A DNA stretch of 64,000 bases, from contig JAPLLG010000007.1 of assembly GCA_026387665.1 (NCBI GenBank), forward strand, positions 1 through 64,000, in the 5' to 3' direction. A program made the translations under genes and the position numbers. The stretch comes from Nitrospirota bacterium. Its GTDB lineage: Bacteria; Nitrospirota; Nitrospiria; Nitrospirales; Nitrospiraceae. Below, one piece after another: positions 1 to 64,000 of the stretch; positions within the stretch are counted from its first letter, which is position 1, and the number at the start of each line of letters is the position of its first letter. Under the pieces are notes generated by a model. That model saw only the letters and a program-made list of their open reading frames with translations. It made no database searches and was not told where the DNA came from.

Positions 1-141
1 GTAGCTGATGAACTTGGCCATGCCCTTGTCCGCACTGACCTTAGTCAAGGCCGCCGTCAACGTCGTCTTGCCATGGTCCACGTGCCCGATCGTCCCGATA
101 TTCACATGCGGCTTCCGCCGCTCATATTTCGCCTTCGCCAT
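1..141 (-). CDS. tuf: Elongation factor Tu, N-terminal 47 residues (runs off the window)
   Basis: EF-Tu is the GTPase that delivers aminoacyl-tRNA to the ribosome. The visible product starts [20 protein letters not shown], and the P-loop follows at once (GHVDHGKTT, residues 19-27), which is diagnostic of EF-Tu. The ATG at 139-141 has a purine-rich site (AAGGGAG) just upstream. The gene lies directly downstream of tRNA-Thr, tRNA-Gly and tRNA-Tyr on the same strand, the conserved tRNA-tufB arrangement of many bacteria, so co-transcription with the tRNAs is likely. The rest of the gene lies left of position 1. Confidence 0.97.
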
Positions 142-227
142 GCCTTACTCCCTTTCTAAAAATCACCAGAGGTACTATCCCGTCGCGCCGACATATTCCT
201 AGCGCTTCAGGTCGAGCAAGCTCCGTT

Positions 228-303
228 TGGAGCCCACGACGCGGATCGAACGCGTGACCTCGTCCTTACCAAGGACGTGCTCTACCAACTGAGCTACGTG
301 GGC
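228..303 (-). tRNA. tRNA-Thr (anticodon GGT)
   Basis: The minus strand folds as a complete tRNA: acceptor GCCCACG/CGTGGGC, D arm with AGCTCAGTTGGTAGAGC, anticodon stem CGTCC/GGACG with loop TTGGTAA, T arm with GTTCGATCC, and an encoded CCA end at 228-230. The anticodon GGT reads Thr ACC codons. It is 87 nt upstream of tuf. Confidence 0.97.
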
Positions 304-366
304 CAACACTGCATGCCTTCTTCCGCCGCGTCCATCGTATTCGCTCCGAGTCGAGTCAGCTCGGAC

Positions 367-441
367 TGGAGCGGGCGATGGGATTTGAACCCACGACAGC
401 CAGCTTGGAAGGCTGGAACTCTACCACTGAGCTACGCCCGC
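367..441 (-). tRNA. tRNA-Gly (anticodon TCC)
   Basis: Complete cloverleaf on the minus strand: acceptor GCGGGCG/CGCCCGC, D arm GCTCAGTGGTAGAG, anticodon stem CCAGC/GCTGG with loop CTTCCAA, T loop TTCAAAT and encoded CCA at 367-369. The anticodon TCC gives Gly. It sits between tRNA-Tyr and tRNA-Thr in the tRNA-tuf operon. Confidence 0.97.
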
Positions 442-518
442 CCGTCGTCTGCCCACACTCGATGCCGCACAGATCCACACACCGCACTTGATCAAGCTTC
501 CGGTCCCACAGGCCTACA

Positions 519-603
519 TGGTGGGCAGGCAAGGATTCGAACCTTGGAAGCCGATGGCAACAGATTTACAGTCTGCCCCCTTTGGCCACTTGGGTACCTG
601 CCC
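519..603 (-). tRNA. tRNA-Tyr (anticodon GTA)
   Basis: A type II tRNA with a long variable arm, as expected for bacterial tRNA-Tyr. Acceptor GGGCAGG/CCTGCCC, anticodon loop CTGTAAA inside CAGA/TCTG, T loop TTCGAAT and encoded CCA at 519-521. It is the first gene of the Tyr-Gly-Thr-tuf series on the minus strand. Confidence 0.96.
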
Positions 604-930
604 GAAACGCCATGCATGACAAATCTATATGCACAATTACCGACTTCTTTTTCATCGCATGATGAGGAAAGAAGAGTAAACCGATCCACGCACTTCTCCT
701 CTCTCCTTACAAATAAGGATTTAAGCGGGGAAATGCGGGCACGGCCTTGTTCAGGAAACGCTCGATTCTATTGATCAAGTGCTGCGAAGTCAAGGGCCAA
801 AATCAGAATAGTCTCGTTTCCCTCCGACAACCTCTCAACCCATTGCCCTGACAAACTTCGCCTCACTCCTGACTTGCGACACCGCTATCCTGAGCCAACT
901 CCATTGTGCCATGAATATCCCAGAGATATT
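604..930. other. Intergenic region upstream of the tRNA-tuf operon
   Basis: These 327 bases hold no convincing gene. Short ORFs here overlap the tRNA genes and resemble nothing known. The promoter of the tRNA-tuf operon should lie here. A TATAGA hexamer on the minus strand near 630 is a weak -10 candidate, but no good -35 is seen at the right distance. Confidence 0.4.
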
Positions 931-1872
931 TCACGGTGTTAGAGAAAGGGGGGCCTGACTGTCACATTGCCTCGGTCGCTTGCCGCTCTGCTCCGGCCAG
1001 GAAAATGCCGCGGCGGCACGGGCAAAAAGACCCGGGGAGAATCCCATGACATCCTTTATGAGTACTGCCGCTTCCTGAGAGGAGAGACGCGATGCAGCAG
1101 CCAGGTATCGCTTTTGAGCCACAACCCTCTCCTGAGGATCCTCCGGCTCGTAATACCCTCGAAGAATCCCACCCCTATCGGCAGCCCTGAGACGACGCAC
1201 CCATTCATCCTGACTCTTCCCTGGCTTCTGAATCGACTGCCTTGTCCCATTCGCCACTTCCAACTGGTTCCAGACCATCCACCCGACAAACACCGCCCAG
1301 GTTTCATTGAGGGCCTCCCAGGACTCACGTTCGCTTAAAAACCGTTCCTCTGTTTCACCTCTCCTCTGCACCACCGGCGTGATCAGCACCGCTCCGTAGT
1401 GACAATCCTGCTGTACCCTCGCAAACACGAGTATTGGATCTGGCACTGCCCCAGCCGATGCCGCAGCCGCCGTGACTAGATAATCGATATAGGCGTGAAA
1501 CAGTTCATGGTACAGCGTTTCGATCTCGGCATGGGTGAGCCGTCCGAGCGGACGCAACGTAGCGCCGGCCCCATTAAAGGACAGCGCACGATTGAGCACC
1601 ATGCGATGCTCGCCGAGATGATATTCGGCGGCATAGGTGCGCAAATCATCGAACTCAAATTGGACGAAGCCAGGCGGGACCTCATGAAGAAACTTGGTCG
1701 GAAGACCTAATGTCTGCGCTTCACTGAGCAATTGAGTCCACATCCGACCGGTCAACGGCGGACGCTCTTCCGACAGCCCAACCGCAGGAGCAAAGAGCAA
1801 TGCTCCCATAAAAAACCCCAACGCGAACACTGTGCGCAACGTCTGCACCATGAGAGTGATCCACGCCGACAT
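931..1872 (-). CDS. Putative exported metalloprotease-like protein with an HExxH motif
   Basis: A 313-residue protein of unknown family. Residues 8-31 form a hydrophobic signal-peptide-like segment (start perhaps Met8). Residues 122-126 read HELFH, a zinc-binding HExxH motif, in the context IETLYHELFHAYIDYL, which resembles the active-site helix of gluzincin-type metallopeptidases. A following Glu-rich region (ESWEALNETWAVF, about residues 180-195) could supply a third ligand, but this is inferred. Taken together it suggests a secreted or periplasmic zinc peptidase. It follows the helicase gene by 27 nt on the same strand and is probably co-transcribed with it. No substrate is suggested by the context. 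Confidence 0.6.
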   Translation of the reverse strand: MSAWITLMVQTLRTVFALGFFMGALLFAPAVGLSEERPPLTGRMWTQLLSEAQTLGLPTKFLHEVPPGFVQFEFDDLRTYAAEYHLGEHRMVLNRALSFNGAGATLRPLGRLTHAEIETLYHELFHAYIDYLVTAAAASAGAVPDPILVFARVQQDCHYGAVLITPVVQRRGETEERFLSERESWEALNETWAVFVGWMVWNQLEVANGTRQSIQKPGKSQDEWVRRLRAADRGGILRGYYEPEDPQERVVAQKRYLAAASRLSSQEAAVLIKDVMGFSPGLFARAAAAFSWPEQSGKRPRQCDSQAPLSLTP

Positions 1873-1899
1873 TGAGAGGGCTACGACAGGGGGAATCGG

Positions 1900-3927
1900 T
1901 CACTCGTAGCGATCATCGCGAGAATACCAGTCAGGCCGTCCGCCTTCTTCCATCAGAGCCAGCTGATCCAGCAACGCAGGCGACACAGGGCCCAAGAAGC
2001 GGGAGGGCTTCGACAGGACCATGCCGCTGCCCCGATCAAACACATTAATGGGATAAGTCAGATATAGATGACGCTTGGCTCTCGTCACGGAAACATAAAA
2101 CAGCCGCCGCTCTTCTTCGATCTCCTCATCTTCATCGAACGAATAGACCGATGGAAACCGTCCATCCAGGATCCACATGACAAACACACATTGCCACTCC
2201 AGCCCCTTGGCGGAATGGATCGTAGACAACACGAGCCGTTCAGTATCGCGATCCGACGCCTCAGCGCCGGCAGCGTTTCCGTCCGGCGGCTCCAACGTTA
2301 GGTCAGAAAGGAACGTTTCGAGACCCTGATACCGCTCTGCGATCGTCTGCAAATGATCTAAATCCCTCATACGCTTGGGATAGTCGTCGTACTGAGTCTT
2401 AAAGATCGGCAGATAATACTCAGAAATCTGATTTACCAGGTGAGCCGGCCGCAGATCGTCGAGCCCGGCAAGACTTTCGAGCGTCAGACCTAAATCCTTC
2501 AGCCCCTTCCCGGACCGTCCCGTCATCCCACAAAGGGCCTGATAGGAATTAGCCGATTTCTCGATCGCAGCCATAACGTCCTGCGCCTTCTTAGGCCCGA
2601 CCCCTTCGATGAGCATCAGCACGCGATGCCAGCTGACGGCATCCAAGGGATTGGCCACGACACGCAAATGGGCCAATAGATCCTTCACATGCGCGGTCTC
2701 GACGAACTTACCCCCGCCACGTTTGATAAAGGGCAGCCCATGACGCGACAGCTCGATTTCCAGATCGAACGAATGAAAGCTCGAACGGAACAGCACCGCC
2801 ATTTCACTGAGCGGGACCCCTTCCTCCCGCAGCTCCAAAATCTTCTGCGCAATAAAGCGCGATTGGGCATTCTCTGCCCCAGCCTCCACCAAGGTCGGCA
2901 ACGGCCCGTCCAGCTTCCTCGTAAACAAGCGCTTGGTATACTTCTCCGTCGCCTCTTCGATAATGGCGTTCGCCAGATTCAAAATCGGCTGGGTGCTACG
3001 GTAGTTTTCTTCGAGCTTATAGATGACGGTGCCGGGGAACAGCGACGGGAACTCCATAATGTTCTTGAAGGTCGCGCCGCGGAACGCATAGATCGATTGC
3101 GAGTCATCGCCGACGACCATGACGTTCTGATGGGTGAAAGCCAGATGCCTGATGACATCCGCCTGCAGGCGATTGGTATCCTGATACTCATCGACCAGAA
3201 TGTAGCGATAGAGGGATGAGATCGTCCGCCTAACCGATTCATCCTCCATCAAGAGCTGCCGCAACAACACCAGCAAATCGTCATAATCCACCAGCTTGCC
3301 CCGACGCTTCGCCGCCTGATAACCCTTCTGCAACTGCTCCAGCGCGTCCAAATGACCCGAAAAATGATCGAACTCTTCGACCACGATCTCCGCGAGCGGC
3401 CGCAACGTATTCTCGGACTTACTGAACATCTCTGCGATCGTGCCCTTGCGGGGAAACCGCTTATCTTTTTCGTGCAAACCCAACTGGGCGCGAACCAGAG
3501 CGATCAAGTCTTCGGCATCGCCCCGATCGAGAATCGTGAAGCCAGGCTCCAGTCCAATGGCCCGGCCATAGCGCCGGAGCAACATATTGGCCACGGAGTG
3601 AAAGGTGCCGCCACGGACCCGCTCACTGCGAGCACCGATCAGCTCACCGGCCCGTTCGAGCATCTCCTGCGACGATTTCCTCGTAAAGGTCAGCAATAGA
3701 ATGTGGGACGGATCGATCCCTGAGTCGATCAAATAGGCCACGCGATAGACCAGGGTCCGCGTCTTGCCGCTCCCGGCTCCGGCAATGACCAAGGCCGGCC
3801 CTTCGCCCGCAATCACTGCCGCAAGCTGTTGGGCATTCAGCGCCGCCGCATAGTCAATGGACAGGGCGGGAGCTGGCCCCTGGTCCGGCGACCGTTTCAA
3901 TACATAGGGAGTGATGTCTCGATTCAT
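1900..3927 (-). CDS. UvrD/PcrA-family ATP-dependent DNA helicase
   Basis: A superfamily 1A 3'-5' DNA helicase of 675 residues. The motifs appear in the family order: Walker A AGAGSGKT at 49-56, TFTRKSSQEML (motif Ia), VDYDDLL, LVDEYQDTN (Walker B, near 244), GDDSQSIYAFRG (motif III, near 270), LEENYRST (motif IV), TIHSAKGLEWQ (motif V, near 567) and YVSVTRAKRHLY (motif VI, near 615). It is likely to act in DNA repair or replication-fork maintenance. The ATG at 3925-3927 is preferred; an upstream in-frame GTG at 3963 adds 12 residues without family similarity. At about 675 residues it is slightly short for PcrA/UvrD and lacks an obvious C-terminal extension. The exact subfamily (UvrD, PcrA or Rep) is not settled. 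Confidence 0.93.
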   Translation of the reverse strand: MNRDITPYVLKRSPDQGPAPALSIDYAAALNAQQLAAVIAGEGPALVIAGAGSGKTRTLVYRVAYLIDSGIDPSHILLLTFTRKSSQEMLERAGELIGARSERVRGGTFHSVANMLLRRYGRAIGLEPGFTILDRGDAEDLIALVRAQLGLHEKDKRFPRKGTIAEMFSKSENTLRPLAEIVVEEFDHFSGHLDALEQLQKGYQAAKRRGKLVDYDDLLVLLRQLLMEDESVRRTISSLYRYILVDEYQDTNRLQADVIRHLAFTHQNVMVVGDDSQSIYAFRGATFKNIMEFPSLFPGTVIYKLEENYRSTQPILNLANAIIEEATEKYTKRLFTRKLDGPLPTLVEAGAENAQSRFIAQKILELREEGVPLSEMAVLFRSSFHSFDLEIELSRHGLPFIKRGGGKFVETAHVKDLLAHLRVVANPLDAVSWHRVLMLIEGVGPKKAQDVMAAIEKSANSYQALCGMTGRSGKGLKDLGLTLESLAGLDDLRPAHLVNQISEYYLPIFKTQYDDYPKRMRDLDHLQTIAERYQGLETFLSDLTLEPPDGNAAGAEASDRDTERLVLSTIHSAKGLEWQCVFVMWILDGRFPSVYSFDEDEEIEEERRLFYVSVTRAKRHLYLTYPINVFDRGSGMVLSKPSRFLGPVSPALLDQLALMEEGGRPDWYSRDDRYE

Positions 3928-4030
3928 GCAGGCAGCTCGTGAGGTGGTCGGGCTGTATAGCACACTGAGGGGGCCCTTTCAAACGAACCAACCGGTCCCA
4001 GCAACAGCTCACCAACCTACCAACTCACTC

Positions 4031-4156
4031 GCAGGATGCTCAAAAAGACCGTCCGGCAAGGCCGCAGCGAGTGAGAATCTGAGGCGGACCCTTTAGGGTA
4101 CGTTGAGGGGCTGAACGAAGTGAGAACGATGCTGGCGGACTTTTTCAGCATCCTGC
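4031..4156. repeat. Dispersed intergenic repeat, copy 1 (126 bp, inverted ends)
   Basis: The ends are imperfect inverted repeats: gcaggatgctcaaaaagacc on the left and a right end whose complement begins GCAGGATGCTGAAAAAGTCC. The second copy at 54964-55124 has the same two ends in the opposite orientation but a different interior. The interior here is itself partly self-complementary (around CTTTAGGGTACG), so the whole unit can fold as a long hairpin. No transposase is present. It looks like a MITE- or REP-like element and lies between the divergently oriented helicase gene and the next gene. Confidence 0.85.
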
Positions 4157-4170
4157 ACCGCAGACGGCTC

Positions 4171-4200
4171 TTGGAGAGCGGATGGGAACCTGTATATAAT
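4171..4200 (+). promoter_or_regulatory. Sigma-70-type promoter for the gene starting at 4226
   Basis: TTGGAG (4171-4176), an 18-nt spacer and a perfect TATAAT (4195-4200). It begins 15 nt after the repeat element ends. Because the -10 box overlaps the ATG at 4199, that ATG can hardly be the translation start; the GTG at 4226 fits. Confidence 0.7.
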
Positions 4201-4225
4201 GACACTTCTTTTTTGCGAGGTCATT

Positions 4226-5062
4226 GTGGGAACGTCAAAAAATCCATACAGCGAACAGCTCCGCGGGATTGCCGAATTGATCCTAGCCGTCGCGGGCGAA
4301 TCCGTGACCGTCATGAAACGGAATGCTCCCGAGCGGGCCTTGAAATTAAAGCGTCACGAAGAATGGGAAATCTATCTGGAGTTTCTCAAGGTCATGTTCA
4401 ATCTCACCGACCGGCTCTCCATCTTGTTCTTGCCGATCAAAGAGCAGCCTCAGTTCATGGACAGTCTTGAGGACGCCGTCACCCTACAATTGAAAAACGT
4501 GCTCGAACCGGCATTTGGCACCGGCGCCGACCAAACAGAAATCATGCTCACCGTCGGGGCGGCGGTGGCGGAAAGCCGCCAGGCCTATGAGCGCTATCGC
4601 TTCCTGGTCACCGAAAACAATCCTGCAAAGGATGAGATGTTGAAAGACTTTGGCGGACGAGTCGCCGAAGCCATGGGCATCGCGGGGAACGCGCAAGTCT
4701 CCTCCGCCGCCACGCTCTGCGCGAGCGCCGTGATCCCTGCCATCAAAGCGATCTTAGCTGGAGACGCGCCGCCAGCCACCGCTGGAGCCGCCGCCGCTCC
4801 AACAGCCGCCGCTGCGCTACCAGAATCCCAAGGGCCGACGGGGACGGAGATCAAGCTCGTCAGCGTCATGTCGACCATCACAGGGGAAGAAGTCGAAACT
4901 CGCTGGGGACTGCACCCGCGATTCCGGCAGGATCTCCCTCCTGATGACGCGCAACAACTCACCAAGCTCATGAATCGAGTGGCGAAAATCCTGGGCGAAC
5001 GCTACGCCTCCGTGGCCTTCTCCGACGAATGGACGTCCTGGCATAAAGCCGGTCACGCCTAA
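4226..5062 (+). CDS. Conserved protein of unknown function
   Basis: I do not recognise the family. The product is about 278 residues, mostly helical and soluble, with an Ala/Pro-rich linker at about residues 180-205 that separates a larger N-terminal domain from a C-terminal domain of about 75 residues. No signal peptide, membrane segment or catalytic motif is visible. The GTG at 4226 is chosen because it has a GAGG ribosome site 6-9 nt upstream, whereas the ATG at 4199 lies within the -10 box of a good promoter. The glucan phosphorylase gene follows after a 72-nt gap on the same strand, so the two may share a transcript, but no functional link is clear. Confidence 0.7.
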   Translation: MGTSKNPYSEQLRGIAELILAVAGESVTVMKRNAPERALKLKRHEEWEIYLEFLKVMFNLTDRLSILFLPIKEQPQFMDSLEDAVTLQLKNVLEPAFGTGADQTEIMLTVGAAVAESRQAYERYRFLVTENNPAKDEMLKDFGGRVAEAMGIAGNAQVSSAATLCASAVIPAIKAILAGDAPPATAGAAAAPTAAAALPESQGPTGTEIKLVSVMSTITGEEVETRWGLHPRFRQDLPPDDAQQLTKLMNRVAKILGERYASVAFSDEWTSWHKAGHA

Positions 5063-5134
5063 TCGTTCTCGCCAATCGAACGTGGCGGTCCCCTCAGGAC
5101 AACGCCGACTCCATACCAGCAATCGGGAGGTGCA

Positions 5135-7294
5135 GTGGATATTCCGCAGACAGCAGCTAGCTTATCGAATGGTATTCCATCAGGCCTCTCACGCCTCATG
5201 GAATTGGCCCACAACCTCTGGTGGAGTTGGACCCCGGAAGCCCGTCGGCTTTTCCAACACATCGATCCAACCCTCTGGCTCCTGACGCATCATAACCCCG
5301 TCAAACTCCTGGCCGACGTCAGGCCAGACAGGCTTAAACAGCTCGCTGATGATCCCTCGTATATGCGGCAATACTCTGCCGCCCTCAAGATCTTCGACGA
5401 GTATCGTCAGAACAAACACAGTTGGTTTAAAACACAACACCGCGATTTGATCTCCCCCACCATTGCCTACTTCTCTGCGGAATTCGGCCTCCATACGTCC
5501 ATCCCCATTTACAGCGGTGGCCTAGGCATTCTTGCCGGGGACCATTGCAAGGAAGCCAGCGACCTCGGTGTGCCTCTGGTGGGAATCGGGTTCATGTATC
5601 CGCAAGGGTATTTCAGGCAGAGGATCACGCCGGAAGGCTGGCAGGAAGCGGCCTACGCCCCGTTCAACCGGGCAGAATCGCCAATTCATCCCGCACTGAC
5701 TCCATCGGGAGAGGCCTGCCGGATTACGGTCGAGATCGGCAGCCGAGTCGTGGAGGCTGCAGTCTGGAAAGTGCTCGTCGGGCGAGTCCCCCTTTACCTC
5801 ATCGATACGGATGTCCCGGAAAACAATCCTGAAAACAGAGCCCTCTCTGCTCGTTTATATGGCGGCGATCAAGAGATGCGCCTCTGCCAAGAATTCTTAT
5901 TGGGTATCGGTGGTGTCCGTATGCTTCGCGCATTGGGCATCACACCAACCGTCTGGCATGCCAATGAAGGCCATTCCGCCTTCCTCACGTTGGAACGCCT
6001 TCGAGAATTGATCCTGCAAGGATCGACGCATGAGGACGCCTGCGAGGCCATCCGCCAGAGTACGGTCTTTACCACCCATACCCCCGTGCCTGCCGGTCAC
6101 GACGTATTTCCGCACCACCTCATGGACCGGTACTTTTCAGGCTACTGGGAGCAACTGGGCCTCTCGCGGGAAGACTTCCTCCGGCTGGGAGACACCCCTG
6201 AATCCCAGGGGCATGGCTTCAACATGACGGCACTCGCCATGAGGATGGCCGCCCATGTGAATGGGGTCAGTCATGAGCATGGACGGGTCTCGCGAGAGAT
6301 GTGGCACCATATGTGGCCCGGGCTGCCGACCGAGCAAATACCGATCCGCAGCGTGACCAACGGCATCCATGCGCCCACCTGGATTTCCCCGGAACTCAAC
6401 CAGCTCTACGGCAAGTATCTGGGCCCGGAATGGGCGGAGAAATGCGACGACACGACGATGTGGCAGCGGATCCTGGACACCCCAGACCAGGAACTGTGGG
6501 CCGTCCGGCAAGTCATGAAACGCAAACTCATGAGCTTCATCCGGGAACGAGCCAGAAGCGGCTGGATGCAGGGGCACCTCCAGCCCTCGCAAGTCTTAAC
6601 GCAAGGCACGCTGCTCGATCCCGAAGCCTTGACGATCGGCTTCGCCAGGCGCTTCGCCACCTACAAGCGGGCCACCCTGTTATTCCGCGACCTCGAACGG
6701 CTGAAGCAATTGCTCCAAAACCATTGGCAGCCAGTCCAAATCATCTTCGCCGGCAAGGCTCACCCGGCCGATGAGCCGGGCCGTTACTTCATTCATGAAG
6801 TGTTGAGCTTTTGCGACGACCATAAGTTGGGCGGCCACGTGGCCTTCCTGGAAAACTACGACATGCATATGGCGAAATACTTGGTCCAGGGCGTCGACAT
6901 TTGGCTCAACACCCCGCGATTCCCCTTGGAGGCAAGCGGCACGAGCGGACAAAAAGCCGCGCTTAACGGCGTCATCAACCTCAGCGTCCTCGATGGCTGG
7001 TGGAAAGAAGGCTACAACGGAGCCAACGGCTGGGGCATTGAACCCTTAACCGGGAATCAAGACATCCAGGCGCAAGACCAGCATGACGCGGACCAGCTCT
7101 ACCGCATGCTGGAACAAGAGGCCATTCCCCTCTTCTATCAACGGGACATGGATGGCACACCCCGCGGCTGGATGCAGCTCGTCAAGGAAAGTATCCGGAC
7201 CAACGCGCCGCGCTTCTGCACGAAACGCATGGTCAAGGAATACGTCGACCATCTCTATGCGCCGGCCATGATCCGCACCCCCTCGACATGGTAA
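5135..7294 (+). CDS. glgP: Alpha-glucan (glycogen/maltodextrin) phosphorylase
   Basis: A GT35 phosphorylase that releases glucose-1-phosphate from alpha-1,4-glucans using pyridoxal phosphate. At 719 residues it matches the shorter alpha-glucan phosphorylase type (TIGR02094-like) with an N-terminal DUF3417-like region (LAHNLWWSWTPEA near residue 26). YFSAEFGLHTSIPIYSGGLG near residue 110 and the PLP-site segment EASGTSGQKAALNG near residues 598-611 are family hallmarks; the Lys in the latter should bind PLP. The GTG start at 5135 has a GGGAGG site 4 nt upstream. With the 4-alpha-glucanotransferase at 57741-59990 it implies storage-glucan turnover. The last codons overlap the start of the next gene. 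Confidence 0.95.
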   Translation: MDIPQTAASLSNGIPSGLSRLMELAHNLWWSWTPEARRLFQHIDPTLWLLTHHNPVKLLADVRPDRLKQLADDPSYMRQYSAALKIFDEYRQNKHSWFKTQHRDLISPTIAYFSAEFGLHTSIPIYSGGLGILAGDHCKEASDLGVPLVGIGFMYPQGYFRQRITPEGWQEAAYAPFNRAESPIHPALTPSGEACRITVEIGSRVVEAAVWKVLVGRVPLYLIDTDVPENNPENRALSARLYGGDQEMRLCQEFLLGIGGVRMLRALGITPTVWHANEGHSAFLTLERLRELILQGSTHEDACEAIRQSTVFTTHTPVPAGHDVFPHHLMDRYFSGYWEQLGLSREDFLRLGDTPESQGHGFNMTALAMRMAAHVNGVSHEHGRVSREMWHHMWPGLPTEQIPIRSVTNGIHAPTWISPELNQLYGKYLGPEWAEKCDDTTMWQRILDTPDQELWAVRQVMKRKLMSFIRERARSGWMQGHLQPSQVLTQGTLLDPEALTIGFARRFATYKRATLLFRDLERLKQLLQNHWQPVQIIFAGKAHPADEPGRYFIHEVLSFCDDHKLGGHVAFLENYDMHMAKYLVQGVDIWLNTPRFPLEASGTSGQKAALNGVINLSVLDGWWKEGYNGANGWGIEPLTGNQDIQAQDQHDADQLYRMLEQEAIPLFYQRDMDGTPRGWMQLVKESIRTNAPRFCTKRMVKEYVDHLYAPAMIRTPSTW

Positions 7295-8706
7295 CTAACC
7301 GTCACGCCGGACAGCCGCAGCGCGCCTCTGGCAACACCATTGCGGGAGGACTCCATCTGCTCGGGGGCCTCATCTTCAGCGCGATCGTTATAGGCCTGCC
7401 CTCAGCGGAGGCAGGCACGCCCACATCGCCCAGCGGCTCAGCCATTGAACGTGAAGCCACAGAATCCTTCAAACATGCCGACTACGACCGGGTCCTGAAA
7501 CTCTGGCAATCGATCCCGCCAGAGGGCGCCCCCTCGAAACCGCTCATCCGCCTCGCATTCCACAGCTCCCTCAAACTGGGACGGCCGGAAGAAGCCTTCG
7601 CCCTCTATCAGCGGTTAGTGCCAACCGATGGTCAGGACGACCCGACCCTCTTACGGCCCCTGGCTCTCAGTTTTGTGACCAGCCATGTCCGCGACTCGCA
7701 GGAATATGTCCGGATCGCAGCCTACACGGTGCTGGCGGAGCTCGGCCTCTCAGAGACGCAAGCCATCCTGGAAGACGGCTTGCTCGACAGCTCGGTGCTG
7801 GTACGGGCTCGCGCCGCCGAAGCGATCGGCAAAGCCGGACTTGCAGGCAAATCAGGCCCCTTGCTCCGGGCGCTCAACGACGCGACGCCGACCGTACGAA
7901 TTGCCGCCATGACCGCGTTGAGCGAGGCCAAGGTCACAGCCATCATGCCCCAGCTCATCGCCATCGCCAGGACGGATGACGGACCGGAAGCCGTGTTCGC
8001 CTATGCTGCGCTCTACCGGCTTGGCAAACAGGACATGCTGACCGACCTCACCGGCGCGGCGACGCTGCCTGACGCCGATATCCGGATGGCGGCCCTGGGA
8101 ATGTTGGGACAGCTGAAACGTCCCTCAAGCCTATCGGTCCTAAGCCAAGGCGTGTACGACCCTGAGCCCTCGGTCCGCGCTTTCGCCGCCGGGGCATTGG
8201 GAGACTACGGACAGGCCGGCGGGGTCGCACCCCTCACCCATGCGCTGAGCGATGAAAGCAGCAGAGTCCGCGCCGTCGCCGCCGCGAGTCTTGGCAAGCT
8301 GGGCATTCGAGAGAACCGACCTTTATTACAGACCCTGACACGCGATGCCAACATGCAGGTGCGGGCCAGTGCCGTGGAAGGGCTGCTCAGGCTGGGCGAT
8401 ACATCGGCGGTCTTGCTCGCTGCAGATTTGGCCAGACACCCGGACCCCTCGATCCGCGCCGCGGCAGCCCATGCCCTGGCCGCCACCTCCGACAAACAAG
8501 CCGCCGTGGTGCTGCAGGCGCTGCTACAGGACCAACAACCGCAACCTCGGCTCTTGGCGGCAAAAGCCCTGGGCAAGAGCGCCGCCCCTGTGGTGCCGCT
8601 GCTCAAAAAAGGGTTGCAAGACTCGGACGTCGCCATTCGTCTGGCAGCTGCAGGCAGCCTGCTCCAACAGCTTCGCCGTCCCGCAGCCGCCCCCAAAGCC
8701 CGTTAG
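7288..8706 (+). CDS. Exported HEAT-repeat protein
   Basis: 472 residues. Residues 18-43 form a hydrophobic segment ending in an AEA-type cleavage site, so the protein is likely exported or membrane-anchored. About residues 45-125 look like a helical TPR-like region. From about residue 130 to 460 there are roughly ten HEAT/PBS-lyase-type repeats with the recurring pattern VRAxAAxALGxLG. Such repeats form scaffolds for protein binding; no enzyme motif is seen. The ATG lies inside the last codons of glgP (7-nt overlap), so translation is probably coupled. The coiled-coil protein that follows after 16 nt may be a partner. Confidence 0.8.
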   Translation: MVTNRHAGQPQRASGNTIAGGLHLLGGLIFSAIVIGLPSAEAGTPTSPSGSAIEREATESFKHADYDRVLKLWQSIPPEGAPSKPLIRLAFHSSLKLGRPEEAFALYQRLVPTDGQDDPTLLRPLALSFVTSHVRDSQEYVRIAAYTVLAELGLSETQAILEDGLLDSSVLVRARAAEAIGKAGLAGKSGPLLRALNDATPTVRIAAMTALSEAKVTAIMPQLIAIARTDDGPEAVFAYAALYRLGKQDMLTDLTGAATLPDADIRMAALGMLGQLKRPSSLSVLSQGVYDPEPSVRAFAAGALGDYGQAGGVAPLTHALSDESSRVRAVAAASLGKLGIRENRPLLQTLTRDANMQVRASAVEGLLRLGDTSAVLLAADLARHPDPSIRAAAAHALAATSDKQAAVVLQALLQDQQPQPRLLAAKALGKSAAPVVPLLKKGLQDSDVAIRLAAAGSLLQQLRRPAAAPKAR

Positions 8707-8722
8707 CCGAAAGGATCGCGCA

Positions 8723-9169
8723 ATGTTGAAACTTCTCGGAGCTCTCGTCATGGCCGCCACGTTCTTCGGTCTCGGATTCTATCTCGGCCAACGTCCAGTC
8801 GGCACGTTGCAACACAGGATCTTGGACCTCCAACGTTCGATCACAACCCTGTCCAGGAATATTTACGACACCACGATGGGAGACCTTCGCAAACGACAGG
8901 CGCTGATCGACGGGAAATCACGGGTGGTACAAGCGAAATCAGAACTCTTGGAGAAGAACTTCGGAGAAGCCGCCAAGCAATTAAGCGAAGCGGCCGACAC
9001 GCTGGAGGAGGCTACCGCTGGTGCCAAACACGACGACACGACCCTCCCCTTGAAATCGCTCGCAGGGAAGCTCCGAGAACTCAAACTGGAATTGTCGATG
9101 GGAAAACCGGTGTCGATCAAGAAGATCGACGAGGTTCAAAGGGAGATCGACCGGCAGATCAATCGCTAA
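8723..9169 (+). CDS. Membrane-anchored coiled-coil protein
   Basis: 148 residues starting MLKLLGALVMAATFFGLGFY, a single N-terminal membrane helix followed by a long charged helical region (about 30-148) with heptad-like Leu spacing. The ATG at 8723 is preceded by AAAGGA. I know no family for it. It lies 16 nt after the exported HEAT-repeat protein on the same strand, so the pair probably forms one transcript and may work together at the membrane. It ends 3 nt before the stop of a convergent gene. Confidence 0.7.
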   Translation: MLKLLGALVMAATFFGLGFYLGQRPVGTLQHRILDLQRSITTLSRNIYDTTMGDLRKRQALIDGKSRVVQAKSELLEKNFGEAAKQLSEAADTLEEATAGAKHDDTTLPLKSLAGKLRELKLELSMGKPVSIKKIDEVQREIDRQINR

Positions 9170-9172
9170 CCG

Positions 9173-9991
9173 CTAGGCGTTGGCAGTCTGCTTCTTCCAC
9201 TTCGCGAGGATCCGCTCCACCCGCATCCGTACCACCATATCCGGATCTTTCATCAACGGCTTAATCGCATCGCGGCCCCGGTCATCGCCGATCGCCTCAA
9301 GCGCCGCCGCCGCAGTCAAACGGGTGAACCAATCTTTGTCGGCCAGCATGCCAATGAGGGGATCGATCGCCTCAGCGCTCTTGATCCGGCCCAGGGCCAT
9401 GATGGCCTGCTTCTGGACCATCTCGTCTTTGTCCTTGAGCGCGACGACCAGGCGAGAGACCGACGGAGCGCCAAGCTCGACAAGGGCATTGGTCGCATCG
9501 TCCTTGAATTCGTCATTTTTCAACTGCAGCATCAAGGGATCGAGAACGCGCTCATCGCGAATCTTCCCGAGCGCCGTAATCACGTACTTCCGCACATCCC
9601 AGTCGCGAAGCAACTTAATCAACAGTTCGACGGCGGGAGAACCGATTTGGCCCAGTCCCTCGATCGCCACTTCTCTGACTTGCCAGTCACCGTCACGCAA
9701 GGCGCTGCACAACGGCGCCACGCACCGTTCATCGCCCATTTCACCGAGCGTGATGGCCGCCTCGCGGCGCACGACCCAATCAGGATCCTTGAGCAGATCG
9801 ATCTGGATCTCGATCTCATCCTTGACCTTTTCCTCTTCAAGGACGGCATCTTCCGTCAGTTCCGCCGCCAGCGCAACCGTGGCCGGAGACTCTCCGGTAA
9901 AATCAGCCGCCACCTGGTCGGTCAATTCGTCGCTCACCGTCTCTACAACGGTAGGCGTCGCCTGCTCTTCTTTGGATCCTGCTTGTTCCAT
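9173..9991 (-). CDS. Cytoplasmic HEAT-repeat protein
   Basis: 272 residues with no signal peptide. After an acidic N-terminal tail of about 60 residues there are six or so HEAT/PBS-lyase repeats (DPDWVVRREAAITLGEMGDE, then VREVAIEGLGQIG and similar). These form a right-handed helical scaffold; similar proteins include phycocyanobilin-lyase-like HEAT proteins, but a lyase role is not implied in a non-phototroph. It lies 51 nt after the small basic protein and 3 nt from the opposite-strand coiled-coil gene. Confidence 0.8.
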   Translation of the reverse strand: MEQAGSKEEQATPTVVETVSDELTDQVAADFTGESPATVALAAELTEDAVLEEEKVKDEIEIQIDLLKDPDWVVRREAAITLGEMGDERCVAPLCSALRDGDWQVREVAIEGLGQIGSPAVELLIKLLRDWDVRKYVITALGKIRDERVLDPLMLQLKNDEFKDDATNALVELGAPSVSRLVVALKDKDEMVQKQAIMALGRIKSAEAIDPLIGMLADKDWFTRLTAAAALEAIGDDRGRDAIKPLMKDPDMVVRMRVERILAKWKKQTANA

Positions 9992-10042
9992 GGGTACTAC
10001 CTTAAATAATTCACTCGCCCGTCCACGACCTTGCCGCAGTGA

Positions 10043-10246
10043 CTACTTCTTCGCGGCCGTTTTCTTGCTCGCAGAGTTCTTCTTGCGCAACACGACCGTC
10101 CGCCGCTTCCGTTGCGTCCGCCGCAGCCGCTTCTTCAGCGAACGAAGCGCGTCATCCCCTTTAGGATCCTTGTGGCCGGTCAACTTCTCCGCCACCTTCT
10201 TTTTCAGTCTGGTTTCGTCCGATTCACTCGCCGTTGTTTTCGCCAT
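10043..10246 (-). CDS. Small Lys/Arg-rich protein
   Basis: A 67-residue, strongly basic protein ending KKNSASKKTAAKK, with a central Arg-rich stretch (KKRLRRTQRKRR). The tail resembles bacterial histone-H1-like proteins, so nucleic-acid or ribosome binding is plausible but only inferred. The ATG has GGGAGG upstream at a rather long spacing, and a good promoter lies at 10313-10342. Confidence 0.6.
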   Translation of the reverse strand: MAKTTASESDETRLKKKVAEKLTGHKDPKGDDALRSLKKRLRRTQRKRRTVVLRKKNSASKKTAAKK

Positions 10247-10312
10247 CCGGATTCGGGCCTCCCTGTATACCTAATTAATCTAATGTTCTCTCGGATCCCA
10301 TCGGGAGCTGGC

Positions 10313-10342
10313 AGTCTAGTGGAGCGCTTCACACCCTGTCAA
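10313..10342 (-). promoter_or_regulatory. Promoter for the small basic protein (and perhaps the HEAT gene)
   Basis: On the minus strand: a perfect TTGACA (10337-10342), an 18-nt spacer and TAGACT (10313-10318). It would give a leader of about 60 nt before the ATG at 10246. Confidence 0.55.
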
Positions 10343-10370
10343 CCGGCGGCTACGCAAAGACGCGAACGAG

Positions 10371-11051
10371 CTAGGCGGAAACGACCGTCGCCACTTCGGC
10401 ATGATCGATATGATCGGCTGCCTGCATCCCCGTCAACTGCCGCCCCCTCCGCGAAACCCAGACATCGCCAGGCAGCAACCGAACGGGATAGGCAAGTAAC
10501 GGAGCCGTCCGTCCCCACGTTGCAGGACTAAATTCCGCCGCTCCTGCCGCAAGCTGCTCGAGCCCCAGAAGGATTGAAATCGATACCGTCTCCATCGATT
10601 CTGACGAGAGCAACGCCAGCGGCCGATGCTCGCCCACCAGCTGGACGCGAACCACGGAGAGGCCCCCTGAGAGCATCCCGATCCGAGCCGCGGCCCCGCG
10701 TGACAGATCGAGAATCCGCCCGTTCACATAAGGACCCCGGTCCGTGATACGGACATGGACATGTTTCCCGTTCACTAAATTCACGACCCGGACCACGCTG
10801 CCGAGGGGCAGGGTGCGATGGGCGGCGGTCAATGCCCCCATATCAAACAACTCCCCGTTTGCTGCCTGCTTGCCATGGAAGGCCTCGCCATACCAGGAAG
10901 CCACTCCGCGATCTTCAATTCCCACGTCCAAATGAGACACCCCGGTCGGCACCCACGAGCAGGCCCCCAGCAACAGCCCCAGACTGAGGCTCATCGCCAC
11001 CAAGAACTGCCGACTCTGTCCATTCATTCGATTGATCATCTCGTACCCCAT
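10371..11051 (-). CDS. rlpA: RlpA-like lipoprotein (septal lytic transglycosylase family)
   Basis: 226 residues. The N-terminal signal ends in a lipobox, LLGAC, with the lipidated Cys at residue 31 counted from the first Met; starts at Met5 or Met9 are also possible. The double-psi beta-barrel follows: GVASWYGEAFHGKQAANGE near 49-67 and RITDRGPYVNGRILDLS, which carries the catalytic Asp typical of RlpA. RlpA proteins cleave peptidoglycan strands lacking stem peptides. There is no C-terminal SPOR domain; the last 60 residues match no domain I recognise. A single-gene unit is likely. Confidence 0.9.
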   Translation of the reverse strand: MGYEMINRMNGQSRQFLVAMSLSLGLLLGACSWVPTGVSHLDVGIEDRGVASWYGEAFHGKQAANGELFDMGALTAAHRTLPLGSVVRVVNLVNGKHVHVRITDRGPYVNGRILDLSRGAAARIGMLSGGLSVVRVQLVGEHRPLALLSSESMETVSISILLGLEQLAAGAAEFSPATWGRTAPLLAYPVRLLPGDVWVSRRGRQLTGMQAADHIDHAEVATVVSA

Positions 11052-11301
11052 TTGCTAGTTGAACCAACGGTCCCACAGGACTCAACCTGTGTGTCTCTAC
11101 TGTACGGTTCAACCGGCAACCCAACAATACCGAGAGCGTAGCCCCCACCCCCTACTTTAGTTGGCGGAAAAAATGGAACAAAGAGGGAATTTGTACAGAA
11201 AAGAACTAATAACCAGCGGCAATTCAAGCAGCGCTATGTATTTATAAGAGAAACCACTTACCCCAGTCAACCGGAGAAGGAGCTAGGCTATCCAGGAAGC
11301 C

Positions 11302-11667
11302 CTACTGAAGCTGAATCAAACGGGCAAAGACCCCGTCCCGCTGCTTCACATAGGTCAGCTTCACCATCTCACCCACGCGAATGGCCTGAAGGGGGATCCG
11401 TTTCCCCTTTCGGGTGATCCTGGTTTGCGCTGTGACCTTGGCCCCCACCGTCATATCGTTGTGCTTGGACAAGGGGGTCTTCACGACAATCATATGGGGA
11501 GTTTGGGCAAGGTTGACCGCCACCACCTGCCCCTGGACCCGGTAGGTCCGCTCACCGGCTGCGGCAGGGTCGGCCACAATAGACAACAGGCCCAGCAACG
11601 CAGCGACTGCGCATAGGACCTGTCCCTGTTGACGCGCTCTGGTCACGATGATCGGCTCTCCCTGCAA
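11302..11667 (-). CDS. Small exported protein with a beta-rich domain
   Basis: 121 residues. Residues 10-37 form a signal peptide with an AAAGE-type cleavage site. The mature part of about 85 residues has alternating hydrophobic strands (VQGQVVAVNLAQ, MIVVKTPLS, VGEMVKLTYVKQ), like small OB-fold/DUF5666-type periplasmic proteins. No enzyme motif is seen. It diverges from the ABC operon at 11848 and is separated from it by 180 bases. Confidence 0.6.
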   Translation of the reverse strand: MQGEPIIVTRARQQGQVLCAVAALLGLLSIVADPAAAGERTYRVQGQVVAVNLAQTPHMIVVKTPLSKHNDMTVGAKVTAQTRITRKGKRIPLQAIRVGEMVKLTYVKQRDGVFARLIQLQ

Positions 11668-11740
11668 ACCCGTTCAGACGAGCGCGGACTCTAACAGGAC
11701 GAGGAAAACCTGTAAAGCGACGCGAAGCAGACACGCGATA

Positions 11741-11769
11741 TTGACTGCCCCAACCCGACTGAGTAAGAT
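11741..11769 (+). promoter_or_regulatory. Promoter of the Gld-like ABC operon
   Basis: TTGACT (11741-11746), a 17-nt spacer and TAAGAT (11764-11769), 79 nt upstream of the ATG at 11848. Confidence 0.6.
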
Positions 11770-11847
11770 GCCCACCTGTTGCCAGTCAGGGTGCAATGAC
11801 CAACCCGCCGGCAGTGTTCTCCAGACTCCACGATCCACTCAGCGCCT

Positions 11848-12828
11848 ATGATTGACGTCCAACAGATCACGAAGCGGTATGGCCACCATACCGCCATCGA
11901 TCGCGTGAGCTTCTCCGTCGCCAAAGGCGAGGTCCTGGCCTTCCTAGGCCCGAACGGGGCGGGGAAAACGACCACCATGCGCATCCTGACCTGCTTCATG
12001 CCGGCCACTGAAGGCAAGGCATTGGTAGCAGGATTCGATTGCGCGGACGAGCCGCTCGAGGTAAAACGCCGGATCGGCTACTTACCGGAGACTCCGCCGG
12101 TCTATCTGGAACTGACGGTCACAGAATATCTACAGTTCGTGGGCCGCCTCCGCGGCCTCAGCGGAAAGATCCTCACCTCATCTATGCAGCGCGAGATTGA
12201 ACGGCTCGGCCTGGGCACAGTGCAACATCGGCTCATCGGAAACCTCTCGCGCGGCTATCGCCAGCGAGTCGGCTTAGCCCAAGCCTTGCTGCACGATCCC
12301 CAAGTCTTAATCCTGGATGAACCGACCGTCGGTCTCGACCCGAAACAGATTATCGAGATCAGGGAATTGATCAAGAACCTGGCCGGCTCCCATTCGGTCA
12401 TTCTGAGCACCCACATTCTTCCCGAAGCCACCGCCGTGTGCCAGCGTGTCGTCATCATCAGCGGGGGACGTATCGTGGCAGAAGATACGCCGGAGCAACT
12501 CTCCGCGCGCCTACGCCAGTCCGAAAAGATTTCCCTGACCCTCAAATCTCCCGCTGCGGACACAGACCGACTCTTGAAATCGGTACAGGGGGTCCAGAAC
12601 GTCTTCACCAGCGGCGCCCCCGGCACGTTTCTACTGGAATGTGAACTCGGTCGGGACGCGCGGGAAGAGGTAGCTCGCCTGGCAGTCACCAGCGGATGGG
12701 GGCTGCTTGAACTGAAAGCCATTTCCATGACCTTGGAAGATGTGTTTCTCCAGCTGACGAGAACCGAAGAGGGCCTCGCGCAAGGCGCCGTGGCCGCCTC
12801 AGCAGAACCGGCAGGCCAACCAGCATGA
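11848..12828 (+). CDS. ABC transporter ATP-binding protein, GldA/CcmA-like
   Basis: 326 residues. Walker A GPNGAGKTTT near residues 35-44, signature LSRGYRQRVGLAQA near 132-145 and Walker B LILDEPTVGLDP near 153-164. The C-terminal 90 residues (about 215-305) match the accessory domain of GldA-type ATPases. It powers the membrane protein encoded by the next gene, whose ATG overlaps this stop. The same arrangement in other phyla serves export or gliding-type systems; the substrate here is unknown. Confidence 0.92.
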   Translation: MIDVQQITKRYGHHTAIDRVSFSVAKGEVLAFLGPNGAGKTTTMRILTCFMPATEGKALVAGFDCADEPLEVKRRIGYLPETPPVYLELTVTEYLQFVGRLRGLSGKILTSSMQREIERLGLGTVQHRLIGNLSRGYRQRVGLAQALLHDPQVLILDEPTVGLDPKQIIEIRELIKNLAGSHSVILSTHILPEATAVCQRVVIISGGRIVAEDTPEQLSARLRQSEKISLTLKSPAADTDRLLKSVQGVQNVFTSGAPGTFLLECELGRDAREEVARLAVTSGWGLLELKAISMTLEDVFLQLTRTEEGLAQGAVAASAEPAGQPA

Positions 12829-13592
12829 CGCCAGTCCAAGCCATCATCGCCAAAGAACTGCGTTCCTACTTCGTGTCGCCGGTCGTCTATGTCGTGGGGT
12901 CCGTGTTTCTCTTGATCGTGGGACTGCTCGCCTACCTCTACGTGGTCTTTGCCGGAGCCCAGGCGATTCAGTTGATGCAAATGCAGGGGAGCGCCCAGAT
13001 CAATCTAAACGATCTGGTCTTCCGGAATCTCTTTTCCAGCATACGATTCATTCTGTTGATTATCTTGCCGATCCTGACGATGCGGCTCTTTGCCGAAGAG
13101 CGCAAACTCCGCACCTTTGAATTCTTATTGACCTCTCCCATCGGGATCAACGAAATCGTGGCAGGCAAGTTCATGAGCGTCTTCCTCGTCTTTCTAGGCC
13201 TCCTCGGACTGACCGGTCTCCTGCCGCTCGTGCTCGCCCTTTTCAGCGACTTCGATTGGTATCCCGTGTTGACCGGCTACCTGGGGCTGGTCCTGCTCGG
13301 CGCCCTCTTTCTCTCCGTCGGCGTCCTGGCCTCGGCCTTGACCGAAAACCAGATCGTCGCGGCCTTTGTGAGCTTCGGCCTGCTGCTGGTCCTCTGGCTC
13401 CTCGCAGGCGTCAGCTCACTCCTCGGGGATACGGCCATTGGACAGGCCATCTCCTACCTCTCATTCATGGAACATTACGACCACCTGGTGCGCGGGCTGG
13501 TCGACACGAAAGACCTCGTGTATTTCTTGAGTGGCCTGGCCTTGATGCTCTTTTTGTCCCATCGAGTCGTGGACTCGACCAGGTGGAAATGA
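12825..13592 (+). CDS. ABC-2 type permease, GldF-like
   Basis: 255 residues with about six membrane helices. It begins MTPVQAIIAKELRSYFVSP, typical of the ABC-2 permeases that pair with GldA-like ATPases, and has the conserved RLFAEERKLRTFEFLLTSPI segment near residues 88-107. It overlaps both neighbours by 4 nt (ATGA), so the three genes are translationally coupled. Confidence 0.9.
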   Translation: MTPVQAIIAKELRSYFVSPVVYVVGSVFLLIVGLLAYLYVVFAGAQAIQLMQMQGSAQINLNDLVFRNLFSSIRFILLIILPILTMRLFAEERKLRTFEFLLTSPIGINEIVAGKFMSVFLVFLGLLGLTGLLPLVLALFSDFDWYPVLTGYLGLVLLGALFLSVGVLASALTENQIVAAFVSFGLLLVLWLLAGVSSLLGDTAIGQAISYLSFMEHYDHLVRGLVDTKDLVYFLSGLALMLFLSHRVVDSTRWK

Positions 13593-15112
13593 ACATGAAG
13601 ACGATTCCACTGGGCGTAATCGGCATGGCCCTGGCCCTGGCAGGAGCGGTCGGCTATAGCCTCGCCCCGGAAAAACTCTGGCTGGTGACCCTTATGGAAG
13701 GGGCGGCCCTCCTCTGCCTCCTCCTCTTTGCGATCGTCCATTTCAGCCGCCTGAAAGCCTTCTCCTCCCGCCGCTCCACTCGTATGGGGGCTAACAGCCT
13801 GCTGATGATCCTTCTCTTCGTCAGCATTCTCGCAATCGTCAATTTCCTCGCGGCCCGCCATTCTATCCGGTGGGACCTGTCGGAGAACCAGAACTTCTCC
13901 CTCTCTCCGCAGACCTATCGCGTACTGCGGAACCTCCCGCGCGAAGTGCTCGTCACCGTCTTCACCAGAGAAAAAGACCCGGGCTACCAGTCCTATAAAG
14001 AACGGCTCGATAGTTATCGGCAAGCCAGCCCGAAGATGACCGTAGAGTTTGTCGATCCGGAACGGCAGCCGAAAATCGCCCAGAACTACGGCATCAACAG
14101 AACCGACACGGCCGTATTTGAAAGCGCCGGCCACACCGTCCGCGTCACCTCTCCCTCGGAAGTGGAACTGACCGGGGCCCTGATCCGCGTGTCCCAGGAC
14201 AGGCAGAAGCAAGTGCTCTTCCTCGAAGGGCATGGAGAACCGAGCCTCGACGATCGGGAGCGAACCGGACTCTCTGCCGCCAAAGACATTTTGCTCAAGC
14301 AGGGTTACGACGTCGGCACACTTAGCCTGCTCAAAGAAGCAGCCGTGCCGGATCAGACGGCCATCCTGATCGTGGCGGGTCCCCGCCGCCCTGTGACCAC
14401 CGAAGAACAAGAACGGATTCACACCTATGTGGAGAAGGGCGGCCATCTCTTATTGCTGATCGATCCGGATACGCAAGCGGATCTCAATCCCCTACTCAAG
14501 CAATGGGGCCTGGGAGTCGGCCCGGGAGTCCTGGTCGATCTCCAAGATCGATTGGCCCAAGGCGACCTGACCTCCCTCTTGGTCCGCACTTTCACGGAAC
14601 ATGAGATTACGCAGGACCTCTCTGCCGCCGTGCTCTTTCCCCTCGCGCGCCATATCACCTTCGACGAACAAGCAGGCAAGGCCTGGGACTATGTGCCCCT
14701 CGCCAGAACCTCGCCGAACAGCTGGGCGGAAACAGACATCAAGGGCCGCGTCGTCAACCTTGATGAGAAGGAAGATATCAAGGGCCCCCTGCCGATGGCC
14801 GCAGCCATTTCGCCCAAGGTGGCGCCGGAAGAAGGCAAGCCCAGGCCGGCCGTCGTGGTCATCGGCAACTCTACCTTCGCCACCAATGCCTTCGTGAACT
14901 TTCCCGGCAACAGCGACTTTTTCCTCCACACGGCCGCCTGGCTCGCGGAGGAACGGAATATGATGTCGCTCGTCCCGAAGGATTCCGCGCTCCGACCCTT
15001 TACCCCGAATCCCTTACAAGAGCGGGCGCTGCTGTATCTCCAGGTCATTCTCCTGCCGACCGCCATGTTTGTCGCCGGCATCCTGGTCTGGCGCAAGCGC
15101 AGACGCCTGTAG
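13589..15112 (+). CDS. GldG-like membrane-anchored periplasmic protein
   Basis: 507 residues. Three N-terminal membrane helices (to about residue 90), a large extracytoplasmic domain with the GldG/ABC-auxiliary pattern (FSLSPQTYRVLRNLPREVLV near 103-122; VLFLEGHGEPSL near 209; HLLLLIDPDT near 288) and a final membrane helix before a KRRRL tail. The start at 13589 overlaps the permease stop as ATGA; reading further upstream in frame would only extend into the permease gene. Such proteins are the third component of GldAFG-like systems. Confidence 0.87.
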   Translation: MNMKTIPLGVIGMALALAGAVGYSLAPEKLWLVTLMEGAALLCLLLFAIVHFSRLKAFSSRRSTRMGANSLLMILLFVSILAIVNFLAARHSIRWDLSENQNFSLSPQTYRVLRNLPREVLVTVFTREKDPGYQSYKERLDSYRQASPKMTVEFVDPERQPKIAQNYGINRTDTAVFESAGHTVRVTSPSEVELTGALIRVSQDRQKQVLFLEGHGEPSLDDRERTGLSAAKDILLKQGYDVGTLSLLKEAAVPDQTAILIVAGPRRPVTTEEQERIHTYVEKGGHLLLLIDPDTQADLNPLLKQWGLGVGPGVLVDLQDRLAQGDLTSLLVRTFTEHEITQDLSAAVLFPLARHITFDEQAGKAWDYVPLARTSPNSWAETDIKGRVVNLDEKEDIKGPLPMAAAISPKVAPEEGKPRPAVVVIGNSTFATNAFVNFPGNSDFFLHTAAWLAEERNMMSLVPKDSALRPFTPNPLQERALLYLQVILLPTAMFVAGILVWRKRRRL

Positions 15113-15116
15113 ATCC

Positions 15117-16493
15117 ATGCGTTACTGGCCCACCATCCTCATGGCGCTCGTCCTAGCCGGACTCGGCCTGTACCTCTACACCGTCGAACTGCCCCAGCGC
15201 GAATCGCAGGAACGACAAGACAGCGCCGAGAAGAAGGTCCTGCTCTTCGACCAACAAGCCCTCACAGGGCTCATCGTCAAAACCGACCAGCAGGAACTCG
15301 TCTTCGCTCGGACTCCTGAAAAGGGATGGGTACTCACCGCGCCCCTCCATACAGACGCCGACCAGCGGGAGGTCCAGAATCTGATCCGGGCTCTGGTCAC
15401 AGGCGCCGTCACCCGCGTCGTCGAAAACCAGCCGGCCAATCTCACGCCCTTTGGACTCGACAATCCGATGACCACTGTCACCGTCCTGGCCGGCGCCGCA
15501 CGAGAGACCTTCTCCATCGGAGATAGCGGCCCCCTCTCCTCCACCCTCTATGTCCTCCGTGAATCGGACCACCAGGTCCTGCTGACGAACCTGGCTCCCA
15601 AAGACTTTCTGAACAAGACCTTGATGACCTTTCGCCGCAAAGACCTCCTGCGCGTGGCGCAAGGCGAGGTCGAACGGATCCGCCTGACCTATCCCACGAC
15701 CGAAATCGTGCTCTATCAAAGCGCAGAGAAACCCAAGAGCAAATGGAAACTTCGCTACCCGATCGAAGGGGAAGCGGATCAAACAGAAGTGCGAACCCTG
15801 CTGTTCCGGCTCGAAGACTTAAAAGCCCTGGGCATCATCGATCCGGGCCACGAGCGAGACGCCCTAGCCCAAACACTCACCGTGCCGAAAGTGAAAGTCA
15901 CCATCCATACGTCCGATGGCGACCAGACGGTCAAGCTCTATCAACCGGACCAGGCCAGCGGCGAAGCCTTTGCGGAAACGAGTCCCACCGGCCCGCTCTA
16001 TCGCATCAATCCCACCGCGATCAGAGACCTGACCAAGGAACTCTTTTCGTTCCAAGACAAGCGGCTGCTCGGCATCGATTACACCGATATCGCCATGCTC
16101 TCCGTCACCACGCCGATCGAACACTATGTATTGATCAATCAACAAAACGAATGGGTACTGGAAGATCAACCGACCAAAACATTGGATCAACAGTCTGTCG
16201 ACTTATTTGTCAGCCGTGTTGCCAATGTTCCGGCCGAAGAACGGATAATCAAACAGGCGGGCCCCTTGGCGCCATACGGCCTGGTGGTACCGGCTGCAGA
16301 ATTTATTGCCACGGGGAAAGACGGAAAGATCGCGGGAAAACTCTCTATCGGCAGTCATGCCAACGGGCTGGCCTATGCGATGGGGCAACGGGTCCCTGGC
16401 ATCTTCCAGATTCGCGCCGACCTGCTTACACAGATCCCTACCAAAAAAGACCTGCTGTCTGCCTCATCAGAGAAAACTTCCCCTTCGCACTAG
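15117..16493 (+). CDS. DUF4340 domain protein
   Basis: 458 residues. One N-terminal membrane helix (residues 4-22), then a repeated beta-rich module: LTGLIVKTDQQELVFAR and later segments built around PFGLDNPMTTVTV and APYGLVVPAAEFI, as in DUF4340 proteins. These are regularly the last gene after GldA/F/G-like genes, as here (4-nt gap). The protein probably sits on the outer face of the inner membrane. The precise job is not known for the family. Confidence 0.85.
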   Translation: MRYWPTILMALVLAGLGLYLYTVELPQRESQERQDSAEKKVLLFDQQALTGLIVKTDQQELVFARTPEKGWVLTAPLHTDADQREVQNLIRALVTGAVTRVVENQPANLTPFGLDNPMTTVTVLAGAARETFSIGDSGPLSSTLYVLRESDHQVLLTNLAPKDFLNKTLMTFRRKDLLRVAQGEVERIRLTYPTTEIVLYQSAEKPKSKWKLRYPIEGEADQTEVRTLLFRLEDLKALGIIDPGHERDALAQTLTVPKVKVTIHTSDGDQTVKLYQPDQASGEAFAETSPTGPLYRINPTAIRDLTKELFSFQDKRLLGIDYTDIAMLSVTTPIEHYVLINQQNEWVLEDQPTKTLDQQSVDLFVSRVANVPAEERIIKQAGPLAPYGLVVPAAEFIATGKDGKIAGKLSIGSHANGLAYAMGQRVPGIFQIRADLLTQIPTKKDLLSASSEKTSPSH

Positions 16494-16575
16494 CAGCGGT
16501 ACGAGATCGTGCCATGAGATGGGCGGTTTACAGGCAGCTGCTGCTTCCGCTCCAATGCACAGCCGGTCATCTGTA

Positions 16576-17721
16576 TTACTCACGACGGGCAGCCTGCTCA
16601 AGAATCGTGATCAGGAGCAGAATGAGCGCCTCCTGAGCCAGCAGCAAAATCGCATCTCTCGTATCCGCGTGGCGCAGCACGATGGCTGACAGGCCCAAAC
16701 AGATCGTCACGACAAAAATCACACTGACCGATGCTTGTCTGCTGCCAAGAAGCCGCGCGAGACGGTGGTGCAGGTGATCGGTCCCCACATAGTCGATCCA
16801 TTCCTTAACCGTACTGACCTTCCCCGTCACGATCCTCTCGACGGTGATGTGAATCATGTCGTAAATGAGGATGCCGAAAATGAGCAACGGATTGCTGAAC
16901 GACACAATGGGGTTATCATCCGCCCAGTTGCCTTTCACGGCGAGACAGGCGAGCGTGAAGCCCAGAAATGTGGAGCCCCCGTCTCCAAGAAAAATCATGG
17001 CAGGCCTTTGGCCGGTTCGGAAATTATAGGGGAGGAACCCCAGCGAGGCTCCCACAATGGCCACCGCCAGCCATGCCAGGACCGGTTGATCCGTCTCATA
17101 CGCGACCAGCCCCATGAAGAAGGCCATGAGTATCGCCAGCCCCGTAGCCAGGCCATCCATGCCATCAAAGAAATTGAACGCGTTCGTGATACCGACGATC
17201 CAGAGAAAGGTAAGAAACACATTGAGCGCATTCCCGACCGGCCCAGGCGGAAGCAAATTGAGCAGGACGCCGGAAGAGATGACCAGCCCAGCCGCTAGCA
17301 GCTGCGCGGCCAGCTTGACCCATGCCGGCAATTCCCTGGCATCGTCCCAGACCCCCACGACCAATAGCAGTGATCCGGCGAACAGGATTGCGCCCATGTC
17401 GCCGAGCAAGGCAGAATTGGCCAACACTGCTCCGGCAAATCCAAGATAGACCGCAATCCCGCCGATCCGCGGGGTCGCAGTCTGGTGGATCTTACGTCCC
17501 GCCGGCTGATCGACGAGCCCCCACCTCCTTCCCAGACGCATCATCACCGGAGTCATGGTAAAGGCAGTGGCGAAGGCCAGCAGGAAAATATAGAGCCACC
17601 GTCTTCCCTCGACGATGAAGAACGCGCGAACGGGCGGCATCAACAGAATGAGAACGGCGCAGACCCCGCCCATTGCCAACCACCTCACCCATCCTCTCTT
17701 GTCCTGAATATCTTGTTCCAT
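16576..17721 (-). CDS. WecA/MraY-family polyprenyl-phosphate sugar-1-phosphate transferase
   Basis: 381 residues with about eleven membrane helices. Family motifs: FFDGMDGLATGLA near residue 185 (the Asp-rich loop), FLGDGGSTFLGFTLA near 250 and the cytoplasmic DHLHHRLARLLG near 310, the HxHH-like motif of WecA-type enzymes. Such enzymes move a HexNAc-1-phosphate from UDP onto undecaprenyl phosphate and start glycan assembly. It is the last gene of the long minus-strand polysaccharide series and is the only obvious initiating enzyme in it. The exact sugar cannot be read from sequence. Confidence 0.92.
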   Translation of the reverse strand: MEQDIQDKRGWVRWLAMGGVCAVLILLMPPVRAFFIVEGRRWLYIFLLAFATAFTMTPVMMRLGRRWGLVDQPAGRKIHQTATPRIGGIAVYLGFAGAVLANSALLGDMGAILFAGSLLLVVGVWDDARELPAWVKLAAQLLAAGLVISSGVLLNLLPPGPVGNALNVFLTFLWIVGITNAFNFFDGMDGLATGLAILMAFFMGLVAYETDQPVLAWLAVAIVGASLGFLPYNFRTGQRPAMIFLGDGGSTFLGFTLACLAVKGNWADDNPIVSFSNPLLIFGILIYDMIHITVERIVTGKVSTVKEWIDYVGTDHLHHRLARLLGSRQASVSVIFVVTICLGLSAIVLRHADTRDAILLLAQEALILLLITILEQAARRE

Positions 17722-17729
17722 GGGTCTCT

Positions 17730-18803
17730 TTACTGGCTCAGCTCCTCAGCAACCACCTGGATGGTACGGGCGACTTCCTCATCGGTCATCGAAGGATAAA
17801 TCGGCAGGGACAAGGCCTGCGCAAAGGCTTCCTCGGCTACTGGATATCCCACAAGATCACGATAGCGATGCAACGGACGAAACACCGGACAGCGGCACTG
17901 AACCCCTCGCTGCTCCAGCCTGGCGATCATGGATGCCACCGGACCGGCTTCACGAGGCAGCCTGACGACAAACCGGTAGAAGACGTGAGACCGGCCTGTC
18001 GGAATGACCGGCAGTCCCAGACTCGTGGAACCGAACGCCGTTCGATACGCAGCAGCAATCGCGCTTCTCCGTTCCAGAAATGAACGGAACCGACTCAACT
18101 GGCTGATGCCGATGGCCGCCTGCAAATCCGTCATCTTGTAGTTGAACGCGCGATCGTCCAGGACCGGTTCTTCGTCGTATTCGCGAAGGGCTCTGGCTCG
18201 TTCCAGCAAGGATTTGTCATGCGAGAGCAGCATGCCACCTTCGCCGGTGCAGAGCAACTTCGTCGCATAGAATGAACAAACCGTCACGGCGCCAACCGTG
18301 CCGACCTGCCGCCCCGCCTCGATCGCACCGAGCGTCTGGGCGCAGTCCTCGATCAAGGGAACCCCGATCGCTTGCAAGCCGGTCAGGTCGGCGGGAAGCC
18401 CGAACAGATGAGGCACAATGATGGCGCGGGTACGGACCGATACGGCCTTCTTAACCTCGGCCGGGTCGATCGCATAGCTGTCCGGCTCGATATCCACAAT
18501 CTTCGGCTGGGCGCCAGCCCGCACGATCGCTAGCCAAGGAGCAGCACAGACGTAGCTGGGCAGGATAACCTCGTCACCAGGGGCAACCCCCAACGCTTTC
18601 AGCGCCACTTCCAGCGCAGCAGTGCCGGAAGTGACCGCCACGCCGCCCGCCACCCCCAGCATGGCCGCCATCCCTTGCTCAAACTCCTCCACGCGAGGCC
18701 CCTGCGCCAGTTGGCCGGACCCCACCACTGCTGTCAGTGCCTGCAGCTCGTCGCTGCCGACCGTCGGACGTGAATGGAGAATGAGCGGAGAGGGAATCGT
18801 CAC
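17730..18803 (-). CDS. DegT/DnrJ/EryC1/StrS-family sugar aminotransferase
   Basis: 357 residues of a PLP-dependent aminotransferase that converts keto-sugar nucleotides to amino sugars. FYATKLLCTGEGGMLLS near residues 177-193 contains the PLP Lys; VTSGTAALEVALKALG near 59 and LIEDCAQTLGA near 149 bind the cofactor. The GTG start at 18801-18803 overlaps the stop of the PIG-L gene by 4 nt (GTGA). It likely makes an amino sugar for the polysaccharide. Confidence 0.92.
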   Translation of the reverse strand: MTIPSPLILHSRPTVGSDELQALTAVVGSGQLAQGPRVEEFEQGMAAMLGVAGGVAVTSGTAALEVALKALGVAPGDEVILPSYVCAAPWLAIVRAGAQPKIVDIEPDSYAIDPAEVKKAVSVRTRAIIVPHLFGLPADLTGLQAIGVPLIEDCAQTLGAIEAGRQVGTVGAVTVCSFYATKLLCTGEGGMLLSHDKSLLERARALREYDEEPVLDDRAFNYKMTDLQAAIGISQLSRFRSFLERRSAIAAAYRTAFGSTSLGLPVIPTGRSHVFYRFVVRLPREAGPVASMIARLEQRGVQCRCPVFRPLHRYRDLVGYPVAEEAFAQALSLPIYPSMTDEEVARTIQVVAEELSQ

Positions 18804-19441
18804 GGCGTGACCGTTAAAAACATCCGGAGCGGGACAAAGGCCTCCGCATTCGTGACTCGTCCTTGAATCCCCCGAAAATGCGAGGAGGCGCGGATGATGT
18901 CCACGATGGTGAGTTTTTCGATATTGGTTTTCTTGATCTGGGAGCGATGGGCGCAGAGAGCCTCGACTTTCCCTTCCAGCACCTGGTCGATGTCCACGAA
19001 GGTCGTGGGAGAGAAATTCTGCGTCGTGGGCCCCTCATAGAAGAGGACATTTTTGGTGTAGCGCGCCGCGGTCACCACGCAGGTGGCAAGATTGCGGTGA
19101 TCCTGGTGCGTATCGTCCGGGTAATGCACAAAGATCACGTGAGGGTCCACCTCGCGGACCACCTGTTCGATCTGTTTGATCAAGGCTCGGTCGACGGCAA
19201 TTTCCGTGTCATGGAGGCCGCCCCAATAGACCTTCTCGACGCCGATCAGCTTCGCCGCCGCTTCCTGTTCCTGCCTGCGGACGCTGCTCTGCCCCCCCTC
19301 TTCCCCTTCCGTCAGCACCATCTGAAAGACCTGGTGGCCGGCCCGCGCATACTTGATGAGCGCGCCCCCGCAGCCTGCTTCGATGTCATCAGGATGGGCG
19401 CCCAGCGCCAGCACATGGATCCGACTCGACTGCTCACTCAT
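18800..19441 (-). CDS. PIG-L (LmbE) family N-deacetylase
   Basis: 213 residues from the ATG at 19439-19441, which has AGGGAGG upstream. The zinc site LALGAHPDDIEAGCGG (His16, Asp18, Asp19) and the downstream HYPDDTHQDH place it in the PIG-L/LmbE family, which removes N-acetyl groups from amino sugars. Beside an aminotransferase gene, action on a sugar nucleotide or lipid-linked sugar is likely. An in-frame start 8 codons further upstream lacks a good ribosome site. Confidence 0.9.
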   Translation of the reverse strand: MSEQSSRIHVLALGAHPDDIEAGCGGALIKYARAGHQVFQMVLTEGEEGGQSSVRRQEQEAAAKLIGVEKVYWGGLHDTEIAVDRALIKQIEQVVREVDPHVIFVHYPDDTHQDHRNLATCVVTAARYTKNVLFYEGPTTQNFSPTTFVDIDQVLEGKVEALCAHRSQIKKTNIEKLTIVDIIRASSHFRGIQGRVTNAEAFVPLRMFLTVTP

Positions 19442-19474
19442 CGCCGCCTCCCTACTCACTGTCAATTAAACCGC

Positions 19475-20164
19475 CTACCGAGAGACCCTCGCCTCTCGCA
19501 GAAGCCGCAGCGCATCATTCCCACATGTGAGAAGCAAGTCAATGGCTGCCAGGCCTGGCACGAATGGCTCATAGCACTGGACATAGACCGGGGATCGAAA
19601 GTCTTGGATCTCCAGCGCGAGGCCCGACGCCTCAAACCGAGGCACATCCATATAGCCGGGAGCGCCGGCTCCGGCCAGGTAATGCGTCGCGCCGACCGTC
19701 CGGCAAATATCGATCAAGCGATCGGTGGGCTCTTCCCGCAACGTCATCTCTGACGCCAGTCTCAAGGGGGTCGTGATCCCGAATGCAGCCATCAGCCATT
19801 CGAGCACAGCCAGATTGAGGGAAGCCAAGCTGTGCCAGGATTGCTGATAAATGGGCCGAAGCCCCTCCAGAACAGGGTCGCGATAAGCGGCCCGGCTGTA
19901 ATGCATCTCCAGCGCATGCAGGTGCTTGCTGGGCCAGTCCGATGTCTGGTTGATGCGCACCTCGTTCACACGTTGTCCAAACCGGTGCAGCACGGGCACC
20001 GTCAGCCACTGACAGCCCTGAGCCGTCCTGATCCGGTTGCGATTCTGCCACTCGTTTTTCTTGAACTGCACATTGTCCAGGATCACAAATAGATCGGCCT
20101 GATCGATCTTATCCAGGTATCCGAGCCAGGGCAAAAACTGAGGCTGATGAATGGCAATCCGCAT
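19475..20164 (-). CDS. WbqC-like family protein
   Basis: 229 residues starting MRIAIHQPQFLPWLGYLDKI, the signature opening of WbqC-like proteins, followed by LFVILDNVQFKKNEWQNRNR. The family is found in O-antigen and other glycan loci and is suspected to act in amino-sugar modification; its reaction is not well established. It sits between the PIG-L deacetylase and a PHP-domain protein on the same strand. Confidence 0.88.
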   Translation of the reverse strand: MRIAIHQPQFLPWLGYLDKIDQADLFVILDNVQFKKNEWQNRNRIRTAQGCQWLTVPVLHRFGQRVNEVRINQTSDWPSKHLHALEMHYSRAAYRDPVLEGLRPIYQQSWHSLASLNLAVLEWLMAAFGITTPLRLASEMTLREEPTDRLIDICRTVGATHYLAGAGAPGYMDVPRFEASGLALEIQDFRSPVYVQCYEPFVPGLAAIDLLLTCGNDALRLLREARVSR

Positions 20165-20181
20165 CTCGCAGTTCCCGGTTA

Positions 20182-21735
20182 TCAGTGCTCAGCCGTCAGC
20201 CTGGACGACCCGTTCGACGGCCCCACACTCCCGGTGATCGTCGATGGATGACCTCCATCCGATTCTGCCAGAACAGGCCCGATGAAAACAGGATTACTCA
20301 AAATTTCACCCGCTCCCTCAATCACTACCCGGTAAAAATTCCTGGTGTCCGATGACACCATATCGTCCACAAACTGCTGTTCAAACGGGGTGACTCCGGC
20401 AACCTTCGAGACGACCTGCCCGGAACGAATGATCGTCACCGAGATCGGATGGGCGCCCTTGTCGGTCGCGGTGACGGAGAGCCGGACGGTCACCTTGCGA
20501 GCGTCCGTATGATCAAGGACCTCTCCGGACGAGGCCATGCGCGGCCCCCCATGAAATTCGACGTGGAATGCGTCGAGCCGGAGGTTTTTTCCTGTCGCAT
20601 AAAAACGGCCATGACGCAGGGCGTCGATCATGCCGTCCGCCGTCCAATCCTCCACCCACAAGACCGTCAGAACCTGATCCAATTCGATCCCGGCAGAGCC
20701 AGGCGTATGAAAGGCAATTTCCCCGAACGCAAAGGGAGGCTTGCTCCGTTGACCGATCAGGTACTGCCTCAGCACCTGGTCCCAAATTCCACCAGGTTGC
20801 GTAATAGTTCGCGTATCTTGGTAGAGCCCCCCGAAACCTGTATAGCCGGTGGTCTGCACCAGAGCCTCTGGATAGGGATCAGTTTTGACAGTCACGTTTC
20901 CCAAGGGGCCAAACGGGTAGACGTGAAAGTCACGCGCTTCTGGCATAGACCACACCACCAGGCCGCCCCGCTCAATGGTGGCATCGATAAAGGCCTGATA
21001 GGGCCGATCACCAAGCCGGTCGTCATAGGCGCTGAAGACCGGTTGGCCGAAAGGCCAGGCGCTGACCAGCAGCAGCCCGCCCGTCAGCCCCAGCATTGCA
21101 GCAGCAGTGCGACAGCGTCGCGTCATAAGCCAGCCGGCTGGCACGAACAAGACAGCCGGGGCCAGCTCCCACAGGCTGTTCCATCCATAATGATAGGAGG
21201 CCTGATTGCCGTTGACCGGCAAGGAAGCATAGTCCTCCGGCTTCGAAAGACCCAACACCAGCAGATTCTTTTGGGAGTTGTGCATGGTCAGGTTGCGATC
21301 GACCAGGGACCCGGTCCAAAAATAATGCGGCACGAACTCGACTCCTGGCACCAGCAATACTTTGGGGTGACGAGCCTGCGCCGCAGCCACCTCCGCGAAG
21401 TATCGCTCCAGCCCATAGTCGAGCACGGACGGCAGCGCAACGGTATGCCGGATCGATCCGCGCAGAGGGAACAGCCCATACTCATACCGCAGAACAAAAT
21501 TCTCGGTAAGCACGACTGCGTCGATCCCCAACCGCTCAGCCCGCTCAGCTAGCTCATCCAGACTCAGGGTGCCGGTGCTCACTGTACTATGCGCGTGAAA
21601 TGCTGCCACCAAGGGACGGAGCTCCGATCCTGTTTCACTCGCACCGCTCGCTGGGTCAGCCCACCCCCAGACAGCCGCCATCACGAGCCATGTGAGCGCC
21701 CGCACGTAACAATGTCCTGGACGTGAATCGCTCAC
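20182..21735 (-). CDS. Exported PHP-domain-like protein
   Basis: 517 residues. A signal sequence spans about 10-32. LVAAFHAHSTVSTGTLSLDE with His47 and His49 begins a PHP-type metal site (HxH), and LGIDAVVLTENF and VLLVPGVEFVPHY fit later PHP motifs. A hydrophobic pair near residues 195-225 suggests membrane insertion. PHP proteins are metal-dependent phosphoesterases; an extracytoplasmic one in a glycan locus might trim a phosphodiester or lipid-linked product, but this is inference. The GTG start overlaps the next stop by 4 nt. Confidence 0.72.
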   Translation of the reverse strand: MSDSRPGHCYVRALTWLVMAAVWGWADPASGASETGSELRPLVAAFHAHSTVSTGTLSLDELAERAERLGIDAVVLTENFVLRYEYGLFPLRGSIRHTVALPSVLDYGLERYFAEVAAAQARHPKVLLVPGVEFVPHYFWTGSLVDRNLTMHNSQKNLLVLGLSKPEDYASLPVNGNQASYHYGWNSLWELAPAVLFVPAGWLMTRRCRTAAAMLGLTGGLLLVSAWPFGQPVFSAYDDRLGDRPYQAFIDATIERGGLVVWSMPEARDFHVYPFGPLGNVTVKTDPYPEALVQTTGYTGFGGLYQDTRTITQPGGIWDQVLRQYLIGQRSKPPFAFGEIAFHTPGSAGIELDQVLTVLWVEDWTADGMIDALRHGRFYATGKNLRLDAFHVEFHGGPRMASSGEVLDHTDARKVTVRLSVTATDKGAHPISVTIIRSGQVVSKVAGVTPFEQQFVDDMVSSDTRNFYRVVIEGAGEILSNPVFIGPVLAESDGGHPSTITGSVGPSNGSSRLTAEH

Positions 21736-22925
21736 GATTTACCCGCCTTGGCTAAAGCCGTTTCGTAGACAGCTCCCACCGCTCGAACCATGGCCTGTGC
21801 GCCGAACCGAGACCCGATACTCTCGCTGGCTGCAGCACCCAAAGCCTTGGCCACATCCGGCCGCCGGACCAATTCATCGATCGCCTCAGCCAGCGCAACG
21901 ACATCGCCAGGCGGCACGAGGCGCCCGGTACGCCGGTCTTCTACGAGCGCGGGGATACCACCAACGTTCGAGGCAATCACCGGTCGTCCCGCCGCCATCG
22001 CTTCGACCAGGGCCCGTCCCATCCCCTCATTGCGCGAAGGCAACACGAAGAGATCCATGGCAGCCAGACAGTCCGGCACATCCTGCCGTTCCCCCAGCAA
22101 ATGCACTGCCTCTCCCACCCCCAACCGTTCCGCCAAGGCCAGATACTCCTCCCGCAGCCTGCCGCTCCCGACAATCACGACGTGGAGCTTGGGATGATGC
22201 GGCTTCAACTTGGCCAGGGCCTCGATCAGAAACCGATGTCCCTTGACCTCGGTCAGCCACCCGACCGACCCCACGACAATCGCATCAGGCGGACAGGTCA
22301 TGCCTTGCGGGCGCCGACCGAACAGACCGGCCATACACCTGAATCGCTCCAGATCGATCCCGCTCGGCACCACTGAGAAACGCTCGGCCCGGCCAACCCC
22401 TTCGGCCAGATGCTCATCCCGCTCCGACTCCGTCAACGCAATCAGGTGTGTGGTACCGAGAGCCAACAGTCTCTCAACCTGCAGAAATACCCACGAGGCC
22501 CCCCGACCGAAGTGTCCGTAAAAGACATGCCCGTGAGGCGTGTGCACCACCAGGGGGACTCCCGCCATCCATGCAGCCAGCCGGCCCAGGACCCCGGCCT
22601 TGGACGTATGAGTATGAACAATGGTCGGCTTCTCCCGACGGAAAATGCTGACGAGGGTCACAAGCGTTGCCAAGTCCTTAATCGGGTGAATTTCGCGCGT
22701 CAAGGTCGGAACGAGTAGGCAACGGACTCCAGCCACCTCCAAACGTCGTCGGCTTTGATCGGTGGCCAAATCACCACCTTGGTCGTCCCACTGACCAGTC
22801 TGGCCAGCCACCACCAACGATTCAAAGCGGGTTGGCTCATGCCCAATGGCCGTGAGCAACGTGTTCTGCGCCGACCCTCCCCGATCCAATCGCGTGATCA
22901 CATGAATGACTTTATGAGGAGTCAT
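21732..22925 (-). CDS. Glycosyltransferase family 4
   Basis: 397 residues from the ATG at 22923-22925, which starts 2 nt from the upstream gene's stop; in-frame sequence before it reads into that gene. KVIHVITRLDRGGSAQNTLL is a GT4 acceptor-side opening, and VGWLTEVKGHRFLIEALAKL with LPSRNEGMGRALVEAMAAGR (ExxxxxxxE-type donor motif) define the GT-B fold. It transfers a sugar from a nucleotide donor with retention. Donor and acceptor are unknown. Confidence 0.92.
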   Translation of the reverse strand: MTPHKVIHVITRLDRGGSAQNTLLTAIGHEPTRFESLVVAGQTGQWDDQGGDLATDQSRRRLEVAGVRCLLVPTLTREIHPIKDLATLVTLVSIFRREKPTIVHTHTSKAGVLGRLAAWMAGVPLVVHTPHGHVFYGHFGRGASWVFLQVERLLALGTTHLIALTESERDEHLAEGVGRAERFSVVPSGIDLERFRCMAGLFGRRPQGMTCPPDAIVVGSVGWLTEVKGHRFLIEALAKLKPHHPKLHVVIVGSGRLREEYLALAERLGVGEAVHLLGERQDVPDCLAAMDLFVLPSRNEGMGRALVEAMAAGRPVIASNVGGIPALVEDRRTGRLVPPGDVVALAEAIDELVRRPDVAKALGAAASESIGSRFGAQAMVRAVGAVYETALAKAGKS

Positions 22926-22926
22926 A

Positions 22927-24165
22927 TCACCAGCCCCGCGATGGCATAGAGGAATGGCCGCAGACGTCCTGCAAGAGCAGATCGAGCTGCTCGTTGTGCC
23001 GACTCCAGTTGTAATGTTCCATAACGAGAGTGCGCCCCTTGAGCGACAACCGTTCCCATTCATCTGGTTGGGCACGAAACCGACTGAGGATCACATCGAT
23101 CGCCAAAGCCAACGAGTCTGGATCGCTGCCCTTCGCGAGCAATCCAGGGCCCAGTCGAGCGAGAACTTCAGGGATCGCTCCGACCGGCGTGCCGAGGACC
23201 GGCGTGCCGCAAGCCAGGGCTTCAACCGTCACCAACCCGAAACCTTCCAGTTCATGCGTAGGCATGAGCACCACATCAGCCGCCTGATAATAGTGCGGCA
23301 ACTCTTCCTCGGCGATGAACCCCAGGAGTTTCACCCGATGAGTCAAATGGAGGTCAGCAATCAGCCGTTCGAGTTCCTGGTGCAAGGGGCCAGATCCTCC
23401 GATCAATAGCAGGACATCCGGATGCTCTTTTTCCACCTGCACCATCGCCTGGATCAGCCGATCGAGTCCCATCCGTGCCACAAGATTTCTCACGGCCAGG
23501 AGAACGACCTTGTCAGTGGGAATACCAAGACTGCGCCGCACTTCCGCCCGATCTCCAGCTGGACGAAATTTCACAGGATCGGCGCCACCAGGCAGAATAT
23601 GAATCTTGGACTCGTCGATGCGGTGTGCCGCCATCACACGCTGCTTCATGAATGCACTCAGAACGACCACCTTCGCACAGCGCTGCATCACCACCCGCTC
23701 GCACCAGCGGCGCAGCCATGCACCCAATGCGCGCGCGACCCGACCGCACAGGGCAGAATGTTCGCCAGTGCGAGAGAGATATTCTTCATGAGCCAGGGAG
23801 TGACAGACGTAGACCCAGCCGCGAGCCAAAGCCCTGCGAATCAGGATGGGCCCCAGGGCCGCCATGGATTGATGCACCAGAACGATATCCTGTCTATCCC
23901 GAGCGCATACGCAATCGAACGTCTGGACTGACCGGAGGAACGACGACAGGACAAAGGCACACTGATTCTGACGGAGCACCCCATAGCGATGCTCCGTCAC
24001 GGCTCCAACCGCAACCTGCAAACGTGGGTCCTCTAGAGGAGCGCGCACGACCAGATCTACTTGATGGCCTCGTTGCTGCAGCCCCAGAGCCTGCTCACGA
24101 AGAACCCGCTCGGCTCCCCCGATCACCGTAGCAGCAGAAACTTCTGCCAATATCAGAATGTTCAT
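22927..24165 (-). CDS. Glycosyltransferase family 4
   Basis: 412 residues. AATVIGGAERVLREQALGLQ near residues 10-29 and the donor-site segment MPTHELEGFGLVTVEALACG near 300 show a retaining GT-B (GT4) enzyme. It lies 2 nt before the next GT4 gene on the same strand and 28 nt after the asparagine synthase gene. Confidence 0.92.
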   Translation of the reverse strand: MNILILAEVSAATVIGGAERVLREQALGLQQRGHQVDLVVRAPLEDPRLQVAVGAVTEHRYGVLRQNQCAFVLSSFLRSVQTFDCVCARDRQDIVLVHQSMAALGPILIRRALARGWVYVCHSLAHEEYLSRTGEHSALCGRVARALGAWLRRWCERVVMQRCAKVVVLSAFMKQRVMAAHRIDESKIHILPGGADPVKFRPAGDRAEVRRSLGIPTDKVVLLAVRNLVARMGLDRLIQAMVQVEKEHPDVLLLIGGSGPLHQELERLIADLHLTHRVKLLGFIAEEELPHYYQAADVVLMPTHELEGFGLVTVEALACGTPVLGTPVGAIPEVLARLGPGLLAKGSDPDSLALAIDVILSRFRAQPDEWERLSLKGRTLVMEHYNWSRHNEQLDLLLQDVCGHSSMPSRGW

Positions 24166-24193
24166 CGGACTCGCTTCCCTGATGTGTCACCCA

Positions 24194-26077
24194 TCATGAG
24201 ACGTCACGCCCGAGATGCCACATCTCCAGCACAAGCAAGGCATAGATTTGGTCGGCAAAGTTCCGTCGGCCCGACTCATGTTCCTGGAGCAGCCATTGAA
24301 CATACTCAGGCTTCACGTAGCCACGCCGCTTAATTGCAGCATCCGACAAGAGATCCCTCACCATTTCACGAAGGTCTTCGCGCAGCCAACGGGCAAGTGG
24401 CACACGAAACCCCAGCTTCGCTCCCTTGACGATGGAAGGTGGAAGCACAGGCTGCAGCGCCTTGCGCATGAACCCCTTCAGCCTCCAGCCGGAAAATCTG
24501 GTTGAGGTAGGAAGCGAATAGGCAAACGAGAGCAACTCAGGATCACAGAAAGGCACGCGCAGCTCGAGCGAATGGGCCATGCTAAGCCGGTCTCCCATGC
24601 GAAGGAGATCGTCCGGCAGGTAGGTCTGCAAGTCCAGGCCCATGGCCCGCTCGGACGGATCATCGGAAGGCCAGTTATCAAAGAGGCGTCGATAGTCCGC
24701 CGCCGTATCCGTCGCCCCCCTCAGTCCAGAAAAGTCTTGGGCAAAGGCCGAGGCACCCCACTCTGATGGCACAAACGTGATCCACAGCCAATATTGCTCT
24801 GCCAGCGACAGATGCCCGTCCCGCAGAAACCGTTTCACACGGCCAAGCTGATCCCGGCTGCCTGCCCCCTCGGGAATCCTGGGCGCGAGAGAAGTACCGA
24901 TCCATGCTCGCAGGCACTGAGGCACCTGGGCATAGTGCGATGCAGCGCGAACGCCAAGATAACGAGGGTAGCCGCCGAATAGCTCGTCCCCGCCGATGCC
25001 GGACAAAGCGACCGTGACCGAACGTCTAGCCACTTCGGACACGAGATAGGTGGGAATGGCCGAAGAGTCGGCAAAAGGCTCTCCCATCGCTGCGACGATC
25101 TTCGGCAGCAAAGTCACCGCATCAGGGCGGAGCCGTTCCTCTGTATGATCGGCACCGAAGTGATCCGCTAACAGCCTGGCCTGATCCAATTCGTTATAGG
25201 AACGGTCTGCCTCATCTTCGTACCCGACTGAGAAACTGCGGATTGGTCCATTGGTCACTTGCCGCATCATGGCCAGAATCGATCCTGAATCGAGCCCGCC
25301 AGACAGAAACAGCCCGAGCGGCACATCGCTCACCAGATGGGCCTGTACCCGCTCACGTAAAAGTTCGAGGAACCGGTCCTCAGCATCGGCTTGCGACAGC
25401 CTAGTCCGAGATCCAGGCACATCAGTGGGATGGAAATACTGTTTTGTTTCGACCCTGCCATTAACGACTTTGAGCAGCTCTCCTGGCTGCAATTGACGAA
25501 CTCCCTCGAACAGAGTGCCAGGCCCCGGTACATAGAGCAGGGTCAGGTATTGCGCGATAGCCCGTGGGGCCACAGTATGAGGGGGGAGCGATTCCAACAG
25601 AGCCGGCAACTCCGAGGCAAAGGCCAGGCCGCCTGGCCAGGTCGCATAATAGAGGGGCTTGATCCCCAAGCGATCACGGACTAACAGCAGCGTCTGTCGT
25701 TCACGGTCCCAGAGCGCATAGGCGAACATCCCCTTGAGCCGCCTGACTCCCTCCTCGCCTTCCTGCTCGTAGAGATGAACCAAGACCTCTGTGTCACTAT
25801 TGGTCGCAAAACGATGACCCTTGCCGATCAGCTCCTCGCGCAGTTCGCGATAATTATAGATCTCTCCGTTGAACACCACCCAGACCGTGCGATCTTCATT
25901 GGCGATCGGCTGCTGCCCCCCTTGGGGATCGATCACGCGCAACCGCTGAATCCCCAGCAGGACTCCCGGCTCCCGGTGACTGCCGCTCTCATCAGGCCCC
26001 CGGTGCACGATCCGGCGCATCATCCGATCTAGCGTCGCCTCGTCTCCGCTCCCGACGATTCCGCAAATCCCACACAT
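24194..26077 (-). CDS. asnB: Asparagine synthase (glutamine-hydrolysing) family protein
   Basis: 627 residues. An N-terminal class II glutaminase domain with the catalytic Cys2 (MCGICGIVG) and RIVHRGPDESG, then the ATP-pyrophosphatase domain with LFLSGGLDSGS near residue 254-264. All key residues are present, so it can use glutamine as the amide donor. In a polysaccharide locus such enzymes often amidate uronic acids or other sugar carboxylates instead of making free asparagine; that role is inferred here. Its start overlaps the methyltransferase stop by 1 nt (TGATG). Contrast the lasso-type homologue at 48209, which lacks Cys2. Confidence 0.92.
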   Translation of the reverse strand: MCGICGIVGSGDEATLDRMMRRIVHRGPDESGSHREPGVLLGIQRLRVIDPQGGQQPIANEDRTVWVVFNGEIYNYRELREELIGKGHRFATNSDTEVLVHLYEQEGEEGVRRLKGMFAYALWDRERQTLLLVRDRLGIKPLYYATWPGGLAFASELPALLESLPPHTVAPRAIAQYLTLLYVPGPGTLFEGVRQLQPGELLKVVNGRVETKQYFHPTDVPGSRTRLSQADAEDRFLELLRERVQAHLVSDVPLGLFLSGGLDSGSILAMMRQVTNGPIRSFSVGYEDEADRSYNELDQARLLADHFGADHTEERLRPDAVTLLPKIVAAMGEPFADSSAIPTYLVSEVARRSVTVALSGIGGDELFGGYPRYLGVRAASHYAQVPQCLRAWIGTSLAPRIPEGAGSRDQLGRVKRFLRDGHLSLAEQYWLWITFVPSEWGASAFAQDFSGLRGATDTAADYRRLFDNWPSDDPSERAMGLDLQTYLPDDLLRMGDRLSMAHSLELRVPFCDPELLSFAYSLPTSTRFSGWRLKGFMRKALQPVLPPSIVKGAKLGFRVPLARWLREDLREMVRDLLSDAAIKRRGYVKPEYVQWLLQEHESGRRNFADQIYALLVLEMWHLGRDVS

Positions 26078-26979
26078 CAGTGCGAGCCCTGCCTTCCTGC
26101 TTCGGTCGCCTGCGCACTGGAGTCACTCTTACGAGCCATCACCTCGATGGAAGGCCCCCAGGCTTGTCGCGTCAGTCCCAGCCCTCGCAATAAATAGAAT
26201 CCTGCCTGGTCGATCCGTTTCAGGATGGTCCTGCCAATGTTCCAACTTTCACCTACTCGCCTATAGGGATCGCTCTGGCTGGGGGGAGCGGTGCGCACGA
26301 TAATCTCTTCAAACCCGAGCCGCGACAGATGATGTAGCAATGAAGTCCGGCCGAATCCATAGAGGTGGAAGACCGCAAGGCGATCAGTCCGCAGAACCGC
26401 AGACAAAGCCAACAGGCCGGCATGAAAGGGTCCGTTCGGGACTCGGAGGTACAGCAGGCCTCCAGGACGAAGTACCCGCCAGGCCTCCTGCAATGTGGCA
26501 AAGGGATCCCGAAGATGATCCAGGACATTGATGAAGGTCACGGCATCCGCCGTGGCATCGGCAAGAGAACAAGGAGGAAAAGCTTCGGCCTGCACGTCCA
26601 ATCCGCGAGCCCGCGCATGGGCGGCTGCCTGATGGGACGGGTCAAAACCGATTCCTTTCCATCCTCGATCACGACAGAGAGCAAGGAGGGTTCCTCCTCC
26701 GCAGCCGACATCCACCAACGCCCCAGGACATGGCATCAATTGCTCCAACCAAGCCAAGGCATGCTCATGCACATTGTTACGAGCTGCTCCAACCTGTTCA
26801 TCGCGATACCACTGCCAATAATCTTCCTCGTAAAACTTGGCCACGTCTTCATCGGACGGCATCTGGGATCGAGACAGAAGCCAACACCGTTGGCAGTGAA
26901 AAAATTCTCCTGCACGTCCCAGATGTACGGTGAGAACTGACGCCATCCCGCAGGGACATTGGCGTAGGGAGTCAGTCAT
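26077..26979 (-). CDS. Class I SAM-dependent methyltransferase with an N-terminal zinc-ribbon-like segment
   Basis: 300 residues from the ATG at 26977-26979, which overlaps the upstream stop by 8 nt. The N-terminus has CPCG and, 23 residues later, CQRC, a possible zinc site. LVDVGCGGGTLLALC is motif I, and VLRPGGLLYLRVPN fits a methyltransferase of the type common in glycan loci. It probably methylates a sugar or a lipid-linked intermediate. Confidence 0.88.
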   Translation of the reverse strand: MTDSLRQCPCGMASVLTVHLGRAGEFFHCQRCWLLSRSQMPSDEDVAKFYEEDYWQWYRDEQVGAARNNVHEHALAWLEQLMPCPGALVDVGCGGGTLLALCRDRGWKGIGFDPSHQAAAHARARGLDVQAEAFPPCSLADATADAVTFINVLDHLRDPFATLQEAWRVLRPGGLLYLRVPNGPFHAGLLALSAVLRTDRLAVFHLYGFGRTSLLHHLSRLGFEEIIVRTAPPSQSDPYRRVGESWNIGRTILKRIDQAGFYLLRGLGLTRQAWGPSIEVMARKSDSSAQATEAGRQGSH

Positions 26980-28117
26980 GGGTGCAGGAGCACTGTGCGT
27001 GATCAACGAGACTTTCGTATAACGATTCCATCTGCCCGACCCATGCTTCAATAGAATACGTCTGCTCCACCAGGCGACGAGCCGCCAACCCGAACGATGC
27101 GGCAAGATGAGGATTGGCCAGAACTGTTTCGATGGCCTGGGCCAGCGCGACCGGATCTTTTCGTGGGACCAGCAGGCCCGTCACACCGTCTTGAATGAGT
27201 TCCGGCACTCCGTTGACGGCAGTCGCCACAACCGGCTTTCCCATCGCCATGCCTTCAAGCGCTGCGTAGGGCATTCCCTCGGACAGTGACGGAAGAACCA
27301 ACAGATCCATCGCCGCCAGCACCTCAGGGATATCCTGCCGAACACCTAAAAAGAGGCAGTGCTCGGTCAAGCCAAGATCTACGGCAAGCTTCTGAAGCTC
27401 TTCCCGCAACTCCCCGTCCCCCACCACAAGGCAGCGCAGAGCGGGAAACTTCGTCAACAACAAGGGCAGTGCCCTCAACAAATAGACATGGCCCTTTTGG
27501 TCCGTGAGCCTTCCGACAATGCCAATGACCGGAACGTCATCGCTGATGGCCAGCGCTTCACGCAGGTGCTGGGTGCGTTGCGTTGGCTGAAACTTCGTAA
27601 GGTCTACCCCGTTTGGAATCGTCACAACCCTGTCAGGCCGCAATCCATAACGATTGATCAATTCCTGCCGGTGTGATTCGGCCACGCAGAGTGTGCAATC
27701 GGCCAGAGGCGCCGTGAGCTTATCGCATGCCAGGTACAACCATTTCTTGATCCGGCCGATGGGATAGTCATAGAGGGAGTTATGGACGGTCGAGACAATC
27801 GCCCCCGTCTCAGCCAACCGCCCGGCAATTCTGCTGTAGACATTCCCCCGCGCTCCATGCGACTGGACGATATCAGGCTGTTGTTCACGCAGGAAATTAC
27901 GGAGACGAAAAAGAGGTGCCAGGCTCCCCAACGGCTCCATATCTAAAACATGAGCCTCAATCCCCTCGGCACGGAGATTGTCCACCAACGCGCCGGGCTC
28001 TGGCGAAGCAACAATCAACCGGAACCGTTCGCGATCCAAATACCTGGCCAGGAGGAGCAGATAGGTCTCGCCGCCAGCCCACCCGCCCGATCCTGCAAGA
28101 TTAAGCACCGTGATCAT
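26972..28117 (-). CDS. Glycosyltransferase family 4
   Basis: 381 residues. MITVLNLAGSGGWAGGETYL opens the acceptor domain, IGIVGRLTDQKGHVYLLRAL and LPSLSEGMPYAALEGMAMGK form the donor side of a GT-B retaining enzyme. The ATG at 28115-28117 has AGGA 7 nt upstream; a TTG two codons earlier is possible. It overlaps the radical SAM gene end and the next methyltransferase start. Confidence 0.92.
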   Translation of the reverse strand: MITVLNLAGSGGWAGGETYLLLLARYLDRERFRLIVASPEPGALVDNLRAEGIEAHVLDMEPLGSLAPLFRLRNFLREQQPDIVQSHGARGNVYSRIAGRLAETGAIVSTVHNSLYDYPIGRIKKWLYLACDKLTAPLADCTLCVAESHRQELINRYGLRPDRVVTIPNGVDLTKFQPTQRTQHLREALAISDDVPVIGIVGRLTDQKGHVYLLRALPLLLTKFPALRCLVVGDGELREELQKLAVDLGLTEHCLFLGVRQDIPEVLAAMDLLVLPSLSEGMPYAALEGMAMGKPVVATAVNGVPELIQDGVTGLLVPRKDPVALAQAIETVLANPHLAASFGLAARRLVEQTYSIEAWVGQMESLYESLVDHAQCSCTHD

Positions 28118-28119
28118 GC

Positions 28120-29382
28120 TCAATTCCTACGTGCAGACTCTTGGCGCGCTGCAGCACCGCCACTGCGTACACCAGACGCCCCGACTCGGTCAGGCATCAC
28201 GAGTGTGGTCGAGGAGGCAACCGTTTCTTGTAGTGGGAGCACCGGTGCCTCTCCATCCGGCCATACGCTTAACTTGCAACAGCGGCGACAGACCGGAAGC
28301 AAGTTGCCATCGAGCAAGGTTTTCCTGAATTCCCGCATCGAACGGCTGTTCCAAATGGCCTCAACCGGCTGATCCAGAACGTTTCCGAACTTCTGGCGGA
28401 GAAAGCCGCAGTGGACCACGTTTCCCGATGGATCGAGATACAGATTGGTCAGTTCGCGGCAAAACAGCCTGGTCGTGGCACGAATCGTTCCGTCATACAG
28501 CGCCGGCAGGGTCTCGGCTGGAAGTGGCGGCTCAAAGGCTGCGACAAAGCCATGGCGACGCTCAAGAGCTGGAATTGTGGCAAGCGTATCAAGGAGCTGC
28601 CGGACGGAGTCAGCTTTCCAATCGCGTTTCTTCACGGTCATCATGATGTCATCCTGCCCATTCCACCCCAACCGACGGCGCGTCGCCTCTACATCGCCAG
28701 TTAGACAATACATTTCATGGACAAAACCGATCTCCTTGATACCCAAGGCTGTAACGGTCTTGATAAATTTATGAATTTGCCCAATATTGGACTCCATCAT
28801 CACGAAGCTGATATAGACCCGCTGGTTAAGCAAGGCACGCCGGACGTTGGCAACGATGGCCTCATAGGTATCCTCCCCTCGAATCGCATCGTGGACAGCC
28901 CCGATCCCATCGAGCGAAAACCCGAGACCGGTCAGATGGCGAACCCGGTTCAGGACAGCCCAATCTTCCGGTCCAATCCTGGTCCCATTGGTCGTGATAA
29001 ATGTCTCAATGCCCTGCGCATCCACAGCTTCCAGCAGCCGCGGGAATCCCTTCCGGAGAAACACTTCACCGCCCAGAAAATACGCGAACCTGATTTCTGG
29101 TGGGAGCCGACGCACAACTTGAAGCAGACCATCCGTGCCCAATTCTTTGGCAATCCCACGATCCCGATAATCGTTTTGAAAGCACATGGTGCAGTGAAGG
29201 TTACAAGCTAAGGTCGCCTCAATGGTCACGGAAGTCGGGACTGGCACTTCACCTGTCCGCTCCAGCAGCTGGTAATCGACCTGAACCGGAGGAGCAATCG
29301 TGTCTCGAACTTTTCGCAAGACCTTGATACTGCCCGTCTTGATCGCCAAATTCTTCAGCCAATAGCGCAATCTTGGATTCAT
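28120..29382 (-). CDS. Radical SAM/SPASM-domain protein
   Basis: 420 residues from the ATG at 29380-29382 with GGAGGGG upstream. The 4Fe-4S motif CNLHCTMC (Cys60, Cys64, Cys67) marks a radical SAM enzyme. The C-terminal region has a SPASM-like Cys set: NVVHCGFLRQKFGN and later LPVCRRCCKLSVWPDG. Such enzymes modify peptides or small molecules. In this locus it could act on a sugar or aglycone group; the substrate is unknown. It is flanked by a GT4 gene and a methyltransferase gene on the same strand. Confidence 0.9.
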   Translation of the reverse strand: MNPRLRYWLKNLAIKTGSIKVLRKVRDTIAPPVQVDYQLLERTGEVPVPTSVTIEATLACNLHCTMCFQNDYRDRGIAKELGTDGLLQVVRRLPPEIRFAYFLGGEVFLRKGFPRLLEAVDAQGIETFITTNGTRIGPEDWAVLNRVRHLTGLGFSLDGIGAVHDAIRGEDTYEAIVANVRRALLNQRVYISFVMMESNIGQIHKFIKTVTALGIKEIGFVHEMYCLTGDVEATRRRLGWNGQDDIMMTVKKRDWKADSVRQLLDTLATIPALERRHGFVAAFEPPLPAETLPALYDGTIRATTRLFCRELTNLYLDPSGNVVHCGFLRQKFGNVLDQPVEAIWNSRSMREFRKTLLDGNLLPVCRRCCKLSVWPDGEAPVLPLQETVASSTTLVMPDRVGASGVRSGGAAARQESARRN

Positions 29383-29455
29383 AGCGCCCCCCTCCCAACA
29401 ACCCGGCTCATATCCGCATCGCACCCCTCAACGAATGCTGCAAGGTATCTCACAA

Positions 29456-30205
29456 TCATTTCCTCCCTGCCACCACCAATCCGTATGGGCCTGAGCGGTT
29501 GCCACACAACGGATCCAGCGCACCGACAGCAAACAAGAACGGGAGAAGAAGTCTTTTCAACCTCGGGCACCTGTCCGTAAGCATATCCAACTCCCAGGCT
29601 AACTTCCCCCAGAAACCAAATGTGTATTGGGCCTGGAGAATGGTCAGCCCCAGTGACCGGAAAATGGCCGCAAGTTCATCGCACGTATACTGATCTCCGA
29701 TATGTTCGCCAGACGCCCACCGAATATATTTCTCGAAATAGCGCTTTGGGAAAAGGAATCGATGGATCTTTTCGCATGGCATCGCCACATACAAGATGCC
29801 TCCCGGCGCTAAAGCGCGAACCAGGTTAGCCACAACCTTCTGATTACCTGGGATATGTTCCAAACAGTCAATTGAAAAGATAAAGTCGAACGTCTCATGC
29901 TCAGCCAGACTCATCAAATCCTGAACCTTGAAGGACACATTCCCTAACCCCTTCTGTCGAGCATCAGCCCGGCCTTGTTCGAGGTCATCCCGAGAAAGAT
30001 CGTAGCCGGTAAACTGCGCCTGAGGAAACCTGCTTGCGAGAAACAGCGTAAAGAGGCCGGTTCCGCAGCCGGCGTCGAGCACATTCGAAAACGTGATAGT
30101 TCGCACAAACTTTTTGAGATAAAGAGTCCGAATGTAGGCGCTGACAAAGGCGGAGGGGAAAAAGCGATAGAACAACTGTCGCCCAATCCTGACGATCGGA
30201 TTCAC
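29456..30205 (-). CDS. Class I SAM-dependent methyltransferase
   Basis: 249 residues. Motif I is VLDAGCGTGLFTLFLA near residues 43-58; FSIDCLEHIPGNQ and LAPGGILYVAMP are later SAM-binding and core motifs. An additional hydrophobic N-terminus (FYRFFPSAFVSAYIR) may help it work at the membrane. It is likely to methylate a glycan precursor. Confidence 0.88.
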   Translation of the reverse strand: MNPIVRIGRQLFYRFFPSAFVSAYIRTLYLKKFVRTITFSNVLDAGCGTGLFTLFLASRFPQAQFTGYDLSRDDLEQGRADARQKGLGNVSFKVQDLMSLAEHETFDFIFSIDCLEHIPGNQKVVANLVRALAPGGILYVAMPCEKIHRFLFPKRYFEKYIRWASGEHIGDQYTCDELAAIFRSLGLTILQAQYTFGFWGKLAWELDMLTDRCPRLKRLLLPFLFAVGALDPLCGNRSGPYGLVVAGRK

Positions 30206-30262
30206 AACAATGGCCTATGCATGTCAGATCGTCCTCTCATGTGGTGTATTGTCACCCAGCCC

Positions 30263-31210
30263 TTAGACTGGCAGCCCGACTTCACGATTGTCAGCCGTCG
30301 CATCTTCCGGGAGTGCCCCCCTCACACCTCGCAGACCGTCACAGAGACCTTCCCAAGCCTTGACGACGTTGCGCAAGGTTCTCTCTCGGATCGCGATGCT
30401 CACAATTCGCCCTACCGACAGCAAGAAACATAATGCCGTGGTCAAGGCCCGGCAGGGGAAATAGCGATTGTCTTGAATCATTAGGAGCTTATTGCGGAAC
30501 ATGTAGTACAGGCGCTCGGTGCTGCAGGCGGTCGGATACTGCACCTTGTGTTTCGCGACGGCCCGTGGCTCATACATGATACGCCAGCCGCGAACTTTCG
30601 CTCGCAGGCAATAGTCGACCTCCCAATGGTTGATAAAGAAATCCGGAGAAAACCCTCCCATATCTTCAAATACCCTTTTGTCAAACAGCCAGCAACATCC
30701 GATCACATAATCGCATTCGACCTGTTCACTCGCGTCACGTTCACTGTACTTGGCTGTCCAGCGGCTGACGAAACCGGCTCCATGCGCGGTCTGAAGAGGG
30801 TCGCGAAACACGACTGACCTGGCCCCTACGACGACGACCCGTTCCCCTCCCATGGCGTCGACAAGACGAGTGAGGGCATTCGGATCAAGCTCGATATCGG
30901 CGTCAAGGCCGAGGATGTAGTGTGCCTGAGGAGACAAGAGCGGCATAACCAGGTTGTAGGGGACATAGCATCCCTCGTTTTTCCCGTTCTGAATAAGTCG
31001 CAGCGATGCCCATCCCTCCCCGGCCATCGCTTGAAAGCGCTGTTCAACCATGGGGATGGTCTCATCCTCTGAACCATTGTCCCAGACCACCAACTCCAAT
31101 TTCTCCTTCGAGTATTGCACCCGTCGCAGCGAGGCCAGACAGGCGGAGAGATCGGCTTGATCGTTATAGGACGGGATGAAGATGGAGACGAATGGTTGAG
31201 CAGTCGGCAT
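30263..31210 (-). CDS. Glycosyltransferase family 2
   Basis: 315 residues. FVSIFIPSYNDQADLSACLA opens the GT-A fold; LGLDADIELDPNALT near residue 97 carries the DxD metal-binding motif; VIGCCWLFDKRVFEDMGGF follows in the acceptor-binding region. It is an inverting enzyme of the rhamnosyl-transferase-like GT2 type. A hydrophobic stretch near 260-280 could contact the membrane. Confidence 0.92.
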   Translation of the reverse strand: MPTAQPFVSIFIPSYNDQADLSACLASLRRVQYSKEKLELVVWDNGSEDETIPMVEQRFQAMAGEGWASLRLIQNGKNEGCYVPYNLVMPLLSPQAHYILGLDADIELDPNALTRLVDAMGGERVVVVGARSVVFRDPLQTAHGAGFVSRWTAKYSERDASEQVECDYVIGCCWLFDKRVFEDMGGFSPDFFINHWEVDYCLRAKVRGWRIMYEPRAVAKHKVQYPTACSTERLYYMFRNKLLMIQDNRYFPCRALTTALCFLLSVGRIVSIAIRERTLRNVVKAWEGLCDGLRGVRGALPEDATADNREVGLPV

Positions 31211-31221
31211 TAGATGACAGC

Positions 31222-31974
31222 CTATTTTTTGAACACCACCGCCTGCCCTGTGGACAGGCAGACGATCTTTTCAGGCTTGTCCGAGAAAAACTCATCCATG
31301 GCGGCTTTTGCGCCAGGACACGTAATGAACCCATAATCGTCGCATACGATGATTCCTCCCGGGCTGGTCCGCTCGTAGAAAAACGCTACGGCATCGAACG
31401 TGGGCTGGAAAAGGTCCACATCCAAATGGATAAAGCAAAACCGCTCGTTGGACACTTCGTGAAGCCGTTCGGGTATCCAGCCCTTGCGATACGTGACGAA
31501 ATCAAATTCGTGCAAGTTCCGCCGAACGACAGACTCGTCACAAGCCATGCCCCCCTCGGTCCAGTGGCTGCCATCCGCTCTCCCAGGCTTCGAAAGGCCT
31601 TCGAAAGAATCGAATATGTGGTGCGTCTTCCGCAATCCAACAATCCGGCGGCACATTAAATAGGAAGAGGCACCCCTCCAGACGCCGCATTCAACCGTGT
31701 CGCCCTCAATATCCGTGACCAGTTTCATTAATTGATCAAGCGTGTATTTCCGGTCAAGGGAATGGTAGTTGTCTGTGCCACAAAATTTCTCATAGAAACG
31801 GATGAAGTTCTCGTCGTACTCAATGAGCCGGCCAAATTCGCTGAACTTATATCGGGGATACACCTGTCGGGCCAGCGCCTCAGCCAGCACATACCGCGAC
31901 TTCTCGTCTCGCTTCACAATCACATCGCGGAAGTATCGCCATCCTGCAACCGCTTTGGTCATCAACGTCATCAT
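31222..31974 (-). CDS. TylF/MycF-type O-methyltransferase
   Basis: 250 residues from the ATG at 31972-31974, with GGAGGGGG upstream and a 4-nt overlap with the upstream stop. GDTVECGVWRGASSYLMCRR near residues 95-114 and HHIFDSFEGLSKPGRADGS match the macrocin O-methyltransferase family, and FIHLDVDLFQPTFDAVAFFY with IIVCDDYGF carries the metal-binding Asp residues. Such enzymes methylate sugar hydroxyls, consistent with glycan decoration. Confidence 0.92.
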   Translation of the reverse strand: MMTLMTKAVAGWRYFRDVIVKRDEKSRYVLAEALARQVYPRYKFSEFGRLIEYDENFIRFYEKFCGTDNYHSLDRKYTLDQLMKLVTDIEGDTVECGVWRGASSYLMCRRIVGLRKTHHIFDSFEGLSKPGRADGSHWTEGGMACDESVVRRNLHEFDFVTYRKGWIPERLHEVSNERFCFIHLDVDLFQPTFDAVAFFYERTSPGGIIVCDDYGFITCPGAKAAMDEFFSDKPEKIVCLSTGQAVVFKK

Positions 31975-33209
31975 GCGCCCCCTCCGATATGTGTGCGGCG
32001 GACTCGAACCCGCTCCATCACAGCCACAGTCCCTTCGACCATTCGCTTCACGGTAAACTCTCGCCCCACTGTTTCGCGCGCTTCCACAGACAGGCGCGCA
32101 GCCAACTCTTTGTCTGTCAGTAGCCTTATGATAGCTCGACACAAATCATTGGAGTCGCCAGGGGTAACCAGAAGCCCATTGACGCCATGCTTGACGACCG
32201 AAGGAATTCCTCCTATGCGAGACGCAATAACCGCCTTTTGACAGGCCATGGATTCCACCAGCGAGAAGGGCAAGCCTTCCTGTCTCAGCGTCGGAAGCAC
32301 GTAGAGGTCTGCCGCGTTCAAGTAGTCCGCAGTCCGTTCGTGCGGGACATGTCCGGCAAACATAACATGGCTGTGCAGTCCCATGACTTCAACAAGGCGT
32401 TTCGCCTCAGCCAGATAATCCCCTGTTCCAGCCACCAGGACTTTCATCTGACCATGCTGCGCCAGGACCGCGGGCAAACAGTTCAGTAACAGATGCAATC
32501 CCTTTTGCTTGGTGACGTGGCTCAGGAAAATGATCAACCGCTCATCTGACGAGACGCCGTATTGCTTCCTGACGGCCTCGCGTGCATTCCGGTCCGGCGC
32601 AAAGACTGTGATATCCACCCCGTTGTACACCGTATACACCTTGTCGCTAGGCACGCCGCACCATCGAGGAAGGGATCGGGCGACCTCGTCGCTGACGGCA
32701 ATGAGCGCATCGCACGCCCAAGCTCCAAGCAACTCCCACCCGACGTAATAGTAGAGGAACGACAGCAATCGCCTTCCCAGCAGTCCATACCCTTTGTTGA
32801 GGCTGAGCACTTGCCGGATTTCAGACAAGAACACCCAGCCGGCAAGCCCCTCGATGATGATCACGACCGGTACGCCATGATGCCGGGCAAACTTCATGAG
32901 CGCGCGCGGGGCGATGGCATGTTGGCAGCACAGCACATCGAACGCCTTGCTCTCGTGCAAGGCCTTGAAAATCCTGCCGCACTCGACTGCCCAATTTCCT
33001 TTCTGTGAAGCAAACGTCGTGTCTTTCAGATAATGAATCGCGACGCCGTCTTGCAGGTCGCTGCTCATCCCAGACGGATGCCGAGACGTCAGCACCGTCA
33101 CGTCATGTCCACGAGCAGCCAATTCCTTGGCCAGGACTCTCCCGTGAATTTCCATGCCCCCGGCGACCCCGTGCCAATAGGTAACCACCGACAGCAAACA
33201 GATCCTCAT
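31971..33209 (-). CDS. Glycosyltransferase family 4
   Basis: 412 residues. HGVAGGMEIHGRVLAKELAA is the acceptor-domain glycine loop; IIFLSHVTKQKGLHLLLNCL and LPTLRQEGLPFSLVESMACQ form the donor site of a retaining GT-B enzyme. It overlaps the TylF-like gene by 4 nt. Confidence 0.92.
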   Translation of the reverse strand: MRICLLSVVTYWHGVAGGMEIHGRVLAKELAARGHDVTVLTSRHPSGMSSDLQDGVAIHYLKDTTFASQKGNWAVECGRIFKALHESKAFDVLCCQHAIAPRALMKFARHHGVPVVIIIEGLAGWVFLSEIRQVLSLNKGYGLLGRRLLSFLYYYVGWELLGAWACDALIAVSDEVARSLPRWCGVPSDKVYTVYNGVDITVFAPDRNAREAVRKQYGVSSDERLIIFLSHVTKQKGLHLLLNCLPAVLAQHGQMKVLVAGTGDYLAEAKRLVEVMGLHSHVMFAGHVPHERTADYLNAADLYVLPTLRQEGLPFSLVESMACQKAVIASRIGGIPSVVKHGVNGLLVTPGDSNDLCRAIIRLLTDKELAARLSVEARETVGREFTVKRMVEGTVAVMERVRVRRTHIGGGA

Positions 33210-33263
33210 CGAATCTGCTCCAATCGCATAAGAGCCCGCCCATCCTGCTCATGCAGGACCAGC

Positions 33264-34115
33264 TTACTTACGGTAGGCATAAATGAGCATCCCGTGAAAC
33301 CGCCCTCGCTCGAATGGTGGGAGTGTCAGCGCGCTGATCTCGTATCCGAAGCCGTTCTGCTCCAGCGTAGTCAGCACCCCGGCTAGCCTGTCTTGGTCCG
33401 GTCGCTCATGATGATGATATTCGAACACCATCTCTTTCACTAACTTCAATTTATTGTGGCGTGAAAGCTCTGCGATGGCGCACTCCTCGGCTCCCTCAAT
33501 ATCCATCTTGAGGAAATCAATCTCGCCGCTCAAATGCTCCGATAACGGAGTCGTCTCGACCCGTGCCATTGCTTTCAGTCCCCTGCCGGGCTCAGTGGTC
33601 ATCGCCAGCGATCCCGGCAAGTCCGGATCAGAATAAAAGTCAACGGTCCCGGTGGTATCCGAGACCGCACGATTGAATAAGGTGACATGCTGCAGCCCAT
33701 TATGGGACACATTTTCCTTTAGCAGCTCAAAGGTCTTCTGGTCGGCCTCAAACCCAATAATCACGCAGTCTGGATAGGCCCGTTTAAAATACAATATGGA
33801 CATACCGATGTTGCTTCCGCAGTCAAAGATGATCGGGCGATCAGTTGCGGCCGTAAAATCATATTGTTTCCAAATGAATATTTCCTCGAACAAAAACAGA
33901 AACAGTTCATAGTTGAAAAACTGCACGGTAAACCCAAAGAGTTGTTCCCTGTGCAGCGACCGCTTGAAGAGCTTGACTCCGATCAGGAACGTGAGCTGCA
34001 GCCTGGCATAGGTTAGGAGCATCACAAGGCGACGCCCGGCCGGCTCATTTCTCACAATAAGCCCTACGTTTCGTGTTACGCGCCAGACCGCATAGAACAA
34101 TCCATACACAGACAT
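33264..34115 (-). CDS. FkbM-family methyltransferase
   Basis: 283 residues. IIFDCGSNIGMSILYFKRAY near residue 93 is the FkbM motif I, and EIDFLKMDIEGAEECAIAEL near 195 is the characteristic second motif. FkbM enzymes O-methylate sugars or polyketides. The start touches the stop of the CDP-alcohol phosphotransferase gene (shared base 34115). Confidence 0.92.
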   Translation of the reverse strand: MSVYGLFYAVWRVTRNVGLIVRNEPAGRRLVMLLTYARLQLTFLIGVKLFKRSLHREQLFGFTVQFFNYELFLFLFEEIFIWKQYDFTAATDRPIIFDCGSNIGMSILYFKRAYPDCVIIGFEADQKTFELLKENVSHNGLQHVTLFNRAVSDTTGTVDFYSDPDLPGSLAMTTEPGRGLKAMARVETTPLSEHLSGEIDFLKMDIEGAEECAIAELSRHNKLKLVKEMVFEYHHHERPDQDRLAGVLTTLEQNGFGYEISALTLPPFERGRFHGMLIYAYRK

Positions 34116-34999
34116 CAGGGCTCGCTCCTCCCCAGTGCAGTCCCGGGAGAAGGTCCCGTGGAGTGCAGGGCCTTCACTTCGCAGCCCCGCTTGGCATACA
34201 CCACAAGCAACGACACATTGTACGTTGCGTAATACGTCAAATAAGCTGAGAGAAGGAGGTCAACCGTGGCGGTCATGTATGCGACCAGCAGAAGGGCATA
34301 ATGCGTTTCTCGAACTCGCAGGTTGGTCATGACGGCCCGGGTCCATACGGCTGCGGACCGTCTATTGAGAGGCGCATCCGATGGCTGACTATCCACGGCA
34401 CTCACAGAAGTACTCATCGCCGTTTCCGTTTCCCGGATCCTGTCCCAGGCGGGACGCAACAGCTCGTCAAAGCACATCTCCAGATAGCCCATCCATATCG
34501 ATAGAAAGCAGGTGGCCCCACCTACTGCCAACCAGAAGATCGGCCCATAGCCAAAGGGCTGCGGCCGACAGAGCAGCTGCGGGTGCTGAAAGGCCATGAT
34601 GCCGACGATGCCCCAAAAGGCCAGATCAATGACTCCACCACAGACAGAGTCCAAGAACCGGCCATAGGGATTCCGCGTTTTCATGGATCGGGCGATATCG
34701 CCATCTACACAATCAAGCAGGTTGAAAAGGAAAAGCACCCCGATCCCGACAGGTACGGCTTCTTGTGATCCACTCACGAGCAATGAGCAACCGGCCAAGC
34801 CCACCGCTCCGGATAGCCACGATACTCCCTCAGAGGTTGCGCCCATACGGATCGCCACCCACGTGAGCAGAAAGCCGATTGGGCGAAACAAATAGCCATT
34901 GAAAAACAGATAGCGTTCGTACTCCCTTCTGACCTGGTTACTTCCGTGCGCCTCACGAATTTCTCGAAGTGCCGGCAGGTGTTGCATGTGCTGTTTCAT
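34115..34999 (-). CDS. CDP-alcohol phosphotransferase family membrane protein with an altered active site
   Basis: 294 residues from the ATG at 34997-34999, which overlaps the upstream stop (ATGA); the longer in-frame ORF reads into that gene. There are five or six membrane helices. The family motif is present as DCVDGDIARS (Asp96, Asp99, Gly100, Ala103, Arg104), Gly113 and Asp117, but the fourth Asp, expected at residue 121, is Gly. That residue is the proposed general base in the family. The enzyme could be inactive, could use another base, or could have a new role. It would normally join a CDP-activated alcohol to a second alcohol and could add a phospho-alcohol to the glycan. Confidence 0.82.
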   Translation of the reverse strand: MKQHMQHLPALREIREAHGSNQVRREYERYLFFNGYLFRPIGFLLTWVAIRMGATSEGVSWLSGAVGLAGCSLLVSGSQEAVPVGIGVLFLFNLLDCVDGDIARSMKTRNPYGRFLDSVCGGVIDLAFWGIVGIMAFQHPQLLCRPQPFGYGPIFWLAVGGATCFLSIWMGYLEMCFDELLRPAWDRIRETETAMSTSVSAVDSQPSDAPLNRRSAAVWTRAVMTNLRVRETHYALLLVAYMTATVDLLLSAYLTYYATYNVSLLVVYAKRGCEVKALHSTGPSPGTALGRSEP

Positions 35000-35697
35000 C
35001 CCTTGATCGCTGAAGCCGTGATTCCGCCGCAGAACCATTCGCCGAACCGGTGGGAGCCCAAGACCTTTACCAACAGTCTCCGCTTCCAGGAACGGACAAA
35101 CTGTTTCTCATTGACGACGAACTGCCAATGGGCAAATCCCGCCTCGCCAAGCAACTGAGCCAGATCGGTTCGAGTGAAGTAATGGAGATGGCCTCCGCCC
35201 CAAACGAAGGTGTCGGTCGTCGTATGGGGGAATCGTCCCTCCAGAACAAGCTTCAAAATGTTTCTGAAGTAGCGAACATTGGGGGTTGTGATCACCAGTT
35301 GCCCGTGAGGTCGCAACACTCTGCGCAGTTCTTTCAACAAGCGAAGAGGATCGACCACATGCTCGATGACCTCCAGGCACGTCACACAATCGAAGGAGCT
35401 GTCCCGGTAGGGAAGCACCCCGGCATTAAGATCTACGCACGCGACCGCCATCCCCCGCTGCCTTGCGTGGCGCAAGGCATGGACAGACAGATCACAGCCA
35501 CAGACCCGTTGAAAGCTGGCACGAGCTAGGTCGGCTACCGAGCCTGCCCCGCATCCAACATCCAGCAACCCACCCCCAGTGCCCAGCACAGCCTCAACCG
35601 ACTCGAGAATCTCGTTCGGTCCGGCACTGCAGCTCGCACCCCTTCCATGCTGCGGGTCTGCCCAGTACTGCTCATAAAGGTCTTTAAACACGGTCAT
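34996..35697 (-). CDS. Class I SAM-dependent methyltransferase
   Basis: 233 residues from the ATG at 35695-35697 (4-nt overlap with the GT2 stop). Motif I is LLDVGCGAGSVADLA; CVTCLEVIEHVVDPLRLL and LRPHGQLVITTPNV follow in the UbiE/Coq5-like order. It probably acts on a lipid-linked glycan or sugar. Confidence 0.9.
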   Translation of the reverse strand: MTVFKDLYEQYWADPQHGRGASCSAGPNEILESVEAVLGTGGGLLDVGCGAGSVADLARASFQRVCGCDLSVHALRHARQRGMAVACVDLNAGVLPYRDSSFDCVTCLEVIEHVVDPLRLLKELRRVLRPHGQLVITTPNVRYFRNILKLVLEGRFPHTTTDTFVWGGGHLHYFTRTDLAQLLGEAGFAHWQFVVNEKQFVRSWKRRLLVKVLGSHRFGEWFCGGITASAIKG

Positions 35698-36620
35698 CCT
35701 TGCGGCCACAGCCACTGGGGCCCTCGATCTGTTCGTCCGGCATGGTAATCCATGATCGCGGCGGCATACGCCCGAGCCTTTTTTGCTCGATCCGGCTGCC
35801 TGGACTTCACCACCAGCCAGACGATATCGCGCAGGACCCTCCACTGCAACGCAAACATGGCATGCGGCGCGTGGAGTTGCGCAAAAAGCAAATGGCTTCG
35901 TATTTTATGGTAGGCCTTCAGCGCCGACTCAGTCCCGCCGGTCGATGAGGAGACCTTGTGCCATATATGTGCGGACGGCACGACTACTGTTCGCAAGCCA
36001 GACCTATGGAGGCGCAGCCCCCAGTCTGTATCTTCCCAATAAAGAAAGAATCTCTCGTCCAGCAAACCAGCTTTCTCGAAAGCCTGCCGCTTAATCAATA
36101 AACAGCATCCTGTGAGCCAATCCGATTCAATCAACTCTGGCTGCCCCTCTTCATCCAACTCGCCGGACCGCGGCGCATGCACCTGGCAAAGTCGAGCGTC
36201 AAAACGCCCTCCAGCAAACCATATTCTTTTCGAATCATCAAAATAATAAATGGTAGGTCCTAGTGCACCAATTGATTCGTCTTGCTCCCCTACCTGCACC
36301 AAGACGTTCAAGAACTCAGGTGCCACCTCGGTATCGTCATTTAGCAACAAGACATAATCCGCTTCTCGATCTAGGGCCGCCCGGACGCCAAGATTGTTGC
36401 CGCCTGAAAATCCAAGATTGACCGGGCTGCGAATCACGATCGGTGTCCGACCGGCACAATCTCTAAGCACCTCAAGATCGAGCGCCACGCTGGACCCATT
36501 TTCGACGATGACAATCTCATAATTCTTGTACTGAATCGCTCGGCAAGATCGGAGACAGGCCAACAAAGCCGCCTGACTATCAAGGTGCAGGATAATGATG
36601 CACACCCGTGGGTCAGACAT
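35694..36620 (-). CDS. Glycosyltransferase family 2
   Basis: 308 residues from the ATG at 36618-36620 (8-nt overlap with the upstream stop). VCIIILHLDSQAALLACLRS opens the GT-A fold, LLLNDDTEVAPEFLN carries the DxD-like motif near residue 95, and WLTGCCLLIKRQAFEKAGLL matches rhamnosyl-transferase-like GT2 proteins. Confidence 0.92.
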   Translation of the reverse strand: MSDPRVCIIILHLDSQAALLACLRSCRAIQYKNYEIVIVENGSSVALDLEVLRDCAGRTPIVIRSPVNLGFSGGNNLGVRAALDREADYVLLLNDDTEVAPEFLNVLVQVGEQDESIGALGPTIYYFDDSKRIWFAGGRFDARLCQVHAPRSGELDEEGQPELIESDWLTGCCLLIKRQAFEKAGLLDERFFLYWEDTDWGLRLHRSGLRTVVVPSAHIWHKVSSSTGGTESALKAYHKIRSHLLFAQLHAPHAMFALQWRVLRDIVWLVVKSRQPDRAKKARAYAAAIMDYHAGRTDRGPQWLWPQG

Positions 36621-37905
36621 GGGAGCCGACCTGAGAACCAAAGTACTCCTTGCACAGATCCTCATAGACGGAAATGAACCGCCTGGCTACTTGTGGCCAA
36701 TCGTAGGCTTCCTGCGCAACGGCCCGATCCAGCGCTGGCGGCAGTCCCTTGTCGAGAATCCCCTCGATCGCTATTTTCCATTCGTCGTACCGGTCAACGG
36801 GAACCAGTTTGCCGACCCCATATCGGCGCATCCGTTCTGACGTTTCACCAACAGGCGTGGAGAGAACAGCCAATCCGCAGGCCATGGCCTTCATCACGGA
36901 CACCGACGCGCCTTCCCCCGTGGAAACCGACAGATAGACATCTGAAGCCCAGTACAAATCTCTGAGCGCTGCTCCTGCCACGTACGGATGGAGAATCGCT
37001 TTCCCCTCGGCAGCCATCGAGCGGCTCAAGGCCTCCAGCCGCTCGGTACTCGCCCGATCTCCGTGTCCCGCGATCAGTAGTACAAAATCGTGTGGCTTCG
37101 GCAAACGACTGAACACCTCCAACAACCGGTCGAATTGCTTCAATGAAACGAAGTTGCCGGTGGCCAAAAATACCATGCTCGACGAACGAACCCCCAGAGT
37201 CTGCCTCGCCGCCTGCTTTCGCTCGATCGACGGCACAGGAACCCAGAAATCGAAATCGCACCCCATCGTCAACAGTTCTGTCCGCCCGCGGAAAACCTTT
37301 TGGGTCTCGCGCCTGGCAAATTCAGACTGAGCGGATATGACGTCAACATTCCGAAGCTGTCGCACGAGCTTTTGCTGTTCCAGAAGGAGGCAGGCATAGG
37401 TCAGAGGCCTGTGCAAGCCTCGCATTTCACTCATCGGCACAATCGACATCCCATGGCCGATGATAAAAATTGGACACCGCTTCTTACCTCCACAGCGCAC
37501 AATCATCTCGCCATAAAAAGGAATGCGGAAACCGTGCAGGTGAAGGATCATGGGAAGAGCACTCGCCTCGGCAAGGCGGGCCAGCATCGCTTCGGAATAG
37601 ATGCCGGCCTGAGACCTGATTCCCAGTCGATAGTCCTGCTTCTTGGCGGGAAAGAGCCGATGCGTGACACCCGTTTCTAATGTCCTGGAATAGACCTCAT
37701 CCGCGCGGAGGTCAGGCTGCCACACTTCCCATTCATAGGCATCGCTGCATTTCAGCACTGCCTCCCCAAGCAGATCCGGCCACTCACGCGGCCAAAAGCC
37801 CACCCAGGTTCCGTCAGGTTTCTCCCAAGCTATATCGGGACGCACATCCGGCTCGAAATGATATGCCGGGCCATGGGGCATGATATTGACCACCAAGCAT
37901 TTCAT
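36613..37905 (-). CDS. Glycosyltransferase family 4-like
   Basis: 430 residues. It is more divergent than the other GT4 members: the N-terminus MKCLVVNIMPHGPAYHFEPD lacks a clear glycine loop. LATGNFVSLKQFDRLLEVFS and LSVSTGEGASVSVMKAMACG show a GT-B donor domain. GHGMSIVPMSEMRG near residue 160 is unusual. It is likely a sugar transferase with an uncommon acceptor. Confidence 0.85.
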   Translation of the reverse strand: MKCLVVNIMPHGPAYHFEPDVRPDIAWEKPDGTWVGFWPREWPDLLGEAVLKCSDAYEWEVWQPDLRADEVYSRTLETGVTHRLFPAKKQDYRLGIRSQAGIYSEAMLARLAEASALPMILHLHGFRIPFYGEMIVRCGGKKRCPIFIIGHGMSIVPMSEMRGLHRPLTYACLLLEQQKLVRQLRNVDVISAQSEFARRETQKVFRGRTELLTMGCDFDFWVPVPSIERKQAARQTLGVRSSSMVFLATGNFVSLKQFDRLLEVFSRLPKPHDFVLLIAGHGDRASTERLEALSRSMAAEGKAILHPYVAGAALRDLYWASDVYLSVSTGEGASVSVMKAMACGLAVLSTPVGETSERMRRYGVGKLVPVDRYDEWKIAIEGILDKGLPPALDRAVAQEAYDWPQVARRFISVYEDLCKEYFGSQVGSHV

Positions 37906-37948
37906 CGGTACGTGTGCCCTTGTTCGGCAATGCCAGCCTCAGCGCTTC

Positions 37949-39724
37949 TCATGTCAACGCCTGCAGCTGACGCAATTCGTTGAATCGTCCCTGGGCGCGC
38001 GTGAGCTCAGTCCACGAGCCCGACTCCACAATACGCCCCTGCTCCATCACATAAATCCGATCAGCCCGCTGAATGGTCGCAAGGCGATGGGCCACGATGA
38101 CAACACTCATACTTCGGGCCAGCGTCTCAAGCGTCTTCTGGATCATGAACTCAGATTCGGTATCCAACGAACTGGTAGCCTCGTCCAGGATCAGGAGCGC
38201 TGGCTTCCGGATCAATGCCCGCGCGAGAGCAAGGCGCTGGCGCTGCCCCCCCGAGAGCAATACCCCCCGACTTCCCACAACGGTTTCGTAGCCCTGCGGC
38301 AGCCGTTGAATAAACTCGTCTGCATGGGACAGTCTGACGGCCGCTTCAACCTCTTCAGCTGTTGCGGTCGGCTTCCCCCACAATAAATTTTCCCGTATCG
38401 TCTCATTGAACAAACTGACTTCCTGCGGCACGTAACCGCACTGCCGATGCCAGTCATTCACATTCAGCTGATGCAAGGGCACTCCGTCCACCAACACGTC
38501 CCCCTGCGTGGGACGGATAAATCCCATGAGCAAGTCAATCATCGTCGTCTTCCCGCTCCCGGAAGGCCCCACGATCGCAATCGTTTCTCCCTTCCGCACC
38601 TCTAACGTCACACCACGAAGAACCGGAGCCTTATTCTCATAGGCAAACCACGCGTCATCGACACGAAATCCCTGCTGAATTCCGTGAAAAGGCACCCCCC
38701 CATTCCGTTCACGATGCTCTTGTGCAAGACTGGTTAGATCGGCCACATGCGCCACACTGGGAAGCAGCGACAATATCTCGTGCATAGTCATCTGGAGGTC
38801 AGACACCCTCGGTGTCAGACGAAATACGATGATGAGCAACACCATGATGTCGGACATCGGCATCTTGAAAACAGTCAGAGCGGCGTACAAGCCAGCCAGG
38901 AGTAGCGTCGCCGTCAGGGGCTGATACAAGGCACCCACCATCGTGCGATTTCTGGAATCTCGAATTTGCACATTCGCCAACGCCTGCACAGCCTTGGCGA
39001 ACCGATCGGCAGCATCACTAACGCCCCCGAAACCTTTCACCAATTTCGCGCTAGCCAGTTTTTCAACCGCCTCTTCCTGCACGCGTGCATACGCCAGGGT
39101 CGTTTCCGCCCCGTATTCCTGCCCCTTAGCCACACGCGCGCGGAAGAGATACAGGCCTGCCCCGGCAATCCCAACCGCAACCACGGCCATTTGCCACGAA
39201 AAAATGAGGGCCAGCGAGACGTAAATGAGAACCGCCACGCACTCGCGCACCAAGGCCATTAGATTCAAAAATGCGGCAGCAGCTCTTATAGGATCCAGAG
39301 TGAGTGCATTCGTCAGAATTCCGGTCTTCTGCTTCGCGATAAACTCCCAGCGCGCAGTAAGAATAGCTTCATACAAGGTGCTTCTGAGGAAACCGGCATA
39401 CTGAAAACGTGTACTATTGACCAGTCGTTCATTGAGAATGACCACGAGGCTCTGCAGGAAAAATATGGCCAACAGGACTATCAGCACACCCCCAAGCGTC
39501 GGGGAAAACCCGACCGCCTGCGTTGCCTGTTGGAACCACCCCAGTATCTTGGAGGGCGGCCCCGGCGTCCCGGTTGTTTCCATGCCTGCCAATGAAAACA
39601 TGGGTGCCAGCAACGCCAGCCCAACCCCTTCCAGCAAATTAGAGGCAATTCCAGCAGACACAATCAGCCACATCCTGAACGGATAGCGGTGGATCAGCCC
39701 TCTGGCAAACTCTACAACCGTCAC
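37949..39724 (-). CDS. ABC exporter, membrane and ATPase domains fused (MsbA-like)
   Basis: 591 residues with six membrane helices in the first 310 and an ATPase domain after. Walker A is VGPSGSGKTTMIDLLMG, signature LLSGGQRQRLALARAL, and Walker B LLILDEATSSLD. It is the only clear membrane translocator in the locus; no Wzx flippase is seen, so it may flip the lipid-linked glycan across the inner membrane. Confidence 0.93.
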   Translation of the reverse strand: MTVVEFARGLIHRYPFRMWLIVSAGIASNLLEGVGLALLAPMFSLAGMETTGTPGPPSKILGWFQQATQAVGFSPTLGGVLIVLLAIFFLQSLVVILNERLVNSTRFQYAGFLRSTLYEAILTARWEFIAKQKTGILTNALTLDPIRAAAAFLNLMALVRECVAVLIYVSLALIFSWQMAVVAVGIAGAGLYLFRARVAKGQEYGAETTLAYARVQEEAVEKLASAKLVKGFGGVSDAADRFAKAVQALANVQIRDSRNRTMVGALYQPLTATLLLAGLYAALTVFKMPMSDIMVLLIIVFRLTPRVSDLQMTMHEILSLLPSVAHVADLTSLAQEHRERNGGVPFHGIQQGFRVDDAWFAYENKAPVLRGVTLEVRKGETIAIVGPSGSGKTTMIDLLMGFIRPTQGDVLVDGVPLHQLNVNDWHRQCGYVPQEVSLFNETIRENLLWGKPTATAEEVEAAVRLSHADEFIQRLPQGYETVVGSRGVLLSGGQRQRLALARALIRKPALLILDEATSSLDTESEFMIQKTLETLARSMSVVIVAHRLATIQRADRIYVMEQGRIVESGSWTELTRAQGRFNELRQLQALT

Positions 39725-39828
39725 AAGACCATATCCTTTTGCATATTGTCGTTACTGCCCTGAGTGGCCTACACAAGGAAACAACGACGGCCGCACACCA
39801 GCGCACTGAATGTTAGAGGATTCAGAAA

Positions 39829-41262
39829 TCAAACCAATCCTGGTCGCCCCGATGAAAAACGCTGCATCGCGGAGGAGGAATGAGCCTGTTCGTCGCTCTC
39901 CGAGGCCTGCCCTTCCTCAGCTAAGAAAGGCGCCACGATGAGCAGCGCGGCAAACATCCAAAACGGCTCCATGATCCGCACAATGACGAAGGTATTGGAC
40001 CCGACCGCATGCACCATTAAGCCAAGCAAGCCGAGCAAAAATCCAAAGGCAAGCCCCCGAACAGCCGGATCGTGAGCCTGCAGATAAACCCGCCTCACCG
40101 CTCGATAGAGACCCCAGATGAGAGCGCCAAAGGCCAGCAAGCCCACCATACCGGTTTCAACAAGAATCCGTGGGTACATGGCATCCATAAATGGCGCGCC
40201 GGTGATGCCACCGCCAAAAACTGGCGACTGTTTCCACCATTCGAACGATCTCTGCCACGACCGCAAACGATCCGACGTGGAGGTGTCGATCTTCAAACGG
40301 CCTACTTTGACCTGTCCCTTCTCAGATGCCTGGGTAAAGGTGAACATGATGCGTTGTTTGACGACATCGGGAGCCCAGACCGGAGTGGACACGATCACGG
40401 CGAGAAACAACGCAAAGAGTAACGGCTTTCGGTAACTGGCGTACCCTAGAACGGCTAACAGCACCACCCCGGCCGCTAAAAATGACGCGCGTGACAGGGT
40501 TGCCATGAGCGCAAGAGTTCCGATGCCTAGAAGCATAATGAATGGCCACTTCCGTTGCACCGCCCCTGGCGTCAGGATAAGCCCTAATACGATGGCCAGC
40601 ATAAACACGAGGTAGCCACCGAGCGTATTCGGCTCCCCCACCTCACCCTCGAACGGAGCCGACGCCCGCTCCCCACCGGCAAGCTGCGCGATCGCATAGA
40701 GCGACACCAGAAAACAGGTCACCAGGCTCGCGACAACCAGCCCTTGCGCCTGACTTCTCGTACGAGTCGCATTCACCACCATAAAATAGAGGAAGAAATA
40801 TTCGAAGTACTTCAAATTAAAGAAAAATCCGTTGAGCGGCTTCACTCGCCCCGCCACTACGCCGATCATCGTCGCTAACACGCAGGCCGCAACATAAAAC
40901 ATCATCCGCCCATTCAGCGGGGTATGTTTGACCGGTGCCACGCCTTTTTGGATCGCCGCTTTAACCAGCCAGACGAATCCAATGACGACCAGCAAAAGAT
41001 CGTCAAAGCGGAACGTCGTGCCACGTCCGACTGTCGTGTCAGAGGCCCCGCCTCCAAACATGATCTCCGGACCGAGGAGCATGGAAAAGACGAGTAGATA
41101 GAGGCTTATGGTGGTGGAAAGAAACGCTGCGAGCAACAGGGCACAGGCCGCAACACCTCCCAGAAGGATCTTGGACTGGCCGGCATTCACGCCCAGCGAA
41201 AAGGCGACCGCCAGCAGGACGAGCAGGAGCAACTGGACCGGTCCGATCTGCAGCTTACTCAT
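39829..41262 (-). CDS. O-antigen ligase/polymerase-like membrane protein (Wzy/WaaL type)
   Basis: 477 residues from the ATG at 41260-41262; in-frame sequence further upstream has no family character. About eleven membrane helices. The long periplasmic loop ends in RLRSWQRSFEWWKQSPVFGG, the Wzy_C signature region, with the conserved Arg and the pre-helix ITGAPFMDAM. It joins or polymerises the glycan on the periplasmic side. Confidence 0.9.
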   Translation of the reverse strand: MSKLQIGPVQLLLLVLLAVAFSLGVNAGQSKILLGGVAACALLLAAFLSTTISLYLLVFSMLLGPEIMFGGGASDTTVGRGTTFRFDDLLLVVIGFVWLVKAAIQKGVAPVKHTPLNGRMMFYVAACVLATMIGVVAGRVKPLNGFFFNLKYFEYFFLYFMVVNATRTRSQAQGLVVASLVTCFLVSLYAIAQLAGGERASAPFEGEVGEPNTLGGYLVFMLAIVLGLILTPGAVQRKWPFIMLLGIGTLALMATLSRASFLAAGVVLLAVLGYASYRKPLLFALFLAVIVSTPVWAPDVVKQRIMFTFTQASEKGQVKVGRLKIDTSTSDRLRSWQRSFEWWKQSPVFGGGITGAPFMDAMYPRILVETGMVGLLAFGALIWGLYRAVRRVYLQAHDPAVRGLAFGFLLGLLGLMVHAVGSNTFVIVRIMEPFWMFAALLIVAPFLAEEGQASESDEQAHSSSAMQRFSSGRPGLV

Positions 41263-41336
41263 AGTCAGCAAGACCTCGTCAGATCTGGCAAGGAACCACT
41301 CGGAGCGACTTCGGATTACCCGCCAACCCCGACAGC

Positions 41337-43502
41337 TTATTTGTACCGGGCCCCATATGCCTCGTAATCGGGAGTCAGCTCCGCACTGACGTTGCTCAAG
41401 ACGATCCCGAGCACCGTCGCGTTGGCATTTTCCAGCAGCGACTTGGCCCGCTTGAGCGCATTGCGCCCGACCTTGCCGACTTGATAGACAATCACGACGC
41501 CGTCTACCTTTGAGCCGAGCGTGACACCATCGGTCACCGGCAGAATCGGCGGACAATCGAAGATCGTGACGTCGTACTCCGCTTTCACCGTCGCGATCAA
41601 TTCCTTGAGCCTCGGCGAATTCATAAATTCGGCAGGGTTCTCTGGTCGCCGTCCCGACGTCAAGATGTTCAGATTGTCGAGACCCGGCGCATTGATCACC
41701 GTGTCCACCCCCAATTTCCCCAGTATCAAATCCGTCACGGTCCGAATCGCTTCGGTATAGGGCACGGCACCCAGCAACACTTCGCTGAGGCCGGGAACCT
41801 GCTCCAATCCCAGCCGTTCATGAAGGATCGGCTTCCGAAGGTCCGCGTCCACCAGCAATACGCGCTTCCCGTCCTGCGCCAGCGAAATGGCTAGATTAAC
41901 CGCGCTGGTGGACTTTCCTTCCTGTGCCCCGGCGCTGACAAAGGCCAGAACCTTCCGCCCTTGCGCTACGCCGGTAAACTCGATCACCGTGCGCAACGAC
42001 CGATACCCTTCCGCCAAGGGAGATTGTGGATCGAATAAACTGACGAGATGGCAGTACAGATCCATCGTCTCGGACGCCAATTTCTCCTTGAACCCCTGCT
42101 GAATGTCCCGCTCGATCTCCTTTCGATCGACGCGGGGGATCACGCCCAGTACCGGCACCTTGAGATAGGCCTCGACCTCCTCGATCGTCCCGATGGATGT
42201 ATCCAACGATTCTTTCAGAAAGGCCGCTACGAGGCCCACCAAGGCGCCCATCAACAACCCCACGAACGCATTCACGGGAAGGTTGGGCGCATTGATCGGC
42301 CGGGTCGGCTCAACCGCCGGCTCGATGATCGAAACCTCTTCGATCCGCTCAGCCCCCTTGATCATGAACTCCTGATGTTTGGACTTCAGCGCGGCGTACA
42401 AATTACTGTTCACCAGGACATCCCGTTCCAGCCTCGATAACCGGATCGCCGCCTGCGGGAGACTCAGGTAGCGATCCTTATAGCGAACAATGGATTCCTG
42501 GATCGCCTGTTCTCGCTCCGAAAACGTGCCGAGCTTGCCCTCAAGTTCCCGGATCATTTCCTCCTTGACGTTCTTGACCTTGCGGTCCAATTCCTTGACT
42601 AGGGCATGTTCGGGCGTATAGTTAATCAGTAAATTATTCCGCTCCTGCGTGAGATCCACCATCCGCCTATTCAACGTACTGATCAGCGCCTCGACCTCAT
42701 CGGAATAAACCCGATTGGACGTCGTACCGATCGCTCCGACCTTTTTGAGCGACTCCAGCTGGTTGAGCACCTCTTTTTTGACCCGGAGCAATTTTTCCTG
42801 CTGCGCCTCCAACTGCTGGTACTGGATGAGCGCCTCCCTGGCCTCTTCTGTGACGAAGACCTGCCCCTCTTGCTCCTTGAAGGACGTCAGTGCCTGCTCG
42901 GCCTCGCGCAGGCTGACTTCCAATGCCTGAAGTTGCCCCTCCACAAACCGCCTGGCCTCGATCACTTGCCGATTCCGGTTGTAGATATTTTCTTCTCGAT
43001 AGGCTTCGGCGGTCAAGGTTGCATACCGCTCGGCCTTCTTCGGATCATCGGCGGTCGCCGTGACCTTAATGATGTTGGTAGTGCCTTCCTGCGTCGCCTC
43101 AATCTTGCTTTGGAGGCCATAAATGACGGTCAGGAATTCAGGAGACTGCTGGACGCTTTTCTCCTCGATGGCTTTCTCAATCGTTTGCTCATCGAGATTC
43201 TGCGCAATGAGCCCCAACTGTTTGGCAACCCGTTTCATCACCGGAAAACTGCGGATCACCTCGGCTTGCGTGGCGATATCGTTGCCTTCGGACACAGAAA
43301 CCGTTTCTTGAAGCAGGCCCGTGGCGGTCGTCGATCGCTCATAGCGGACGCGCGCTGAGGTCTTAAATGTGGGGTCAGGCCCAACCAGGTAGGGCATGAT
43401 CGCTGTGAACACGGAGACCAGCGCCATAGTAAACAGCACTATCGCTTTCCGTTTCCGAACGATCAGCCAAAAATCGATGAGATTGAGATCGGATTGAGCC
43501 AT
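41337..43502 (-). CDS. Wzc-type polysaccharide co-polymerase and BY-kinase
   Basis: 721 residues. Residues 1-430 form a Wzz/GumC-type chain-length domain: a membrane helix near 20-38, coiled coils in the periplasm and a second helix near 410-430. The cytoplasmic part carries Walker A VSAGAQEGKSTSAVNLA near 517, VLLVDADLRKP near 548 and FDCPPILPVTDG (Walker B). The C-terminus DYEAYGARYK has Tyr713, Tyr716 and Tyr720, fewer than in E. coli Wzc. It sets chain length and couples to export; autophosphorylation is inferred from the domain type. Confidence 0.93.
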   Translation of the reverse strand: MAQSDLNLIDFWLIVRKRKAIVLFTMALVSVFTAIMPYLVGPDPTFKTSARVRYERSTTATGLLQETVSVSEGNDIATQAEVIRSFPVMKRVAKQLGLIAQNLDEQTIEKAIEEKSVQQSPEFLTVIYGLQSKIEATQEGTTNIIKVTATADDPKKAERYATLTAEAYREENIYNRNRQVIEARRFVEGQLQALEVSLREAEQALTSFKEQEGQVFVTEEAREALIQYQQLEAQQEKLLRVKKEVLNQLESLKKVGAIGTTSNRVYSDEVEALISTLNRRMVDLTQERNNLLINYTPEHALVKELDRKVKNVKEEMIRELEGKLGTFSEREQAIQESIVRYKDRYLSLPQAAIRLSRLERDVLVNSNLYAALKSKHQEFMIKGAERIEEVSIIEPAVEPTRPINAPNLPVNAFVGLLMGALVGLVAAFLKESLDTSIGTIEEVEAYLKVPVLGVIPRVDRKEIERDIQQGFKEKLASETMDLYCHLVSLFDPQSPLAEGYRSLRTVIEFTGVAQGRKVLAFVSAGAQEGKSTSAVNLAISLAQDGKRVLLVDADLRKPILHERLGLEQVPGLSEVLLGAVPYTEAIRTVTDLILGKLGVDTVINAPGLDNLNILTSGRRPENPAEFMNSPRLKELIATVKAEYDVTIFDCPPILPVTDGVTLGSKVDGVVIVYQVGKVGRNALKRAKSLLENANATVLGIVLSNVSAELTPDYEAYGARYK

Positions 43503-43507
43503 AGAGA

Positions 43508-44689
43508 TCAGGTACGAGACGAGAGGTAAGAGACCAGAGGTGCGAAAACTGAGCCATCCGCCCCTGCCCCTGGCCCTTCACGAGCAGTTGAGATTGCCGC
43601 TTCGAGAAAGCGATCGAACAGAGGCTTCACGAGGGTCTGCAGTCCTGGATGTTGACGCAGGAGATGCGCCACTCTCTCCCCATATTGCAGATAGAGGTCG
43701 GCGAACAGCCGACCATACCAATGCTCAGAAAAGGGCCCCCATATGTACCAACGCAAGACCGGCACCTGCCAGGCATGGGCGCCATAGAGCACTCGGGCGA
43801 TCCAACAACCGACCCCCACCGCGGTCTGTGAGCTTGGACTCGGTGTGGCAAACAGCACCTGGAGGGTCTTGCCGATAAACACCGCACTGGTGGCCTGGAG
43901 CAAAGAGTTTAAAACCGGCATAACGGCCTTGGTGTAGTAATGGTTCCAATCGCCGATCTTATCCCTGGGGACAAAAATCACATCGTTATCATTCAGCGGA
44001 AGGTCCTCCCTCAGATCCCCTTCCTTCAAAAATCGCTGCACATTGGCCACCCGAATCACGGGGTTTTCCGCAGAAGACTTGGGTCTCGAAATGATAATCA
44101 CCCTGTCAAGAGCCGCCACATCCGTATAGCCTCCTGCCTGCCCCAACGCATGCAGAAGGGTCGCATCTCGTTCCATCACCTGTTTTCCCGCCGCCTTGAC
44201 CTCGCCGAAAATGTAAAAATTTTTCGGTTTCTGTATGCGCTTTTGAGCCAGCCTGACTTGGACACGAGGATTTTTAATTACGGCGGACAATTCCTTGGAG
44301 ACACGGGCTTCCGCTTCAACCTCTGTCAGTCCACGGACGTTAATGTCCTGGAAGGAGACGGTGATCACCCCGCTTGTTAGCACCGTCGCCGCATACTTCT
44401 CCTCGCCCGCGCCACGTCGCACAATGATTTCAAGCGTATCGCCTGGCTCGATAATCGTATCCGGGTCCTGCTTGGCTACTATAGGGGGCAAAGTCCCGTC
44501 AGCGCCAAGACTTTCTGCGATCCCCTTCTCTGGCTGAGACGGATTCGCACAACCAGCAGAGAGGCCCAGCAACAACGAAATGGCTACTCGTCCGAGCCCT
44601 GCGAGGGCAGACATTCCAGCTGGCTCTTTCTCCGCCATCAAGAACCTGCCAGTCGATTCCGTTCGTTGAGGCAAGTCACGCATTCCCAT
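43508..44689 (-). CDS. Wza/GumB-type outer-membrane polysaccharide export lipoprotein
   Basis: 393 residues. A lipobox LGLSAGC places the lipidated Cys at residue 47; a start at Met18 or Met26 would give a normal signal length. EPGDTLEIIVRRG starts the polysaccharide export (PES) domain, and RIQKPKNFYIFGEVKAAG with LHALGQAGGYTDVAALDRVI is an SLBB domain. After FVPRDKIGDWNHYYTKAV there is a tail of about 120 residues with Trp/Tyr-rich sequence that is not part of the standard family. Confidence 0.9.
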   Translation of the reverse strand: MGMRDLPQRTESTGRFLMAEKEPAGMSALAGLGRVAISLLLGLSAGCANPSQPEKGIAESLGADGTLPPIVAKQDPDTIIEPGDTLEIIVRRGAGEEKYAATVLTSGVITVSFQDINVRGLTEVEAEARVSKELSAVIKNPRVQVRLAQKRIQKPKNFYIFGEVKAAGKQVMERDATLLHALGQAGGYTDVAALDRVIIISRPKSSAENPVIRVANVQRFLKEGDLREDLPLNDNDVIFVPRDKIGDWNHYYTKAVMPVLNSLLQATSAVFIGKTLQVLFATPSPSSQTAVGVGCWIARVLYGAHAWQVPVLRWYIWGPFSEHWYGRLFADLYLQYGERVAHLLRQHPGLQTLVKPLFDRFLEAAISTAREGPGAGADGSVFAPLVSYLSSRT

Positions 44690-44695
44690 GGCCCT

Positions 44696-45835
44696 CTAGA
44701 GTTTGTCCACAATCTCGAGGACGCTGATGAGCGGAGTCTTGCAGAGATCGATTTCCCTGGGCTCACGCAGGCGCAGTCCAACCTGATCAATCACGACCTT
44801 CACGATGGGACGGAGCGGGAATCGTGGATTCGACTGCACAACTGATCCGATATCGCCCGATGACAGTTTGACCCAGGTACCGGACGGAAACAGTGAAAAT
44901 TGATTGAGGAGGCTCTTAAAAGCCCTTGTCGGAAAGCCCGCCCGCTCACGAGAAAGGAGGAGGCGGACCGCTTCGTGCGGCAACATGGCTTTCCGATTCA
45001 ATCTAGTCCGCAACATCGCGTCGAGCACGTCCGCCATCCCGATAACCAATGCCATCTCATGAATCTGGGGTCCCTTCAATCCCTTTGGATAACCGGTGCC
45101 GTCCAGCCGTTCATGTTCCTGCATCACGATCTCGGAGATCCATAGCGCATCCGGCGCCGCCCGTCGCAACAACTCCGCACCCTGCACCGGATGATTATGG
45201 AGCAAGTCGATTCGATCCTTCGACCATCGGCCTGCCTCATCCAGCATCTGCTCAGGCAAAAGGAACATGCCTAAATCGTGCACCAGCGATGCCAACGCCA
45301 GCCGCGAGAGCTCATCCGATCGATAGCCCATGCCCATACCGATCTTGAGGGCAAAGATGGCAGTATGAACCAGATTGCCGACAAGCGACGGACCGCTCTG
45401 ATGGGAAATGGCTCGCACCATGAGCGTGTCATCTTGAACAAGAGACGTGGCCATGCCACTGGCAATCGCAGGAAGATCACCGAGAGAAAACGGCTGCTGC
45501 ATGCGGATGGACTTGGTAACCACCAGCAGTGCCGCCTCCGCCTTGATGTACCAGTCGACAGCCGGCTGTATGGCGACCGGCGCTGGAGCTTGCACCGGTG
45601 GAACTGACTCTTCCAGCACTTCCGCGATCAACAGGGAACGAGGCGCCTCCAGGGCTCCTGTGCTTGTTGGGACCGACGGCTGAGACGGAATTTCCGACTT
45701 CGGCGCCTCAGGTTGCACCCGTTCATTTAGGGTACGCAGGTGAATAGGCTCCGGGGGCGCCTCTGAAGCCGGAGACTTCCCCTCCGGTTCTTTCGGAGGG
45801 ACGTTTCCCCCTCTAATCAGATCAGAGAGTCTCAC
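44696..45835 (-). CDS. HD-GYP domain protein (putative cyclic-di-GMP phosphodiesterase)
   Basis: 379 residues. A Pro/Glu-rich N-terminal linker (to about residue 85) precedes an HD-GYP domain: LASLVHDLGMFLLPEQ with the HD pair near residue 187, HNHPVQGAELLRRA, and QEHERLDGTGYPKGLKG near 239, which has GTGYP in place of a strict GYP context. Such enzymes hydrolyse cyclic di-GMP; position in an export operon suggests local control of polysaccharide production. The GTG start overlaps the upstream stop by one base (TAGTG) and has GGAGGGG upstream. Confidence 0.9.
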   Translation of the reverse strand: MRLSDLIRGGNVPPKEPEGKSPASEAPPEPIHLRTLNERVQPEAPKSEIPSQPSVPTSTGALEAPRSLLIAEVLEESVPPVQAPAPVAIQPAVDWYIKAEAALLVVTKSIRMQQPFSLGDLPAIASGMATSLVQDDTLMVRAISHQSGPSLVGNLVHTAIFALKIGMGMGYRSDELSRLALASLVHDLGMFLLPEQMLDEAGRWSKDRIDLLHNHPVQGAELLRRAAPDALWISEIVMQEHERLDGTGYPKGLKGPQIHEMALVIGMADVLDAMLRTRLNRKAMLPHEAVRLLLSRERAGFPTRAFKSLLNQFSLFPSGTWVKLSSGDIGSVVQSNPRFPLRPIVKVVIDQVGLRLREPREIDLCKTPLISVLEIVDKL

Positions 45836-46651
45836 TACCCTGCCCCTCCTCGCGTAAAGTCCGCAGTGACACGTGTCACGACTGCGGCATCGACCTGGGC
45901 TTTTCTTTCCAGAAAGCCGCTCAGAAGGGACAAGTCAGCCAGCGTATTAATTACCCGTGGGACTCCCTTGGAGCTCTGGAACAGCAACTCGACCGCCTCG
46001 CTTGAAAAAATCGGACGCTGCTCCCCCCCCGGCCAGCTTAAGACGATACTCGACATAGCGGATGGTTTCCTCTAAATCGAAGGCCGTCAAATGGAATCGG
46101 ATCGCCACTCTCTGGGCAAACGGCTCAATCGCGTTGATTCTGCCATTCAGCTCCGGTTGTCCGATCAGAATCAAGGTCAGAAGAAACCGGTCGTTCATCT
46201 GAAAGTTCAACAACAGGCGCAATTCTTCAAAGACTACGTCGTCCTTGACCGTTTGGGCCTCGTCAATAATCAGAACCGTTTCTTTTTCACGCCGCAGGTT
46301 GTCCAGTAGATGCTCGTTGAGTTGGTGGAGCCGGTCTAATTTATTGTCAGTCGCCGTGACACCCAATTGATAGAGGACCTCTCCCAGGAAATCCTGAGAA
46401 TCCATGGAGGGATTGGCAATGAGGGCGACATCGTACCGATCATGTGCAAGACGCTGGACAAACAAACGGCTTAATGTGGTCTTTCCACATCCAACTTCCC
46501 CGGTCAGCAACACCGCACCTTTCCGTGCCTCCACACCATAAAGCAGTCGCTGCAACCCCTCCTCATGTTTCCGTGAGGGGAAATAAAATGTCGAGTCCGG
46601 CACATTTTCAAAAGGGGCGGTTTTCAACCCCCAATACGCTTCATAATGCAC
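45835..46651 (-). pseudogene. ExeA-type AAA ATPase gene with its frame broken at a G8 run
   Basis: The N-terminal 205 or so residues read as an ExeA/GspA-like or polysaccharide-locus ATPase: MHYEAYWGLKTAPFENVPDS, Walker A LLTGEVGCGKTTLSRLF near 48-64, Walker B VLIIDEAQ near 130 and a sensor-like LILIGQPELNGR. After YVEYRLKLAGG the frame meets a run of eight G (46023-46030 as C on the plus strand) and continues in the wrong frame to a stop at 45947. Removing one G gives LAGGEQRPIFSSEAVELLF and runs to 45835, restoring the normal C-terminus. It may be a real mutation, a slippage site or a sequencing error. Confidence 0.85.
45861..45887. repeat. Palindrome just upstream of the HD-GYP ribosome site
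   Basis: A perfect 14-base palindrome GTGACACGTGTCAC (45866-45879) within longer arms CCGCAG/CTGCGG with a two-base bulge. It lies in the last codons of the ExeA-like frame, immediately before the GGAGGGG site of the HD-GYP gene. It could form a hairpin in the mRNA. Confidence 0.5.
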
Positions 46652-46692
46652 AGATTGCCCCAGCGTAAAACGGTCACTACTTTATTTTTCAG

Positions 46693-46721
46693 ACTATGCT
46701 TGCAACGTTTTGATTTGTCAA
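46693..46721 (-). promoter_or_regulatory. Candidate promoter of the polysaccharide operon
   Basis: On the minus strand: a perfect TTGACA (46716-46721), a 17-nt spacer and CATAGT (46693-46698), 41 nt before the ATG at 46651. Confidence 0.55.
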
Positions 46722-46760
46722 ACAATTCTGTCGAAATATTTCCATTGTGCAGATGGGTTT

Positions 46761-46787
46761 ACCCACCCACCCACCCACCCACGCCCC
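46761..46787 (-). repeat. (GGGT)5 tract able to form a G-quadruplex
   Basis: On the plus strand five ACCC units run from 46761 to 46780 and a CCCC follows at 46784. The minus strand therefore has five GGG runs with one-base T loops plus a GGGG, the strongest class of G-quadruplex motif. It is on the coding strand of the polysaccharide operon, 40 bases upstream of the -35 box. Confidence 0.7.
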
Positions 46788-46974
46788 TCGATCCAGGACT
46801 GACAACCTGCAGCAAGCACGGAACCGACTTCACCAACGTTCACGCTCCACCCAGAACGGAAACCCCTATCAGCGACCGTTGTTGAAGGCACCGAACGAGC
46901 CACTCGGCAGGAACACACAAGCATGATGAGGGAGCAAGGACGCGAAAGGCCTTCATTGGCCCTTGAAGGGAATC

Positions 46975-47313
46975 TTACTTGCCAAGCATTTCTCGATACT
47001 TCTTCTTTTCGGCTTCACTCAAACTATTGAACTGCTGTTTGGCCTGTTCTTTCTGGTCCGGCGCCAGGCTTTCATATTGCTTCATGGCGGAAGCCTTATC
47101 CTTGACCAACTTCCTCACTTCCGCTTTTTCATCGGCCGACAATTGCGTGGGGTTATCCATGGCCTTAAACCCCAAGGATACGCGGTGCATCATGGTCTCA
47201 AGCCCCTGAGTTGAAACCGCAATGCCCATCCCCACGGCTGCGGACACCACGACAATGCCGCTCAAAAATTTCACATTCCGTTTGAGTTCACTTGTGCGCC
47301 GTCGAGATCGCAT
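46975..47313 (-). CDS. Small exported or membrane-anchored helical protein
   Basis: 112 residues from the ATG at 47311-47313, with AGGAGGGG upstream. An Arg-rich start (MRSRRRTSELKRN) and a hydrophobic helix (residues 19-35) anchor it; the outside part is charged and helical, with LSADEKAEVRKLVKDKASAM and LAPDQKEQAKQQFNSL repeats similar to DUF3106-type periplasmic proteins. The function is unknown. It is divergent from the RiPP cluster. Confidence 0.65.
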   Translation of the reverse strand: MRSRRRTSELKRNVKFLSGIVVVSAAVGMGIAVSTQGLETMMHRVSLGFKAMDNPTQLSADEKAEVRKLVKDKASAMKQYESLAPDQKEQAKQQFNSLSEAEKKKYREMLGK

Positions 47314-47328
47314 CACACCCCTCCTGAC

Positions 47329-47365
47329 TGTATAGCATTTAGAAATGAAGCCCAGGGGAAGTCAA
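47329..47365 (-). promoter_or_regulatory. Candidate promoter(s) of the small exported protein
   Basis: On the minus strand: TTGACT (47360-47365), 17 nt, CTAAAT (47337-47342). Just downstream an extended -10, TGC followed by TATACA (47329-47337), is an alternative. The -35 boxes of this unit and of the RiPP cluster are only 28 bases apart. Confidence 0.4.
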
Positions 47366-47393
47366 GAATTTTCCGAGCCGAGCCCCCTCCTTC

Positions 47394-47422
47394 TTGACAA
47401 CTATTCGACCAATCGATACCTT
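47394..47422 (+). promoter_or_regulatory. Candidate promoter of the RiPP cluster
   Basis: A perfect TTGACA (47394-47399), a 17-nt spacer and a weaker TACCTT (47417-47422), 82 nt before the ATG at 47505. It faces away from the promoter of the small exported protein. Confidence 0.45.
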
Positions 47423-47504
47423 GACCACAGCGACGTGTCACGACTCTTCTGTCCTTAGAGACAGATATCCAGCCCCCTCGGCAGTCAGACAAAGGCACCG
47501 GCCC

Positions 47505-47789
47505 ATGAATATCCGCATCCCTAGCGATGTCGTCTTTCGAGATCTGTCAGGCGAGGGAGTCTTATTGAACCTGGCCACCGGCACCTACTTCGGGCTCGAT
47601 GAGGTCGGCACGAAATGCTGGCACCTGATCGGCTCACAGGGAACGTTGGAGAACATCGTCACGGCCCTGTTGCCCGAGTATGAGGTTGACGAACCGCGAC
47701 TCCGAAGCGATCTCACACGGCTCCTCCAGCAACTGACCGACAAAGGACTCGTCGTAATTGATCAGACAGAAACTCCAGCGGCTCACTGA
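47505..47789 (+). CDS. PqqD-like RiPP recognition protein (lasso B1/RRE)
   Basis: 94 residues. VVFRDLSGEGVLLNLATGTY and CWHLIGSQGTLENIVTALLP follow the PqqD pattern, a winged-helix fold that binds the leader of a ribosomal peptide precursor. As the first gene of a cluster with a B2 protease, a cyclase and a precursor it should act as the stand-alone recognition element (B1 or E). The ATG at 47505 has AAAGG upstream. The downstream B2 gene starts inside its last codons. Confidence 0.9.
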   Translation: MNIRIPSDVVFRDLSGEGVLLNLATGTYFGLDEVGTKCWHLIGSQGTLENIVTALLPEYEVDEPRLRSDLTRLLQQLTDKGLVVIDQTETPAAH

Positions 47790-48201
47790 CCTTTCGCTCA
47801 GAGACTGGCTCTGGCTTCCACCGCTCGTCTTGTCGGCCCTCGCGATCGCCATGGCAGTCAAGCTCGCCCCGCTCCCTGACATTATCCGATTCCTCGACCG
47901 ATCAGCCCGCCACCCTTGGATCGCCTTCCTGCAAATTGGCAATCGACTGCACGATCTGGACGAACTCGTCCGCCTGACCGGATTAGCTGCCAGGGTCGTC
48001 CAGGGGCCCGGTTGCTGCCTCAGCCGATCGCTGCTGCGTTTCTGGTTGCTCCGCGCCAGGCAAGAACCGGCCGAGTTGCTGATCGGCGTCGCAAAGAATG
48101 GAGACTTGCTTCAGAGTCATGCCTGGATCGAACAGCAAGGACTCGCCATCGATGCAGGTCACGAGCTGAACCGAACCTTCGTGCCTGTACTCCGGTTCTG
48201 A
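47758..48201 (+). CDS. Lasso peptide biosynthesis B2 protease (transglutaminase-like)
   Basis: 147 residues. GPGCCLSRSLLRFWLLRARQ (Cys87 the probable nucleophile), LQSHAWIEQQG (His121) and IDAGH (Asp132) give the Cys-His-Asp triad of the B2 family, which cuts the leader from the precursor. A hydrophobic N-terminus (16-36) suits membrane contact. The start is a TTG at 47758 with AAAGGA upstream; it overlaps the PqqD-like gene by 32 nt, an unusually large overlap. Confidence 0.92.
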   Translation: MIRQKLQRLTDLSLRDWLWLPPLVLSALAIAMAVKLAPLPDIIRFLDRSARHPWIAFLQIGNRLHDLDELVRLTGLAARVVQGPGCCLSRSLLRFWLLRARQEPAELLIGVAKNGDLLQSHAWIEQQGLAIDAGHELNRTFVPVLRF

Positions 48202-48208
48202 GGACTCT

Positions 48209-50143
48209 ATGAGCGGCATCGTCGGCAGCTACAATCTGAATGGCAAACCGGCAGAGCCTCTCGTGATCAGACGCATGACGAACCGCCTCGCGCACCGTGG
48301 ACCGGACGGGCTGACCTGTTGGCTTGACGGGCCGGTCAGCTTGGGCCATGCCATGCTTCAGACCACCCCTGAATCGCTCTTCGAACGGCAGCCTCTCTGT
48401 GAGGGCGCCCTCTGCCTCACGCTGGATGGCCGGATCGACAACCGGGACGAACTACGAACAGCTCTTGAGTCTCATGGCGCAACCATGCGTAGCGACACCG
48501 ATGCCGAACTGGTGCTGCGTGCCTACCAATGTTGGGGAAACGATTGCCCGATCCATCTCCTGGGCGACTTTGCCTTCGCCATCTGGGACGCCACCAAACA
48601 CGAACTCTTCTGTGCTAGAGATCAGATGGGAATCAGACCCTTCTATTATTTCGCCAATGACCGGACCTTCCTCTTCGCCTCTGAGCTCCGCCCCCTGCTC
48701 GACCATGCCGAGGTCCAACCTGAGCTGAACGAAGGCATGATCGGAGAATACCTGGCCTGCCAGATCACCAGCCAGGAAGAAACCCTCTACCGCCATCTCT
48801 TGCGCCTTCCGCCCGGTCATTGCCTCACCGTGAGTCCTGGCCGGTTCCGGGTGACCAGATACTGGGACTTCGATTCCTCCAAAGAGCTCCATTATGGAAA
48901 CGACGAAGCCTATCGCGATCATTTTCTGGCCCTCTTAACGGAATCGGTCCGCTGCCGTCTGCGGAGCCACAAGTCTGTCGGCTGTTACCTGAGCGGAGGG
49001 CTCGACTCCTCCTCGGTCGTCTGCCTCGCAGCCTCTCTCAAGAAAAACGGACTGGCCACTCAGGGCCTGGAAACATTCTCTCTGCTCTTTCCAGGACTGG
49101 CCTGCGATGAAAGCCCCTATATCCAGGACATAGTCCAACAGTGGGATATCCCCTCGAACACGATCTGCCTGGAAGCAGAACCGGAGGCATCATTTGTTGA
49201 ATGCGCCAAGCGAGACCGCGACTTTCCCGGTTATCCGAATGGAACTATGGGGAACCCCTTGAGAGCCCTCGCCAGGGATCGCGGGGTTCGGGTGCTCCTG
49301 ACCGGAACAGGCGGAGACGAATGGCTGACCGGCAGCTATCTCGGAGCAGGAGACCTCCTTCGCCAAGGAAAGCTTCAAACTTTACATCGCCGGCTCCGGA
49401 ATGACTTTGGCGCAACAGGCTTTCTCGACACCTTCGACATGGCCCTGCGCTATGGCCTCTGGCCACTGTTTCCTCAAGCCATGCGCCAAATCATCAGGCA
49501 GGGACTGGGACGTCATGGACTTCTCTCCTGGCTCAACCCAGATTTTGCCAGAAGGATTCATTTGCGCGACCGGATCCAACTGGAGCCGGACCGGAGTTCC
49601 TGCGCGAGCCTGGCGCAAGCAGACATTGCCCTGACCCTCAAGAGCGGCTGGTGGCCCCATATGTTCGAAATCGAAGACCGTGCGGCCTCCTGGTTCGCAC
49701 TGGAAGAACGGCATCCCTTTGCGGACCGTCGGCTCGCCGAATTTGCCGTATCGTTGCCGGAAGACCAACGTTGGCGAGGCCAGCAAACCAAATATCTCCT
49801 CCGCCAGGCGATGCGAGGCATCCTCCCAGAAACCGTGCGACAACGAACGACTAAGGCGGAATTCTCCACCGTCTTCCTCCAGGCTTTGCGCACCCTTGGA
49901 GGCAGCCATTTCTTCGACTCGTTACAGATCACGGCCATGGGCTGGGTCGATGCAGACAAGATTCGGCAGGCCTATTCCAACATAGAAGCCGGGGCAACCA
50001 ATAATCCTGACTCAGCCCCATCCGGCCTCTGGTCTCTCTGGATGGTCATCGGAATCGAACTGTGGCTTAGACATATGGCAGACCGCGACCGTTCATCGGA
50101 AGAGACAGCTCTTCACTGGAAGCCTGCAGCCCAATTGGCGTAA
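48209..50143 (+). CDS. Asparagine-synthase-like lasso cyclase (C protein)
   Basis: 644 residues. The glutaminase-like N-domain starts MSGIVGSYNL: Cys2 is replaced by Ser, so it cannot hydrolyse glutamine, as in many lasso cyclases. RLAHRGPDGLTCW follows. The synthetase domain has GCYLSGGLDSSSVVCLA (near 257-273), the ATP site that adenylates a side-chain carboxylate of the core, and LLTGTGGDEWLTGSY. It would form the isopeptide ring. The gene follows the B2 gene by 7 nt with GAGGA upstream, and the precursor gene comes 36 nt later. Confidence 0.93.
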   Translation: MSGIVGSYNLNGKPAEPLVIRRMTNRLAHRGPDGLTCWLDGPVSLGHAMLQTTPESLFERQPLCEGALCLTLDGRIDNRDELRTALESHGATMRSDTDAELVLRAYQCWGNDCPIHLLGDFAFAIWDATKHELFCARDQMGIRPFYYFANDRTFLFASELRPLLDHAEVQPELNEGMIGEYLACQITSQEETLYRHLLRLPPGHCLTVSPGRFRVTRYWDFDSSKELHYGNDEAYRDHFLALLTESVRCRLRSHKSVGCYLSGGLDSSSVVCLAASLKKNGLATQGLETFSLLFPGLACDESPYIQDIVQQWDIPSNTICLEAEPEASFVECAKRDRDFPGYPNGTMGNPLRALARDRGVRVLLTGTGGDEWLTGSYLGAGDLLRQGKLQTLHRRLRNDFGATGFLDTFDMALRYGLWPLFPQAMRQIIRQGLGRHGLLSWLNPDFARRIHLRDRIQLEPDRSSCASLAQADIALTLKSGWWPHMFEIEDRAASWFALEERHPFADRRLAEFAVSLPEDQRWRGQQTKYLLRQAMRGILPETVRQRTTKAEFSTVFLQALRTLGGSHFFDSLQITAMGWVDADKIRQAYSNIEAGATNNPDSAPSGLWSLWMVIGIELWLRHMADRDRSSEETALHWKPAAQLA

Positions 50144-50179
50144 TCTCTTATCGTAAAATACACAAAGGAGGAACGTGCC

Positions 50180-50338
50180 ATGGCTCAAGAACCAGTCCCG
50201 ACCGACAAGAAAAAACCCTATCGCTCCCCCACCCTGACAGAATACGGAAACGTGGCCAAGCTCACGGAAGAGAAGGAGGGATCAAAAGCGGACGGAAGGT
50301 CTGGCATGCTCATGTTCACACAGAAGCAGGATAAATGA
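50180..50338 (+). CDS. Lasso-type RiPP precursor peptide
   Basis: A 52-residue ORF with a strong AAAGGAGG site. The leader fits the lasso consensus YxxPxLxxxGxxxxxT exactly: Tyr14, Pro17, Leu19, Gly23, Thr29, as in KPYRSPTLTEYGNVAKLT. If Thr29 is at -2, as usual, the core begins at Glu31 and runs EKEGSKADGRSGMLMF onward to Lys52. Asp38 would be core residue 8, the normal isopeptide acceptor position. Glu at position 1 is atypical (Gly is usual). Core Arg40, Ser35, Ser41 and Thr47 could be targets of the methyltransferase and kinase encoded next. The product is a RiPP, but a true lasso fold is not proven. Confidence 0.88.
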   Translation: MAQEPVPTDKKKPYRSPTLTEYGNVAKLTEEKEGSKADGRSGMLMFTQKQDK

Positions 50339-50371
50339 TCCAATTCACCAGTCACCCTATGAGGCCGCTTC

Positions 50372-51514
50372 TTGTCGCTCATCCTGGATGAACACCGCCA
50401 GTACCTCTCCGATCTGGCTCGCCTAGCCGCCTTTCGTGCTGCCATTCAGGAAGTCATCAAGCCTGGCGACGTCGTCGTGGACCTTGGTGCAGGAACCGGC
50501 ATTCTAGGCCTGCTCGCCTGCCGAGCCGGCGCTGCACGCGTCTACTCGATCGAGAGCACCGGCCTGATCCAGCTCACCAGAGACATCTGCGCAGCCAATG
50601 GATGCAGCGATCGAACCCAGTTCATCAACGAGCTGTCCGCCCAAGCCTCGCCCCCGGAACTGGCGGATGTCGTCGTCGCCGACCAGATCGGCTGTTTCGG
50701 TTTCGAAGCAGGTCTCTTTGAATATTTCCGTGATGCGCGAACTCGATTTCTCAAGCCAGGCGGAATCACGATTCCTTCGCGAATCGACCTAGTCGTCGCA
50801 CCGATCGACGCGCAACAGCTGCGAGACCAGGTCGAGTTCTGGAATACGGCCCCAGCAGAATTCGACTTTCGTCCGGTCAGAGCCCTCGCGGTCAATAGCA
50901 GCTACCCGGCCACCTTCACCCCTGACCAACTCCTAGGTGACCCGGCGATCCTGGCTTCCCTCGCCGCCTCCAATGCGCCCCCGTCCTTCCTGGGTCTGAC
51001 GGCGACTGCGACGGTCTCCCGACCTGGGACTCTTCATGGAATTGGTGGATGGTTTTCAGCAACTTTGTCTCCATCGATCACGCTGACCAACTCGCCCCTG
51101 AGCGAAAACAGGATCGATCGCCAGAACATGTTTTTCCCCATCGACCAGCCGGTCCCTGTCGTCCTCGGTGACCGCATCCTCATCACCATGAACATCCTGC
51201 CGACTGACATGGTGATCACCTGGAACGTGGCTGTACTGGGAGCCACCGGAGACGTCATCAAGGCCAGCTTCTCCCATTCGACCTTCCACGGCATGCTCCT
51301 ATCGAAGGAATCGTTACAGAAAGCCAAGCCTGATTTCGTCCCGATCCTCACCCCCAGGGGCGACGCCAGACGAACAGTCCTGGAACTCTGTAATGGCAAG
51401 AGCACTCTCGCGGAAATCGAGCGCGAAACCTACCGGCGCCATTCAACACTGTTCCGCAGCCTCGATGAAGCAGCGAAATTCGTTACCGAAGTCACGACCC
51501 GCAATACCCTATGA
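50372..51514 (+). CDS. PRMT-like methyltransferase fused to a PqqD-like domain
   Basis: 380 residues. The N-terminus (DEHRQYLSDLARLAAFRAAI) and motif I VVDLGAGTGILGLLA (residues 35-49), Glu61, and ADQIGCFGFEAG (Asp104, Glu112, in the place of the double-E loop) resemble protein arginine methyltransferases; the first catalytic Glu appears as Asp. A beta-barrel region follows. Residues about 322-376 (RRTVLELCNGKSTLAEIERE) look like a PqqD/RRE leader-binding domain. So the enzyme could bind the precursor leader and methylate the core, with Arg40 the simplest target. The start is a TTG at 50372 with GAGG 7 nt upstream. Confidence 0.82.
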   Translation: MSLILDEHRQYLSDLARLAAFRAAIQEVIKPGDVVVDLGAGTGILGLLACRAGAARVYSIESTGLIQLTRDICAANGCSDRTQFINELSAQASPPELADVVVADQIGCFGFEAGLFEYFRDARTRFLKPGGITIPSRIDLVVAPIDAQQLRDQVEFWNTAPAEFDFRPVRALAVNSSYPATFTPDQLLGDPAILASLAASNAPPSFLGLTATATVSRPGTLHGIGGWFSATLSPSITLTNSPLSENRIDRQNMFFPIDQPVPVVLGDRILITMNILPTDMVITWNVAVLGATGDVIKASFSHSTFHGMLLSKESLQKAKPDFVPILTPRGDARRTVLELCNGKSTLAEIERETYRRHSTLFRSLDEAAKFVTEVTTRNTL

Positions 51515-52539
51515 CCCTCTCGCTGGATCGGCCATCCCAACTCCTCTGCTACCAAGTCAGCGGCATCACCCTGGGCAGCGACGTACCGCTCTTGGAGCTG
51601 GCTCCCACTGAAGGTCTAAACCCTGCCGATGGCTGGGACATCCGCGTCCGTTTTCTTCCTGAGTCGACTCAGTCCCTCTGCCCCTCCTCCTGGTTCCTCA
51701 CCATGGCATTGCCGGGCGAGGAGCCTTGGTTATCTTGCGCAGACATCGAAGAGCAGGCCCTGCTCGGAGGCAAGCCAGGCTATCTTCTCCGCTTGCATGA
51801 CCTAGCAGATTTCCTGGTGGACCGGCAGGGAACGGATGTCGTCGCGCTGGCCAGCCACGAGACGCCGCCGGAGACGCTGCATCACATCCTCTTAAACCAA
51901 GTGCTCCCATTGGTGCTCAATCTACGAGGACAGGATGCACTCCATGCCACAGCCGTGCTGACGCCTCAAGGCATCTGCGCCTTCGCCGGACCGGCCGGCG
52001 TCGGCAAGTCCACGCTGGCCGCCAGCTTCCTGCTCGCTGGCTATCCGGTGATCAGCGACGATTGTCTCGTGCTCAAGGAACAGGAGGGCAGGATCGTCGC
52101 AGTGCCAGGCTATCCAGGGCTCCGGCTCTGGGACGATGTCGCCCAAAGTCTCTCTCTCGATCCAGGCCACCTCAGCTCAGTGGCCCATTACACAGCAAAG
52201 CATCGTTTGCTTCTCCCAAACCAAAGCCAGGCCTTTCCAACTGAGCCACTCCCACTCACTCGGCTCTACATCCTCTCGCCACCCGAAGCCCCTGAAGCTC
52301 GCAACAAGGCAGCAGCGATCAGTCTCCGGCCATTCCAGCCGCGCCACGCCTTCATGGAACTCCTCTCCTGCCTCTTCCGACTGGACATCAGAGACAAAAC
52401 GATGCTGGCCAGGCAGTTCTGCTTTATCGAACGGCTCGTGGACCAAGTTCCCGTCAAACAATTATCGATCCCTCAGACCGTCTCGGCCCTGCCAGCGGTC
52501 CGTGATGCAATCCTGGCCGATCTGCTCCATGAAATCTGA
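51511..52539 (+). CDS. HPr-kinase-like lasso peptide kinase
   Basis: 342 residues. GPAGVGKSTLA (160-170) is the P-loop, HATAV lies just before it, and VISDDCLVL with Asp183/Asp184 matches the HPr kinase catalytic region. Homologues in lasso clusters phosphorylate a C-terminal Ser of the precursor; here the precursor ends in Lys, so another Ser/Thr or a different substrate is implied. It overlaps the methyltransferase by 4 nt and the next gene by 11 nt. Confidence 0.88.
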   Translation: MTLSLDRPSQLLCYQVSGITLGSDVPLLELAPTEGLNPADGWDIRVRFLPESTQSLCPSSWFLTMALPGEEPWLSCADIEEQALLGGKPGYLLRLHDLADFLVDRQGTDVVALASHETPPETLHHILLNQVLPLVLNLRGQDALHATAVLTPQGICAFAGPAGVGKSTLAASFLLAGYPVISDDCLVLKEQEGRIVAVPGYPGLRLWDDVAQSLSLDPGHLSSVAHYTAKHRLLLPNQSQAFPTEPLPLTRLYILSPPEAPEARNKAAAISLRPFQPRHAFMELLSCLFRLDIRDKTMLARQFCFIERLVDQVPVKQLSIPQTVSALPAVRDAILADLLHEI

Positions 52540-53761
52540 CCAGCAAGACAGGCTCTGCTTCCCCTTGAGCCATAAAGACGAAGTACTCCTCTGCCTGGCC
52601 CATCCGAAGCTGAGCACGAAACGGAGCCAACGATTAGCCAACCTCCTGGTTTCCCCCACGGACTGGGCGGAACTCCTCGACCAGGCAGACCGGCATGGGA
52701 TCACACCTCTGCTCCATCATCACCTGAAGCAGGCTCCCGCTCTCACGATTCCCGAGACAACAAGAACGACATTGGCCGAGAGATCCCGTTCCTGCCTGGC
52801 CTGGAATCTCCGCCTCAGTCACGAACTGCTCTATCTCTTAGACCGATTCAACGAGGCAGGCATTCCCGTCATGCCCTTGAAAGGCCTCTACCTGGCCGAT
52901 CTCCTCTACAAAGACTCCGCCCTGCGCCCGACGTCGGATCTCGATCTCCTGGTGAAGGTCCAAGATTTTGAGGCAAGCCAGCAGATCCTCGAAGAAGCAG
53001 GCTGCACGAAACTGGCGGATGAGGAGCAAGGAGCGGAATACCACGTCTCCTATGTCACGACCAATGAACGAGCGGGACACGTGCTGATCGAATTACATAG
53101 GGCCCTGGGGGAAAGTCATGTGGCAGGACTCGACATCGAAGCGGTCTGGCGCTCGGCTACTCCGATCATCTGGGAAGGACGGACGATCTGGACAATGGCC
53201 ATCCCGGACCTCTTCCTCTACACCTGCCTCCATGCCGTAAAGGATGGGCTGGCCTCGATACGATCCTTACTCGACATCACTTTGTTGCTGGAGCGCTATG
53301 GCCAGAACTTGCCCTGGCAGGAACTGACACAACGAGTGAAACAAGCGAGGATCGAGACCCCCGTCTCTCTCAGCCTTCTCTTGAGCCGTGAGCTGTTGGA
53401 AGCCTCTCTCCCCTCAGAATTTCTGGCAGCCATCCGGCCCTCGCGAAACCTGAGCCGGCTCCTCGGCCAGGCGCTCTTCAGATGGAGAGGCGGAGTCCTG
53501 CATGTGCCGCAAGAATTGCTCGTGGGACCCTTCATGGCCCTGCTGATGTTGTGCTGGGAGGACTCGCTCAAAGGAAAACGGCGGCACCTACGTCGCAACC
53601 TACTGCCCTCAGAGAAGCTGCAAGGCCGCTGGATATCGCAAACGCACACCTCGACACCATTCCGTCGCTACCAGGCCTGGCTCTGGGAAATCTGCCTTCG
53701 TCTCACCAGTCAACTGACTGCCCGCTCCCATTCCAGACAGCCAGGCGCTCCGCGCCATTAA
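52529..53761 (+). CDS. Nucleotidyltransferase-family protein of the RiPP cluster
   Basis: 410 residues. LRPTSDLDLLV (Asp137, Asp139) and the preceding PLKGLYLADLLY form the metal-binding site of the Nucleotidyltransf_5-like family, often found beside HPr-kinase-like lasso kinases. The middle and C-terminal regions are helical. It may add a nucleotide or sugar-phosphate group to the peptide; the chemistry is not established. It ends the cluster, 98 bases before tRNA-Arg. Confidence 0.87.
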   Translation: MKSDQQDRLCFPLSHKDEVLLCLAHPKLSTKRSQRLANLLVSPTDWAELLDQADRHGITPLLHHHLKQAPALTIPETTRTTLAERSRSCLAWNLRLSHELLYLLDRFNEAGIPVMPLKGLYLADLLYKDSALRPTSDLDLLVKVQDFEASQQILEEAGCTKLADEEQGAEYHVSYVTTNERAGHVLIELHRALGESHVAGLDIEAVWRSATPIIWEGRTIWTMAIPDLFLYTCLHAVKDGLASIRSLLDITLLLERYGQNLPWQELTQRVKQARIETPVSLSLLLSRELLEASLPSEFLAAIRPSRNLSRLLGQALFRWRGGVLHVPQELLVGPFMALLMLCWEDSLKGKRRHLRRNLLPSEKLQGRWISQTHTSTPFRRYQAWLWEICLRLTSQLTARSHSRQPGAPRH

Positions 53762-53859
53762 TCGACAGCGGACGTATCAGGCGCTGCTCCTGTCACGTCT
53801 TGCACGAAAGGCGCTTGAGGCCATCGGTTCAGTCGTGTAAGGTATTGCCACATTGAAAT

Positions 53860-53936
53860 GCCCCCGTAGCTCAGTTGGATAGAGCATCGGTTTCCTAAAC
53901 CGCAGGTCACCCGTTCAATTCGGGTCGGGGGCACCA
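53860..53936 (+). tRNA. tRNA-Arg (anticodon CCT)
   Basis: Complete cloverleaf: acceptor GCCCCCG/CGGGGGC, D arm GCTCAGTTGGATAGAGC, anticodon loop TTCCTAA (CCT, reads AGG), T arm ACCCGTTCAATTCGGGT and encoded CCA at 53934-53936. One mismatch (T27/C43) caps the anticodon stem. Confidence 0.96.
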
Positions 53937-54110
53937 ATCACATAGGTTCGTGTCTGCAGGCACAGCTTTCTGACATTAATCCTCATACCCCTCGTCCGCT
54001 TTCCCATGTTTCCTTGCCACGCCGAAAGGGCAGAGCTACACTTTCCCTACTCGCTACGGTGGACGATTCCTCGACCATCGCCGACTCATCGTCTGTAAAT
54101 GAGGCCCTGC

Positions 54111-54521
54111 ATGAAGAAGACAAAGCCTGCCGCCGCAGCTCTCTCCAAACCATCGAAGAACGCTTCCGCATTGACAGAAACGCCAGGCATCCGCTACCGT
54201 GCCCCAGAATCTGCCAGTCCCACGGTACCCTGTACCATTCAGGCTCCCGTGGACGGCGGGGTGGTCATGTCGGATCGGGCCTACATACTAATCGATGTCC
54301 TGCCGGGACGGACGAGCGATGTGGTCAAGGCTCTCTCCGAAATCACGCAGATCAAGACCATCGACCCCTGTTGGGGGAAACCGGATATCATTGTCATAGT
54401 GGAAGTCCAGAACCAGGATGCGCTGACCCAGTTGGTACTGAGCCGGATTCACGAAATCGATGGTGTGTCGAAGACCGATACCCATCTCGTCTATCGCTTG
54501 AAGGACAATACCGCCGCATGA
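54111..54521 (+). CDS. Stand-alone Lrp/AsnC-type ligand-binding (RAM) domain protein
   Basis: 136 residues from the ATG at 54111 (GAGG 7 nt upstream). The first 52 residues are low-complexity Lys/Ala/Pro-rich. MSDRAYILIDVLPGRTSDVV (from 54267, a possible alternative start) and the rest make a complete RAM/AsnC effector-binding fold without a DNA-binding helix. Such proteins bind amino acids or partner with Lrp-type regulators. The stop overlaps the next start (ATGA). Confidence 0.85.
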   Translation: MKKTKPAAAALSKPSKNASALTETPGIRYRAPESASPTVPCTIQAPVDGGVVMSDRAYILIDVLPGRTSDVVKALSEITQIKTIDPCWGKPDIIVIVEVQNQDALTQLVLSRIHEIDGVSKTDTHLVYRLKDNTAA

Positions 54522-54964
54522 TCCGCAGGCTTCACCTCCTCAGCCTCGCCCTCCTGATCATCTGGGTCTCCGCCTGTGCAGGCCCTCCCATCCCCCATGA
54601 GCCGGACCTGGTCGACGTGACGCTCCAAGCTTCGGCCGACCGGGTGACAACTGCCGTCATACAGATCCTGACCGAGGGAGGCTACTCCGTCGACCGGACG
54701 GATGACCAGAACCTGACGACCGGCTACCGTCAAGAAATCAGCGGCCCCTGGGACTGGTTGCTCCGTTGGCGCTTCGGCACAGGCCGAAGCCGCGTAGAAG
54801 CCATGGTGACGCCGGCATCGGAGTCCAGCAGCAGACTACGCTTAAACGTGCTGTATGAAGGCAAGGACGGGCTATTCACCCGGTGGGAAGATTCACCGAC
54901 CGCACAACCGCAGAGCGCCCAGAATCAATTGCGATTGATCAAGAACGCGCTCCAACTCCTCTAG
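54518..54964 (+). CDS. Lipoprotein of unknown function
   Basis: 148 residues. MIRRLHLLSLALLIIWVSAC ends in a lipobox with Cys20. The mature part (LVDVTLQASADRVTTAVIQI) looks like a small alpha/beta domain of the kind seen in DUF-type envelope lipoproteins. It is translationally coupled to the RAM-domain gene. Confidence 0.72.
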   Translation: MIRRLHLLSLALLIIWVSACAGPPIPHEPDLVDVTLQASADRVTTAVIQILTEGGYSVDRTDDQNLTTGYRQEISGPWDWLLRWRFGTGRSRVEAMVTPASESSSRLRLNVLYEGKDGLFTRWEDSPTAQPQSAQNQLRLIKNALQLL

Positions 54965-55124
54965 CAGGATGCTGAAAAAGTCCGCCAGCGTCGTTTCCAA
55001 AAGCCGTAAAAAGTAAGACGTGAAAGGCAAACGGCGGACTGCTAAATGCTCCATCTTTGAAACATTTCACGTTTTACGTTTCACCTTTTACGAACAACAA
55101 GGACGGCCTTTTTGAGCATCCTGC
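54964..55124. repeat. Dispersed intergenic repeat, copy 2 (161 bp, inverted ends)
   Basis: The ends gcaggatgctgaaaaagtcc and its near-complement at the right equal those of the copy at 4031-4156, in the opposite orientation. The interior differs and holds CGTAAAA and CGTGAAA motifs paired with TTTCACG and TTTTACG. It starts on the last base of the lipoprotein gene's stop codon and ends 13 bases before the response regulator stop, between convergent genes. Confidence 0.85.
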
Positions 55125-55136
55125 TAACCCTCTCTG

Positions 55137-56540
55137 CTATTCTTTCTCTCCGCTCTCGGCATCGTCGCCAAGATCCAATCCGAACCGTTCAGCCATCCGG
55201 TACAGAGTCCGGCGGTCGATCCCAAGCACCTTGGCGGCTTTGACTTTATTCCCCTTGGTTTCCTTCAGAATGCGGACGAGATGGCGCTTCTCAACCTCTT
55301 CCAATGTCAGCCCCCCCTCATCGCTCTGACCGATCGCCCCGGCTGTTTCATGAGGTGACGGCACGGTCTGACGCAACGTGGCGGGCAAATCATCCGGCGT
55401 CAGGAGCGGACCATGACTCAGCGACACAGCCCGCTCAATGGCATTTTCCAACTCGCGCACATTGCCGGGCCACCGGTACTGCGTCAACAGCGCCATCGTC
55501 TCCGGCAGCACCCCCCGCACCGCATGCGCCGCCCCCATCGCGCATTTCTGCAAGAAGTGATGGACCAGCATCGGGATATCCTCCCGCCGTTCCACCAACG
55601 ACGGCAAGGTGATCCGCACGACATTGAGCCGGTAAAACAAGTCGTCCCGGAACTTCCCCTCCTTGACCAACTGCTCAAGATCTCGATTCGTCGCTGCGAT
55701 GATCCGGACATCGACCTTGGTGGACGTCGTGCTGCCGACACGGCGGACTTCATGATCCTGCATCACCCGCAGCAACTTCACTTGCAAGGCCTGCCCCATC
55801 TCGCCGATTTCGTCGAGAAACAACGTGCCCCCGTTCGCCGCTTCAAACAGGCCGACCTTGTTGCCCACCGCGCCGGTAAAGGCCCCCTTCTCATAACCGA
55901 ACATTTCTGATTCCAGCAGCGTGTCCGGCAGGGCCCCGCAATTTACCGGAATGAACGGTTTATCCCGTCGAGGCCCGTTCGCATGGATCGCCCGCGCAAT
56001 CAGTTCCTTGCCGGTCCCGCTTTCTCCCTGGAGCAATACCGTGCTCTTGCTCTCAGTTACCCGCGCCACCAGCTTATAGACCTCCAGCATGGCGGGGCTG
56101 CTCCCCACCAAGGGAGACCATTCATCTTTACTCTTCAACTCTTCGCGAAACCGCGCATTTTCCCGCACGAGCCGGCAATGGTCGATGCTCCGCTTGACTA
56201 CCAGTTTGATATCTTCTTTCTTAAAGGGCTTGGCGAGATAGTCGTAGGCCCCCTGCTTGATCGCTTCAATCGCGCCCTCAAGAGAGCCGAACGAGGTCAA
56301 CACCACAACCGCCGTATCAGGGCTCATACGCTTGAACTCGCGCAAGACGGTCAGGCCATCGACCGCGCCCATACGAATATCTGTCAGCACGAGATCGACG
56401 CGCCCCTGGCGTCCACGCGCGATGATCGCTTCTCCGCTGCCGAAGGCTTCCACGGCATAGCCTTCCTTCTTCAAGGCATCCGCCAGCAGTTCGCGCGCCA
56501 CCGCATCGTCATCGGCTACCAAAATATTCGCTGGCTGCAT
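55137..56540 (-). CDS. NtrC-family sigma-54-dependent response regulator
   Basis: 467 residues. Receiver domain: VADDDA at the start, phospho-acceptor Asp54 (LTDIRM) and Lys104 (YLAKP). AAA domain: GESGTGKE at 172-179 and the sigma-54 contact loop GAFTGA at 219-224. A Fis-type helix-turn-helix ([20 protein letters not shown]) ends it. It activates promoters read by sigma-54 RNA polymerase. The partner kinase gene lies immediately upstream and overlaps by one base (TGATG). Target genes are not evident here. Confidence 0.94.
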
Positions 56541-57718
56541 CAGTTCCTCTCTGTCGCGTGAACCGGCTCGTTTTTCAATCCAGGCAAGGTGATGGTGACG
56601 GTGGTGCCACGGCCCATCTCGCTCTCAAGCGCCAGACTGCCCCCATGGGCCAGCACCGTTTCGCGGCTCAAGAATAGACCTAATCCTGTCCCCTTGCCAA
56701 CCGCCTTGGTTGTAAAAAACGGTTCAAAGGCTTTCTGCATATCGGCCTCTGGCATGCCGCAGCCCGTGTCCCTCACCGCCACTGTCACCACCAGGGACGA
56801 CATCGACTGGGCCACCCGCCTGCCACGATCGAGTTCGTCCGCTGAGGCAGCACGGGCTCCGACGACCACTCTTACCGATCCATGTGAGGGCGTGGCCGCT
56901 AAGGCGTTGGCCAGCAGATTGACCAGCACTTGGTGCATCTTCTCCGCATCGGCCCAGACGAGCGGAAGGTCTCCGGGGATTTCAACCGCCAAGGCAATCT
57001 CTTTCGCATGAAAGGCCGGCTCCATCAACGCGGCTGCAGGACTGATCACCTGCCCCACCGGCAACCAGCTCGGCTCCGGCTGACGCTGCCTGGTGGAGGA
57101 CAATAAATCCTGAATGATCCGAACGACCCGCGTAAGCTGCTCATCGATGACCGTCACCCGTTTCTTCATCTCAGGCGTCACACCCGGCTCTTCCGCCAAC
57201 GCTTGCACATGCCAGGCGATCGAGTGCAGCGGCGTGCCAACCTCATGCGCGACGGAGGCCACCAACTGCCCCACCGCGGCCAGCCGCTCCGAACGATTCA
57301 GCTGATCTTTCGCATCGACCAATTGCGTATTGGCCTTCAAAAGATTTTCCGTTTCTCTGGCGAGCGCCGCGCGCGCCGCCTCTTCTCGCGCCTTGCGTTC
57401 CTCCCAGGTCATGCCGATATAGGCCACGACCAACAGCACGCCTGCCACCACACTGCGATTGATCACCGCCGCCTGAAACCGCCCTGGCTTGGTCGGTTGC
57501 AACAATCCCATATAGGTCGCCACGACACAGGCCAGCACCGTGACCAGCATCAGTCCGCGATGACGCACCGTCGCGACCAATAAAATCGGCAGCACGAAAC
57601 CATAGGCCCCGACGATATTTGCCGGAGCGGCCATTTCCAGAATGACGATCGCCACGAACACCGCCGCCGCGATCGCCAACACAATGCGATTTTGTTTCAA
57701 CATGAAAATGGGAGACAC
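56540..57718 (-). CDS. Membrane sensor histidine kinase
   Basis: 392 residues. Four or so membrane helices (residues 10-110) with little outside sequence, then a short coiled linker, the dimerisation helix with VASVAHEVGTPLHSIAWH (His158), and the ATPase region: VLVNLLANALAATP (N box), DTGCGMPEADMQKAFEPFF and GTGLGLFLSRETVLAHGG. It should phosphorylate the NtrC-like regulator encoded next. The first start is a GTG; an ATG five codons later (57703) is as likely. Confidence 0.93.
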   Translation of the reverse strand: MSPIFMLKQNRIVLAIAAAVFVAIVILEMAAPANIVGAYGFVLPILLVATVRHRGLMLVTVLACVVATYMGLLQPTKPGRFQAAVINRSVVAGVLLVVAYIGMTWEERKAREEAARAALARETENLLKANTQLVDAKDQLNRSERLAAVGQLVASVAHEVGTPLHSIAWHVQALAEEPGVTPEMKKRVTVIDEQLTRVVRIIQDLLSSTRQRQPEPSWLPVGQVISPAAALMEPAFHAKEIALAVEIPGDLPLVWADAEKMHQVLVNLLANALAATPSHGSVRVVVGARAASADELDRGRRVAQSMSSLVVTVAVRDTGCGMPEADMQKAFEPFFTTKAVGKGTGLGLFLSRETVLAHGGSLALESEMGRGTTVTITLPGLKNEPVHATERN

Positions 57719-57740
57719 CTACGCTTCTGCATATCAGGCA

Positions 57741-59990
57741 TCATTGTAGCGGACGGATCGAACGCAGGACAGCCCCCAGTTGTTTCATTCGCTCATCACA
57801 GAGGATTGCCTCAACCGGGAGCGCATACTTACGGGTCCAGTTCGGATGGCTGTCGACCGTCCCGGGAAGATTGGTTTGCGACAGTTCGCCCAAGCCGTCC
57901 TCCAGATTCGCCAGCACGAGACAGGACTGTGTGCGAGCCAAATAGCAATGAATCGCTCGGCAGAGATCCGCCGTCATGACTGGCGCGGTGGCCAGGTCTT
58001 CCGTCACGCCCTGAGGCAGAAGGCCTTCCCGATCGAGGGCACGGAGCATGCCGACCTTATCGCGCTGCCGCTCCTCCCAAGCCAAATGGCGCGCCGCGTC
58101 ATCGGCAAAGGCGCCCAACCCCGCCCGTACTCGCAGATCCTCGCCGGACCAAAATCCGGCAAGCGTCGGCAAATCATGCGTCGTGGCCACAGCCAACGAC
58201 TGAGCCGGATAGTCGCCAGGCTGCTTCCAGGCTCCGTCCCAGCCACGCTCGAAGTAAAACACGCGATAGGAGAGCACGCGCGCCTTCGCCAACTGTTCCC
58301 TGACCCAATCTGGCACGGTGCCGAGGTCTTCGCCGATCACCAAAGTTTTAGATCTCACGCTCTCCAATGCCACGATCGCCAACAGGTCATCGAAGGGGTA
58401 CTGCACATAGGTACCCTCCGATGCAGGCCTCCCGCGCGGAATCCAGAAGAGACGACAGAAGGCCATCACATGGTCCAGTCGAATAGCCCCGCCTAACCGA
58501 AAGTTATGGCGCAGCAACTGGATTAATAATTCATAGCCGCTGGCACGCAGTGCCTGAGGATTGATCGGAGGCAGACCCCAGTTCTGCCCCTCTGGCGCAA
58601 AGGGGTCAGGGGGCGCGCCGCAGTCCGCTCCAAAGGCCAGCACCGATTGATAGATCCAGGCCTCGGCCCCATTCCGATCGGCCCCAAGCGCCAGGTCATG
58701 ATACAGCCCGATCGGCATGGCCAGCCGCTCAGCCGCCCGCTGAATATCGGCCAACTGTTCGCTCGCGACCCACTGGATATATTGAAAGAAACGAATGCGC
58801 GTCCGATGTTGCGCCGCATAATCACGAACCGGCTGGCCCAGCGTCGCAAACTCTGCTGGCCAATCGTGCCAGGTAGCCGACTTGGACTGAATCAGCCGAC
58901 GGTCTTCCTCCAGGGACTGGAAGATGGCATACGACTCAAGTGGCTGCCCCTCAGCCTGGATGAACCGCTCCAACAGCCTGGCTCGTTCTATGCTCGGCTG
59001 GAGATTCGGCTCCTCGCCACTATAGGCCTCTTTCAAAAACTCGCGATAGGCCAATTCGAGCATGGCCCGTTTGGCGGTCGCGATGGCGTCGTAATCCACA
59101 CGCCGACTCTCTCGTAACGCCTGGAGCGTGGCCTGAAACGCTGGAGCGAGGAACTGCCGCTGCACCTCCTCCGACCGATGGAATTCAGGCAACAACTCAA
59201 GATCGATATAGAGTTCATTCAGATAGAGCCGGCTGGAGGGCGCATAGGGGCTGATGTGATAGGGCGTGGTATTCCGCAGCGCATGGAGCGGATTCAATCC
59301 GATCACTCCTGCGCCGAGTTCCTTTCCCGCCCATTCCACAATCCGTCCAAGGTCCGTGAAGTCGCCGCAGCCCCAATTCCGATCGGAAGATAACGAATAG
59401 AGCTGCAAGGCTAGCCCCCACAACCGCTGGTTCATCTCGATCGAGGGCGGAACATAGCACTGGCGGGGTGCCACGATAATGCGCGTCGTTCCCTCCGTCC
59501 CACCGACCAACCCCTCGGCCCGTACCAGCAACCGGTAGTACCCGAGCGAAAGACCGGACGGAGCAGGAATCTCAAGACGCACATGCCTGCGGCCATCGAG
59601 AACACGGACCTCCACAGCGGAAAGCCCAGGCCCTGCCTGACCTTCCCGCACCACCCCATTCGCTTCGTCGAAGATCTGCCACTCCAGCACGACCGATTGT
59701 TCGTTCCCCTCTTCGCGCGCCAAGCAATAAGACAGAGGAGCGCCCGCCTCACCCTCACGTAAAACCAGGACAGGATCACAAAGACGGCGCCACGGAGCCT
59801 CGTCCCATGTTTGCAATGCCTCTGTTAGCGAGGTGATCGAATCGACCGTAAAGCCCATGGCAGCCAGAAGGGCTCGCCTAGTATCATCAGACGTGCAATG
59901 GAGCGTCCCTGAGATATCGTGGTAGTCAGCAACGATGCCGACACGTGCAGCGAGGGTGGCAAGAAGCGTCTGTTCGGTCTGATCCTGCAT
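57741..59990 (-). CDS. malQ: 4-alpha-glucanotransferase (amylomaltase, GH77)
   Basis: 749 residues. IRLDHVMAFCRLFWIP holds the catalytic nucleophile Asp near residue 504, VIGEDLGTVPDWV the acid/base Glu near 553, and VATTHDLPTLAG the third carboxylate near 605. The N-terminal 170 residues form a beta-rich extension as in the longer GH77 enzymes. It transfers maltodextrin chains and should work with the glucan phosphorylase. The ATG has no ribosome site; see the promoter entry. Confidence 0.94.
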   Translation of the reverse strand: MQDQTEQTLLATLAARVGIVADYHDISGTLHCTSDDTRRALLAAMGFTVDSITSLTEALQTWDEAPWRRLCDPVLVLREGEAGAPLSYCLAREEGNEQSVVLEWQIFDEANGVVREGQAGPGLSAVEVRVLDGRRHVRLEIPAPSGLSLGYYRLLVRAEGLVGGTEGTTRIIVAPRQCYVPPSIEMNQRLWGLALQLYSLSSDRNWGCGDFTDLGRIVEWAGKELGAGVIGLNPLHALRNTTPYHISPYAPSSRLYLNELYIDLELLPEFHRSEEVQRQFLAPAFQATLQALRESRRVDYDAIATAKRAMLELAYREFLKEAYSGEEPNLQPSIERARLLERFIQAEGQPLESYAIFQSLEEDRRLIQSKSATWHDWPAEFATLGQPVRDYAAQHRTRIRFFQYIQWVASEQLADIQRAAERLAMPIGLYHDLALGADRNGAEAWIYQSVLAFGADCGAPPDPFAPEGQNWGLPPINPQALRASGYELLIQLLRHNFRLGGAIRLDHVMAFCRLFWIPRGRPASEGTYVQYPFDDLLAIVALESVRSKTLVIGEDLGTVPDWVREQLAKARVLSYRVFYFERGWDGAWKQPGDYPAQSLAVATTHDLPTLAGFWSGEDLRVRAGLGAFADDAARHLAWEERQRDKVGMLRALDREGLLPQGVTEDLATAPVMTADLCRAIHCYLARTQSCLVLANLEDGLGELSQTNLPGTVDSHPNWTRKYALPVEAILCDERMKQLGAVLRSIRPLQ

Positions 59991-59997
59991 GAAAGAG

Positions 59998-60026
59998 AGT
60001 CTGAGCGAAGGCCTTCAGCCTGTCAA
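59998..60026 (-). promoter_or_regulatory. Promoter of malQ, compatible with a leaderless mRNA
   Basis: On the minus strand: a perfect TTGACA (60021-60026), 17 nt, and CAGACT (59998-60003). The -10 box ends 7 nt before the ATG at 59990, so transcription would begin at the start codon. Confidence 0.5.
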
Positions 60027-60187
60027 GCTATCCCGTTGTTCTTACAGATGAATTCGCGATAACCCCCTCCATGTCGCCAGCAACATGGACCTATACTGGC
60101 TCGGCATCAGCACCTACGAAGGATTCCTGTAACGATGAACCGACGATTTGGCGTATCACACGAAGAGGAAAAGAAGGGAGGGAGAAG

Positions 60188-60571
60188 CTACTGGATGCCG
60201 GCTTGGCGCTGGAGCCACCGGACATATTTCACGATCTGATCGACGTCTTCAGGAGTGACGCCTTCGACTTTCGGCATGTTGCCGAATTCCCAATGGTGCG
60301 CCTTCACTCCGTTGGCCGCGGCCCGTTGGAACGCGGGATCGCCATGATGGTTCGGCTCATAGATCTTATGCACCAACGGGGGGCCATGGTCGGTTCCTGC
60401 CGCCTGGTTTCCGTGGCAAGCCGCGCAGTTGGCGGTGAATTTCGTTTCACCAGCTTGGAGCTCGGCTGGCGCAGGACCGCCTCCAGCCGCTTGTTTCGGC
60501 TGTGAGGAATCGCAAGCCACGAAGAGGCCCACCACCAACAACCATATGCCGATCTGAGATCGTGAGGTCAT
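60188..60571 (-). CDS. Lipoprotein cytochrome c (class I)
   Basis: 127 residues from the ATG at 60569-60571. Signal and lipobox LVVGLFVAC with Cys20; a Gly/Pro-rich linker; the haem-binding motif CAACH at 49-53; a probable axial Met99 (FGNMPK); and a C-terminal helix VDQIVKYVRWLQRQ. It is a membrane-anchored electron carrier on the outer face of the inner membrane. It follows the small membrane protein by 16 nt. Confidence 0.92.
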   Translation of the reverse strand: MTSRSQIGIWLLVVGLFVACDSSQPKQAAGGGPAPAELQAGETKFTANCAACHGNQAAGTDHGPPLVHKIYEPNHHGDPAFQRAAANGVKAHHWEFGNMPKVEGVTPEDVDQIVKYVRWLQRQAGIQ

Positions 60572-60587
60572 GACAGGTACCATAGAA

Positions 60588-60743
60588 TCACAGCCGCTGA
60601 TCCGGCCCCTTCTGCTGCCCGAACTGATCGCGCAACATCTGCTGCGTACGCCGGAGTGTGGTCCGGCGATAGAGACGGGCGCCGATCGGCACAAGCACGA
60701 TCAGGCCGATCGTGAGATACATGAAGAATTCTTCCGGCGACAT
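60588..60743 (-). CDS. Small membrane protein upstream of cytochrome c
   Basis: 51 residues, too short for usual ORF cut-offs. MSPEEFFMYLTIGLIVLVPI begins a single membrane helix that is followed by a basic, helical tail (GARLYRRTTLRRTQQMLRDQ). The pattern, an acidic start, a helix and an Arg-rich cytoplasmic tail, resembles CcoQ-like or other small subunits of respiratory complexes, though not specifically enough to name. An AAGGGGA site lies upstream. The cytochrome c gene follows at 16 nt, so the two are likely co-expressed. Confidence 0.6.
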   Translation of the reverse strand: MSPEEFFMYLTIGLIVLVPIGARLYRRTTLRRTQQMLRDQFGQQKGPDQRL

Positions 60744-60794
60744 GAGACAATCCCCTTGCTGACAGTGAACGTGTTACGTCTCACGTGTCACGGG

Positions 60795-61487
60795 TTATAG
60801 CGCATACGAGACAGGATCTACAACCCCGACCTTCGCAAACCCCTCCCGCCGGATCACGCAACTGTCGCAGCGCCCGCAAGCCTGCTCCTCCACGGGGTCG
60901 TAACAACTATGGGTCAGATGAAACGGCACGTGGAGTTCGATCCCTCGCCGGATGATGTCCGCTTTCGTCAACATCAGCAAGGGAGCTTTCACACGTAGCG
61001 GAATCCCTTCTGTGCCGGCTTTCGTGCCTTCCTTCACCGCTGCTTCAAAAGCACGAATGAACTCAGGCCGGCAGTCCGGATAGCCGGAATAGTCGAGCAC
61101 GTTCGCGCCAAAGTAGATGAACGACGCCCCCACCACCTCCGCATGAGCCGCCGCAATCGAAAGGAAGATGAGATTCCGTCCCGGCACATAGGTGATTGGA
61201 ATGCCCTGGCTCCGCTCATGGCCCGCTCGATCTTTAGGCACGGCCGCCGACCCGGTCAGCGCAGATCCGCCGATGGCGCGAAGGTCCAACTCCATCACCA
61301 GATGATTCACGACGCCGAGGGCCGCGGCAACCTGCTTGGCCCGCTCCACCTCCACAGCATGGCGCTGTCCATAGGCCATCGTGAGGAAGAAGAGCTCACA
61401 GCCCTCCTCCTTGGCAATAGCCGCCGTGACGGTGGAATCCAGTCCTCCGCTTGCCAAGATGACGGCTCGATTACTGGCTGGCTTCAT
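60795..61487 (-). CDS. queC: 7-cyano-7-deazaguanine synthase
   Basis: 230 residues. ILASGGLDSTVTAAIAKEEG is the ATP-pyrophosphatase loop, and CYDPVEEQACGRCDSCVIRR supplies the four zinc Cys residues, both hallmarks of QueC, which makes preQ0 for queuosine. The ATG at 61485-61487 is preferred (AGGA 9 nt upstream); an ATG three codons earlier is possible. No other queuosine gene is in the window. Confidence 0.95.
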   Translation of the reverse strand: MKPASNRAVILASGGLDSTVTAAIAKEEGCELFFLTMAYGQRHAVEVERAKQVAAALGVVNHLVMELDLRAIGGSALTGSAAVPKDRAGHERSQGIPITYVPGRNLIFLSIAAAHAEVVGASFIYFGANVLDYSGYPDCRPEFIRAFEAAVKEGTKAGTEGIPLRVKAPLLMLTKADIIRRGIELHVPFHLTHSCYDPVEEQACGRCDSCVIRREGFAKVGVVDPVSYAL

Positions 61488-61627
61488 CACACCCATTCCT
61501 AGAAACGACGCAGGATAGCCAGCGAGGTCGCAACACGCGAGCCTCGCCTCACAAGGATAAAGGATGGATCATGATTGACGGATACGGACCACGGAAGGCG
61601 GGAGATCACCGATCGCGAGGGACACCA

Positions 61628-62212
61628 CTAATCGCGATCTTCTTCTCGCTCGATTTTTTCCAGCAACTCTTCTTTCGACTGGCACTCGACGCAGAGCTTC
61701 GCAAAAGGCACGGCTTCCAGCCTCCGCTCGCTGATCTCGACGCCGCATTCCGCGCAAATGCCGTAGGTGCCCTCGGTAAGCCTCGTCAACGCCTCATCGA
61801 TGGCCTGCCGACGACGATTGCGCATTTCCATCAAGGAAATACCCAACTCGCGATCGAGATCCATGAGGGCTTGATCGCCGACATCGCGCGCGGATTCAAG
61901 GCGGCGCTGTTTATCCTCGATGAGGGATTGGCCCAGGCTTCCTTCGATCTCTTTGATAATTTCCTGACGCTTGCGCATCAGCATCTGCTGAAGGACTTCG
62001 CGTCGATGCTCCCGATCCTCGCGCTCTTTCGCCGACTCTTTGGGTCTGGCGGCCAAGGGAGACACGGCCATACTGATGGGCCTTTCAACCACGACGGCTG
62101 CGGCAGGCTTCGGCTTGCTCACTGGCTTAGCTGTCTTTGTTGTCTTTACGGCCTTTGCTGGCGCCTTGGCCTTCGCCACTGGTTTCTTCTTGGCGGGGGT
62201 TTTTGTTGCCAT
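61628..62212 (-). CDS. DksA/TraR-family zinc-finger protein with a basic N-terminal tail
   Basis: 194 residues. The C-terminal part has a coiled-coil (REVLQQMLMRKRQEIIKEIE to REL) and a C4 zinc finger, GICAECGVEISERR with KLCVECQ, the DksA fold that enters the RNA polymerase secondary channel. The first 45 residues are Lys/Ala/Pro-rich (TPAKKKPVAKAKAPAKAVK) like a histone H1 tail, not usual in DksA. It may tune transcription under stress. The ATG has GGAG upstream. Confidence 0.9.
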   Translation of the reverse strand: MATKTPAKKKPVAKAKAPAKAVKTTKTAKPVSKPKPAAAVVVERPISMAVSPLAARPKESAKEREDREHRREVLQQMLMRKRQEIIKEIEGSLGQSLIEDKQRRLESARDVGDQALMDLDRELGISLMEMRNRRRQAIDEALTRLTEGTYGICAECGVEISERRLEAVPFAKLCVECQSKEELLEKIEREEDRD

Positions 62213-62263
62213 GGCGGATCCTACTCCTGTGATGAACGTCGAATAGCCGAAAAAAGTTCGGCA

Positions 62264-62292
62264 TTCATAGCACGGCGCATGGTCTTTGACAA
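62264..62292 (-). promoter_or_regulatory. Promoter of the DksA-like gene
   Basis: On the minus strand: TTGTCA (62287-62292), 17 nt, TATGAA (62264-62269). A small hairpin CCGAA/TTCGG lies directly downstream at the start of the leader. Confidence 0.55.
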
Positions 62293-62320
62293 GAGGTTGG
62301 AACGGAGGGACCAGAAGCCC

Positions 62321-62845
62321 CTAGGGGTAGAAGATGGTCGAGTGAACGGGGTAGCCGGCCAGTTTGTCGCGCCCCTTCAGGCCCTGAAGTTCTACCAGGA
62401 AATCGAGTCCGACGATCTCGCCACCCACCTGGCGAACGAGGGACACAGTCGCAGCTGCCGTGCCCCCTGTAGCCAGCAAATCATCCACGATCAAGACCCG
62501 TTCCCCCTCGGCAATCGCATCGCGGTGGATGGCCAGGGAATTCGATCCATATTCAAGGCTATATTTGACTTCAAAACAGTCAGCGGGCAACTTGCCTGGC
62601 TTCCGGACCGGAACAAACCCGGCATTCAACCGGTTCGCCAGCATCCCTCCGAAAATAAACCCGCGGGATTCAATGCCGATGACTTTGGCGATCCGCTGTC
62701 CCTCATAGTAGGCGGTCAACTCATCGGCAATCGACGACAAGGCTCGGGCGTCCTTGAGCAACGTCGTGATGTCGTAGAAAAGAATACCCGGTTTGGGGAA
62801 ATCGGGCACTTCGCGAATGAGGGACTGATAGTTCACGGTGGTCAT
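62321..62845 (-). CDS. apt: Adenine phosphoribosyltransferase
   Basis: 174 residues. [20 protein letters not shown] at the N-terminus and the PRPP-binding loop [20 protein letters not shown] are diagnostic. It salvages adenine to AMP. It begins 3 nt after the sigma factor gene and is probably co-transcribed with it. Confidence 0.96.
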
Positions 62846-62848
62846 CGA

Positions 62849-63817
62849 TCAGAGCAAGTCGGACTGTTTCATGGTTCTACGTTCAATCGTATGGCGCAAG
62901 CGAGCTAAGGCGGCCATTTCAATCTGCCGGACCCGCTCACGGGTCAGCCCCATCTCCCGGCCGATCTCTTCCAACGTCTGCGACTCACTTCCATCGAGCC
63001 CAAACCGCGCCACAATAACAGTTTGTTCTTTCTCCGGCAACTCCGTGACCCAAGTCATCATCTCTTCCCGCCGCATCACCCCCTCGGCCGTATCGGCAGG
63101 AGAGATACAGGCAGGATCCTCGATCACATCGCGCAAGAAGGTATCGGCGCCATCATTAATCGGACTGTCCAGCGAACAAGTCGTCCGGACCACTTGCCTG
63201 AGATCCAAGACCTCTTCGTCCGTCGTCTTCATCTTGACCGCCACTTCCGAAGCGGTCGGCTCCCGTCCGAGTTCCTGGACCAGCTGCTCCACTTTCCCAA
63301 GATAGCGATTCAGCCGCTCCACCACATGCACCGGCAACCGCACGAGCTTGCCCTGATTGATAATCGCCCGTTCGATGTACTGCCTGATCCACCAGGAGGC
63401 GTAGGTACTGAAACGAAATCCTCGCTTATAATTGAATTTCTCAACGGCCTTGATCAGCCCGAGATTGCCCTCTTCGATGACATCGGAAAAGGGGAACCCG
63501 CGATGCATGTAGCGCTTCCCGATGCTGATCACCAGGCGGAGATTCGATTCGATCATCTCCTGGCGCGCCTGCTCGTCGCCCGCCATGATCCGCTTGCCCA
63601 GCTGCTGCTCTTGTTTAAACGTCAGCAAGGTCGAGTGACGAATCTCGCGCAAGTAGCACTTGAGGGGATCCAATCCTTCAGAGCGTTGGCTCGACTTCTC
63701 CTCGCCGGCAGACGACTCGTCCCCGCCCGACGATTCGGACGTATCCTCGTCGTCGCGGTCGACGGTCTGTCGGCGCGCTTCGCCCCGATCCTGTAACTCC
63801 TCGCCCCCTCGCGCCAT
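62849..63817 (-). CDS. RpoS/RpoD-type (group 2) RNA polymerase sigma factor
   Basis: 322 residues. An acidic/polar N-terminal tail, region 1.2 ([16 protein letters not shown]), region 2 ([20 protein letters not shown], then [17 protein letters not shown] for -10 recognition), region 3, and region 4 with [20 protein letters not shown] for -35 recognition. The length and lack of a long region 1.1 fit a group 2, RpoS-like factor more than the primary sigma. It might control stationary-phase genes; the name rpoS is not proven. Confidence 0.9.
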
Positions 63818-63844
63818 GCGTGCCGTCGCTCCTGCCTTATTTGC

Positions 63845-64000
63845 TCAGTACCAGACTTGAAAGTTCGAATATCGCCCTGTCGCCTGGCTCCACTCTACGT
63901 CAACCGATGCCACTCGCGAGGCCGGCGGCCCGACCTGTAAATCTTCAATCAGAGTTAGAACCAGGTCTTTGAGACCTTCAACCTCAAGTTCGACCCGGCC
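63845..64000 (-). CDS. Acylphosphatase, C-terminal part (runs off the window)
   Basis: The last 51 residues of a minus-strand gene: GRVELEVEGLKDLVLTLIED then VGPPASRVASVDVEW and YSNFQVWY before the stop at 63845-63847. This is the second half of the acylphosphatase fold (the GPPxAxV and ExW...F segments). Acylphosphatases hydrolyse acyl phosphates. The N-terminus lies beyond 64000. It precedes the sigma factor gene by 27 nt. Confidence 0.85.
   Translation of the reverse strand, partial: GRVELEVEGLKDLVLTLIEDLQVGPPASRVASVDVEWSQATGRYSNFQVWY

Follow-up and report, generated by a model that had tools for sequence, protein, structure and literature searches.

A compact run of seven genes in a Nitrospirota genome (2.64 Mb, 99.8% complete) raises the question of whether it directs the synthesis of a lasso peptide and, if so, how the enzymes encoded beside the lasso genes would tailor the product. 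The stretch of DNA analysed, referred to here as the window, comprises bases 1-64000 of contig C7. Our reading is that the locus is a functional lasso-peptide gene cluster with the product and tailoring proposed below, to which we assign a probability of about 0.8 based on sequence evidence.

Gene content and precursor design

The open reading frames confirmed what the first-pass annotation had described, namely seven plus-strand genes that either overlap or are closely spaced (7-36 bases apart; Table 1). Five of the seven score above curated family cut-offs (PqqD, B2, cyclase, lasso leader and NTP_transf_5), among them each of the four genes earlier assigned to a lasso core. The PqqD-type protein B1 was recognised by PF05402 (64.9 bits, cut-off 23.4) and by NF033536 lasso_PqqD_Bac at 57.4 bits, under the cut-off of 80, and the B2 peptidase by NF033537 (55.4 bits, cut-off 33) with the conserved Cys87 and His121 intact. 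The PqqD and B2 matches are the only ones in the genome, and both lie inside the cluster. The cyclase matches NF033535, 'lasso peptide isopeptide bond-forming cyclase', at 539.3 bits (cut-off 525) and retains an intact SGGLDSSS ATP site; as noted previously it lacks Cys2, residue 2 being a Ser that is conserved family-wide. The nucleotidyltransferase call is upheld by PF14907 (189 bits, cut-off 31.2) and by conserved Arg133, Asp137, Asp139 and His190. The kinase falls below family cut-offs (TIGR04352, 30.4 bits against 200, E 2e-7), yet its identification as HPr-kinase-like is supported by His145, Lys166, Asp183 and Asp184, which are invariant columns intact in the window and correspond to the His-Lys-Asp-Asp residues described as catalytic in paeninodin-type kinases (PMC9266682). 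The lasso core is intact and ordinary, and the tailoring set is unusual and coherent.

Table 1 Features of the seven-gene locus, in window coordinates
Feature	Position	Strand	Remarks
PqqD-type B1	47505-47789	+	94 aa; discrete RiPP recognition element
B2 transglutaminase-like leader peptidase	47758-48201	+	TTG start; 32-nt overlap with PqqD
C, Asn-synthase-like lasso macrolactam cyclase	48209-50143	+	
Shine-Dalgarno AAAGGAGG	50164-50171	+	8 nt ahead of precursor ATG; read from sequence
Precursor, 52 residues	50180-50338	+	stop codon 50336-50338
Leader, residues 1-30	50180-50269	+	YRSPTL at -17 to -12, Thr at -2
Core EKEGSKADGRSGMLMFTQKQDK, residues 31-52	50270-50335	+	predicted ring Glu1 amine to Asp8 side chain
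Methyltransferase, PRMT-fold, 380 aa	50372-51514	+	TTG start
Methyltransferase C-terminal three-helix domain	51341-51511	+	weakly PqqD-like
HPr-kinase-like peptide kinase	51511-52539	+	overlaps methyltransferase by 4 nt
NTP_transf_5 nucleotidyltransferase	52529-53761	+	overlaps kinase by 11 nt

The precursor gene is preceded by what reads as a strong ribosome-binding site. Its leader matches the NF033521 lasso leader model (21.3 bits, cut-off 19), with Y14, P17, L19 and T29 placed by alignment, and the proposed boundary of the core at residues 31-52 is the one expected if the Tyr of YxxPxL lies at -17, as a published rule states (PMC10368454). The core, earlier called odd, instead follows an ordinary lasso design with an E1/D8 ring: it reads E1-KEGSKA-D8, contains a single Arg (Arg10, within DGRSG), ends in Lys, and has a computed monoisotopic mass minus water of 2452.18 Da. 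Counting against this ring, Glu1 is unusual as a ring residue, as are Lys1 and His1 of the nearest relatives. To place the window precursor in its family, precursors were gathered by leader motif alone and 49 cores were compared, with L197 (two precursors, distant), L200 (ending MMMP) and L204 (acid at 10-11) standing outside this set. All 49 carry Asp or Glu at core positions 7-9, whereas shuffling of the cores averages 8.6 of 49 and never exceeds 19. The rows share descent, so this count does not amount to 49 independent events. The acid is at position 8 in 33 cores, at position 9 in 15 and at position 7 in one; it also tells against the proposed reading that a Nitrospira lenta bin, the closest relative of the window, has its acid at position 7.

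The methyltransferase and its acceptor site

The extra enzyme of the cluster is a PRMT-type methyltransferase, a rewired relative of the enzymes by which animals and plants methylate arginine in their proteins. The earlier PRMT-like call is borne out by Pfam PRMT_C, by a PDB sequence search that retrieved PRMT2 and PRMT6 (8e-25 to PRMT2), and by the fold, since the AF2 model (pLDDT 92.9) contains the PRMT arrangement of Rossmann domain and beta barrel, with a Foldseek match of 4e-27 to PRMT6 and a TM-score of 0.87 to PRMT1. The enzyme shares its whole fold and SAM motifs with PRMT1, PRMT2 and PRMT6 and with non-lasso PRMT homologs from Nitrospirota (n=23), which served as the comparison set. 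Unlike PRMT1, PRMT2 and PRMT6, however, it carries an added three-helix domain and departs from the PRMT pattern at both the double-E loop and the THW loop of the arginine pocket, where Asp104 replaces the first double-E Glu and Asp249-Arg250 replace His-Trp. Among 55 readable lasso-cluster rows, 52 have Asp at position 104 and 54 have Arg at position 250; the non-lasso homologs have Glu at the former in 23/23 and Trp at the latter in 22/23. Across the lasso-cluster methyltransferases the THW loop reads x-Arg-(Arg/Gln), with the second Arg of the family RR pair being Gln in the window, a departure that weighs against the acceptor proposed below.

Two features make arginine an unlikely acceptor for the methyl group, namely the changes to the guanidinium-binding site and the lack of any basic residue in many family cores. 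The alternative that fares best is that the enzyme still acts as a peptide arginine methyltransferase on core Arg10 and that the site changes merely tune it, which would be in keeping with the true PRMT fold, the retained SAM-site motifs, the presence of one Arg in the window core and the persistence of an acidic pair, Asp104 and Glu112, at the double-E loop. We nonetheless consider arginine methylation improbable, as 20 of the 49 cores having this enzyme contain no R, K or H, and every readable lasso-cluster row except one has x-Arg at the THW loop, whereas non-lasso homologs mostly keep His-Trp. With a non-arginine acceptor preferred, the Arg that substitutes for His-Trp suggests an anionic group, of which the C-terminal carboxylate is the simplest candidate; this is our leading guess, and a carboxylate acceptor is plausible at less than even odds. 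A broader and, taken as a whole, rather doubtful proposal is that a PRMT became a lasso tailoring enzyme through a changed acceptor site and an added PqqD-like helical domain, that it methylates an anionic group (the precursor C-terminal carboxylate or the kinase-made phosphate), and that it marks a multi-phylum family with a conserved terminal Cys-Leu. If true, a PRMT-derived lasso methyltransferase with a changed pocket would bring a new chemistry to lasso tailoring and clearly exemplify a substrate switch by an arginine methyltransferase.

The added C-terminal domain comprises about 57 residues in the lasso-cluster methyltransferases and is absent from nearly all non-lasso homologs, the exception being L043, a non-lasso homolog on a short contig. 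This accounts for the methyltransferase fusion reported initially, of which the extra domain stands, although it is a short three-helix piece with a weak likeness to PqqD. The PqqD model TIGR03859 was picked in 22 of 28 members with a weak best E of 0.005, and the top PDB fold match is likewise a weak one to PqqD (3g2b, E 1.0, prob 0.91); a profile comparison with the PqqD of the cluster itself gave no match. The model of the domain consists of three helices alone, whereas a strict RRE is defined by three strands followed by three helices (PMC12710340), and it is with this reservation that we refer to the domain as PqqD-like.

In the literature searched, lasso methyltransferases fall into two kinds, StspM/LasF and PIMT; this full-text search, whose scope left out most subscription papers, returned neither a PRMT-type enzyme in a lasso cluster nor a Nitrospira lasso study. 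Lassomycin-type clusters (StspM, LasF) encode a C-terminal carboxyl methyltransferase and share with the window a SAM methyltransferase predicted to tailor a lasso precursor, which StspM modifies in its linear form. StspM, however, was modelled on mitomycin-7-O-methyltransferase, whereas the window enzyme is a PRMT extended at its C-terminus by a helical domain. The lihuanodin and cellulonodin-2 clusters also combine lasso genes with a methyltransferase, but theirs is a PIMT-type, aspartimide-associated enzyme that targets an Asp within the ring of the threaded product; the window enzyme has the PRMT fold, and the window-family cores have no conserved Asp beyond the ring acceptor. Separately, we observed another set of PRMT homologs from bacteria (L052-L066), outside lasso clusters, in which the Glu and His-Trp motifs are intact. 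This group is common in one Nitrospirota family and may comprise genuine bacterial arginine methyltransferases.

Proposed biosynthesis and phosphorylation

In the pathway we propose, the PqqD-like B1 would bind the YRSPTL leader, and tailoring would take place on the linear precursor, ahead of cleavage and cyclisation. The kinase would phosphorylate a Ser or Thr, most likely ring Ser5, the resulting phosphate may be extended by the nucleotidyltransferase, and the PRMT-fold enzyme would add a methyl group. B2 is predicted to cleave after residue 30, upon which the cyclase would adenylate Asp38 and close an 8-residue macrolactam onto the freed amine of Glu31. The tail, GRSGMLMFTQKQDK, would presumably be threaded through the ring, and the product possibly exported by a general ABC exporter.

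The predicted product is very probably a lasso-type macrolactam. It could instead be a branched macrolactam that is not threaded, and so no true lasso, given that threading is not readable from sequence and that the family tails are small, flexible and Gly/Met-rich, with few bulky plug residues. Characterised lasso-type cyclases yield threaded products, however, and we regard the unthreaded form as distinctly unlikely.

With respect to phosphorylation, the closest known systems are the paeninodin, pseudomycoidin and Bradymonas bsf clusters (PadeK, PsmK-PsmN, BsfK-BsfN), which make phosphorylated lasso peptides. The window resembles them in its cyclase, YxxPxL leader and discrete B1 and B2 proteins, in an HPr-kinase-like kinase with the His-Lys-Asp-Asp motif and, as regards psm and bsf, in the nucleotidyltransferase, which occupies the position of PsmN and BsfN. 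In contrast to this group, the window cluster has no ABC exporter and an extra PRMT-fold methyltransferase, its core has no C-terminal Ser, and most of its relatives end in Cys-Leu. The initial likening of the kinase and nucleotidyltransferase to paeninodin-type clusters is supported by the catalytic motif of the kinase, but the C-terminal Ser is missing. Paeninodin kinases phosphorylate the C-terminal Ser of the core, so the phosphorylation site must differ here. In BsfK, a related kinase, the target is core Ser3, and every one of the 49 family cores has a Ser or Thr within positions 1-8 (at position 4 or 5 in 41 of them), which together make a ring residue the likely kinase target. Phosphorylation of a Ser or Thr of the core is, on this sequence comparison, likely. 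PsmN has been linked to the addition of a hexose onto the phosphate, and by analogy its homolog in the window may have a similar role.

Relatives, terminal Cys-Leu and genomic site

A search for the methyltransferase over 396 Nitrospirota genomes identified orthologs (54-65% identical) in 11 other Nitrospiraceae genomes, all located beside a precursor, kinase and nucleotidyltransferase, with PqqD and cyclase also adjoining in 9 of the 11. The comparison with other Nitrospira that the first-pass annotation had called for thus found the genes and their order recurring, including the precursor with its conserved leader, on whose presence the earlier proposal had been made to depend. In the remaining two, G199 and G289, the PqqD, B2 and cyclase genes lie on a separate contig (L105, L104), with cyclases 69-72% identical to those of intact Nitrospira clusters, suggesting that the core and tailoring modules can function when encoded apart. 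A Nitrospira subclade (L037, L039, L163, L171) has the order precursor-methyltransferase-kinase-nucleotidyltransferase, with the core genes not nearby. A named-genome scan of approximately 85,000 species genomes detected 52 methyltransferase loci, most of which carry lasso genes, labelled as Nitrospira, Acidobacteria, Rokubacteria, Myxococcota, Deltaproteobacteria, Binatota, Binataceae, Burkholderiales and others, although single taxon labels may be wrong because nearly all loci are from metagenome bins. The closest, at 89% identity, is that of the Nitrospira lenta bin, and no plasmid match to the methyltransferase was obtained. Recurrence of this gene set in 11 further Nitrospirota genomes, and in many of other phyla, shows that the cluster is not a chance arrangement.

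A terminal Cys-Leu ends 38 of the 49 cores, and Cys occurs at no other place in any core. Its retention in otherwise freely varying sequences points to a shared function in Nitrospira and poorly studied soil lineages. The window core does not have this ending. In the methyltransferase tree the window falls with N. lenta, L159, L032 and L033 in a supported group (97/91) next to a Cys-Leu member; all five lack Cys-Leu, so the ending was probably lost in the window clade. Cys-Leu as the sole target of the methyltransferase was rejected, since the window clade retains the enzyme without any Cys; among clusters without the methyltransferase, a thin control of three (L098, L102, L103), none has Cys-Leu. 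A Cu(I)-binding product as the family function was also considered. Nitrospira members do have Met-rich tails, for example GGGGSVPDGMSGMAASMMMMCL, but the tails of the Burkholderiales members and of many Acidobacteria are not Met-rich, and the idea was dropped.

In relatives, the cluster is often flanked by a glycosyltransferase-like gene on one side and an ECF sigma/anti-sigma/TadA block on the other. This site is empty in the window genome (L245, G000:C2, 9055-12786), where about 140 bases separate the glycosyltransferase-like and anti-sigma genes; the genome contains no close copy of the ECF sigma gene, which leaves the anti-sigma gene without its partner. The window cluster is instead found just upstream of a tRNA-Arg (53860-53936). 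We rejected the ECF sigma factor, present beside 9 of the 11 Nitrospira clusters, as a cluster regulator: regardless of lasso content, 106 of 127 Nitrospiraceae genomes have it, so it is core to the family rather than a cluster gene. A dedicated exporter is, as previously stated, missing within the cluster, and an ABC gene at 37949-39724 was discarded as a candidate, being in an apparent polysaccharide region and 28% identical to the exporter near some relatives. A long minus-strand run (17730-45835) reads like polysaccharide biosynthesis and export genes and includes a second Asn-synthase-like gene (24194-26077) in which Cys2 is kept (MCGICG).

The loss of Cys-Leu in the window clade, the empty usual site and the absence of a nearby exporter could suggest a decaying remnant. 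Against this, all seven frames are open and a comparison of conserved columns found the catalytic residues unchanged, the window deviating from the family at four positions only, none with a known catalytic role. In addition, the state without Cys-Leu is common to five sequences, down to approximately 65% identity, whose enzymes are conserved too, and we consider decay very unlikely compared with a functional cluster. Least probable of all, with hardly any weight, is that the locus is one of the sets of PqqD, HprK-like kinase, NTP_transf_5 and B2 common in Nitrospirota and is merely lasso-like, for while homologs of these four genes do cluster in dozens of other Nitrospirota loci, most of them without a leader-motif precursor, those sets have no conserved precursor, whereas here the cyclase and precursor exceed lasso-specific cut-offs and are both conserved with the methyltransferase.

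The sets of B2, PqqD, HPr-kinase-like kinase and NTP_transf_5 without a detectable lasso precursor (L106-L157) form a recurrent Nitrospirota arrangement in their own right. A Rhodobacteraceae bin (L197:1765-2400) encodes two adjacent lasso-like precursors, one of which has a very Met-rich tail (RMVMAMFMTMTMRMFM).

Follow-up and report, generated by a model that had tools for sequence, protein, structure and literature searches.

Bacteria of the genus Nitrospira play a central part in nitrification in water and soil. In a 64,000-nucleotide stretch of DNA from a Nitrospirota bacterium (hereafter the window; contig JAPLLG010000007.1 of a 2.64 Mb assembly), a short open reading frame raises the question of whether it encodes a lasso peptide precursor, and of where the core of such a peptide would begin.

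The precursor and the predicted start of its core

The ORF at 50180–50338 (+) translates into 52 residues, MAQEPVPTDKKKPYRSPTLTEYGNVAKLTEEKEGSKADGRSGMLMFTQKQDK. A strong ribosome-binding site, AAAGGAGG, lies at 50164–50171 (+), 8 bases 5′ of its ATG, and gaps of 36 and 33 bases separate the ORF from the preceding asparagine-synthetase-like gene and the following methyltransferase gene, respectively. Its product scores 21.3 bits against the lasso leader domain NF033521, above the curated cut-off of 19; NCBI models would therefore name the ORF if it were called. The single curated lasso peptide family that it touches is NF033528 (lasso_cyano), at 21.8 bits and below the cut-off of 33; all 13 precursors of alignment A1 match this family at E values up to 0.1. 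A six-frame scan of the window gives a single occurrence of the strict motif Y..P.L...G.....T, for which 60 order-1 Markov sequences predict 0.017 per 64 kb; 314,250 bp of other Nitrospirota DNA contain none. Two close relatives retain the ORF, with purifying change. Between the window and the relative G002, dN is 0.10 and dS 0.37 in the leader, and dN is 0.19 and dS 1.65 in codons 31–45, which are rough values because the stretches are short and the second dS is saturated. The ribosome-binding site, the NF033521 match, the rarity of the motif, and the purifying change bear out the preliminary description in treating the ORF as real, and it very probably encodes a lasso peptide precursor in a nitrifying bacterium.

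In lasso leaders, Tyr, Pro, and Leu occupy positions −17, −14, and −12, and Thr usually occupies −2 (PMC10368454; this and the other papers cited were available in part). With a core starting at Glu31, Tyr14, Pro17, Leu19, and Thr29 of the window precursor fall on these four positions with no gap. Together with Gly23, they reproduce exactly the leader rule YxxPxLxxxGxxxxxT that had been claimed for them. The predicted leader comprises residues 1–30 (50180–50269, +), and the predicted core, EKEGSKADGRSGMLMFTQKQDK, comprises residues 31–52 (50270–50335, +), with a putative ring from Glu31 (codon 50270–50272) to Asp38 (codon 50291–50293). Both residues are located as described earlier, and the non-glycine start holds by the ruler; the charged start at Glu31 is a sequence-based prediction.

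The Leu-Thr pair is found at +14/+15 from the Tyr in all 24 Nitrospirota precursors, including that of the window. Ruler position 1 is Gly in 15 of them, Lys in three, and Glu, His, Ser, Thr, Leu, and Met in one each. The charged starts belong to five precursors (Glu in the window, His in G002, and Lys in G010, G041, and G060), and the other precursors with an assigned ring carry Gly, Ser, or Thr. A small residue at position 1, which is usual but not defining for lasso peptides, is absent in the window, where the ruler gives Glu31. Lasso peptides starting with Trp1 and Leu1 exist. The start residues listed as observed are Gly, Cys, Ser, and Ala, with Asn reported as a first case (PMC12670498); by that list, a Glu, His, or Lys start would be new.

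An acid is found at ruler core position 7–9 in 22 of the 24 precursors (position 8 in 12, position 9 in nine, and position 7 in one). The remaining two, G089 (L075) and G461 (L132), are counted among the 24 and are divergent precursors with extra residues between the leader Leu-Thr and the acid, for which the ruler gives no acid at these positions. Asp38, proposed as the ring acceptor at core position 8, is conserved in all 13 rows of A1. The alignment of neighboring precursors suggested at that time thus supports one of its two residues: Asp38 is conserved and Glu31 is not. The variation of Glu31 is no argument against a ring, since position 1 supplies only its α-amine. The core had also been called long and rich in charged residues. 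Its length of 22 residues is ordinary, as reported lasso cores span 13–33 residues (PMC13352647) and those of the relatives range from 14 to 40. Its charge content is indeed high, with 9 of 22 residues charged, compared with 4–5% in nine of 20 relatives; two relatives (G067 and G056) exceed it.

The main alternative, which we regard as unlikely, places the start of the ring at Lys32. Cleavage after Glu31 would then leave Thr at −3 and yield a 7-residue Lys1–Asp7 ring. The alignment column of Lys32 is Lys in all five charged-start precursors, with Gly-Ser/Thr two residues on, whereas the column of Glu31 reads Glu, His, a gap or Gly, Lys, and Lys. A Gly1–Asp7 lasso ring is known from huascopeptin, as cited in PMC13352647. 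Furthermore, G010, the nearest relative by cyclase and methyltransferase, has a precursor one residue shorter, so that the ruler gives either a Lys-start ring of exactly 7 residues, with Thr at −2, or a Gly-start ring of 8 residues with Thr at −1. However, with a Lys32 start, four of the five precursors would depart from the Tyr(−17)/Thr(−2) spacing, to which all the other precursors with an assigned ring conform. Since the leader ruler is otherwise kept, a free position 1 is favored over the Lys32 start. Less probable still is a start at Glu30, by which a 9-residue ring would follow directly on Thr at −1. Glu30 is common to four of the five window-like precursors, and rings of this size are assigned to nine other precursors, but residue −1 is Gln in most relatives, of which Glu is a near equivalent, and Thr(−2) is the literature rule (PMC10368454, PMC12670498). 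The ring Gly-Ser at positions 4–5 also matches the other 8-residue rings only with the Glu31 start.

The lasso enzymes and the distribution of the operon

The precursor gene (A) lies in an operon of seven genes in the order B1-B2-C-A-MT-K-NT, all on the + strand, spanning 47505–53761. B1 (47505–47789, +) encodes a stand-alone leader-binding protein (RRE) of the PqqD type. It scores 64 bits against PF05402, over the Pfam cut-off, and lies below the lasso-specific PqqD models (56 bits against NF033536, lasso_PqqD_Bac, with a cut-off of 80); it was aligned with 15 linked B1 proteins. B2 (47758–48201, +) encodes a lasso leader peptidase of transglutaminase-like fold (NF033537, 55.4 bits, cut-off 33), in which Cys87 and His121-Ala-Trp are invariant in 13 of 13 rows. 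C (48209–50143, +) encodes a lasso cyclase homologous to asparagine synthetase (NF033535, 539 bits, cut-off 525). The protein is full-length, contains SGGLDSS, and has Ser2 in place of the glutaminase Cys. Residue 2 is Ser in all 17 linked C proteins and Cys in each of the 10 other AsnB-like proteins that the same search retrieved, and SGG(L/V)DSS is kept in all the linked C proteins. The RRE, leader peptidase, and lasso cyclase are therefore present beside the precursor. This intact B1-B2-C set, the exact leader rule, and the conserved acceptor Asp uphold the earlier reading of the ORF as a lasso precursor.

The linear modified peptide that had been offered as another outcome is at odds with an intact cyclase that carries the lasso-type change from Cys2 to Ser2. 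A linear RiPP, or a decayed precursor that is no longer cyclized, would agree with the charged core and with the lack of an exporter beside the genes. We nevertheless judge it very improbable, because the linked cyclases have lost the glutaminase cysteine, B2 retains its catalytic residues, the acceptor Asp is shared among the aligned precursors, and comparison of relatives gives dN values well under dS. The key residues kept in C, B2, and the kinase described below point to a product that is cyclized and phosphorylated rather than linear.

A motif scan of 22 cluster loci, including the window, revealed no McjD-type exporter beside the lasso genes. The sole ABC-exporter-like ORF in the window, at 37951–39751 (−), lies within a polysaccharide export region at 24194–46651 (−), which contains Poly_export/SLBB, a Wzy_C ligase, and a glycosyltransferase. 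This region also holds a second AsnB-like protein and a radical SAM/SPASM protein.

A profile built from the 13 precursors of A1 was run against 175 genomes of the family, of which 22 match, with per-genome E values as low as 1e-26; in a phylum-wide sample of 395 genomes, 16 match. The two sets together give 25 genomes with a match, and the precursor was read in 24 of them, including the window; in G117, which matched the profile, the motif script found no precursor in the locus, and this genome was left out of the counts. All seven genes occur together in nine loci (the window, L065, L067, L068, L070, L071, L072, L098, and L099), and L095–L097 are cut off by contig ends. The A-MT-K-NT order recurs in Nitrospiraceae, with B1-B2-C adjacent or, in two genomes, elsewhere: in G300 (L066 and L119) and G373 (L069 and L120), the two blocks are on different contigs. 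B2 was not found by tblastn in L064 and L073. In G067, G089, and G247, the search of the locus detected no MT; nor was one detected between A and K on the short G056 contig or in the 3-kb G461 locus. In L121 (G415), the match to the cyclase gene at 8723–10195 (−) is split into two parts and lacks about 175 residues, and the precursor is intact; this cyclase gene, which is decayed, deleted, or mis-assembled, was left out of the cyclase tree. A plasmid search for charged-start or MT-type clusters gave a single weak record for MT, whose annotation reads ribosomal protein methyltransferase, and none for B2; with C, it returned mostly asparagine synthases and a few lasso-annotated matches. That the ORF arose by chance and bears no relation to the operon is hardly credible: it is short and has no Pfam match, but the rarity of its motif, the strength of the profile matches, and its place between C and MT, which is kept in many genomes, contradict this reading.

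The cyclase tree separates a group of the window, G002, and G010 (100/100) from one of G041 and G060 (100/100), with their mutual placement unsure. In the MT tree, the five charged-start members and G049, which starts with Ser1, make up a six-member group (98/98), and the K tree leaves the charged-start members ungrouped. The three trees do not establish a single origin of the charged starts.

The methyltransferase and the other tailoring enzymes

The gene following the precursor, MT (50372–51514, +), has a TTG start and encodes a methyltransferase with a helical C-terminal lobe (PRMT_C, PF22528, 36 bits). Its model aligns with CARM1/PRMT structures at a Z score of about 29 over 300 residues, and the profile comparison with PRMT gives an E value of about 1e-38; the protein has the PRMT fold of a Rossmann domain and a β-barrel. 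This methyltransferase is also found in the lasso operons of L064, L065, L067, L068, and others. The double-E loop and the THW loop are the arginine-recognition features of protein arginine methyltransferases. In the alignment with PRMT2, ADQ stands in place of the double-E loop SEW, the second Glu lies one residue off, and THW is not kept. Moreover, Lys and Arg are absent from 11 of the 19 MT-linked cores. Methylation of a core arginine is therefore unlikely, and we rejected it as the general function of MT.

Met is present at least twice in each of the 19 MT-linked cores. Among the five cores without MT, four contain no Met, and that of G461 has two at a poorly placed leader/core junction, so that its count depends on the core start. 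The association between Met and MT gives a Fisher value of 0.00017 (17/17 versus 0/4), in a comparison that ignores shared descent and leaves out G461. Six cores (G027, G042, G370, G373, G464, and G479) have Met-rich tails ending in Cys-Leu (for example, ...SMMMMCL). These tails are suggestive of metal binding or of Met modification.

When the C-terminal lobe of MT was folded alone, the top-listed structure was Xanthomonas PqqD (3g2b; Z 6.5, 50 residues, 2.4 Å), tied with ribosomal proteins. The lobe was modeled as helices only, with the β-strands of an RRE not modeled. The profile comparison between the lobe and B1 gives a probability of 0.1%, a value obtained from two shallow profiles (Neff 1.8 and 2.5). 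A search of PDB profiles produced one chance match, and Pfam nothing convincing. RRE homology by sequence was accordingly dismissed; the modeled fold, faintly like PqqD, gives at most a hint that the lobe may bind the leader.

K (51511–52539, +) encodes an HprK-related kinase that scores 30 bits against TIGR04352, below the cut-off. Its His145, Lys166, Asp183, and Asp184 are invariant in 20 of 20 linked kinases, and such a His-Lys-Asp-Asp set is described for lasso kinases (PMC9266682). The kinase target in paeninodin-type lasso peptides is a C-terminal Ser (PMC9266682). None of the 24 precursors ends in Ser, and that of the window ends in Lys. All 22 precursors with an assigned ring have a ring Ser/Thr. 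Of the 12 eight-residue rings, 10 have Ser5; the nine nine-residue rings and the single seven-residue ring all have Ser/Thr4. BsfK phosphorylates ring Ser3, and its cluster also has a nucleotidyltransferase (PMC10368454). On the basis of this precedent and of the distribution of Ser and Thr, Ser35 is the predicted kinase target. The last gene, NT (52529–53761, +, with its ATG at 52529), encodes an NTP_transf_5 protein (PF14907, 188 bits) in a PsmN/BsfN-like place in the cluster. PsmN has been linked to the attachment of a hexose to phosphoserine (PMC9266682), and the window protein is predicted to act likewise. Phosphorylation, addition of a further group, and methylation are all predicted steps.

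The proposed product and related systems

From the ORF, its operon, the leader motif, the conserved ring acid, and the families and key residues of the enzymes, we infer that the product is probably a phosphorylated and further tailored lasso peptide with an 8-residue Glu1–Asp8 ring and non-arginine methylation by the PRMT-fold enzyme. The cleavage site, ring closure, threading, and tailoring sites would be as follows. B1 would bind the YxxPxL element of the leader, and B2 would cut after Glu30. C would adenylate Asp38 and join it to the α-amine of Glu31, closing the Glu1–Asp8 ring. The tail, GRSGMLMFTQKQDK, would thread the ring, and its bulky Met/Leu/Phe stretch would probably provide the plugs. 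The kinase would probably phosphorylate the precursor at a ring Ser/Thr, namely Ser35 (core Ser5), and the NTP_transf_5 protein would then add a further group at phosphorylated Ser35. The PRMT-fold enzyme would methylate something other than arginine. The proposal is weakened by the small or neutral position 1 of solved lasso peptides (PMC12670498), the variability of Glu31, the shorter precursor of G010, the lack of an adjacent exporter in 22 loci, and the NF033528 score below its cut-off. A bolder reading, which we consider doubtful, is that this Nitrospira lineage has relaxed the small-residue ring start, with cyclases that close on Glu, His, or Lys, and that the PRMT-fold methyltransferase uses a PqqD-like leader-binding lobe of its own to modify a site other than arginine that may lie in the Met-rich tail.

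Formation of Glu1 and Lys1/His1 rings would mean that lasso cores are being sought and trimmed by too narrow a start-residue rule, and would recommend the Nitrospira cyclases as starting points for engineering. The natural series of Glu, His, Lys, Gly, Ser, and Thr at position 1 on similar machinery offers a test of cyclase tolerance. The presence of a PRMT-fold enzyme among lasso genes suggests an additional kind of modification, and non-arginine methylation by such an enzyme, if true, would be new to lasso peptides. The literature covered, in which the papers were available in part and subscription papers lay mostly outside the scope, yielded no described Nitrospira lasso peptide, no Glu1, Lys1, or His1 lasso peptide, and no PRMT in a lasso cluster. 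Judged by sequence, the window ORF very probably encodes a true lasso precursor; no earlier description of its predicted charged start residue was found there, and an unusual methyltransferase accompanies it.

Among known systems, the bsf cluster of Bradymonas sediminis (PMC10368454) shares discrete B1 and B2 proteins, C, a kinase, a nucleotidyltransferase, and the YxxPxL leader, as well as a kinase acting on a ring Ser (predicted in the window) and a non-Ser C-terminal residue. It differs in its ABC transporter, Ile at −2, and Gly1, whereas the Nitrospira system combines Thr at −2 with a PRMT-fold methyltransferase, no exporter was detected beside its genes, and the window precursor has a predicted Glu1. 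The paeninodin and pseudomycoidin systems (PMC9266682) share the HprK-like kinase with His-Lys-Asp-Asp, and pseudomycoidin also the nucleotidyltransferase-like protein; in both, the C-terminal Ser is modified, in contrast to the Nitrospirota precursors, which lack such a residue. Metanodin, an Asn1 lasso peptide from an uncultured bacterium, shares a non-canonical ring position 1 and Thr at −2, and its precursor was not flagged by antiSMASH (PMC12670498). Its Asn1 is neutral, unlike the Glu of the window and the Lys and His of its siblings, and its operon and tailoring genes are different. Methylated lasso peptides share the presence of a dedicated methyltransferase in the cluster, but those described are C-terminal carboxyl methyltransferases, as for lassomycin and StspM, or PIMT-type aspartimide methyltransferases (PMC9266682), whereas the window enzyme combines a PRMT fold with a helical lobe.

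Follow-up and report, generated by a model that had tools for sequence, protein, structure and literature searches.

Lasso peptides are tailored by several enzymes that act on the precursor, among them the C-terminal carboxyl methyltransferases StspM and LasF of lassomycin-like lasso peptides, the kinases PadeK and BsfK, and the nucleotidyltransferase PsmN. StspM methylates its carboxyl group on the linear precursor (PMC9266682), and BsfK modifies Ser3 (PMC10368454). Protein arginine methyltransferases (PRMTs) have a different pocket chemistry: in PRMT2 the guanidinium group lies between E223 and E232, the second Glu of this double-E loop following nine residues past the first, and helix X with its YFxxY motif and the THW loop complete the pocket (PMC8623767). 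The locus described here places a PRMT-fold gene directly within a lasso cluster, and no description of this family was found in the open-licence literature on lasso peptides with PRMT or Nitrospira.

The window, meaning the whole 64,000-nucleotide stretch of Nitrospirota DNA that was analysed, carries a lasso cluster in the order PqqD/B1, B2, cyclase, precursor, PRMT-like gene, HprK-like gene and NTP_transf_5 nucleotidyltransferase (Table 1). Its precursor has a YxxP leader with Thr at position -2 and is accompanied by B1, B2 and cyclase C. The PRMT-like open reading frame is real and conserved. It codes for 380 residues from a TTG start codon; the in-frame space 5' of this codon encodes just GRF, preceded by a stop, and orthologs begin at the same position with ATG, GTG or TTG.

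Table 1. Features of the lasso cluster, in window coordinates
Feature	Position	Strand	Support
B1, PqqD-type RiPP recognition element	47394..47789	+	Pfam PqqD 1.6e-17; lasso_PqqD_Bac 3e-15
B2, lasso leader peptidase	47758..48201	+	NCBIfam lasso_biosyn_B2 55.4 bits, cut-off 33
C, lasso macrolactam cyclase (asparagine synthetase-like)	48209..50143	+	NF033535 539 bits, cut-off 525
Lasso precursor, 52 aa	50180..50338	+	NCBIfam lasso_leader_L3 21.3 bits, cut-off 19; alignment with relatives
PRMT-fold methyltransferase with C-terminal helical domain	50372..51514	+	Pfam, PDB phmmer, AF2 model, fold searches
Former double-E loop DQIGCFGFEA, residues 104-113 (Asp104 in place of the first Glu, Ala113 in place of the canonical second)	50681..50710	+	
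Former THW loop, residues 248-250, IDR (Arg250 opposite Trp)	51113..51121	+	Alignment
C-terminal three-helix domain, residues 328-378	51353..51505	+	AF2 models, fold searches
HprK-like kinase	51511..52539	+	HprK_rel_A 2e-7, under its cut-off; synteny
NTP_transf_5 nucleotidyltransferase	52526..53761 (start approximate, frame open from 52136)	+	Pfam 2.6e-55; synteny

A first-pass annotation had read the N-terminal part of this protein as PRMT-like, and three lines of evidence bear this out. First, a phmmer search of PDB sequences gives PRMT2 (5fub) at 8.5e-25, with PRMT6 and others also aligned, over residues 7-277, and Pfam PRMT_C matches at 8.4e-9. Second, Foldseek of the AF2 model, which was built from 48 sequences (mean pLDDT 93.6, pTM 0.84), returns PRMTs exclusively among the matches listed. 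Third, VIA-align superposes the model on PRMT1 (1or8) with a Z score of 33.4, at 2.0 A over 298 residues. The protein is thus a Rossmann SAM domain followed by the PRMT beta-barrel, and its homology to PRMTs is far above chance level. The landmarks cited in that annotation (DEHRQYLSD, VDLGAGTGILG, Glu61, Asp104 and Glu112) are all present in the translation.

The substrate pocket is another matter. Forty lasso-clade enzymes were compared, by sequence alignment, with eight PRMT relatives from outside lasso clusters. The SAM motif residues D37, G41 and G43 are invariant across the aligned enzymes. The first double-E position, by contrast, is Asp104 in 40/40 lasso-clade enzymes and Glu in 8/8 others, and the canonical second position, 113, is Ala or Ser in 40/40 and Glu in seven of the eight others, so that two Glu nine residues apart are missing throughout the clade. 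The earlier proposal of Asp104 and Glu112 as the catalytic pair therefore stands for Asp104, which does occupy the first position, and falls for Glu112, both because the spacing assigns the second site to Ala113 and because position 112 varies between Glu, Asp and Asn within the clade. The Trp of the THW loop is replaced by Arg250 in all 40 and kept in 7/8 others, its His position is freely variable, and the window enzyme reads IDR here, although this loop carries a one-residue shift in the alignment and its placement is uncertain. The helix Y Met of PRMTs (7/8 others) is Tyr11 in 40/40, and the nearby Arg9 is likewise present in all 40. The YFxxY motif on helix X is absent, the protein beginning seven residues ahead of His8; the nearest bacterial relatives also have no clear YFxxY, so this absence extends beyond the lasso clade. 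With the SAM motif kept and the pocket residues replaced, lasso-clade enzymes should still bind SAM but should not grip a guanidinium group in the usual manner, and arginine is probably not their usual substrate.

A single degenerate-pattern scan of species genomes yielded forty loci, from Nitrospira, Acidobacteriota, Rokubacteria, Binatota, Myxococcota/Deltaproteobacteria, Burkholderiales and one Thermoleophilaceae MAG. Many of the loci lie on short MAG contigs, and faulty binning may have lengthened this list of phyla. Nearly all forty have a lasso precursor and an HprK-like gene nearby, and an HprK-like gene lies near the PRMT-like gene in nearly every locus of sufficient length. The order cyclase, precursor, PRMT, HprK-like and nucleotidyltransferase recurs in Nitrospira relatives (L031-L041). 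A Nitrospira lenta MAG carries an ortholog 88% identical to the window enzyme, and the enzymes of L031-L034 are 63-89% identical to it. In the tree, a branch with only moderate support (78/92) sets the lasso enzymes apart, and the window clade (the window and L031-L034) is sister to L035. At four loci (L199, L200, L057 and L064) the precursor-PRMT-HprK-nucleotidyltransferase block stands without B1, B2 or C nearby. In genomes G300 and G373 the B1/B2/cyclase set lies elsewhere (L170 and L174), with no precursor detected beside it. In two Nitrospira clusters the genes directly 3' of the nucleotidyltransferase encode an ECF sigma factor paired with an RskA-type anti-sigma factor (L061:11332-13064 and L062:11445-13069). 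A further locus, L047:4082-7813, brings together a nucleotidyltransferase, PqqD, an HprK-like gene and a distant PRMT-like gene, with a small ORF between the nucleotidyltransferase and PqqD; no lasso cyclase was detected there, and it is possibly a RiPP locus of another type.

Two Nitrospirota relatives provide the counterpart to the lasso enzymes. The PRMT-like proteins of L042 and L043 are 36% identical to the window enzyme over most of the length, C-terminal domain included, but unlike the lasso enzymes they keep both Glu and the HW of THW, and no lasso genes were found on their short contigs. Each adjoins a dimethylargininase-like gene (L042:4935-7221 and L043:1015-3040), which would be in line with Arg methylation by that branch. 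Judging from this neighbourhood, these may be the arginine-methylating members, and each may form with its neighbour a bacterial arginine-methylation/demethylation pair.

The predicted window core is EKEGSKADGRSGMLMFTQKQDK, following a leader that ends in KLTE, with Asp8 as the ring acid. The YxxP and Thr(-2) leader features are conserved across PRMT-associated precursors. Counted from Thr(-2), residue 1 of the window core (50270-50338) would be Glu, and it would be Lys or His in L031-L034; other relatives usually have Gly, Ser or Thr. None of Glu, Lys and His is usual as the first residue of a lasso ring. Among 44 distinct PRMT-associated cores, Ser or Thr occurs within positions 1-5 in every case, Asp or Glu at core 8 or 9 in 42/43, a C-terminal Cys-Leu in 34 and Met in 39, and each of the 44 contains Met or Cys. 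Most precursors of L036-L041 and L054-L090 end in Cys-Leu and are Met-rich, a C-terminal signature for which we know of no matching described lasso family. Eight sibling cores from PRMT-less loci served for comparison (L150, L151/L192, L152, L195, two in L196, L197 and L198, the last counted by eye after the scripted motif missed it). They include neither Cys-Leu (0/8; Fisher 5.8e-5) nor Met or Cys (0/8; 1.3e-9), values that ignore shared ancestry, by which the tail association is confounded, and that draw on just eight PRMT-less cores, two of them from one locus. Met, Cys, Asp and Arg are each missing from some PRMT-associated cores, and none can be a single universal target. A C-terminal Ser is absent in 43/44 and is set aside as the kinase target. 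L035, the sister of the window clade, has a core with Cys-Leu at its end, so the window lineage has probably lost Cys-Leu and kept the enzyme; Cys therefore cannot be the sole target.

The C-terminal domain was proposed in the first-pass annotation to be a PqqD-like fold of the protein's own, giving the cluster two leader-binding modules. The helical half of this proposal finds some support. In the AF2 models, residues 310-380 form mainly three helices (328-339, 346-356 and 364-378), and Foldseek ranks PqqD of Xanthomonas (3g2b) first of 350,542 PDB chains, although the match is weak (E 0.46, prob 0.85). VIA superposes the three helices on 3g2b with a Z score of 6.6, at 1.9 A over 49 residues; on the PqqD side only residues 38-86 are included, and a score of this size may reflect just a common helix arrangement. 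The other half is not: strictly, a RiPP recognition element (RRE) runs beta-beta-beta then alpha-alpha-alpha (PMC12710340), and this domain is modelled as helices with no sheet of its own, the preceding strands (281-289 and 296-303) belonging to the part that aligns with the PRMT barrel. Nor is there a sequence-level match to PqqD, whether by Pfam in a domain-level search, by hhalign against PqqD sequences from these clusters (0.2% probability with 9 of them, 1.0% with 51), or by a PDB profile search with the domain, which found nothing; the fold search alone pointed to PqqD, and a canonical RRE can be set aside. The domain also occurs in the non-lasso relatives L042/L043 and may thus predate recruitment to lasso clusters. 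Given this and the missing strands, a second leader-binding module is at most hypothetical. The domain may help to hold the precursor.

We infer activity, substrate and site from the fold, the synteny, the pocket replacement and the lack of Arg conservation. On these grounds the protein is probably a SAM-dependent methyltransferase of PRMT fold that modifies a group other than arginine and tailors the lasso precursor, a judgement that applies to this general statement and not to the site. A PRMT-fold enzyme would have been recruited to lasso clusters and re-tooled there. Its SAM-binding half (with VDLGAGTG and Glu61) and its PRMT barrel are kept, and the features of its guanidinium pocket have been replaced, with the double-E changed to Asp/Ala, THW to xxArg, and the YFxxY helix missing. 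Methylation would fall on the precursor, ahead of its maturation or in the course of it, and on the segment that follows the ring, most likely the tail. The groups common to the cores are the C-terminal carboxylate, the N-terminus, the ring acid and a Ser/Thr in positions 1-5. The macrolactam requires the ring acid, and the Ser/Thr is a fitting site for the kinase, which leaves the C-terminal carboxylate as the leading candidate; the acid would be held by the two invariant arginines, Arg9 and Arg250, and StspM offers a precedent. This is a tentative first guess and a weak preference, with a Met or Cys sulfur of the tail in second place.

Of the other readings, the one that survives best is that of a sulfur methyltransferase, which S-methylates the tail Cys of Cys-Leu or forms a Met sulfonium; both have RiPP precedents, in PtyS (Cys) and in longipeptin/LopH (Met) (PMC11285071, a review). 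It would account for the presence of Met or Cys in all PRMT-associated and no PRMT-less cores, an association stated above with ancestry ignored, and for the at least two Met that the window clade keeps without Cys. However, the position of Met varies, no single residue type fits both the five acidobacterial cores without Met and the window clade without Cys, and thioether methylation has no obvious need for invariant Arg residues. We consider it rather unlikely. It is less plausible still that the substrate is not the precursor but a partner protein or small molecule, or that the protein is an inactive scaffold aiding the kinase. The nearly constant closeness of the enzyme and the HprK-like gene is in keeping with such a role, but the SAM motif is conserved and the enzyme still adjoins the precursor at L199 and L200, where the core machinery is not close by. 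Methylation of a side-chain carboxyl group, either of the ring Asp/Glu or of an acid in the tail, which might for instance lead to aspartimide at the Asp-Gly common in these cores, has a precedent in the PIMT-like enzymes of lasso peptides (PMC9266682) and draws on the near-invariant acid at core 8 or 9. The conservation of this acid is already explained by its expected role as macrolactam acceptor, the enzyme has the PRMT fold and not that of PIMT, and several cores have Glu or no following Gly; this route is improbable. The weakest reading is the one first proposed, N-methylation by a true PRMT of Arg40 (core residue 10, in DGRSG), which does exist as the one Arg of the core and is matched by a PRMT fold with two acids, D104 and E112, still in its loop, but which is Lys in the four closest relatives (L031, L032, L033 and L034) and has no Arg equivalent anywhere in 29/44 cores, Arg being if anything more frequent in PRMT-less siblings (6/8 vs 15/44) and the Glu pair and THW being missing in 40/40, so that Arg40 is rejected as a conserved family target and its methylation in the window species alone is very unlikely.

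The preferred reading, a PRMT-fold enzyme that tailors the precursor at another group, would, if true, add a new methyltransferase class to lasso-peptide tailoring and provide a case of a PRMT fold re-tooled away from arginine, for which the canonical-pocket relative beside the dimethylargininase-like gene is a natural comparison. It would also mark an uncharacterised lasso-peptide family, mostly Cys-Leu-ending and Met-rich, in nitrite oxidisers and soil bacteria. In its wider form, that a lineage spread over several bacterial phyla has abandoned arginine and now methylates the C-terminal carboxylate or a tail sulfur of lasso peptides, the case for and against is evenly balanced. To our knowledge, neither methylation occurs in any PRMT-fold enzyme.

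With type I PRMTs (PRMT1, PRMT2 and PRMT6) the enzyme shares the whole fold, Rossmann domain and barrel, over residues 4-308, but it is without the double-E, THW and YFxxY motifs and adds a C-terminal three-helix domain. Like the clusters of PadeK, BsfK and PsmN, the window cluster has kinase (HprK-like) and NTP_transf_5 genes; PadeK substrates have a C-terminal Ser, unlike the precursors here, and the ring Ser/Thr would fit a BsfK-like site instead. With StspM and LasF the family would share its outcome, a tailoring methylation that acts on the precursor, but not its means: StspM does not have the PRMT fold, being modelled on mitomycin-7-O-methyltransferase with catalysis by His242 and Glu296 (PMC9266682).
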